In this document: positions 1 to 33,489 of the stretch, one piece after another | Numbering within the stretch: the first letter of the stretch is position 1 | How the letters are laid out: each line of letters begins with the position of its first letter | DNA from: Acidobacteriota bacterium | GTDB lineage: Bacteria; Acidobacteriota; Thermoanaerobaculia; UBA5066 | Length of the DNA stretch: 33,489 bases | Direction: 5' to 3' | Assembly: GCA_030278895.1 (NCBI GenBank) | Contig: JARXKK010000024.1 | Coordinates: forward strand, 1-33,489 | The notes under the pieces: generated by a model | Database searches by the model: none | Told to the model about the DNA's origin: nothing | Seen by the model: only the letters and a program-made list of their open reading frames with translations | Program-made: the position numbers and the translations under genes

Positions 1-2
1 AC

Positions 3-1922
3 CGCTGGTGGAAGTGCAACAACCTGCCGGTCTCCCAGTTCTACCACGTGTCCGTTGACGAAAAAGAGCCGTACCAGGTGTACGGCGGCCTGCAGGACAA
101 CAGCTCGTGGGCCGGCGATTCCTCATATCCCGGTGGCATCACGAACGGCCGCTGGGAGAACCTCTTCGGCGGCGACGGATTCTGGGTGTTCGTGGATCCC
201 GCCGACCCGAACTTCGTTTACGCGGAGGCGCAGGGCGGCTTCATCGGACGGATCGACCGGAAGAACCTCGCCGCCCGCGACATCCAGCCGAAGGCTCTCT
301 ACAAGGAAAAACTCCGCTGGAACTGGAACGCGCCGATCCACCTCTCGCGCCTCGAGAAGGGAAAGCTCTACCTCGGCGCGCAGTTCCTGTTCGTGACGAA
401 AGACGGCGGCCAGTCGTGGCAGCGGATCTCGCCCGATCTCACGACGAACGATCCGGAGAAGCAGAAGCAGGAGCAGTCGGGCGGCATCACGGTCGACAAC
501 TCCGCCGCCGAGATGCACACGACGATCTACTCGATCTCCGAGAGCCCGCGCGACGGGAAGACGATCTGGGTGGGCACCGACGACGGCAACCTCCAGCTCA
601 CGAGGGACGGCGGGGCCGTGTGGACGAACCTCGTGAAGAACGTGCCCGGCCTTCCGCCCGCGAGCTGGGTTTCGTGGATCGAGGCCGGCCCGCACGCCGA
701 CGGCGCCGCGTACGCGGCCTTCGACCGCCATACTTTCGGCGACCTTTCGCCCTGGGTCTACGCGACGAAAGACTTCGGGAAGACGTGGGAGCGCATCGCG
801 GGCCCGTCTTCGGGCGTCCGCGGCTGGGCGTACGTGATCAAGGAAGACCCCGTGCGAGAGGGCCTTCTTTATCTCGGAACGGAGTTCGGGCTCTGGATCT
901 CCGGGGACGCCGGAAAGACGTGGAGGGAATTCAAGGGCGGGAACTTCCCGTCCGTCTCCGTGCGGGACCTCGCGTTCCAGACGCGCGATCAGGACCTCGT
1001 CGTCGCGACGCACGGGCGAGGGATCTGGATCGTCGACGACCTGACGCCGCTCCGCGCGCTCACCCAGGACGTCCTCGCGAAGGACGTCGCGTTCCTCCCG
1101 GGACGCCCGGTCGTCCAGAAGGCGCGCGGCCAGGGCGGGTGGCCCGAAGGCGACGCCTCGTACACGGGCCCGAACCCGCCGGCCGGCGCGGACATTTCCT
1201 ACTTCCAGAAGACCCGCCACACGTTCGGGCGCATGAGGCTCGAGGTCCTCGACGCGTCGGGCCGCGTCGTCGACACACTGCCCGCAGGCAAGAGGAAGGG
1301 GATCAACCGCGTCATGTGGTCGATGCAGGAGAAGCCCCCGCGCGTGCCGACGGCCGCGCAGACGGGCGGCGCGAGCAGCGGGCCGCGCGTCCTGCCCGGC
1401 ACGTACACCGTGCGCCTCACGAAGGGCAAGGACGTCGTCGAGACGCCGCTCGTCGTCTCACTCGACCCGAAGGCTCCGTTCACGCTCGCCGACCGCAAGG
1501 CCCAGTACGACGCCGCGATGCACGCCCACGCGCTCTTCGGGCGCATGAGCGAAGCCGTGGACCGTTTGAACCGGCAACGGGCGGTCGCGGCCGAGCGCGC
1601 GAAGGGCCTTCCGGCGGGCGACGCCGTGCGCAAGGATCTCGACGCGTTCGCGGCGAAGGCGGACGCGATCCGCAAGGACGTCGTCGCGACGTCCGAGGGC
1701 GGCGCGATCACCGGCGAGGAGCGCCTGCGCGAGCACCTCGCATACGTCTATGACGCGCTCCTCTCGTACGAGGGCCGGCCGGGCGACTACCAGGTCGAGC
1801 GGGTCGCCGTCCTCGAGCGCGAGCTGAAGGACGTGGAGGCGCGCGCGACGGAACTGGCCGTGAGAGACCTCTCGGCTCTGAACAAGACGCTGAGGGAGAA
1901 GAAGGTCGCGCCGATCGAGTAG
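3..1922 (+). CDS. VPS10/sortilin-like BNR-repeat beta-propeller (glycosyl-hydrolase-like) protein, 5' truncated by window edge
   Basis: Frame is open from base 3 (RWWKCNNLPVSQFYHVSVDEKEPYQVYGGLQDN...), upstream of the listed GTG at 48. BNR-type repeats: TKDGGQSWQRISPDLT, TRDGGAVWTNL, TKDFGKTWERIAG, SGDAGKTWREF. Confidence 0.85.
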   Translation, partial: RWWKCNNLPVSQFYHVSVDEKEPYQVYGGLQDNSSWAGDSSYPGGITNGRWENLFGGDGFWVFVDPADPNFVYAEAQGGFIGRIDRKNLAARDIQPKALYKEKLRWNWNAPIHLSRLEKGKLYLGAQFLFVTKDGGQSWQRISPDLTTNDPEKQKQEQSGGITVDNSAAEMHTTIYSISESPRDGKTIWVGTDDGNLQLTRDGGAVWTNLVKNVPGLPPASWVSWIEAGPHADGAAYAAFDRHTFGDLSPWVYATKDFGKTWERIAGPSSGVRGWAYVIKEDPVREGLLYLGTEFGLWISGDAGKTWREFKGGNFPSVSVRDLAFQTRDQDLVVATHGRGIWIVDDLTPLRALTQDVLAKDVAFLPGRPVVQKARGQGGWPEGDASYTGPNPPAGADISYFQKTRHTFGRMRLEVLDASGRVVDTLPAGKRKGINRVMWSMQEKPPRVPTAAQTGGASSGPRVLPGTYTVRLTKGKDVVETPLVVSLDPKAPFTLADRKAQYDAAMHAHALFGRMSEAVDRLNRQRAVAAERAKGLPAGDAVRKDLDAFAAKADAIRKDVVATSEGGAITGEERLREHLAYVYDALLSYEGRPGDYQVERVAVLERELKDVEARATELAVRDLSALNKTLREKKVAPIE

Positions 1923-1943
1923 AGAATTCCCCCTCTTCACCCT

Positions 1944-2633
1944 CTAAGAGAATCTCTTCAGAAACTCTTTCACATCCGGGAATGAGGCGGACGGCACGTT
2001 GTGGCCGCCGTCATACATTCGGTGCTCTGCCGATCGGAAGCGCGTCGCGAGGATCTCCTTGTAGGGCGCGATGCGCGAGCCGGGGTAGTAAGGGTCGCTA
2101 TTCGTCGAGACATGGAGGACGTCCGTCGCGCCCGAGGCGGCGGTCGTCTCGCCCGGGCCGGTCCACTCGCCGGGCACGCCGCCGCAGAACGCGAGGACCG
2201 CGGGGAACGGGATGCCGCCGGGCGGGTCGGCCGCGAGCCGGTAGTTGAACGAACAGGGCTGGCTGAAGCCCGCGAGGATCGCGCGGGTGGGATCGCCGCC
2301 ATTTTCGGCGGCCCAGGCGAGAGCGGCCACGGCGGCGCGCCTGTGAACGATCCGATTGTCCTCCGCGCGCGGCGAGACGCCCCAGTGGAAGCCCCGCTTC
2401 GTCTCGGGGTCGTCCACGCCCGTCACGAGCGTGGAATGCGGTCCTTGCAGGGACAGGACGAGAAAAGACGCCGGCGCGGTCTTCAGGAGTACCGCCAGAA
2501 ACGACTCGGCGTCCATCCCGTAGCCGTGCATCCCGAGGAGGACGGGCGCGGGGCCGGGGCCTCCCTCCGGCCTTCTCGCGAGGAGGCGCAGAGGTACCGC
2601 AACCGACAGGAACGCCTCGACTTGTCCCGCCAC
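1944..2633 (-). CDS. alpha/beta-hydrolase, phospholipase/carboxylesterase-like serine esterase
   Basis: LLGMHGYGMDAESF near the N-terminus, AILAGFSQPCSFNYRLA nucleophile-elbow-like segment, C-terminal YDGGHNVP His. GTG start. Confidence 0.75.
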   Translation of the reverse strand: MAGQVEAFLSVAVPLRLLARRPEGGPGPAPVLLGMHGYGMDAESFLAVLLKTAPASFLVLSLQGPHSTLVTGVDDPETKRGFHWGVSPRAEDNRIVHRRAAVAALAWAAENGGDPTRAILAGFSQPCSFNYRLAADPPGGIPFPAVLAFCGGVPGEWTGPGETTAASGATDVLHVSTNSDPYYPGSRIAPYKEILATRFRSAEHRMYDGGHNVPSASFPDVKEFLKRFS

Positions 2634-2695
2634 CCGGCCTCCTTCGGGAACTCCCGGCCCGCCTCTCTCGTACTAGAGGAGGTGAGGATGTTGGC

Positions 2696-3691
2696 ATGAC
2701 CGCCGCGATCGAGGTCCGGGGCCTCCAGAAAACCTATCGCGAGGGCCTCGGGGGCCGCGAGGTGAGGGCCCTGGCCGGTATCGACTTCGCCGTTCAGCCC
2801 GGTGAATTGTTCGGCCTTCTCGGCCCGAACGGGGCCGGGAAGACGACGACCGTGAAGATCCTCCTTGGTCTCACGCACGCGACGTCGGGCGAGGCGTCGC
2901 TCCTCGGCCTGCCCGCGTCCGATCCCGAGAGCCGACGCCGCGTCGGCTACCTGCCCGAGGGCCACCGCTTCCCCGGGTACCTCACGGCCCGCCAGACGCT
3001 GTCGGTCTTCGGGCGCATGTCCGGCATCGACCACGCGACGCTGAAGGCCCGCATTCCGGGCCTTCTCGAGCGCGTGCAGCTCGCCGACTGGATCGACGTG
3101 AAGGTGAAGAAGTTCTCGAAGGGCATGACGCAGCGCCTCGGCCTGGCCTCCGCGCTCGTGCACGACCCCGAGGTCCTCCTCCTCGACGAGCCGACGGACG
3201 GCGTCGATCCCGTGGGGCGCCGCGAGATCCGCGACCTCCTGCGCGCGGAGGCCGCGAAGGGCCGCGCCGTCCTCCTCAACTCTCACCTCCTCTCCGAGAT
3301 CGAGCTCACGTGCGATCGCGTGGCGGTGCTGCGCAAGGGGCAGATGGCTGCGATGGGGACGGTCGAAGAATTGACGAAGAGGGAAGAAAAGAAAGATTCT
3401 TTGAATGTCTACAAGCTGGTTGCCTCGGGGATCGACGACGCGGTCCTTGCGGCGTTTCGCGAGGCGGGCGCCGGCGCCGAGCGCGTCAACGGGCACTTCC
3501 GCGTCGCGGCCCGCGACCCGAGGCATCTGAACGTGCTCATCGACGTCGCGCGTCAGCGCGGCGCGCTCCTGACCGAGCTCACTCCTGAGAAATCCACCCT
3601 CGAAGACGTGTTCGTGGATCTCGTGCGCGCCGGCGATTCCGCCGACGCGGCCCCCTCTTCACCTTCTAGGAAATCCGAAAGCGCCCTATGA
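2696..3691 (+). CDS. ABC transporter ATP-binding protein (ABC-2 type exporter)
   Basis: Walker A GPNGAGKTT, signature FSKGMTQRLGLA, Walker B VLLLDEPTDGVDP, H-loop LNSHLLSE. AGGAGGTGAGG ribosome-binding region. Confidence 0.95.
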   Translation: MTAAIEVRGLQKTYREGLGGREVRALAGIDFAVQPGELFGLLGPNGAGKTTTVKILLGLTHATSGEASLLGLPASDPESRRRVGYLPEGHRFPGYLTARQTLSVFGRMSGIDHATLKARIPGLLERVQLADWIDVKVKKFSKGMTQRLGLASALVHDPEVLLLDEPTDGVDPVGRREIRDLLRAEAAKGRAVLLNSHLLSEIELTCDRVAVLRKGQMAAMGTVEELTKREEKKDSLNVYKLVASGIDDAVLAAFREAGAGAERVNGHFRVAARDPRHLNVLIDVARQRGALLTELTPEKSTLEDVFVDLVRAGDSADAAPSSPSRKSESAL

Positions 3692-4542
3692 GAGCGCTCG
3701 CCGCCAACATCGAAGAGGTCTTCCGCGAAGCGGCGGCTCGCTGGACGCTGCTCGCGTACTTCGCGCTGTCGTCGCTCTTCATTCTCCTCTTCGCCGTCGC
3801 CGTGAACCTCGACGTCGTGAACGGCGCCCTCGCGGGCGCGAAAATCTTCGGCGCGAACGTCCAGATGGGCCGCCAGAGCGTGGACCTCGACAAGCTCGTC
3901 CTCGGTTTCGAGTCCGGCTTCGCGGGCTTTCTCTACGTCGTCGGGACCTTCCTCGCGATCTTCGCCACCGCGCACCTCGTGCCGCGCCTCCAGGAGAAGG
4001 GAACGATCGACCTCTATCTGTCGCGCCCCGTCGGCCGCGTGCCGCTCCTCCTCTCGCGCTATCTCGGGGGCCTGCTGCTCTCCGCCTCGAACGTCGTCTA
4101 TCTCCTCGGCGCCATGTGGCTCCTCGTCATCTGGAAGACGCACCTCGTGCACCCGCGTTTCTTCTTCGCGGCCGGGATCATCCTGTTCGGGATCGCCGCG
4201 CTCATGGCCTTCGCGTTCCTCGTCGGGACGCTGACGTCCTCGACGGCCGTCTCGATCATGGCGACGTTCGCTCTCTTCTTCGTTTCCGCGATTCTCTCCA
4301 ACCACGACCGCATCGCGGCCGCGGTCTCGACCGAGTGGGCCGCCCAGCTCGTCCATGGCCTCTACTGGGTTTTTCCCAAGACCGCGCAGCTCGGGGGCGC
4401 GGTCGTCGCCCTCGTGATGGGCGACGAGGGCCCGCGCCGGATGCGCGACGCTCTCACCCTCCAGCCCTTCCTCACGACGGGCCTCTTCGGAGCCGTCTGT
4501 CTCACGCTCGCGTGCCTCCGTTTCCGGAGAAAGGACTTCTGA
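3688..4542 (+). CDS. ABC-2 type transporter permease
   Basis: Overlaps the ATPase stop by ATGA. Multiple hydrophobic TM segments (LFILLFAVAVNL, FLYVVGTFLAIFATAHLV, AAGIILFGIAALMAFAFLVG). Confidence 0.88.
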   Translation: MRALAANIEEVFREAAARWTLLAYFALSSLFILLFAVAVNLDVVNGALAGAKIFGANVQMGRQSVDLDKLVLGFESGFAGFLYVVGTFLAIFATAHLVPRLQEKGTIDLYLSRPVGRVPLLLSRYLGGLLLSASNVVYLLGAMWLLVIWKTHLVHPRFFFAAGIILFGIAALMAFAFLVGTLTSSTAVSIMATFALFFVSAILSNHDRIAAAVSTEWAAQLVHGLYWVFPKTAQLGGAVVALVMGDEGPRRMRDALTLQPFLTTGLFGAVCLTLACLRFRRKDF

Positions 4543-4544
4543 CC

Positions 4545-5561
4545 ATGAAGAGACTCGCCTCCACCGCTCTCGCCCTGGCCTTCGCCACGATCGCGCTCCC
4601 GGCCGCCGCCCGCGGCGGCAGCGACGACGCGCTCGCGCTCGTCCCGACGGACGCGGCCTCCGTCGGCGTGATCCACGTCGCGGACCTGCGGTCCAGCCCG
4701 CTCGCCGCGCGGCTCTTCTCGGACACCGACCGCATCATCGTGGACGGCGACGCGCAGCATTTTCTGGAAGCCGCGCGACTCAACCCGAAGGAGGACGTGG
4801 ATCTCGTCGTCGCGGCCGGTTCGCCGAAAGGGGCCGGTGGGAGTGACGGATGGGGACTCGTCCTCTTCGAGGGGCGCTTCGATCCGGCGCGGCTCTCTCA
4901 GGCGCTCGTCGACAGAGGTGCGACGCGCAAGTCCACGCCCGCGGGCGAGTACCTCCTTCTGAAGAACGAGCACCCCGACGGTTCATCCCATGGCAACGGC
5001 CCCGCGGCGATCGCCTTCGCGAGCACGCACCTCGTGATCGCGGGCTCCGAGTCCGCGGTCGTCACGGCTCTTGCGCAGCGGAGCGGGGGCGGCACGGGGT
5101 TCTCTTCGGGTGCCGGCCTCGGCCGCCACCTCTCACGCATCGACTCCAGCGCGTCCGCCTGGGCTCTCGTGGACGTCGCGCGCATTCCGGCGAAGGACGC
5201 CGCGATGCGGCGGGCGCAGGCTCAGGGGTCGGGGAACGACGCCGCGACGGCGCTCGTCTCGTCCATGAAGTCCGTTCAGTTTCTCGCGCTCCAGGCGACC
5301 GCGAAGGGCGACGCTCTGAAGCTCAACGCGACCGGCCTCGTCAGCGACGGCGAGACGGCCGGCCTCATGGAGGACGCGCTTCGCGGCGTTCTCGCGGCCT
5401 GGCGCCTCGCGGCCCAGGAGAAGTCCCCGGAGACCGTTTCGATGCTCCGCAAGTTCACGGTCTCGCGCGACAAGACGACCGTTTCGATCAGCGGCACGCT
5501 CTCCGGCGCGGCCGTGCGCGCTCTCGCCGAGAAGAAGCACGCGGACAAGCTCGCCGACTGA
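4545..5561 (+). CDS. secreted/periplasmic hypothetical protein (DUF3352-like)
   Basis: ATG immediately after the permease stop; signal peptide MKRLASTALALAFATIALPAAARG. The longer listed ORF from 4116 overlaps the permease and is not preferred. Confidence 0.75.
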   Translation: MKRLASTALALAFATIALPAAARGGSDDALALVPTDAASVGVIHVADLRSSPLAARLFSDTDRIIVDGDAQHFLEAARLNPKEDVDLVVAAGSPKGAGGSDGWGLVLFEGRFDPARLSQALVDRGATRKSTPAGEYLLLKNEHPDGSSHGNGPAAIAFASTHLVIAGSESAVVTALAQRSGGGTGFSSGAGLGRHLSRIDSSASAWALVDVARIPAKDAAMRRAQAQGSGNDAATALVSSMKSVQFLALQATAKGDALKLNATGLVSDGETAGLMEDALRGVLAAWRLAAQEKSPETVSMLRKFTVSRDKTTVSISGTLSGAAVRALAEKKHADKLAD

Positions 5562-5642
5562 GTCAGCCGCGGCCCGGGACCCCGTTCTCCGGCAGACGCC
5601 TTTCCTCTCTTCGGGCCTACACTCCTTCGAACAGGAGGACGA

Positions 5643-6485
5643 ATGAAAGGCTACCGCTGCCTCGGGGTCCTGCTCGCGGCCGGCGTCATCGCGGCCCCCG
5701 CCCTTGCCCAGACGGGCAACGCCTACTACCAGCATCAGCGCGGGATGGACGAGACTTTCCGGCTCGACGTCGGAGGTTTCATCCAGAAATTCACGACGAA
5801 CCTCCGGGCGGGTGACGCCATCGGCAGCGCGGGCACCCCGTTCGGCCTCGAGGACGTGCTCGGCGCGCCCGATTCGAAGACGACACTTCGCGTGGACGGA
5901 GCTCTCCGCCTGAGCCGCCGCAGCAGCTTCCTCTTCGGGTATCGGACGTCCAGCCGGTCGAGCTCCGTCGCCCTCCAGCGCGACGTCTCGTTCGGCGACC
6001 AGACGTTCCACGTCGGCGGGCAGGTCGATTCCGAGCTCCGCGTGGACGTCGGCGAGCTCTACTACGCGTACGCGCTCGTGAACAACGGCGATGCCGAGCT
6101 CGCGCTCATGCTCGGCGTCTCGGCGTTCTACAACCGGGCGACGATCGCGGCCGCGGGTGCCGTCGGCGGCGTGGGCGCGGCCGCGCAGACCGAGTCGCGA
6201 AATCTCGTCGCGCCGGTTCCCGCCGTGGGACTCACCTTTCGATATGCGCTTTATCCGAAGTTTTTCGCCTGGGGAACCGCCAAGGGCATTTCGGGAACGG
6301 CCTCGGGATATCACGGCAGCATGTTGAGCTGGGCCGCCGGCCTCGACTGGTACTTCACGCGGAACATCGGGATCGGCGGCGGGTATGAATACCTCAAGCT
6401 CGACTTCGAGAAGCGCGAGGCCCGGCAGTTCGCCCTCGACTACAGGACCGACGGCCCGGTCGCGTACGTTTCGATCGCGTTCTGA
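5643..6485 (+). CDS. outer-membrane beta-barrel protein (hypothetical)
   Basis: Signal peptide MKGYRCLGVLLAAGVIAAPALAQ, alternating aromatic/polar strands, C-terminal YVSIAF. AGGAGG ribosome-binding site upstream. Confidence 0.75.
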   Translation: MKGYRCLGVLLAAGVIAAPALAQTGNAYYQHQRGMDETFRLDVGGFIQKFTTNLRAGDAIGSAGTPFGLEDVLGAPDSKTTLRVDGALRLSRRSSFLFGYRTSSRSSSVALQRDVSFGDQTFHVGGQVDSELRVDVGELYYAYALVNNGDAELALMLGVSAFYNRATIAAAGAVGGVGAAAQTESRNLVAPVPAVGLTFRYALYPKFFAWGTAKGISGTASGYHGSMLSWAAGLDWYFTRNIGIGGGYEYLKLDFEKREARQFALDYRTDGPVAYVSIAF

Positions 6486-6500
6486 GGCCACGGAACCGCC

Positions 6501-7193
6501 ATGAGGAAGCTTCTCGAGGGCCTGTCGCTCTTTCAGCGTGTCGCCTACCCGCGGCATCGGAAGCTCTTCGAGCGCCTCGCGAAGAACCAGACGCCGCAGG
6601 CCGTCTTCATCTCGTGCTCGGACTCGCGCGTCGTGACGAACCTTCTCGTTCAGGCCGAGCCGGGCGACCTCTTCATCATCCGCAACGCGGGCAACATCAT
6701 CCCGCCCGCGGGCTCGTCCTACGGCGGGACGACGGCCTCGCTCGAGTACGCGATCGTCGCGCTCGGGATTCGCGACGTGATCCTCTGCGGCCACTCGAAC
6801 TGCGGCGCGATGAAGGGCGTTCTCCACCCGGAGACGCTCGACGGGATGCCCGCGGTCCGGCAGTGGGTCTCGTACGCCGACGCGGCCCGCCGCGCGGCGG
6901 TCGCGGCGCATCCCGGCGCATCGGACGACGAAATGCTCGAACGCGTCGTGGACTTCAACGTCATCGCGCAGGTCCGGAACATGATGACGTTCCCGTTCGT
7001 GAGCCGCCTCGTCGAGAAGGGCGAGCTCCAGCTCCACGGCTGGGTCTACGACATCGCGACCGGCCGCGTGAAGGGCCTCGACGCGAGCGGACGGCGCTTC
7101 GTGCCGCTCGGGGGTGACGAGAAGGGCTCGCCTGACGAACGTAACGCCCTCGCGTCCGTCGAGGGCGACGAAGAATTCTGGGAGCGGCTCTAG
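6501..7193 (+). CDS. beta-class carbonic anhydrase
   Basis: FISCSDSRV and LCGHSNCGAMKGVL zinc-binding motifs; RNAGNIIPP. Confidence 0.95.
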   Translation: MRKLLEGLSLFQRVAYPRHRKLFERLAKNQTPQAVFISCSDSRVVTNLLVQAEPGDLFIIRNAGNIIPPAGSSYGGTTASLEYAIVALGIRDVILCGHSNCGAMKGVLHPETLDGMPAVRQWVSYADAARRAAVAAHPGASDDEMLERVVDFNVIAQVRNMMTFPFVSRLVEKGELQLHGWVYDIATGRVKGLDASGRRFVPLGGDEKGSPDERNALASVEGDEEFWERL

Positions 7194-7217
7194 GAGGCTC
7201 TAGGCAGGCGACAGGCC

Positions 7218-7928
7218 TCAGTCCTCTTCTGGGGTCTCCGGAATGCCTCCTCCGCAATGATCCGCGACGGTGCGGGCGCGGGTGACGAGGTTCGCCTCCC
7301 ACGAGCCCGGCCGGACGGGGACGCGGGCGACAGCGCGCGCGGCCTCGTCCGCGAGGGCCTTGGCTTCGGAGCAGCGCCCGGCGTGGCTCTCGACGAACGT
7401 GGCGATCGCGAGGTGTTCGGGCCGGCCGTCCAGCGCGAACGCCGCGCGGTAGAACGCGACCGCCTCCGGCCGCCGGCCGGCGTCACACGCACGCGCCAGA
7501 TTGGCGAGCGTCCACGCCTCGCCGCCCGTCAGGACGACGGCCGCCATCGGGCTTCTCAGGGAGAGTGGCGGGAGCACGCGCACGCGTCCCGCCTCGGCCG
7601 CAAGAAAGACGAGCACCCACGCGAGGACGAGCGCGGCCCGGCGGGCGATTCCCCCCGCGGGCGGCGCCGGGGTCCGCCGCCTTCCGACGGCATAACCCGC
7701 GAGAACGGCGGAGCCACCGAGGAAGCCGGCGACGGCCGGACCGAGGATGGAGGCCGGCCCGCCGAGGTGCGCCATCAGGGCGCCGACGACCGACGACACC
7801 ATGACGGCCGCGAGGCGCGTCCGCTTCCGCGCGAGCCACCCCGCGGCGAAGCCGAAGGGAAACGCGAGGAGGGAGACGAACGGAAGCCAGGCGGGCAGCA
7901 GCGCCCGAGCCGCGGAGACGGGATCCAC
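7218..7928 (-). CDS. hypothetical membrane protein
   Basis: Several hydrophobic helices (LLPAWLPFVSLLAFPFGFAAGWLA, ILGPAVAGFLGGSAVLAGYAVG) followed by a soluble helical-repeat-like C-terminus. Confidence 0.6.
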   Translation of the reverse strand: MDPVSAARALLPAWLPFVSLLAFPFGFAAGWLARKRTRLAAVMVSSVVGALMAHLGGPASILGPAVAGFLGGSAVLAGYAVGRRRTPAPPAGGIARRAALVLAWVLVFLAAEAGRVRVLPPLSLRSPMAAVVLTGGEAWTLANLARACDAGRRPEAVAFYRAAFALDGRPEHLAIATFVESHAGRCSEAKALADEAARAVARVPVRPGSWEANLVTRARTVADHCGGGIPETPEED

Positions 7929-7957
7929 GCGCGGAGGTTAGCGCGATGGTTGCCTGG

Positions 7958-8365
7958 TCAGCGCCCGCGAAGAACCTCGAGGAACTCGCGGGGTGAAACG
8001 ACCGCGACTCCGTGCCGCGCGCGCGGTGGGAAGTGCCGGAGGCTCCCCGTGACGAGGTAGTCGGCGCGAGCCGAAATCGCGACGGCGAGAAAGACCTCGT
8101 CCTTCGGATCCGGAAGGGGCGCCAGGAGGGGCTCGGCGGAAACGAACTCGCCAGTGGCCTCGACCTGAAGCAGAAGAGACTCGACCCGTGGGGGATCGAA
8201 CCCGAACCTGCGGCGTGCCAGGACCTCACGGTACTCACCGAGGATGCGTTCCTCGAGTAAGAGGGGGAGCGTGCCCGCGGCGACGAGTCCGACGATTGTC
8301 GCGGGCGGACCGAAGGACGACCAGAGCCCCGACACCAATACGTTCGTGTCGAGGACGACCCTCAA
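7958..8365 (-). CDS. PIN-domain toxin of type II toxin-antitoxin system
   Basis: MRVVLDTNVLVSGLW and PDPKDEVFLAVAISARADYLVTGS acidic PIN motifs. ATGA overlap with the upstream antitoxin. Confidence 0.88.
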   Translation of the reverse strand: MRVVLDTNVLVSGLWSSFGPPATIVGLVAAGTLPLLLEERILGEYREVLARRRFGFDPPRVESLLLQVEATGEFVSAEPLLAPLPDPKDEVFLAVAISARADYLVTGSLRHFPPRARHGVAVVSPREFLEVLRGR

Positions 8366-8649
8366 CGCGGTCGCTTGGCGCGAACGGCCTTGATTTCGGC
8401 GTTGATCTCGCGAAGGGACATCCCCTTCGGGAACCTCCGGACGGAGTCCCGCTGAATCTCCCGAACGGCCCGCACGGCGCGATCCCGGCGCAACGCGGCG
8501 AGCGTGCTCTCGAGGGACTCCTCCCCGACGCCCGTGATGATCGCCATCGGCTTGCCGTTCGAGGTCAGGATGAGGTCCTTTTCCGTCTTGAGGTCTTTCC
8601 AGACCTTCGCCGACCGGCCCCTCAGATCGCGGACTGTGACGAACTTCAT
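8362..8649 (-). CDS. Phd/YefM-type antitoxin
   Basis: MKFVTVRDLRGRSAKVWKDLKTEKDLILTSNGKPMAIITG is Phd/YefM-like; directly upstream of the PIN toxin. Confidence 0.82.
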   Translation of the reverse strand: MKFVTVRDLRGRSAKVWKDLKTEKDLILTSNGKPMAIITGVGEESLESTLAALRRDRAVRAVREIQRDSVRRFPKGMSLREINAEIKAVRAKRPR

Positions 8650-8697
8650 GACTTCACCGTCACCCAGTAGTGTGCACGATCGTCACCCGGCTCACGC

Positions 8698-9771
8698 CTA
8701 GCCGATGACTTCGATCACTTTCCCGTCGCGATCGCGGATCTCGCTCTTTACGACCCCGAATCCGGCATCGGGGACTTCGTGGAAGTCGATCTCGCCCGCG
8801 CGGGACTGCAGGGCGTCGGAGAACCGGCGGGCGAGCGCGGGCGGCAGCGTGATTCGCGCTCCATCGTCGGTGATCTCCCAGCGGGGGGAGTCCCCGGGAA
8901 CGAACACGATCGACGACGTGGAAGAGGACACCGAGAGTTCACGGCCGTGGGTGAGCCGTGCGGGAAGAACGGTCTTCAGGTCGCGGACCGCATTGGCACC
9001 GAACGTGACCGAGAGCATCCCCCTCCCGATCAGAACTTTTCTCACCAACCATTCGCAATGACCGACGAAGAGGCTCGCGGTCGAAGAGCCCTCGCGCCGT
9101 TTGCCTTCCTCGATCCGATCCGCGATCGCAAAGTTCTCGAGGATGGACCCGCGTGCGAGATCCGTCACGAGGAAAGGCGTCTTTTCCTTTACGAGTTCGA
9201 GGAATCGTTCCCCGTTCCACGCCTTGATCGCGTCGAGTTCGTCCAGTGTCACGCCGACGACCTGGAGGAATTCAAGACGTCCGTTGGGTGTCTCCATCCC
9301 GGGGAGCTCGGGGTCGACGTCGAAGATCACCGCCCGGATGGCGGTCTCGACGTTCAGAGCGATCGGGCCGTTAGCGTCCATGTAGTGCCCGCGAGCGAAC
9401 GAGTTCCCCGTGTCGAAGACGTAGCGGGCGAGGTTCTGGAGAAGGTTGAGTGCCCAGGCGGGCGGGGTGGATTCGGCGCGGGAACGCTTCAGGCGAAACG
9501 TCAGCTCAAAGCCATAGCCTGAACGTTCGAGGTCCTTCGACTCCTTCTCATAGAGCTCCGAGAACCCGAACGAGATGAAGTGCCAGTGCGGAACGGGCTC
9601 TTCTCGCGGATACGCCGAAATTCCGTCCAGGGGGTCCGGACCCCCGAGCCGGTAGTTGATGATGGAGCCCCAGTGCATAGGTTGATGGGCGCCGTAGATC
9701 GGCTGAAGAGCCGAGTTGATCGCGTCCCAGCCGGGCGTAGCTGGGTCAGCCGGATCGTCGCTTGAGTCCAC
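8698..9771 (-). CDS. Suppressor of fused (SUFU) family protein with N- and C-terminal SUFU-like regions
   Basis: NYRLGGPDPLDGISAY, PHWHFISFGFSELYE, GYGFELTFRLKR, LLQNLARYVF, LEFLQVVGV; C-terminal VTFGANAVRDLKTVLPARLTHGRELSV resembles SUFU_C. Confidence 0.93.
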   Translation of the reverse strand: MDSSDDPADPATPGWDAINSALQPIYGAHQPMHWGSIINYRLGGPDPLDGISAYPREEPVPHWHFISFGFSELYEKESKDLERSGYGFELTFRLKRSRAESTPPAWALNLLQNLARYVFDTGNSFARGHYMDANGPIALNVETAIRAVIFDVDPELPGMETPNGRLEFLQVVGVTLDELDAIKAWNGERFLELVKEKTPFLVTDLARGSILENFAIADRIEEGKRREGSSTASLFVGHCEWLVRKVLIGRGMLSVTFGANAVRDLKTVLPARLTHGRELSVSSSTSSIVFVPGDSPRWEITDDGARITLPPALARRFSDALQSRAGEIDFHEVPDAGFGVVKSEIRDRDGKVIEVIG

Positions 9772-9821
9772 TTTGGTGATTCTGAGCGAAAGTTCGGCAG
9801 AACGCCCGGTGGGGGTGTGTC

Positions 9822-11924
9822 CTAGTACGCGAGCGTCTTGCGCGCCGCCTCGACGACCCTCTCGGTATTCGGCAGGATGGCGCGCTCGAGGACGCGGTTG
9901 AAGCCGACGGGCGTGAACGTCGAGCCGACGCGGTCGACGGGCGCGTCGAGGTGCTCGAAGAGCTCCGACGCGGCGCGCGCCGCGAGCTCGCCCCCGAATC
10001 CGCCGTGAACCTTGTCCTCGTGGACGACGAGGAGGCGCGACGTCTTCTTCACCGAGGCCTGGATCGCGTCCCAGTCGAGCGGCACGAGGGAGCGAAGGTC
10101 GAGAACCTCGACGCTCTTTCCCTCTTTCGCGAGAGTCTCGGCGGCGGCCAGCGCGAAGTGCACCGGCGTGCCGTATGCGACGATCGTCAGGTCGCGGCCT
10201 TCCCGTCGGCGGCGCGCCTTCCCGAACGGCACGGCGAAGTCCACGGGCACCCGCGCCTTGGCCTGCGCGGAGTTGTAGAGGAATTTCGGTTCGAGGTACA
10301 CCGTGATGCCGCGCGAGCGCATCGAGGTCCGGAGGAGTCCCGCCGCGTCGTCCGCGAAGGCGGGAACGACGACGCGGATCCCGGGAAGCGTCGTGAGCCA
10401 GCCCTCGATGTTCTGCGAGTGGTAGAGGCCGCCCCCGATGTAGCCGCCCGAGGCGATGCGCACGGTGACGTTCGGGACGAATTGCCCGTTCGTGCGCCAG
10501 TACTCGTGCGACATCTCGACCATCTGCTCGGCCGCGGGCCAGAAGTAGTCGGCGAACTCGGCGCCTTCGACGACGATGCGGATCTTCTCGTCGAAGCGCG
10601 AGAAGCCATCGGCCGTGCCGAGGATAAAGTCCTCGGCGATCGGTCCGTTGAAAACGCGCTTCTCTCCGAACTCCTGCTGCATGCCCTTCGTGACGTTGAA
10701 GATGCCGCCCTTCTCCTTGTAGGCGACGTCCTGCCCCCAGATGTAGGTGTCGGGGTTCTCGCGGAACATCTCCTTGAGCGTCCCGTTCAGCGCCTGGATG
10801 AGGGACATCTCGGGCGCCGGCTTGCCGTCCACGGTCTCGGGCGTGACGTATGTGTCCGCGAGCCCGTCGCCCGCGGGGAGCCAGGGCTCGGGGGAGACGT
10901 GCTCGAAGATGGAGGCCGCATCGGGGTCAGGCGCGCGGCGCGCGCGGTCGGCGGATTCCTCGTAGGTCTTGAGGTTGCCGTCCTCGATCGCGGCGATCTC
11001 CGCTTCGGAGAACGCCCCGCCTTCGACGAGGGAACGGCGGAGTCGCGCCAGCGGGTCGCGCGCCTTCGCCGCCGCGAGCTCTTCGGGCGAGCGGTACAGC
11101 TCGTGCCGGTCGGAGTTGGAGTGCGAGTGGATGCGCACGCACTCGGCGTGCACCATGGCGCAGCCCGCGCCCGACCTCACGTACGCCACGGCCTCGCGCA
11201 GCGCGCGGAGCGAGTCGAAGAGATCCGTGCCGTCGCAGTGGACGATCTTGACGTTCAGGAACCCCGCGAAGTTGTCCGAGGCGAAGAGGTTCGCGGTCTG
11301 ATCGCTCTTCGGAACGGCGATCCCGTAGCCATTGTCCTGCACGACGAACACGACCGGGAGCTTCTCGCGCGACGCGCCGTTGACGGCCTCGTAGAAGTAG
11401 CCCTCGGACGTGGAGGACTCGCCCAGCGAGCAGAAGATGATCGCGTCCGACCCGTACGTCTTCACGGCGCGGCCGAGGCCCGCGGCATGCAGGGCGTGAT
11501 TCGAAACGCAGGACGAGACGTTCTGGATGTGGATCTCGGGCTTCGCGAAGTGGTTCGACATGTGGCGGCCGCCCGAAGCCACATCGTCTTTTTTCGACAT
11601 CCCGTTCAGCAGGATCTCCTCGGCCGACAGTCCGCCCGCGAGGCATGTCGTGAGGTCGCGGTAGTACGGGAAGAGATAGTCGTGCCGGGGGCGGAACGTC
11701 ACGCCGAGGGCGACCTGGATGCCGTCGTGCCCCGCGCAGGGCGCGTGATACGACCAGCCGAGACCCTGCTTGAGGTAGTTCGGAGCCTTGTCGTCGAGCA
11801 GCCGCCCGAGATGCATGAGCGCGTACCACCGCCTGAGATCGTCCCGGCTCGCGGCGAGTCTCGCGATGGTCGCGGCTTCGGACGGCGAAGCGCCCGCGGC
11901 TGTCAGGACACCCGGTTCGGCCAT
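9822..11924 (-). CDS. fused E1 alpha-beta subunit of 2-oxoacid (branched-chain type) dehydrogenase
   Basis: E1-alpha half (YHAPCAGHDGIQVALG, GGRHMSNHF, VVQDNGYGIAVP) continuous with E1-beta half (MSLIQALNGTLKEMFRENPDTYIWGQDVAYKEKGGIFNVTKGM, VNVTVRIASGGYIGGGLYHSQ region). Confidence 0.93.
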   Translation of the reverse strand: MAEPGVLTAAGASPSEAATIARLAASRDDLRRWYALMHLGRLLDDKAPNYLKQGLGWSYHAPCAGHDGIQVALGVTFRPRHDYLFPYYRDLTTCLAGGLSAEEILLNGMSKKDDVASGGRHMSNHFAKPEIHIQNVSSCVSNHALHAAGLGRAVKTYGSDAIIFCSLGESSTSEGYFYEAVNGASREKLPVVFVVQDNGYGIAVPKSDQTANLFASDNFAGFLNVKIVHCDGTDLFDSLRALREAVAYVRSGAGCAMVHAECVRIHSHSNSDRHELYRSPEELAAAKARDPLARLRRSLVEGGAFSEAEIAAIEDGNLKTYEESADRARRAPDPDAASIFEHVSPEPWLPAGDGLADTYVTPETVDGKPAPEMSLIQALNGTLKEMFRENPDTYIWGQDVAYKEKGGIFNVTKGMQQEFGEKRVFNGPIAEDFILGTADGFSRFDEKIRIVVEGAEFADYFWPAAEQMVEMSHEYWRTNGQFVPNVTVRIASGGYIGGGLYHSQNIEGWLTTLPGIRVVVPAFADDAAGLLRTSMRSRGITVYLEPKFLYNSAQAKARVPVDFAVPFGKARRRREGRDLTIVAYGTPVHFALAAAETLAKEGKSVEVLDLRSLVPLDWDAIQASVKKTSRLLVVHEDKVHGGFGGELAARAASELFEHLDAPVDRVGSTFTPVGFNRVLERAILPNTERVVEAARKTLAY

Positions 11925-12046
11925 TCCACTCCTCCACGGGGGGATCCTCCGGGGCTGTCGGGTGCGGCCGGCCGGAGAAGAAGTCTCATCTTAACCGCTT
12001 CGGGTAGAATCCGCGGTCCCGCAGTCTGCGGGCCAGGAGAATCCCC

Positions 12047-13540
12047 GTGTCCCAGACGCTCATCTCTCCGTCCGCCGCCGAAACCGCCGATCGCAACACC
12101 TTCGAGGCCGCCCTCGCGGCCGACGCGGCTTCTCCGAAGAAGAAGCTGATGGAAGGGCAGGTCGTGAACGGCGTCATCGTCGGCATCACTCCCGACATCG
12201 TTCTCGTTTCGATCGGCGGCAAGTCGGAAGCGCTCATGGACCTGAAAGAGCTCGAGGGCGAGAAAGTCGGCGACCGCATCGAAGCCGTCGTCGTGAAGGC
12301 GGGGCCGGACGTGCGGCTCAGCCGCAAGCTCGCGGTGGGACATCGCACGAAGGCCGAGCTCCGGGCCGCTTCCGAGGCGAAGATTCCTGTCGCCGGAAAA
12401 GTCATGGCGCGGAACAAGGGCGGCTTCGAGGTGATGATCGGAGGCGCGCACGGCCTCCGTGCCTTCTGTCCGGTCTCGCAGATCGACCTCGGCCGCCACG
12501 AAGAACCGGCCCTCGCGGCGTACGTCGGGCAGACCTTCGACTTCCGCGTCCTCGAGTACACCGAGGACGGGCGGCGCGTCGTGGTCTCTCGCGTGGCGCT
12601 TCTCAAAGTCGAGCAGGACGAGAAGGCCGCGGTGGCCCGCGAGAAGATCATCGTCGGCGCCGTGATGACGGGACGGGTCCGCTCCCTCACCGACTTCGGC
12701 GCGTTCGTGGACCTCGGCGGCGTGGACGGGCTCGTCCACGTCACGGAGATCTCGCGGCGCCGCGTCGCCCACCCGAAAGACGTCCTCACCGTGGGCCAGG
12801 AGGTCACGGTCAAGGTCACGAAGCTCGCGGGCGAAGGGAAGCGCATCTCCCTTTCGATGAAGGAGCTCGAGACCGATCCCTGGCAGACGCTCCCGGAGCG
12901 CTTCGCGCCCGGCGCCTCGTTCACGGGAACGGTCGCGCGGCACGCGGACTTCGGCCTCTTCGTCGAGGTCGAGCCGGGTGTTGACGGCCTCGTGCACGTG
13001 TCTGCTCTTCCGCCGGGGGTTGCCATCAAGGACCCGGCCGTCGCCGTGGGTCAGTCGGTGCAGGGCTGGGTGAAGGAAGTCGATCCGAAACAGCGCAGGC
13101 TTTCCCTGTCCCTCCGCGAAGTCAATACCTCGAATCCGTGGGACGGCATCCTGGAGCGCCATCCCGAAGGTTCCATGGCGCAGGGCGAAGTCGAGACGGT
13201 CGCCCAGTTCGGCGTCTTCGTACGCCTCGAGCCGGGCCTCACGGGCCTCATCCCGAACTCCGAGACGGGCGTGCCGCCCGGCACGGTCGTTCGCCACTTC
13301 TCGCCGGGCCAGAAGATCGAGGTCAAGGTCATCGGAGTGGATCCGACCAAGCGGCGCATCTCGCTTTCGGCGCCCAACGCGAAATCGAACACGAGCAACG
13401 AGGGCGACCGCGGCGACCTGAAGAACTATCGAGAAGAGTCCGCCAAGAGAGAAAAGGCCGCGGTGCCGTCCGTCTCGATCTTCGGCTCGTCCCTTCTGCA
13501 GGCGCTCAACAACCCGAAGAGCAAGCAGAAGAAGGGCTGA
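12047..13540 (+). CDS. S1 RNA-binding domain protein (30S ribosomal protein S1-like)
   Basis: At least four S1 repeats, e.g. VMTGRVRSLTDFGAFVDLGGVDGLVHVTEISRRR and FTGTVARHADFGLFVEVEPGVDGLVHVS. GTG start with AGGAGA upstream. Confidence 0.92.
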   Translation: MSQTLISPSAAETADRNTFEAALAADAASPKKKLMEGQVVNGVIVGITPDIVLVSIGGKSEALMDLKELEGEKVGDRIEAVVVKAGPDVRLSRKLAVGHRTKAELRAASEAKIPVAGKVMARNKGGFEVMIGGAHGLRAFCPVSQIDLGRHEEPALAAYVGQTFDFRVLEYTEDGRRVVVSRVALLKVEQDEKAAVAREKIIVGAVMTGRVRSLTDFGAFVDLGGVDGLVHVTEISRRRVAHPKDVLTVGQEVTVKVTKLAGEGKRISLSMKELETDPWQTLPERFAPGASFTGTVARHADFGLFVEVEPGVDGLVHVSALPPGVAIKDPAVAVGQSVQGWVKEVDPKQRRLSLSLREVNTSNPWDGILERHPEGSMAQGEVETVAQFGVFVRLEPGLTGLIPNSETGVPPGTVVRHFSPGQKIEVKVIGVDPTKRRISLSAPNAKSNTSNEGDRGDLKNYREESAKREKAAVPSVSIFGSSLLQALNNPKSKQKKG

Positions 13541-13591
13541 TTTCGGGCGAGGCCGCAGCTCCCGGGCGTAAACTTCGGATTCGGTCCTAAC

Positions 13592-16500
13592 ATGACAAAC
13601 CTGCGCCCCATCCCCCGGTGGGCCGGAGCCCATCTGCAGGCGCTGGGGCTGTCCTTTCTATTCATCGTTTTCGCGGCCGCCGTCCTCTGGTTTTTCGCGA
13701 CCTTCGTTCCCGACCGGCGGCAGGTGGCGATCGACGGCTGGAGACAGGAGCTCTCGATGCGCGCGGATCTCACGCGCGACCTCCTCGAGCGGCGCCTCCT
13801 CGACGCGAAGCAAGATCTGACTTTCGTCGCGGCTTTCCCGTCCGTGCGCGGGCTGATGGCACCCGGCCTGTCGGAGGAGGCCGCGGGCGCCCAGGCCGCG
13901 CATCTGGAAGGAATCCTTTCCGACTACCGGCGCAACTACCGCCTGCGATCCGTTTCGATCGTCGACCCGTCCGGGCGCGTCCGCGCGTCGGGCGGCGGTC
14001 CCGTCCCCGGCACGGCGGCGCTGGCGCTCGCCGCGGACGTGATTCGTTCGGGTGCTCCGGGAGTCGCTCTCGTGCGCGAACCCGACGGGGCCGTGGGTCT
14101 CCTGAGCATGGTGCCGGTCGCGGGCGATGCAGCTGGCTCCGGGCCGCGCCAGACACTCGGAGCCATGCTCGCCGTGGTCGATGCCTCGACGTCTCTCTTC
14201 GATCCTCTCCGCCAGCCCGGCCCGACCGCGTCCAGCGAGTCCTTCCTCGTCCGCCTGGAGGGGAACGACATCCTCTTCCTCTCGCCGCTGCGGTTCCGGC
14301 CGGATCCACCGCTCTCGTTCAGGCTCCCGCGGACGAACACGGACCTCGCCGCCCGCGCGGCGGTGACGGAGCGGGAATCTTTCCAGGCTTTCGTGGACTA
14401 TCGCGGCGTGCGCGTGCTCGCCGCCGTGCGGCGGCTGGAGGGCGCGCCCTGGGGTCTCGTCGTCAAGGTGGATGAATCCGAGGCTCTCGCGGCGTTCCGG
14501 AAGGAAATGCTCGAGAAAGCAGTCACGTGGGGCTTTCTCTTTCTCGCGCTCCTCGGGGCCGTGTTCGCGTTCTGGTACGCGTTCCTCGCCGCGCAGGAGA
14601 TGAAGCTCGCGCGCAGCGAGGCCGCCGAGAGCCGCATCCGAAAGCTCAACCGGCTGCTGCGGACGATCTCGGAAGTGAACCAGCTCCTCGTCCGGGCGAC
14701 GGACGAGGAGGCGCTCCTGAAGGACGTTTGCAAAATTCTTGTCTCGCACGGCGGCTACGCGCTCGCGTGGATCGGGCGCGCCGACCGGGAGACGATGCGC
14801 GTCGTGCCGGTCGCGAGTGCCGGAGACGAGGCCGGAGACGAGGCCGGATATCTCCAGCGGATCGACGTGCGCTGGGACGACACGCCCGAGGGCCGGGGCC
14901 CGCTCGGGATCGCGATCCGCGAAGGGCGCGCGATGGTCGTCTCGGACGTTCAAATCGATCCGCTCGTCGGTTCCTGGCGCGGTCTGATGCTTCTCCACGG
15001 CTTCAAGTCTCTGGCGGTCATTCCCGTCCGCCGCGGGGGCCTCGTGACGGCGGGCCTCGCCGTCTATGCCGCGGAGAAAGCCATCATCGACGAAGAGGAG
15101 CTCGCGCTCCTCGAGGGGCTGGGCGGCGATCTCTCCTTTGCTCTCGATGCGCTCGACGCGCGCGCGGCCGTCCGCCTCGGCGGCGTCGAGCTGCGCAAGC
15201 TCGGGCGCGCCGTGGAACAGTCGCCCGCGTCCGTTCTCATCACGGATCTCGAGGGCCGGATCGAATACGTGAACCCGCATTTCACGAAGGCGACGGGCTA
15301 CACCGCCGAAGAGGCCCTGGGGCAGAACCCGCGCATCCTGAAGTCCGACCGGACGCCGCCCGAGGTGCATCGCGTCATGTGGCAGACGCTCGCTGCCGGC
15401 GGCGTCTGGCAGGGCGAGCTCTGCAACAAGCGGAAAGACGGGTCGTTGTTCTGGGAGTACGCCTCGATCTCCCCGGTTCGGGACGAGCACGGTGTTACGA
15501 CGAGCTACGTCGCGGTCAAGGAGGACATCTCCGACCGTAAACGATCCGGGGAGGCTCTCGCTAAGAGCGAGGCCTACTTTCGGTCGCTCATTGAAAGCGG
15601 CTTCGATTTGACGGCCGTGCTGGATCCCGATGGCGGTCTGCGCTACGTGAGTCCGTCCGTCGAGCGCATCCTCGGGTACAAATCGAAGGAACTGGTCGGC
15701 CGTTCCATCTTCGAGTTCATCCACGAAGAGGACCGAGAGAAGGCGGCGGTCAGGCTCCGTCAGGCCGTCGTCGAGGGAATCCACGAGACGATCGTCGTCC
15801 GTTTCCGCCACAAGGATGGCTCCACGCGGACCCTTTCGGCCATCGGAAACAACCTTCCCGCCGAGACGGGGATGACCGGCCTCGTCATCAACGCGCGGGA
15901 CATCTCGGACCGTCTGCAGCTCGAGGTGCAGCTTCAGCAAGCGCAGAAGATGGAGGCGGTGGGCCGGTTGGCGGGCGGGGTCGCGCACGACTTCAACAAC
16001 CTCCTCACGGTGATCCAGGGCTACGGCGAGCTGCTGACGGCGTCCCTCGCCGGCGACTCACAGGAGCGCGAGAGCGTCGCCGAGATCGTGAAGGCGGCCG
16101 AACGCGCCGCGGCGCTGACGCGGCAGCTCCTCGCCTTCAGCCGCAAGCAGGTCCTCGAGATGCGCGTCCTCGACCTCGGCGCGATCGTCGCCAACATGAA
16201 CAAGATGCTCAAGCGCCTGATCGGCGAGGACGTGGAGGTCGTGATCGTGACGCCTGCGGCTCTCGGCCGCGTGAAGGCGGACGCGGGACAGGTCGAGCAG
16301 GTCGTCCTCAACCTCGCCGTGAACGCGCGGGACGCGATGCCCGGTGGCGGCCGCCTGACGATCGAGTTGGCCGACGCCGATCTCCCTTCGCCGGTCGCGG
16401 CGGCGCAAGACATGATCCCGCCCGGACCGTACGTTGTCCTCTCGATCGCGGACACCGGGAGCGGGATCGACGCAGAGACGCTCGACCACATTTTCGAGCC

Positions 16501-17071
16501 CTTCTTCACGACCAAGGAGAAAGGGAAGGGGACGGGCCTCGGCCTCGCGACCGTCTACGGCATCGTCCGACAGACCGGCGGGTACGTGAGGGTGGAAACC
16601 GCGCCGGGCGCGGGGACGAGGTTCCGGATCTACCTGCCCCGGTGCGCCGAGCACATGACGACGTCGGGGATCCGGTCGTCTGTCTCGCCCCGCCACGGGA
16701 CGGAGACCGTGCTTCTCGTCGAGGACGAGCCCGCCGTCCGGGCCATCGCGAGGGTGATCCTCGAACGGCACGGCTACACCGTCGTCGTCGCTGAAAGCGG
16801 GGAAGCCGCGCTCGATGTCCTCGCCCGCGAACCGCGGGTCATTCACGTCCTCTTGACCGACCTCGTCATGCCGGGGATGAACGGACGGGAGCTGGCGTCC
16901 TGCGTCCTGGCGCTCCGCCCGGCAATCAAGGTCGTCTTCATGTCGGGCTACGCCGCCGACGTCGTGACGAGCGTGGACGAGAGTGGGGCGGCCGGTTTCC
17001 TCCCCAAGCCCTTCACCGAACGTGCCCTCACGGCGAAGATCCGCGAAGTCATCGACACGCCGTCAGCCTGA
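13592..17071 (+). CDS. hybrid sensor histidine kinase (TM/sensor-GAF-PAS-PAS-HisKA-HATPase-REC)
   Basis: Two N-terminal TM helices flanking an extracytoplasmic domain; GAF region; PAS boxes ([46 protein letters not shown]); H-box [17 protein letters not shown]; HATPase DTGSGI...[28 protein letters not shown]...[11 protein letters not shown]...KPF. Confidence 0.95.
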
Positions 17072-17129
17072 GATCCTCTCGACCGCGCCGCGCGCGGCGT
17101 GGTAGCTTCCGTTCTCGGCGTTCTTTCAA

Positions 17130-17330
17130 ATCGTCCTCGAGTCCCCTCGACCTCCGGGGGGTGAAAGAGGGAAGCGGGTGAGATTCCCGCGCGGCCCCCG
17201 CCACTGTGACCGGGGACGCGCTCGGCGAGATCCCACTGGCGGCGAGAGATCGGCTTCGGGCCGGTCGCGCCTCCGGGAAGGGGCCGTGCGCGGACGATCC
17301 GGGAGCCAGGAGACCTGCTCGAGAACATCG
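17130..17330 (+). promoter_or_regulatory. cobalamin riboswitch
   Basis: GAAGCGGGTGAGATTCCCGCGCGGCCCCCGCCACTGTGA core and AGCCAGGAGACCTGC B12-box, upstream of a BtuB-like gene. Boundaries approximate. Confidence 0.93.
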
Positions 17331-17441
17331 CTTTCGCAACGCCTTCTCCGGGGCTCGGGAAGTCGCGGCTGCCTCCGTCCCCGGGCGGGCGCGCCGCTCC
17401 TTTTCGATGGGAGGGTGAAGCCAACGGAACGGAGGTGTTCC

Positions 17442-19313
17442 ATGGTTTCTCGTTTCGTGTTCGCCCGGTCTTCGTGTGCCTTCCTCGTCCTTCCCCTTGC
17501 TCTCTGCCCGGACCTCCTCGCTCAGTCGTCCGCGACGCCGGGGGCCTCGAAGCTAGCCGCCGACGTCGTCGTCTCGGCGGCGGCCGAGCCCGAACCCGCC
17601 GTCTCGCTGGGAGCCGCGGCGACGGTGATCGACGCCCAGGAGATCGTCGCGTCCCGGGCCACGACGGTCCTGGACCTTCTCCGGACCGTTCCGGGTCTCG
17701 ACGTCGTGCAGTCGGGCGGGCCGGGCACGGTGGCGTCGCTGTTTCTCCGGGGGACGAGCTCCACGCAGACGCTCGTTCTCGTGGACGGTGTCGCGCTGAA
17801 CAGTCCCTACTTCGGCGGCACCGACTTGTCCGGGCTGTCCACCGCGAACGTCGAGCGAGTCGAGGTCGTGCGCGGGCCGTTCTCGGCGCTTTATGGCTCG
17901 GACGCGATCGGGGGCGTCGTGCGCATCTTCACGCGCCGGGCGGCGGACGCGGGAGTGAGCGGACACGCGAGCTTTGCTCTCGGAAATGCGGGAGGGAAAG
18001 AGGGACTCGGAGAATTGGGATTCTTAGAAGGTGATTTGTCGGGGACATTCGCTTTTCGAAGGACTCTTTCTTCCGGGGATCAATTCAATGAATTCTTCTC
18101 AGGCAGCTCGCTCTCGGGCGCGCTGACGGCACGGCTCGGCGAGGGCGCCACGGCGGGCGTCGTCGTCCGCCGCGAGACGGGACGGACCGGCATCCCCACG
18201 GACGGCGCCACGCCCACGCCCCAGCGGTCCACGACGAGTGACACGACCGCCGTCGAGCTCCCTCTTTCTTTCTTACTTTCAAAGAATCTCTCTCTCTCCG
18301 CCTCGATCCGCTACGTCCGCGACAGGCCCGGGTACGCCGACCCCGCCGACCCGTTCTTCACGTGGTCCACGACGGACGCGCGCCGCGCGGGGGGCCGCGT
18401 CACCGCGTCGGGCACGTGGGGCGTGCACCGCCTCGCGGTGGGCGCCGACTACGAGCGGACGCTCGTCTCGAACGAGAGCAATTTCGGGGTCGCGCTCGAC
18501 GACGCCTCGACCCGGACCTTCGCGCTCTTCGGCGAGGACCGCGTCGCGCTCCTCGGCGAGCGGCTCGTGGTGACCGCCGGCGTCCGCTGGGACGATGCAA
18601 GCACCTACGGCAGTCACTCGTCACCACGAATTACGGCGGCCTGGCGCGTGACGCCGGCGCTGAAGCTGCGCGCGGCGGCCGGCACGGCCTTCCGCGCCCC
18701 GTCCACCGGCGAGCTTTATTACCCCTATTCGGGAAACGCGGCGCTTCGGCCCGAGAAATCGAACGGGTACGAGGCGGGCGTCGAAAGAACGTTCGCAAGG
18801 GGCGTCGTCCTCGAGGCAACGGGATTCTGGAACGAAATCCGCGACCTCATCGACTACGACGCGTCCGCGACGTTCATGGACCAGAACATCGGGCGCGCGC
18901 GGACGCGCGGCGTCGAGCTGGCGCTTCGGACGCCCGTCGGGGCTCGGTCGATCCTGCGGGCGTCCTACACGTATCTCGACGCGAAGGATCTCGACGCGGG
19001 AACCTTTCTCCTGCGCCGCCCGCGCCACCGCGCCTCCGTGACGTACGCGACGAACTTCGTCGCCGGCGGGGCGTTCAGCCTGACCGGAATGTGGGTGGGC
19101 GCCCGCCCCGACCGGGACGCCGTGGATTTCAGGAGGCTGGTCGAAAATCCGTCCTACTTGAGGGTCGACGCGGCCGTGACGTTGCCTCCGATTGCTCTTT
19201 CACTCGCGCCGTTCGTCCGCTTGACGAATCTCCTCGGTCGCGACTACGCCGAATCGAGCGGATTCCCGGCGCCCGGCCGCCGTTTCACGGCCGGGCTCGC
19301 CACGGCTTTTTAG
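17442..19313 (+). CDS. btuB: TonB-dependent outer-membrane receptor, BtuB-like (cobalamin)
   Basis: Signal peptide; plug domain (ATVIDAQEIVASRATTVLDLLRTVPGLDVVQSGGPGTVASLFLRGTSSTQTLVLVDGV...NVERVEVVRGPFSALYGSDAIGGVVRIFT); C-terminal barrel; preceded by a cobalamin riboswitch. Confidence 0.92.
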   Translation: MVSRFVFARSSCAFLVLPLALCPDLLAQSSATPGASKLAADVVVSAAAEPEPAVSLGAAATVIDAQEIVASRATTVLDLLRTVPGLDVVQSGGPGTVASLFLRGTSSTQTLVLVDGVALNSPYFGGTDLSGLSTANVERVEVVRGPFSALYGSDAIGGVVRIFTRRAADAGVSGHASFALGNAGGKEGLGELGFLEGDLSGTFAFRRTLSSGDQFNEFFSGSSLSGALTARLGEGATAGVVVRRETGRTGIPTDGATPTPQRSTTSDTTAVELPLSFLLSKNLSLSASIRYVRDRPGYADPADPFFTWSTTDARRAGGRVTASGTWGVHRLAVGADYERTLVSNESNFGVALDDASTRTFALFGEDRVALLGERLVVTAGVRWDDASTYGSHSSPRITAAWRVTPALKLRAAAGTAFRAPSTGELYYPYSGNAALRPEKSNGYEAGVERTFARGVVLEATGFWNEIRDLIDYDASATFMDQNIGRARTRGVELALRTPVGARSILRASYTYLDAKDLDAGTFLLRRPRHRASVTYATNFVAGGAFSLTGMWVGARPDRDAVDFRRLVENPSYLRVDAAVTLPPIALSLAPFVRLTNLLGRDYAESSGFPAPGRRFTAGLATAF

Positions 19314-19330
19314 ATCTTTTTTCTGGCGTC

Positions 19331-19858
19331 TCAGGATTTCGGAGGGAAGCCGTCGAACAGCTTGTTCACGGCTTCCTGGACATTCTCATCGCGGTCCTTC
19401 GGAGTCTCGTCGCTTTCCAGTATGCGCGACGCGCTCCCACGCCAGACGAGCTCCTTGGCCTTCGTGTCGATCAGGTCGACCATCAGCGTGCCGATGGGGA
19501 TCTGCTCCACGCGGGCGCTGTTCCAGTACCCCCCGCGCCAGCCCCAGCCCCAGCCCCAGCCGGAGTTGTAGGTCGTGACCTGCGTCTGGCGGCGCGTTCG
19601 GGTGTGGAGAACCACCCAGAGGTCGGGTGTACCCTCCGCCCTCGCGAAGCCTCGCGACGTCAGCGTCCTGTCGATGGCGCCCTGGACCCGCCGCATCGAG
19701 ATGGGGCTGTCGGGCGAGCGCACGTCCTTGAATGCAAACGTCTTGTAGGAGGAAAAGCTCGCATTACGGTCGTAGTCGACCTTCGTTTCGATGCTGGAGC
19801 AACCCGCGAGAAATCCCGCGAGAAACAGCGTGGCTACAAGAACGGGAGTCCTTTTCAA
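19331..19858 (-). CDS. DUF4136-family lipoprotein
   Basis: Lipobox LAGFLAGCSS; VDYDRNASFSSYKTFAFKD; IGTLMVDLIDTKAKELVWRGSAS. TTG start preceded by GAGGAGGT at 6-nt spacing. Confidence 0.85.
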   Translation of the reverse strand: MKRTPVLVATLFLAGFLAGCSSIETKVDYDRNASFSSYKTFAFKDVRSPDSPISMRRVQGAIDRTLTSRGFARAEGTPDLWVVLHTRTRRQTQVTTYNSGWGWGWGWRGGYWNSARVEQIPIGTLMVDLIDTKAKELVWRGSASRILESDETPKDRDENVQEAVNKLFDGFPPKS

Positions 19859-19882
19859 CTGAGCACCTCCTCGGTGAGGACG

Positions 19883-19898
19883 TGCAAGAGCCTTGCCG
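19883..19898 (-). promoter_or_regulatory. candidate -24/-12 (sigma54-like) promoter upstream of DUF4136 lipoprotein
   Basis: Minus strand CGGCAAGGCTCTTGCA against consensus TGGCACGNNNNTTGCW; GG and GC exactly spaced. Confidence 0.4.
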
Positions 19899-19927
19899 GG
19901 TTTACGCGTTCCCCTCGGGAGACGGTG

Positions 19928-20821
19928 TCAGCGCGCCTGCGCGAACGTGTCGCAGGCCCCGACCTGGCCCGTCTGGAGCCCCCTCATGAACCATTCCTGA
20001 CGCGATTTCGAGGAGCCGTGCGTCCACGTCTCGGGCCTCACGCGCCCGGTGGCGGCCTTCTGGAGCCGGTCGTCGCCCACCGCTGCCGCGGCCGCGAGGC
20101 CCGCCTCCACGTCGCCCTTCTCGAGGACGTTGCGTGCGCTGGTCGCGTGTCCCCAGACGCCGGCGAGGCAGTCGGCCTGCAGCTCGAGCCGCACGGAGAG
20201 CTCGTTTTTCTGGGAGGGACGCTCGGCCTGGGCGCGCCGCATCTTCTCGTCGATGCCGAGCAGCGTCTGGACGTGATGCCCGAATTCGTGAGCGATCACG
20301 TACGCTTCCGCGAATTCTCCAGGCGCCCCGAAGCGCGACCGCAGCTCATCGAAGAACCCGAGGTCGAGATAGACCTTGCGGTCCTCGGGGCAATAGAACG
20401 GTCCCGCCGCGGACTCGGCGAATCCGCAACCCGATCGAATTGCGCCGCGGTAGAGGTCGAGCTTCGCGTGCTGGTACGTTCCGCCCAGCTTTGGAAATTC
20501 CGCGTCCCAAGTCTTCTGGACGTCGTTGACGACGAACGAGACGAACTTCACACGCTCCTGGTCCTGGGCGGACTGGGCCACGGGCGGCCCCGAGCGGGTC
20601 ACGTCCGCGGCCGGAGGAAGGCCGGCTTGCGGGGATGAGCCCGAGTCGAACAGCGCGAAGAAGTTCTGCTTGAAGATGAGGCTCAGTATTCCGACGACGA
20701 TGATTCCGCCGCAGCCCAGGCGCATCCCGCCGCCTCCGAACCCGAAGCCTCCGCCGCCTCCGCCCTCTCCGCGGCGATCCTCGATGTCGGGGCTGATTTC
20801 TTCATCTCGATTCCAGCGCAT
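19928..20821 (-). CDS. neutral zinc metallopeptidase, YpfJ family
   Basis: MRWNRDEEISPDIEDRRG N-terminus, glycine-rich linker plus TM, AYVIAHEFGHHVQTLLG (HExxH), LELQADCLAGVWGH. Confidence 0.95.
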   Translation of the reverse strand: MRWNRDEEISPDIEDRRGEGGGGGGFGFGGGGMRLGCGGIIVVGILSLIFKQNFFALFDSGSSPQAGLPPAADVTRSGPPVAQSAQDQERVKFVSFVVNDVQKTWDAEFPKLGGTYQHAKLDLYRGAIRSGCGFAESAAGPFYCPEDRKVYLDLGFFDELRSRFGAPGEFAEAYVIAHEFGHHVQTLLGIDEKMRRAQAERPSQKNELSVRLELQADCLAGVWGHATSARNVLEKGDVEAGLAAAAAVGDDRLQKAATGRVRPETWTHGSSKSRQEWFMRGLQTGQVGACDTFAQAR

Positions 20822-20913
20822 GGGTGTCTCCTGAGGACGATCCTATCTCTCGAACCCGCCGTTTGACCTCGCGGTCGCCCCGGTGTTACCTTTCCCGCCT
20901 CTCCGCACGGCGT

Positions 20914-20989
<76 letters not shown>

Positions 20990-21185
20990 CTTTGTTCCTC
21001 TTCGTTCCTCCCGGCGACTCTCGGAACACCCCTGAGCCGGTAGACGGACAGACGGACGCCGCTGCCTTCGCGTCATCTCGGACATGGGTTCCCGTGTGTG
21101 CGCCCCTTGCCCGAAAACGCAAGATTGATGCCGCGAACTCGGCATCGCTGCTCTCGCCGAAGGGTCGTTGCGATGGAACAAGGAA

Positions 21186-21201
21186 TGGCACGAAGAATGC
21201 G
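21186..21201 (+). promoter_or_regulatory. candidate -24/-12 (sigma54-like) promoter upstream of katE
   Basis: TGGCACGAAGAATGCG against TGGCACGNNNNTTGCW; exact -24 half, one mismatch within TTGC. Confidence 0.5.
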
Positions 21202-21260
21202 GAAGGAGGCAGCGCCCGCAATTATTACAACGCGAGCCGAAAGGAACCGAAAGGAAGACG

Positions 21261-23486
21261 ATGAGAACAGGGAAGAAAGCTGCGACAAAGTCCGATAAGA
21301 AGGGGCTCGAGCGTGCCCTGGGTGCTCCAAAGGCGGTTCGGTCTTCGCCTAAAGATCGCGACCTCGCACGCAACACGAAGGATGCGGAGGGCCAGTTCCT
21401 CACGACGAATCAAGGCCTCCGCATCAATGACGACCAGAATTCTCTCAAAGCGGGAGAGCGGGGGCCTTCCCTCCTGGAAGACTTCCACCTTCGCGAAAAG
21501 ATTACGCATTTCGACCACGAGCGAATTCCGGAACGCATCGTCCACGCTCGCGGCAGCGCGGCGCATGGAGTCTTCCAGGTCTACGAATCCATGGCCCGCT
21601 ACACCCGCGCCGCTTTCCTCAACGACCCGGCCGCGCGCACTCCCGTCTTCGTGCGATTCTCGACCGTCGCGGGGTCGCGCGGATCGTCGGACCTCGCCCG
21701 CGACGTGCGGGGCTTCGCTGTAAAGTTCTACACTTCCGAGGGCAACTTCGATCTGGTCGGGAACAACATGCCGGTCTTCTTCATCCAGGATGCCTTGAAG
21801 TTTCCGGATCTCGTTCACGCCGTCAAGCCGGAGCCGGACCGCGAGATTCCCCAGGCCGCTTCGGCCCATGACACGTTCTGGGACTTTATCTCCCTGATGC
21901 CGGAATCCGCCCACATGATCATGTGGGTCATGTCGGACCGCGCGATCCCTCGTAGCTTCCGCATGATGGAAGGGTTCGGGGTTCATACGTTCCGGCTCGT
22001 GAACGAAGCCGGAGAAAGCTCTTTCGTAAAATTCCATTGGAAACCGCTTCTCGGCGTTCACTCCATTCTGTGGGATGAAGCACAGAAGATCTCGGGGCTT
22101 GACCCGGACTACCACCGCCGAGACCTCTGGGAGGCGATCGACAGTGGCGCGTTCCCGGAGTGGGAACTCGGCGTGCAGATCGTCCCGGAGAAAGACGAGC
22201 ACAAGTTCGCGTTCGACCTTCTCGACCCGACGAAGCTCATTCCGGAAGAGGTCGTGCCCGTCAAGCGGGTCGGCAAGCTGACTCTGAACCGCAATCCCGA
22301 CAATTTTTTCGCCGAGACGGAACAGGTGGCGTTCCATCCCGGCCACCTCGTATCGGGAATCGACTTTTCGAACGACCCGCTGCTTCAGGGAAGGCTTTTT
22401 TCCTACACCGATACGCAGCTGTCGCGCCTCGGCGGCCCGAATTTTCACGAGATCCCCATCAACCGGTCCGTGGCCCCGGTCCATAACAACCAGAGGGACG
22501 GGCACATGCGGCAGGAAATCAACCGGGGAACGGCGAGCTACCAGCCGAACTCGGTCGGCGGAGGTTGTCCGTTTCAGGCCGGCCGCGCGGACGGCGGCTT
22601 CGTGAGCCACGCGGAGAAAATCGACGCTCACAAGGTCCGCGGCCGGAGCAAGAGTTTCTTCGACCATTTCAGCCAGGCCGCTCTCTTCTTCAAGAGCCAG
22701 TCCGACGTCGAAAAGGAGCACCTCATTCAGGCGCTGCGCTTCGAGCTCTCCAAAGTCGAACGTCCGGAGATCCGAGAGCGCATGGTGAGGGTGCTGGCTC
22801 AGGTGGATGGCGGCCTCGCGGGCCGCGTGGCCGAGGGGCTGGGAATTGCCGTGCCGAAGGCGCAGAACGGCCCGTTGAATCTCAGCGTGCCAGCCGACGG
22901 CGACGCGGCAGCCTTCCAGCCGGAGCCGGTCAGGAAGAAGATCCTTCTTTCGCCCGCCCTGAGCATGGCGAACAAGCCCCTCAAGGGCATTCAGACAAGG
23001 AAGGTCGCGGTGCTCGCCGCGGACGGGGTGAGCGGGAGCTCGCTCGCCGCAATGACCGAGGCCTTGAAGGCCGCGGGTGCGACCCCTGCTGTCGTGAGTA
23101 CCCGCGTCGGGTTCCTCAAGACCGATACCGGAAAAGACATCAAGATCGACGCGAGCCTCCTGAACACGGGCTCCGTCCTGTTCGACGCGGTGTGCGTTCC
23201 CGGCGGCAAAGCGAGCGTCGCAGCCCTCCTCGCCGAGCCACGCGCGGTGCGCTTTGTGAAGGAAGCCTACGGACATGCGAAAGCGATCGCCGCCACGGGC
23301 GAGGGCATGCAGCTTCTCTCCGCCGCGGGCGCGCTCGCGGCCTCGAAGGCGCAGGCTGCCGCACCCGCGGCCGGCATCGTCGTGGGAGAGATCCCGAAGA
23401 CGAAAAGCGTTGCCGAAGCCTTCATAGCGGCGATCGCCGCTCACCGTCACTGGGAGCGCGAAGAGAAACCGCCAACTCCGAGCTGA
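21261..23486 (+). CDS. katE: large-subunit (HPII/KatE-type) catalase with C-terminal GATase1/DJ-1-like domain
   Basis: RGSAAHGVFQVYESMARYTRAAFL, FVRFSTVAGSRGSSDLARDVRGFAVKFYT, VGNNMPVFFIQDA, SYTDTQLSRLGGPNFHEIPINR; C-terminal VAVLAADGVSGSSLAAMTEALKAAGATPAVVS. The listed 21168 start is upstream of the better ATG at 21261 (AAGGAAG upstream). Confidence 0.96.
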   Translation: MRTGKKAATKSDKKGLERALGAPKAVRSSPKDRDLARNTKDAEGQFLTTNQGLRINDDQNSLKAGERGPSLLEDFHLREKITHFDHERIPERIVHARGSAAHGVFQVYESMARYTRAAFLNDPAARTPVFVRFSTVAGSRGSSDLARDVRGFAVKFYTSEGNFDLVGNNMPVFFIQDALKFPDLVHAVKPEPDREIPQAASAHDTFWDFISLMPESAHMIMWVMSDRAIPRSFRMMEGFGVHTFRLVNEAGESSFVKFHWKPLLGVHSILWDEAQKISGLDPDYHRRDLWEAIDSGAFPEWELGVQIVPEKDEHKFAFDLLDPTKLIPEEVVPVKRVGKLTLNRNPDNFFAETEQVAFHPGHLVSGIDFSNDPLLQGRLFSYTDTQLSRLGGPNFHEIPINRSVAPVHNNQRDGHMRQEINRGTASYQPNSVGGGCPFQAGRADGGFVSHAEKIDAHKVRGRSKSFFDHFSQAALFFKSQSDVEKEHLIQALRFELSKVERPEIRERMVRVLAQVDGGLAGRVAEGLGIAVPKAQNGPLNLSVPADGDAAAFQPEPVRKKILLSPALSMANKPLKGIQTRKVAVLAADGVSGSSLAAMTEALKAAGATPAVVSTRVGFLKTDTGKDIKIDASLLNTGSVLFDAVCVPGGKASVAALLAEPRAVRFVKEAYGHAKAIAATGEGMQLLSAAGALAASKAQAAAPAAGIVVGEIPKTKSVAEAFIAAIAAHRHWEREEKPPTPS

Positions 23487-23510
23487 GCACGATCGGCAGA
23501 ACCAAAAGCA

Positions 23511-23545
23511 ATGCCCGGGCCTCCTGGCCCGGGCATCTTTCTCCT
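23511..23545 (+). terminator. Rho-independent-like terminator, possibly bidirectional
   Basis: Perfect 11-bp stem ATGCCCGGGCC-TCCT-GGCCCGGGCAT (23511-23536) followed by CTTTCTCC, between convergent katE and the glycine-zipper gene. Confidence 0.8.
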
Positions 23546-23556
23546 ATTCCTCGATG

Positions 23557-24078
23557 TCAGGACTTGTGCGCGGTCGCGCGCACGCGGTTCCAGGCGTCTT
23601 TTACTGATTCTTTGGATTCGGCCCAGGCCGCGCGCTTCGAGGAATCTCCCTGGGACGCCCACTGGTCACGCAGAAGCGGCTCCGTTTCGTCGAAGCTCTT
23701 GTTCGTGAATTCCGGCCGGGCGGCGTTCTCCCAGCCATATCGATAGGCAGGCTCGTAGTAATCAAAGGAATTGCCGGACTTGTAATAGGGACGCGTCTTG
23801 TAGACGCTCTCCCAGTACTGCTTCTCGACGGTCGGATTGGCGGCTTCAGCAGCCGCGTGACCGGCACCGCCACCGAGGACAGCGCCCGCCACTCCCCCGA
23901 CGAGAGCGCCGATCGGACCGCCCACGACGGCGCCGACCGCGGCCCCTGCGGCCGCTCCTCCGGCCGATCCCGCGCCGGTGCCCACAGGATGCGAGCCCGG
24001 CTCGCCGGTGATTGGATCGGGATTCGCTCCAGCAGCACGCTCCATCTTTTTCGTTTTTTCAAGAACGGATTCGGTCAT
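23557..24078 (-). CDS. glycine-zipper stress/envelope-associated hypothetical protein
   Basis: MTESVLEKTKKMERAAG...; glycine zipper GAGSAGGAAAGAAVGAVVGGPIGALVGGVAGAVLGGGAGHAAAEAANP; C-terminal WAESKESVKDAWNRVR. GGAGGT precedes the ATG at 24078, preferred over 24147. Confidence 0.78.
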   Translation of the reverse strand: MTESVLEKTKKMERAAGANPDPITGEPGSHPVGTGAGSAGGAAAGAAVGAVVGGPIGALVGGVAGAVLGGGAGHAAAEAANPTVEKQYWESVYKTRPYYKSGNSFDYYEPAYRYGWENAARPEFTNKSFDETEPLLRDQWASQGDSSKRAAWAESKESVKDAWNRVRATAHKS

Positions 24079-24099
24079 AAGTACCTCCAGGTCGTCCAC

Positions 24100-24115
24100 C
24101 GCAAGATCGATACCA
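24100..24115 (-). promoter_or_regulatory. candidate -24/-12 (sigma54-like) promoter of the glycine-zipper gene
   Basis: Minus strand TGGTATCGATCTTGCG, about 22 nt upstream of the ATG at 24078. Confidence 0.5.
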
Positions 24116-24157
24116 GACCATCGCCGGTTGGTGCACCCTAAAATCATGCTCCGGGGA

Positions 24158-24173
24158 TGGCATCGAGGTTGCG
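24158..24173 (+). promoter_or_regulatory. candidate -24/-12 (sigma54-like) promoter of the DUF883-like gene
   Basis: TGGCATCGAGGTTGCG, about 25 nt upstream of the ATG at 24198; 13/16 identical to the divergent site at 24100-24115. Confidence 0.55.
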
Positions 24174-24197
24174 AGAGGCAGGACGGAGGACATAGTC

Positions 24198-24557
24198 ATG
24201 GAAACTTATTCACCCACATCGCAGTTCGGAAAGTCTCCGGTCGTCGGAGCCGCCCAGAAACTGGGCTCAGAAATCAAGTCCGAGTTCAAGAACGACGCTT
24301 CGGGGCTCGCCGATCGCGCTGGCGAAGCGGCCAAGACGCTTGGTGAGCATGCGAGCTCGGCCCTGGGCGACCTCAAGTCGGCCGGCCAGGGAATCGTCGA
24401 CGAGTACGGCGACAAGCTCGCGAAGGGAAAGAAGCGCCTCGACGAAGCCGCCGAGCGCGTCAGCAAGTACGCCGACAACAACACGGCGCTCGTCGCCGGC
24501 GGATCGCTGGTCCTCGGCATCCTCCTGGGCCACCTCCTGACCCGGCGGAGCAACTAG
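24198..24557 (+). CDS. DUF883/ElaB-YqjD-like membrane-anchored stress protein
   Basis: Amphipathic helical N-terminus (ADRAGEAAKTLGEHASSALGDLKSAGQGIVDEYGDKL) plus single C-terminal TM (TALVAGGSLVLGILLGHLLTRRSN). Confidence 0.75.
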   Translation: METYSPTSQFGKSPVVGAAQKLGSEIKSEFKNDASGLADRAGEAAKTLGEHASSALGDLKSAGQGIVDEYGDKLAKGKKRLDEAAERVSKYADNNTALVAGGSLVLGILLGHLLTRRSN

Positions 24558-24660
24558 GAAAGGCTCTCCTCGGCGGCAATTGCCATCCAGCGCAACCAAG
24601 AACAGGGACTCGCGGGCGCTTCACCGCGCGCGATCACGTAAATCCGGTCCTTCTTTCGGC

Positions 24661-26160
24661 TCAGTCCTCCCCTTGGGCCTTCGTCCATCCCGGCTTGCCG
24701 CCGATCTCCTCGAGCTTCTCGACGTGCATCCAGCGATACCGACGGGTGATCCGCGAGAGCAGGTCGAGGATCGCGCCGTCCAGCACCTCCGCGCCCGGCT
24801 GGCGCGGGAAGAAGCGGCAGCGGAAGTGGTCGACGCAGTCCGTCATTGCCGACCCCATGGGATAGACCTTCGTCCCGCGGTTGGAGACCATCTTCAGGGC
24901 AAACTGCGTCTCGAGCGCAAGGTCCTCGAGCGAGGCTCCGAGCGCGTTCGGCGCGAGGTCCGTCTCGACGAAGACGTCCACGCCGGCCGTCTTACGTGGC
25001 ACGGCCGGCACTATTGCCCCGTGCGCTGCCGACACCGGCATTCGGAGAGGCCGGTAGTCGCGCGCGTGCCAGTGCTCCGAGATCCATCCGAAATTCGCGA
25101 TGACGGCGTCGGCGAACTTCTGCGTGCCGACGGCGTCGGACTTCGAGACGTCGCGCGTATGGATGCCCTTCTCGAGGGTCACGAACAGGGCGTTCTCCAC
25201 ACGCGCCGCGGCCTCGATCTCGCCGAGGTGGCGCAGCATGAGAACCGCGGACAGGAGGACGGCCGTGGGGTTCGCCACGTCCTTGCCCGCGTACTTCGGC
25301 GCCGAGCCGTGCACGGCCTCGAAGATCGCGACCTCCGACCCGAGGTTCGCCGAGGGCGCGAAACCGAGCCCGCCGACGAGGCCGGACGTGAGATCCGACA
25401 GGATGTCCCCGTTCATGTTGCTCATGACGAGGATCTCGAAGGCCTCCGGGAAGCGCACGAGCTGGTGGGCCGCGTTGTCCACGATGATGTGCTCCGCGCG
25501 GATCTGCGGGTACTCCGGCGCGATCTCCTCGAACGTGCGCTTCAGGAGCCCCTCCGTGAGCTTCATGATGTTCGCCTTCGTCGCGCAGTGGATCGACGTC
25601 CGCCCTTCGGCCACCGCGAGCTCGAACGCGATCCGGACGATCTTCTCGCAGCCTTTCCGGGACATGAGCTTCAGGCACTGCGCGACGCCGGGCGTCTGCA
25701 TGTGCTCGATGCCGGCATACAGGTCCTCGACGTTCTCGCGCACGATGATGAGGTCGATCCCGCGGCCCGCGTACGGCGTCGGGACGCCGGGCATCTCGCG
25801 CACGGGCCGGACGTTCGCGTACGTCTCGAAGAGCTTGCGCAGCGTGACGTTCGCGCTCTTCTCACCGAAGCCGACGGGCGTCTCCAGCGGCCCCTTCAGG
25901 ACGAGACGGGTCTTCCGGATCGACTCGATCGTCTCCTCCGGCACGCCCGACGACAGCCCCTGCCGGAAGACCGATGCGCCCGCCTCCCGGACCTCCCAGT
26001 CGAGGCGCACGCCCGTCGCCTCGAGGACGCGGCGCGCGGCAGCCGTCACCTCGGGACCGATCCCGTCCCCCGGGATCAACGTCACCGTCCGGACCGCGCG
26101 CTCCCCCGCGACAGCCCCGCCCTTCGCTTCCGCCGGCTCCCGTTCGATCACGACGCTCAT
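24661..26160 (-). CDS. icd: isocitrate dehydrogenase, Thermus-type with C-terminal extension
   Basis: VTLIPGDGIGPEVTAAARRVLEA, GPLETPVGFGEKSANVTLRKLFETYANVRPVR, NMNGDILSDLTSGLVGGLGFAPSANLG, VHGSAPKYAGKDVANPTA. GGAGGAG precedes the ATG at 26160. Confidence 0.93.
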   Translation of the reverse strand: MSVVIEREPAEAKGGAVAGERAVRTVTLIPGDGIGPEVTAAARRVLEATGVRLDWEVREAGASVFRQGLSSGVPEETIESIRKTRLVLKGPLETPVGFGEKSANVTLRKLFETYANVRPVREMPGVPTPYAGRGIDLIIVRENVEDLYAGIEHMQTPGVAQCLKLMSRKGCEKIVRIAFELAVAEGRTSIHCATKANIMKLTEGLLKRTFEEIAPEYPQIRAEHIIVDNAAHQLVRFPEAFEILVMSNMNGDILSDLTSGLVGGLGFAPSANLGSEVAIFEAVHGSAPKYAGKDVANPTAVLLSAVLMLRHLGEIEAAARVENALFVTLEKGIHTRDVSKSDAVGTQKFADAVIANFGWISEHWHARDYRPLRMPVSAAHGAIVPAVPRKTAGVDVFVETDLAPNALGASLEDLALETQFALKMVSNRGTKVYPMGSAMTDCVDHFRCRFFPRQPGAEVLDGAILDLLSRITRRYRWMHVEKLEEIGGKPGWTKAQGED

Positions 26161-26213
26161 GGCTCCTCCTCGTTTGACCCAGTATCTCAAGACCGGAATC
26201 GCATTTCCGGTAA

Positions 26214-26243
26214 TTTATAACATGACATAAAATCGCGTTGCAA
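26214..26243 (-). promoter_or_regulatory. candidate sigma70-type promoter of icd
   Basis: On the minus strand: TTGCAA (26243-26238), 18-nt spacer, TATAAA (26219-26214), in an AT-rich patch of a high-GC region. Confidence 0.55.
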
Positions 26244-26251
26244 GAGGGCCC

Positions 26252-26581
26252 ATGAAAAAATCCCCCGGTCGCCCGGTCGCCCAGGAGCCGGCGGCCTGGA
26301 CGTTCCTGACGAACCACGCCCACGTCCTGCTCTGCGTCGCCGGGGAGCCGGACGTCAGGATGCGGGACCTCGCGGTCCGCGTGGGGATCACGGAGCGGGC
26401 CGTGCAGCGCATCCTCGGCGAATTGGAGGCCGCGGGCTACGTGCGCCGCGAACGCACGGGACGCCGGAACCGCTACGACGTGCGGGCCGACCTGCCGCTC
26501 CGCCACCCGGTCGAGCGCCACAACAAGGTGGCCGCGCTTCTCGATCTGCGGAAAAGCGGGCCGGACTCCCGCCGGCCCTAG
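26252..26581 (+). CDS. winged-helix (MarR/ArsR-like) transcriptional regulator
   Basis: WTFLTNHAHVLLCVAGEPDVRMRDLAVRVGITERAVQRILGELEAAGYVRRERTGRRNRYDV is a typical wHTH. Divergent from icd. Confidence 0.85.
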   Translation: MKKSPGRPVAQEPAAWTFLTNHAHVLLCVAGEPDVRMRDLAVRVGITERAVQRILGELEAAGYVRRERTGRRNRYDVRADLPLRHPVERHNKVAALLDLRKSGPDSRRP

Positions 26582-26582
26582 G

Positions 26583-27524
26583 CTAGATGTCGATTGCGCG
26601 GCAGAGGGTAAGGGCGAACCGGGCGTCGCCGTCGATCCACTGACGCTCGCGGCGAAAACCGGCCGCGAGGGCGAGGCTCTCCACGTCCGGAAGTTCGTAC
26701 TTGTACGAGCTTTCCGTGAAGATCGTCTCGCCCGCCGCGAAATCGGCCACGACGCCCGCACGCGGGATCGCGACCCTCTGCCTCACGAGGCTCACGAGGT
26801 GCATCTCCACGCGGCGCAGGTCCGCGTTCCACACGGCGCGGTGTTCCCAGGCCGCGAGATCGAAGTCGGCGCCAAGCTCGCGATTCAGGCGGAGGAGGAC
26901 GTTGCGGTTGAAGACCGCCGTCAGGCCGAGCGGATCGTCGTAGGCCTCGAGGAGTGTCCGCTCCGGCTTCACGAGATCGACCCCGAGGAGGAGCGCGTCG
27001 CCCGGACGGAGCCGCCGGCGGACGCTGGCGAGGAAACGCTCCGCATCGTGCGGATCGAAGTTCCCGATGTTCGACCCGAGGAAAAGGACGAGGCATTCTC
27101 CGCGTCCGCGCGGCGGGTGTGTTGCTTCGAGGAGACCCTTCTCGTAAGTCGCGTGGTGCCCCCGGGCTTTCGCGCCGGGGATCTTCGCGAGGCGCTGGAG
27201 CGAGTCCGCGAGCGCCGCGGCCGAGAGGTCGACGACATGAACGACCGTGGTCTTCCGGCGCGCGCGCAGGGCCTCGATGACGAGGGCGATCTTCTCGCCG
27301 CTGCCCGAGCCCAGCTCGACGACGCGGACCGGCCCCGTCAGAGCGCCCGCCACCGCCGGAGCCGCCCGCCGAAGAAGGCGCTTCTCGGCCTTGGTGATCC
27401 GGTACCACGGGAGCTGTCCGATCGCTTCGAAGAGGCGTGAGCCGAGCGCGTCGTAGAAGTACTTCGGCGGTAGCGAGCGCGGCCTCCCCGCGAACCCGGC
27501 CTTCACGTCCCGGGCGAGGCTCAT
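26583..27524 (-). CDS. egtD: L-histidine N(alpha)-methyltransferase
   Basis: LPPKYFYDALGSRLFEAIGQLPWYRITKAEKRLLRR, VVELGSGSGEKI, LVLFLGSNIGNFDP, FNRNVLLRLNRELGADFDL. ATG overlaps the upstream stop by ATGA. Confidence 0.94.
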   Translation of the reverse strand: MSLARDVKAGFAGRPRSLPPKYFYDALGSRLFEAIGQLPWYRITKAEKRLLRRAAPAVAGALTGPVRVVELGSGSGEKIALVIEALRARRKTTVVHVVDLSAAALADSLQRLAKIPGAKARGHHATYEKGLLEATHPPRGRGECLVLFLGSNIGNFDPHDAERFLASVRRRLRPGDALLLGVDLVKPERTLLEAYDDPLGLTAVFNRNVLLRLNRELGADFDLAAWEHRAVWNADLRRVEMHLVSLVRQRVAIPRAGVVADFAAGETIFTESSYKYELPDVESLALAAGFRRERQWIDGDARFALTLCRAIDI

Positions 27525-28828
27525 GGCCGCACGCACCGGAATTTCGCGTAGACGTATGGGTAGCGCGCCTGGAACCAGTTCCGGAGCGTTCGGCGGACGA
27601 GCGCGACGGGCGTCGCCGGAGACGCGCCCTTGAGAACAAAATGCCGCCCGTCGAAGAAGTCGGCCGAGTAGCGGGGGTACGAGGCCATGGGAGCGAAGCC
27701 GCCGAATCCCGCGAACGGCGTGGACGTCCATTCCCACCCGTTCCCGACGAGCTCGTGCACGCCCCAGGCGCTCGCGCCTTCGGGCCGGGAGCCGGCGGGC
27801 ACGGGGTCGTTGCGCTCGCCGCCGAAGTTCCCGTGGGCCGCCGTGGGCGCCGCGTCGCCCCACGGGAACGCGCGCTCCCTCCCCTCCGGCGTTCCGAACG
27901 CGGCGCGGTGGAACTCGGCTTCCGTCGGGAGGCGCCTCTTGCACCACCGCGCGTAGGCCGACGCCTCGGCATGGCTCACCCAGACGGGCCACGCCGGGGG
28001 CAGCGGAACGAGGCCGAACTGCCCGGCCCAGAGCCAGGCGCGGCCTTCTCTCCGCCAGAAGGATGGACACGTGACGCCGCTCTCGGAGAGCCACTCCGCG
28101 TCGCCGGCCTGCCAGAAGGAGGGATCGGCATAGCCGCCCGCCTCGACGAAATCGAGAAACTGCTCGTTCGTGACGGGCGCCGCGTCGATCGTGAACGCCG
28201 GAACGGACCGGCAGCTCTTCGGGAACTCGTTGTCCCAGCCGAACGGAATCTCGTCGCGGCCCGCGCCGAGCGTCGCGACGCCCGCGGGGACGCGGACGAC
28301 CGGCTCCCGGCGGGTGGGACCCGACGTCTCGAGAGGCGGCGACGCCGCAGGGGCGCGCTTTTCCGAATAGGGGAGGCGGTGGAGCATGTAGCGCAAGGTC
28401 TCCTGGTGCATCGGCTCGTGCTCGAGCACGGTGAAGACGGCCTCCCGAAACTCCTCGCCCGCGAGCGTCTCCGAGGCGAGTGCCTCCTCGACGGCGGTGT
28501 CGGCGCGCCGGACATACGCGGACACGTCCCTGCGTGAAGGCCAGCGCCCTTCCGGCTGCGCGCCACCCTCGGCGGGCGGGTCGATGCCGCGCTCGAACAG
28601 GAGCTCGAGCGACGCGTCGATTCCCGGCCGGCCGAGCGCTCCCTTGAGGAGCGTGTTCACGCCGAACGCCGCAAGATGGCCTTCGTAGAAGACGAACGGA
28701 TGGCGCAGGGCGATCGGGCGCGCTTCGTACGCGCCTGGCGCCAGCGTCTCGTCGAAGAAGCGCCATGTTGACGCCCGCGTCGCGCTCCAGCGCCCGAGGA
28801 CTTCTTCCATCCCTGCATTCTCCGACAT
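27521..28828 (-). CDS. egtB: ergothioneine biosynthesis EgtB-type iron-dependent sulfoxide synthase (DinB + FGE-sulfatase domains)
   Basis: DinB-type Fe motif LEHEPMHQETLRYML (HX3HXE), FVFYEGHLAAF, FGE-sulfatase domain (VTNEQFLDFVEAGGYADPSFW, RLPTEAEFHRAAFGTPEG, VHELVGNGWEWTSTPFAGF); coupled to egtD. Confidence 0.93.
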   Translation of the reverse strand: MSENAGMEEVLGRWSATRASTWRFFDETLAPGAYEARPIALRHPFVFYEGHLAAFGVNTLLKGALGRPGIDASLELLFERGIDPPAEGGAQPEGRWPSRRDVSAYVRRADTAVEEALASETLAGEEFREAVFTVLEHEPMHQETLRYMLHRLPYSEKRAPAASPPLETSGPTRREPVVRVPAGVATLGAGRDEIPFGWDNEFPKSCRSVPAFTIDAAPVTNEQFLDFVEAGGYADPSFWQAGDAEWLSESGVTCPSFWRREGRAWLWAGQFGLVPLPPAWPVWVSHAEASAYARWCKRRLPTEAEFHRAAFGTPEGRERAFPWGDAAPTAAHGNFGGERNDPVPAGSRPEGASAWGVHELVGNGWEWTSTPFAGFGGFAPMASYPRYSADFFDGRHFVLKGASPATPVALVRRTLRNWFQARYPYVYAKFRCVRP

Positions 28829-28892
28829 GACCGCCCCGCCGGCCGCTCGGGGTCTCGGCCTACGCTTCGATGATCGACAAACTCTGCTCTCC

Positions 28893-28928
28893 TGTGTCTG
28901 ACACCGTGCCGGGCACAGTGCTGACACA
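28893..28928. repeat. REP-like imperfect palindrome
   Basis: TGTGTCTGACACCGTGCCGGGCACAGTGCTGACACA: CACCGTGCC/GGCACAGTG inner arms (one mismatch) and TGTGTC/GACACA outer arms, in an intergenic region. Confidence 0.55.
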
Positions 28929-29056
28929 CCGAGCCGGTTTGGCGACCGAACTAAGTAGCGTGTTTCCAATGGTATTCGGGCTCGCTCTCGAGGCTGGCAG
29001 CGGTCCTCGGGTTGCAACGTGTCTCGCAGCGGGAACTCTCGCCAAGAGACACGCAC

Positions 29057-31780
29057 ATGAAGACTTCTTTCCGCCTCCTCGCACTTGCCACCGCCGTTCT
29101 GGCCACGGGATCCGTCCAGACGGCGCGGGCTCAGGTGGTCCCGGGCGGCTCCCCCCTGCTCCGCGACGCGCAGGCCGGAGAAGTCTGGATCACGCAGCCG
29201 ACTCTTGCCGGCGCCCCCCTGATCCAGGCGCGAGGTTCCCGGCAGGCATTCGTCGCCGACACGACGCCGCCGAGCGCTCCCGGCAGTCTCGTCGCCGGTA
29301 CCTCGGGCCTGTTCCTGGTCGAGGCGACGTGGACCGACGCCGTCGACGCCGAGTCCGGAATCCATGACTACGCATTCGCGGTGGGAACGGGAACGGGGCC
29401 GGAAACCGAAGCCAACGTCAAGGCGTGGCAGTCGAACGGCCCCGGGAAGAAAGTGAAAATCAACCTCGCGCTCACGCAGGGGACGACGTACTTCTTCAGC
29501 GTGCGTGCCACGAACGGTGCCGGCTTGTCGAGCTCCGTGGTGCGCAGCGCTCCTCTGGCGGCAGCGCCCCGGATCTACGGAGAGACCGGGAACCGGATTT
29601 CCTACACGATCGCTTCTGCCGGGCTCGCCGCCGACGGCACCCCGACGGCGAGCTGGCCGGCCGAGAAGGCCGCTGCGCTCAGCGCCTTCATGGATCAGAT
29701 GCTCCCCGTTCTCCACGACCTTTACGGGCCACCGGCCACGAACTACACGGTCAGCCTCCTCCGCGACCTGAGATACACGGCGTCGGCCGTCTTCTTTCCT
29801 TCCACCGACGAAATCCATGCCGGCGACAACATTACGTACCAGCTGCTCACCCACGAGCTCGTGCATGCCTTCCGGCGCGACCAGATCCTGAGCAGCGATT
29901 CGAGGTGGCAGTTCGATCCGACGCTGAGCGGGTTCGAAGAGGGCTTCGCCCAGGCCGTGTCCTACGAGGCGATGACCGAGTTCGCGCGCCGATATCCGTC
30001 GTTCGGGCTCACGCAGCAGGTCTACCAGTCCAGCAACGAGTGGGACTACGACTTCCAGAACGTCCCCGAGCTCCGGACGCGCGACTTCTGGAGCGATTCC
30101 GGCGGAATGCTTCTTTACTGGACCCGATACGAGATGGCCTCCGCCGCGATCGCCAAGGTTGAAAGGGAGCATCCGGGCTTCCATCGGGCGTTCAACGCCG
30201 AGTATTTCCGCCGCCTCAGCACGGACCCTCACCTCACCCCGTCGCGCGACCTCGTCACGGACATCATCCGTACGGTTGCACCGACGATCGAGGGGCGACC
30301 CGCGTTGCAGTGGATCGACCAGCAGAATGTCTTCGACTGCGCCGACCACCCGGGCAAGAAGGTCTGGCTTTCGACCCAGCACTATCCCGCGCCCGCGGAC
30401 TACTTCATCTTCAACCGCATCTTCTTTTACGAGACGTTCCCCAACGGTTCGGACTGGTCCGCCCCGAACCCGGCCGGCGGGTACGACTACTACCGCCTCA
30501 ACGGCTCGTCCGGGACGGCCACCTTCCGCGCGAGCAGCGGTTCCGTCGTCTGGCAGACGGCGCTGACGATCTCGCCTACGGAAAACCCGCCCGTGTACTA
30601 CGGATTCGGCAACGAAAGCGTGAACCTCACGACGCAATCCACGAATCTTCCCTGGCCGGGCGGCGATTCTTCCCGGTACGCCACGAACCTCGTTCCCTTC
30701 GACCTTTACCGGTTGAACGTCCAGTTGACGTCGGGGACGACCGTCACGAGCGATTCCTATCGGGTCATCGGCGCGGCCATTCGCAATACGAAGGGAATTT
30801 TCGGCGGGATCGTCGGCGCGAACGGCGGGACCATCTCTCTGAACCACAGGAGCCACCCGGCCGAGCCTCCCGTGCCTGTGGTGAACGGCGTGTTCCAGGC
30901 GGCGCCTTCCTGGGCAAGTCAGCCGCACCCCGAGACGGCGTCACTCGACACCGACCCGGGCATCGTCGATGTAACTTACGTCGACGCGACCGGAGTCACG
31001 TACACCGACGTGCGCGTGATCGGGTACGGAAGCGTGCACGGCAACCAGACGTTTCTCTTCGATGTGGCCCGCATGAGCAGCGCGTCCCAACGGCCGGTCT
31101 CGATCGTGTCGCAGCCGTCGAGCCGGGCGGCGACGGCCGGACAGAGCGTCCAGTTCGCGGTCGTGGCGACGGGAGCGCCGGCCCCCGTGTATCAGTGGCA
31201 GGTCTCGACCAATGCGGGCTCGACGTGGACGAACCTGGCCGACGGCGCCCCATATGCGGGCGCGCGGACGCCCGTGCTCGCGCTCGCCAGCGTGACTCTC
31301 GGAATGAACGCAAGGCAGTACCGCGCCGTGGCGACGAACGCGCTCGGCGGAGCGGTGAGTTCGGCGGCGGCGCTGGGCGTGTCGCCGTCCGGGCAGAGCG
31401 CCACGTCCTTTTACCCGCTCAGCGCCTGCCGCGCCTTCGACAGCCGCAACACCAGCGGTCCGGACGCGGCCGCGCCCGCCCTCGCCGCCGGCGTCTCGCG
31501 CGTCTTCCCGCTCGGAGGGCGATGCGGAATCCCGGCGACGGCGGCGGCCGTGTCCGTCAACGTGACCGTCACGCAGCCGACGGCCGCCGGTTCCCTCGTC
31601 CTCTACCCCGGAGACGAGCCTGTGCCCGTGGCGAGCACGGTTTCGTTTCGGGCGGGACAGACACGGGCGAACAACGCGATCATCAAGATCGCGGGAGACG
31701 GGAGCGGCACGCTGGGAATTTCCAATGGCGCGCCCGGGGCCGTTCAGTTCATCGTCGACGTGAACGGCTATTTCGAGTGA
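29057..31780 (+). CDS. secreted multidomain protein: FN3-like + HExxH metallopeptidase (peptidase MA-like) + Ig-like + C-terminal beta domain
   Basis: Signal peptide MKTSFRLLALATAVLATGSVQTARAQ; FN3-like PPSAPGSLVAG...GTTYFFSVRATNGAGLSS; LLTHELVHAFRRD...GFEEGFAQAVSYE; Ig-like SIVSQPSSRAATAGQSVQFAVVATGAPAPVYQWQVS; C-terminal YPLSACRAFDSRNT...VDVNGYFE. Confidence 0.85.
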   Translation: MKTSFRLLALATAVLATGSVQTARAQVVPGGSPLLRDAQAGEVWITQPTLAGAPLIQARGSRQAFVADTTPPSAPGSLVAGTSGLFLVEATWTDAVDAESGIHDYAFAVGTGTGPETEANVKAWQSNGPGKKVKINLALTQGTTYFFSVRATNGAGLSSSVVRSAPLAAAPRIYGETGNRISYTIASAGLAADGTPTASWPAEKAAALSAFMDQMLPVLHDLYGPPATNYTVSLLRDLRYTASAVFFPSTDEIHAGDNITYQLLTHELVHAFRRDQILSSDSRWQFDPTLSGFEEGFAQAVSYEAMTEFARRYPSFGLTQQVYQSSNEWDYDFQNVPELRTRDFWSDSGGMLLYWTRYEMASAAIAKVEREHPGFHRAFNAEYFRRLSTDPHLTPSRDLVTDIIRTVAPTIEGRPALQWIDQQNVFDCADHPGKKVWLSTQHYPAPADYFIFNRIFFYETFPNGSDWSAPNPAGGYDYYRLNGSSGTATFRASSGSVVWQTALTISPTENPPVYYGFGNESVNLTTQSTNLPWPGGDSSRYATNLVPFDLYRLNVQLTSGTTVTSDSYRVIGAAIRNTKGIFGGIVGANGGTISLNHRSHPAEPPVPVVNGVFQAAPSWASQPHPETASLDTDPGIVDVTYVDATGVTYTDVRVIGYGSVHGNQTFLFDVARMSSASQRPVSIVSQPSSRAATAGQSVQFAVVATGAPAPVYQWQVSTNAGSTWTNLADGAPYAGARTPVLALASVTLGMNARQYRAVATNALGGAVSSAAALGVSPSGQSATSFYPLSACRAFDSRNTSGPDAAAPALAAGVSRVFPLGGRCGIPATAAAVSVNVTVTQPTAAGSLVLYPGDEPVPVASTVSFRAGQTRANNAIIKIAGDGSGTLGISNGAPGAVQFIVDVNGYFE

Positions 31781-33142
31781 TCACGGCGGTGCCTCCGGGT
31801 GACCCTTCCGGAGCAGCCGGTAGAGCGTCGAGCGGCTGATGCGAAGCTGACGCGCCGCTTCCACACGGTTGCCGCCCGTCCGGACGAGGGCCTCCTGGAG
31901 GCGCTCGGGCGTTACGGTGCGGACACCGTCGCCGCCGGCATCGACGTCGGGCTCGCCGGCCGCGTCGGCGCGGGCGAGAAGGAGAGGAAAGTCGTCGGCC
32001 ACGAGCTCGTCACGCGCCGAAAGTGCGCACGCCTGCTCGATCGCGTGCTTCAGCTCGCGGATGTTGCCGGGGAACGGATCGTGGAGGATGAGGTCCCGCG
32101 CGTCGGCGGAGAGCCGCCGGGGGTACTGGGACGGCTTCGAGAACATCCTCAGGAAGTGATCGGCGAGGAGGAGCTTGTCCTCTCCGCGGTCCCGGAGAGC
32201 CGGCACGAGGAGCGTGACGACGGCAAGCCGGTAATAGAGATCGTCGCGGAAGGTCTGCCCCCGGACGGCCGTCTCGATGTCGAGGTTCGTCGCGGCGAGG
32301 ATCCGAACGTCCACGGCGACATTTCGGTTGTCTCCGACGCGGCGAATCTGGAATTCCTCGAGGGCGCGGAGGACCTTGGCCTGGGCGGCCATCGGCATCG
32401 AGCCGATCTCGTCGAGAAGAAGCGTTCCGCCCTCGGCCTCCTCGAAAAGACCGCGCCGCGCGTTCGTGGCACCGCTGAAGGCTCCGCGCACGTGGCCGAA
32501 GAGCTCGCTCTCGATGAGGTCGTCCGGAATCGCGGCGCAATTGAGGGTGACGAACGGCTTGCCGGCTCGCGGGCCGAACGACGCGATGTACTTCGCGACG
32601 ACCTCCTTTCCCGTGCCCGTCTCCCCGCGGATCAGGACCGTGGACGAAAGCTCCGCGACCCGCTTCGCCTTTTCGAGCACGCTCTTCCATGCGGTGGAGT
32701 TGCCGATCGCGAAGTTCTGCGCCTTTTCGCGTTTCCAGATGCCGGACGCCGTCCGGGGGGCGACGTCGAGAGTGAGGCGCTTGACGACGTCGAGAAGGCT
32801 CTGGATCCTGAACGGCTTGACGAGGAAGTCGGTCGCGCCGGCCTTCATCGCCTCGATGGCGTCCGAAACGGCGGCCTGGCCCGAGATGATGATGAAGGGA
32901 ACGTTCGGAGCCTTGCCCCGCACTTCGAGGAGGAGGTCGATGCCCGAAAGGCCCGGGAGCATGAGGTCGCAGAAGATGAGGTCGTAGTCGGTGAAGATGG
33001 CCCGGTCGAGGAAGACCTGGGAGCCGGGGTATATATCGACCGTCGCGCCCACGCGGTCCAGAGTTGTGCGCATCAGCTCGCGCACCCCTTCGTCGTCGTC
33101 GACGACAGCGATCCGGAGTGTGCGAGGACCGAGGGGCGACAC
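31781..33142 (-). CDS. sigma54-type (NtrC-family) response regulator: REC-AAA+-Fis HTH
   Basis: REC AVVDDDEG...FCDLMLPGLSG...KPF; AAA+ LIRGETGTGKEVVAKYI, ELFGHVRGAFSGATNARRGLFEEAEGGTLLLDEIG; Fis HTH GGNRVEAARQLRISRSTLYRLLRK. Confidence 0.95.
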   Translation of the reverse strand: MSPLGPRTLRIAVVDDDEGVRELMRTTLDRVGATVDIYPGSQVFLDRAIFTDYDLIFCDLMLPGLSGIDLLLEVRGKAPNVPFIIISGQAAVSDAIEAMKAGATDFLVKPFRIQSLLDVVKRLTLDVAPRTASGIWKREKAQNFAIGNSTAWKSVLEKAKRVAELSSTVLIRGETGTGKEVVAKYIASFGPRAGKPFVTLNCAAIPDDLIESELFGHVRGAFSGATNARRGLFEEAEGGTLLLDEIGSMPMAAQAKVLRALEEFQIRRVGDNRNVAVDVRILAATNLDIETAVRGQTFRDDLYYRLAVVTLLVPALRDRGEDKLLLADHFLRMFSKPSQYPRRLSADARDLILHDPFPGNIRELKHAIEQACALSARDELVADDFPLLLARADAAGEPDVDAGGDGVRTVTPERLQEALVRTGGNRVEAARQLRISRSTLYRLLRKGHPEAPP

Positions 33143-33196
33143 GGCAACTCATTGTAGCCGCTCGGTTCCACGTTTCTCTCAGGGAGCGCCCGGCTC

Positions 33197-33409
33197 TTAC
33201 CCGAGGGGGCCCGACGCGTCGTCGGGCACGAGGTGCGCTCCGTCCCTGCCGCAGCTCTCGCACGTGAAGCGGCGCGATCGGGACCAGCCGGGTTTCGCCT
33301 CTTCGGAAGAGGAAACGACTCCCGAGCACGCGGGGCATTCGAGAGGCCTCCCCAGCCGCCACGCCAGATAGAGGGACGCGGACTCCTGATCGTTGAAGGG
33401 TTCGCTCAT
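33197..33409 (-). CDS. small zinc-ribbon hypothetical protein
   Basis: 70 aa with two Cys pairs, LECPACSG and FTCESCGRDG. Confidence 0.5.
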   Translation of the reverse strand: MSEPFNDQESASLYLAWRLGRPLECPACSGVVSSSEEAKPGWSRSRRFTCESCGRDGAHLVPDDASGPLG

Positions 33410-33427
33410 GGCTCCCTCATGCCTCCC

Positions 33428-33489
33428 TCACCATACCCGGACGCGGTCGTTCGGCGAGAGATAGAGCGCCTGCCCCGGTTTGACGGAGA
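33428..33489 (-). CDS. C-terminal fragment of an ABC transporter ATP-binding protein (TOBE-domain tail), truncated by window edge
   Basis: Minus strand reads ...SVKPGQALYLSPNDRVRVW-stop, resembling the TOBE tail of sulfate/spermidine-type ATPases. Confidence 0.45.
   Translation of the reverse strand, partial: SVKPGQALYLSPNDRVRVW

What the first reader, a model, noticed from the sequence alone, without database searches (positions are those of the whole stretch)
8698..9771. Bacterial Suppressor-of-Fused with near animal-like sequence and both SUFU regions
Directly visible: a 357-aa protein with NYRLGGPDPLDGISAY, HWHFISFGFSELY, GYGFELTFRLKR, NLARYVF and LEFLQVVGVTLDELDAIKAWNGERFLELV. From memory, human SUFU has KYWLGGPDPLDYVSMY, HWHYISFGLSDLY, GFGFELTFRLKR, GLARYVF and VTFLQIVGVCTEELHSAQQWNGQGILELL. 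The C-terminus (LSVTFGANAVRDLKTVLPARLTHGRELSV) also parallels SUFU_C (VHLKFNQESGALIPLCLRGRLLHGRHF). The protein therefore appears to keep the two-lobed architecture while lacking the disordered insert of the animal protein. Bacterial SUFU domains are known and have been proposed as immunity proteins of polymorphic toxins. No toxin partner is visible here, so its function is open.
Basis: partly seen in the sequence, partly recalled or inferred. Interest (0 to 1): 0.6.

Follow-up and report, generated by a model that had tools for sequence, protein, structure and literature searches.

The report
Two-lobed animal-type SUFU in bacteria
A bacterium carries, as a lone recently gained gene, a full-length version of Suppressor of Fused, a brake protein of the animal Hedgehog pathway; both of its lobes are present, and related genes in other bacteria sit beside housekeeping genes rather than the toxins expected next to bacterial SUFU proteins.

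Summary
Window 8698-9771(-) encodes a 357-aa protein with a strong SUFU domain (PF05076, E=5.9e-44). A profile of its relatives aligns through both lobes of human SUFU (E=8.5e-70), and an AlphaFold model (pLDDT 86, pTM 0.84) matches human SUFU-GLI1p over both lobes (TM 0.80). The animal disordered insert is absent. The C-lobe is too diverged for Pfam SUFU_C.

It is not unique. I collected 16 two-lobed bacterial SUFUs (window included): from a genus of the same phylum (7 of 7 genomes, overlapping glutamate racemase) and from Obscuribacterales (8 of 53 genomes). None of 15 other neighbourhoods shows a recognisable toxin. In the window's class it occurs in 1 of 149 genomes. A same-genus genome has a clean empty site (28 bp where the window has 1132 bp), showing single-gene gain and unlinking SUFU from the neighbouring Phd/PIN pair.

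Of the human GLI-pocket residues Tyr147 is mostly kept, but Asp159 never (0/16): the clamp is kept, the GLI reader is not. Most likely it is a clamp that sequesters a client protein strand, either a toxin encoded elsewhere (orphan immunity) or a cellular protein. Direction of the bacterial-animal transfer is unresolved.

The parts
8698..9771 (-). Two-lobed SUFU protein, 357 aa, GTG start
   Evidence: PF05076 E=5.9e-44; AlphaFold model pTM 0.84 with TM 0.80 to human SUFU-GLI1p
9142..9720 (-). N-lobe (about residues 18-210) with the SUFU domain and the bacterial GHxMD motif (residues 128-132), where human has GDHVS
8701..9141 (-). C-lobe (about residues 211-357), with PARLTHGREL aligned to human RGRLLHGRHF
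   Evidence: Continuous profile alignment to human SUFU; hhalign of the C-lobe alone E=4e-4, probability 34%; full-length structural match
8690..9821 (.). Segment present here and absent at the same site in same-genus genome G002 (1132 bp against 28 bp); GC 62.7% against 67.3% for the window
8362..8649 (-). Phd/YefM-type antitoxin; neighbour, judged not part of the SUFU unit
   Evidence: PF02604 E=9.7e-6, 25.7 bits, below its cut-off of 29.8; orthologue present without SUFU in G002
7958..8365 (-). PIN-domain toxin of the same pair; neighbour, judged not part of the SUFU unit
   Evidence: PF13470 E=2.6e-20; TIGR00305
9822..11924 (-). 2-oxo acid dehydrogenase E1 (fused alpha and beta), conserved upstream neighbour
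   Evidence: PF00676, PF02779, PF02780; conserved in genus and family relatives

Best explanation
The gene encodes a full-length, two-lobed SUFU-family protein. As in human SUFU, the two lobes would form a clamp that closes around an extended segment of a client protein and holds it as an added strand in a sheet spanning both lobes. The bacterial versions keep the clamp and several of its residues (Tyr147, Arg388; often His391 and Arg393) but replace the Asp159/His164/Glu376 set that reads the SYGHL motif of GLI, so the client differs. The gene entered this chromosome alone, between two pre-existing genes. Shown: the domain, the absence of the insert, the empty site, and no recognisable toxin neighbours; both lobes by prediction and profile. 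Inferred: strand clamping and sequestration of a client. Unknown: whether the client is a toxin encoded elsewhere (orphan immunity) or a cellular protein.
For: PF05076 in 16/16 homologues. Profile match to human SUFU through both lobes, E=8.5e-70. Model pLDDT 86.3, pTM 0.84; TM 0.80 to GLI1-bound 4kmd, 0.62-0.68 to open human forms, 0.55 to the N-lobe alone. Contact mapping: Tyr147 kept in 13/16, Arg388 in 15/16, Asp159 in 0/16 (contacts from PMC3852661). Clean empty site. No recognisable toxin beside 15 homologues. Overlap with glutamate racemase in all 6 loci examined of one genus, and conserved CoA-transferase synteny in 3 Obscuribacterales genomes.
Against: C-lobe sequence similarity is weak on its own (17% identity; hhalign probability 34%). 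AlphaFold may recall human SUFU, so the closed pose is not evidence of ligand binding. No client was identified. Several flanking proteins have no Pfam family, so an unrecognised toxin cannot be excluded.
Confidence: 0.62

Rival explanations
1. Orphan immunity protein (one version of the clamp reading): it neutralises an incoming or distantly encoded polymorphic toxin, as proposed for bacterial SUFU proteins, and spreads because it protects against neighbours' toxins.
For: SUFU is one of the commonest immunity superfamilies and binds many toxin types (PMC3482391). Patchy gain of a single gene fits immunity gene traffic. An Rhs-type gene exists elsewhere in this genome.
Against: No recognisable toxin beside any two-lobed homologue examined. 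Kept in 7/7 genomes of one genus, overlapping glutamate racemase; two of these have no detectable Rhs repeats.
Confidence: 0.4
2. Regulator of an endogenous protein (the other version of the clamp reading): a domesticated bacterial adaptor, comparable in role to animal SUFU, that sequesters a cellular enzyme or transcription factor.
For: Stable synteny with housekeeping genes in two lineages without toxins; clamp architecture.
Against: In the window's own lineage it is a sporadic gain, 1 of 149 class genomes, so no old client is expected here. Neighbours differ between lineages and point to no common client.
Confidence: 0.4
3. Part of the adjacent Phd/PIN toxin-antitoxin unit.
For: Same strand, 48 bp apart.
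Against: The orthologous Phd/PIN pair lies next to E1 without SUFU in G002; no such pair was recognised beside any homologue.
Confidence: 0.04
4. On origin: bacterial two-lobed SUFUs were captured from animals or their relatives, not the reverse.
For: Patchy distribution in bacteria; the human sequence falls in an unresolved fork with the bacterial ones.
Against: Bacterial members are themselves as diverse as 32-46% identity to the window, include two long paralogues in one genome, and lack the animal insert.
Confidence: 0.15

Closest known systems
Human and Drosophila Suppressor of Fused (PDB 4kmd, 4blb, 4kma)
   Same: Both lobes, order of elements, N-lobe motifs, Tyr147, Arg388, His391 and Arg393
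   Different: No disordered insert (human 279-360); Asp159 to His, His164 to Asn, Glu376 to Asn, so the GLI SYGHL pocket is not kept; no Hedgehog pathway
Imm-SuFu immunity proteins of polymorphic toxin systems (PF05076; Neisseria gonorrhoeae 3k5j)
   Same: SUFU domain; GxS/E/E/DxxR motif
   Different: Short SUFU proteins compared here are 183-295 aa and show no C-lobe match; the window protein has a C-lobe and no toxin neighbour
Two-lobed SUFU proteins of Obscuribacterales and of a same-phylum genus (found here)
   Same: 32-46% identity over the full length, both lobes, no insert
   Different: Several have conserved synteny (glutamate racemase, CoA-transferase); in the window the gene is a lone insertion

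Membership tests
SUFU domain family (PF05076) | Score over the curated cut-off | tested here: met
   150.4 bits against 25
SUFU domain family (PF05076) | GxS, E, E, DxxR motif of the superfamily (PMC3482391) | tested here: met
   G69xS71, E89, E178, D204xxR207 in the window, all invariant in the five-row alignment; the assignment of residues to the published motif is mine
Animal-type SUFU | C-lobe with the SUFU C-terminal fold | tested here: met
   Predicted model: TM 0.80 over 371 columns against 0.55 for the N-lobe alone; continuous profile alignment
Animal-type SUFU | Match to Pfam SUFU_C (PF12470) | tested here: not met
   No match; one search warns that no control genome rang either
Animal-type SUFU | Disordered insert in the C-lobe (human 279-360) | tested here: not met
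   Absent in 16/16
Animal-type SUFU | GLI SYGHL pocket (Tyr147, Asp159, His164, Glu376) | tested here: not met
   Window: Tyr kept; Asp159 to His, His164 to Asn, Glu376 to Asn
Imm-SuFu immunity protein | Encoded beside a polymorphic toxin | tested here: not met
   None recognised in the window or beside 15 homologues
Imm-SuFu immunity protein | Neutralises a toxin | not testable with these tools
   Needs a bench assay

The most novel reading that the evidence does not exclude
Bacteria hold an old, toxin-independent class of two-lobed SUFU clamps with cellular clients, and the animal Hedgehog brake was taken over with its clamp already complete, gaining only the disordered insert and the GLI pocket later.
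Probability: 0.25. Interest if true: 0.8.

Novelty: new variant of a known kind. Interest (0 to 1): 0.55.

Why it matters
The published view is that animal SUFU came from SUFU-domain immunity proteins of bacterial toxin systems. Bacterial proteins with both lobes, but without the insert and the GLI pocket, look like the form that could have been recruited. They make the client-binding and origin questions directly testable.

Tried and rejected
Link to the Phd/PIN pair: rejected by the empty site. My first Phd coordinates (8363-8650) were out of frame and gave no family; corrected to 8362-8649; Phd values used the wrong frame and are not used. Contamination of the genome bin: rejected because the flanks are syntenic with same-genus genomes. 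Direct or inverted repeats of 8 bp or more at the insert edges: none. Phages and IMG/VR: no relative; plasmids: one single-lobed relative in Niallia. PADLOC: no match. Promoter and terminator scan: nothing. Trees with human SUFU did not settle direction: neither an all-bacterial clade (p 0.59) nor human plus window (p 0.44) is rejected.

Full report
Observation. The ORF exists as described. It scores 150 bits against PF05076, and its nearest solved structures are human and fly SUFU. The window is a whole contig (C24, 33489 bp) of a 3.47 Mb, 92% complete genome.

Two lobes. The protein alone aligns to human SUFU over residues 9-287. A profile of 16 bacterial SUFUs aligns over positions 5-325 of 342 to the human construct in which the insert is deleted (E=8.5e-70). 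Most of that score comes from the N-lobe; the C-lobe adds only a few bits, and alone gives hhalign E=4e-4 with probability 34%. Pfam SUFU_C is not matched. Structure gives the stronger case. An AlphaFold model from 5 sequences (pLDDT 74) and a better one from 16 (pLDDT 86.3, pTM 0.84) both match human SUFU over the full length. The second reaches TM 0.80 to the GLI1-bound form 4kmd over 371 columns, against 0.55 for the N-lobe structure 1m1l. The model resembles the closed, ligand-bound form more than the open human forms (0.62-0.68); this may reflect training memory and is not evidence for a ligand.

Binding site. Contacts of GLI in human SUFU are Tyr147, Asp159, His164, Glu376, Val269, Ala271 and Leu380, and an Arg386/Arg388/His391/Arg393 mutant is described (PMC3852661). 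In my alignment Tyr147 is kept in 13/16 bacterial proteins and Arg388 in 15/16, but Asp159 is never Asp and is usually His within a bacterial GHxMD motif. Glu376 and Leu380 are not conserved; the C-lobe columns are less certain. The clamp is kept, the GLI reader is not.

Distribution. In the window's class 1 of 149 genomes has a match; none of 60 relatives, including three of the same genus, has one. PF05076 of any kind occurs in 14 of 396 sampled genomes of the phylum, mostly as short proteins. All 7 genomes of one genus of the phylum carry the two-lobed form. In Obscuribacterales 8 of 53 genomes have a long match, but only G420 itself does in a 339-genome sample of its phylum. G420 has two long paralogues.

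Gain. In same-genus genome G002 the Phd/PIN pair and E1 lie 28 bp apart where the window has 1132 bp. The extra segment has lower GC (62.7% against 67.3%; third-position GC 0.79 against 0.82-0.92 for most framed neighbours, though the catalase gene has 0.78). With absence elsewhere in the class, this indicates horizontal gain of a single gene; loss would have to have happened many times.

Neighbourhoods. In the same-phylum genus the SUFU gene overlaps the start of glutamate racemase in all 6 loci examined, usually with an HgmA-like gene upstream. In three Obscuribacterales genomes it sits next to a family III CoA-transferase and the same following gene. In two others (L002, L088) a related membrane protein and VanW flank it. 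Others lie near EF-Tu-like (read by eye), aconitase, histidine kinase or Tad genes. I saw no toxin domain, but several flanking ORFs have no family and gene calls were heuristic.

Mechanism. A client-clamping protein is the best reading (0.62). Orphan immunity and regulation of an endogenous client are about equally likely versions of it, so their listed confidences overlap with the main explanation rather than adding to it.

Evolution. Trees are too poorly resolved to say whether the human protein is nested among the bacterial ones. Only one animal sequence was available, and it is a long branch. Published work derives animal SUFU from bacterial immunity proteins (PMC3482391, PMC12419801). 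I found no mention of two-lobed bacterial forms in the papers I could search, an open-access library only.

Noticed in passing
L022 8224-10057, L023 9370-11203, L095-L098: SUFU and glutamate racemase (murI) reading frames overlap by about 10-26 bp in all six loci examined of one genus, an operon-like pairing that may link SUFU with cell-wall precursor supply.
   Followed up: partly
L094 8223-10502, L092 9101-11462, L093 9047-11350: SUFU beside a family III CoA-transferase, with the same following gene, in three Obscuribacterales genomes.
   Followed up: partly
window:8698-8760 and L088 8888-9976: The C-terminal tails of the window protein (GKVIEVIG) and an Obscuribacterales homologue (GEVVEVIG) nearly agree, hinting at a functional tail or at the donor lineage.
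   Followed up: no
L101 2586-7988: A long Rhs-type protein gene elsewhere in the window's genome (contig C128), partly masked; a possible in-trans toxin source.
   Followed up: no
Obscuribacterales genomes: 41 of 53 genomes of the order have at least one match to the SUFU profile; in most it is a short, weaker match, so SUFU proteins are unusually frequent there.
   Followed up: no
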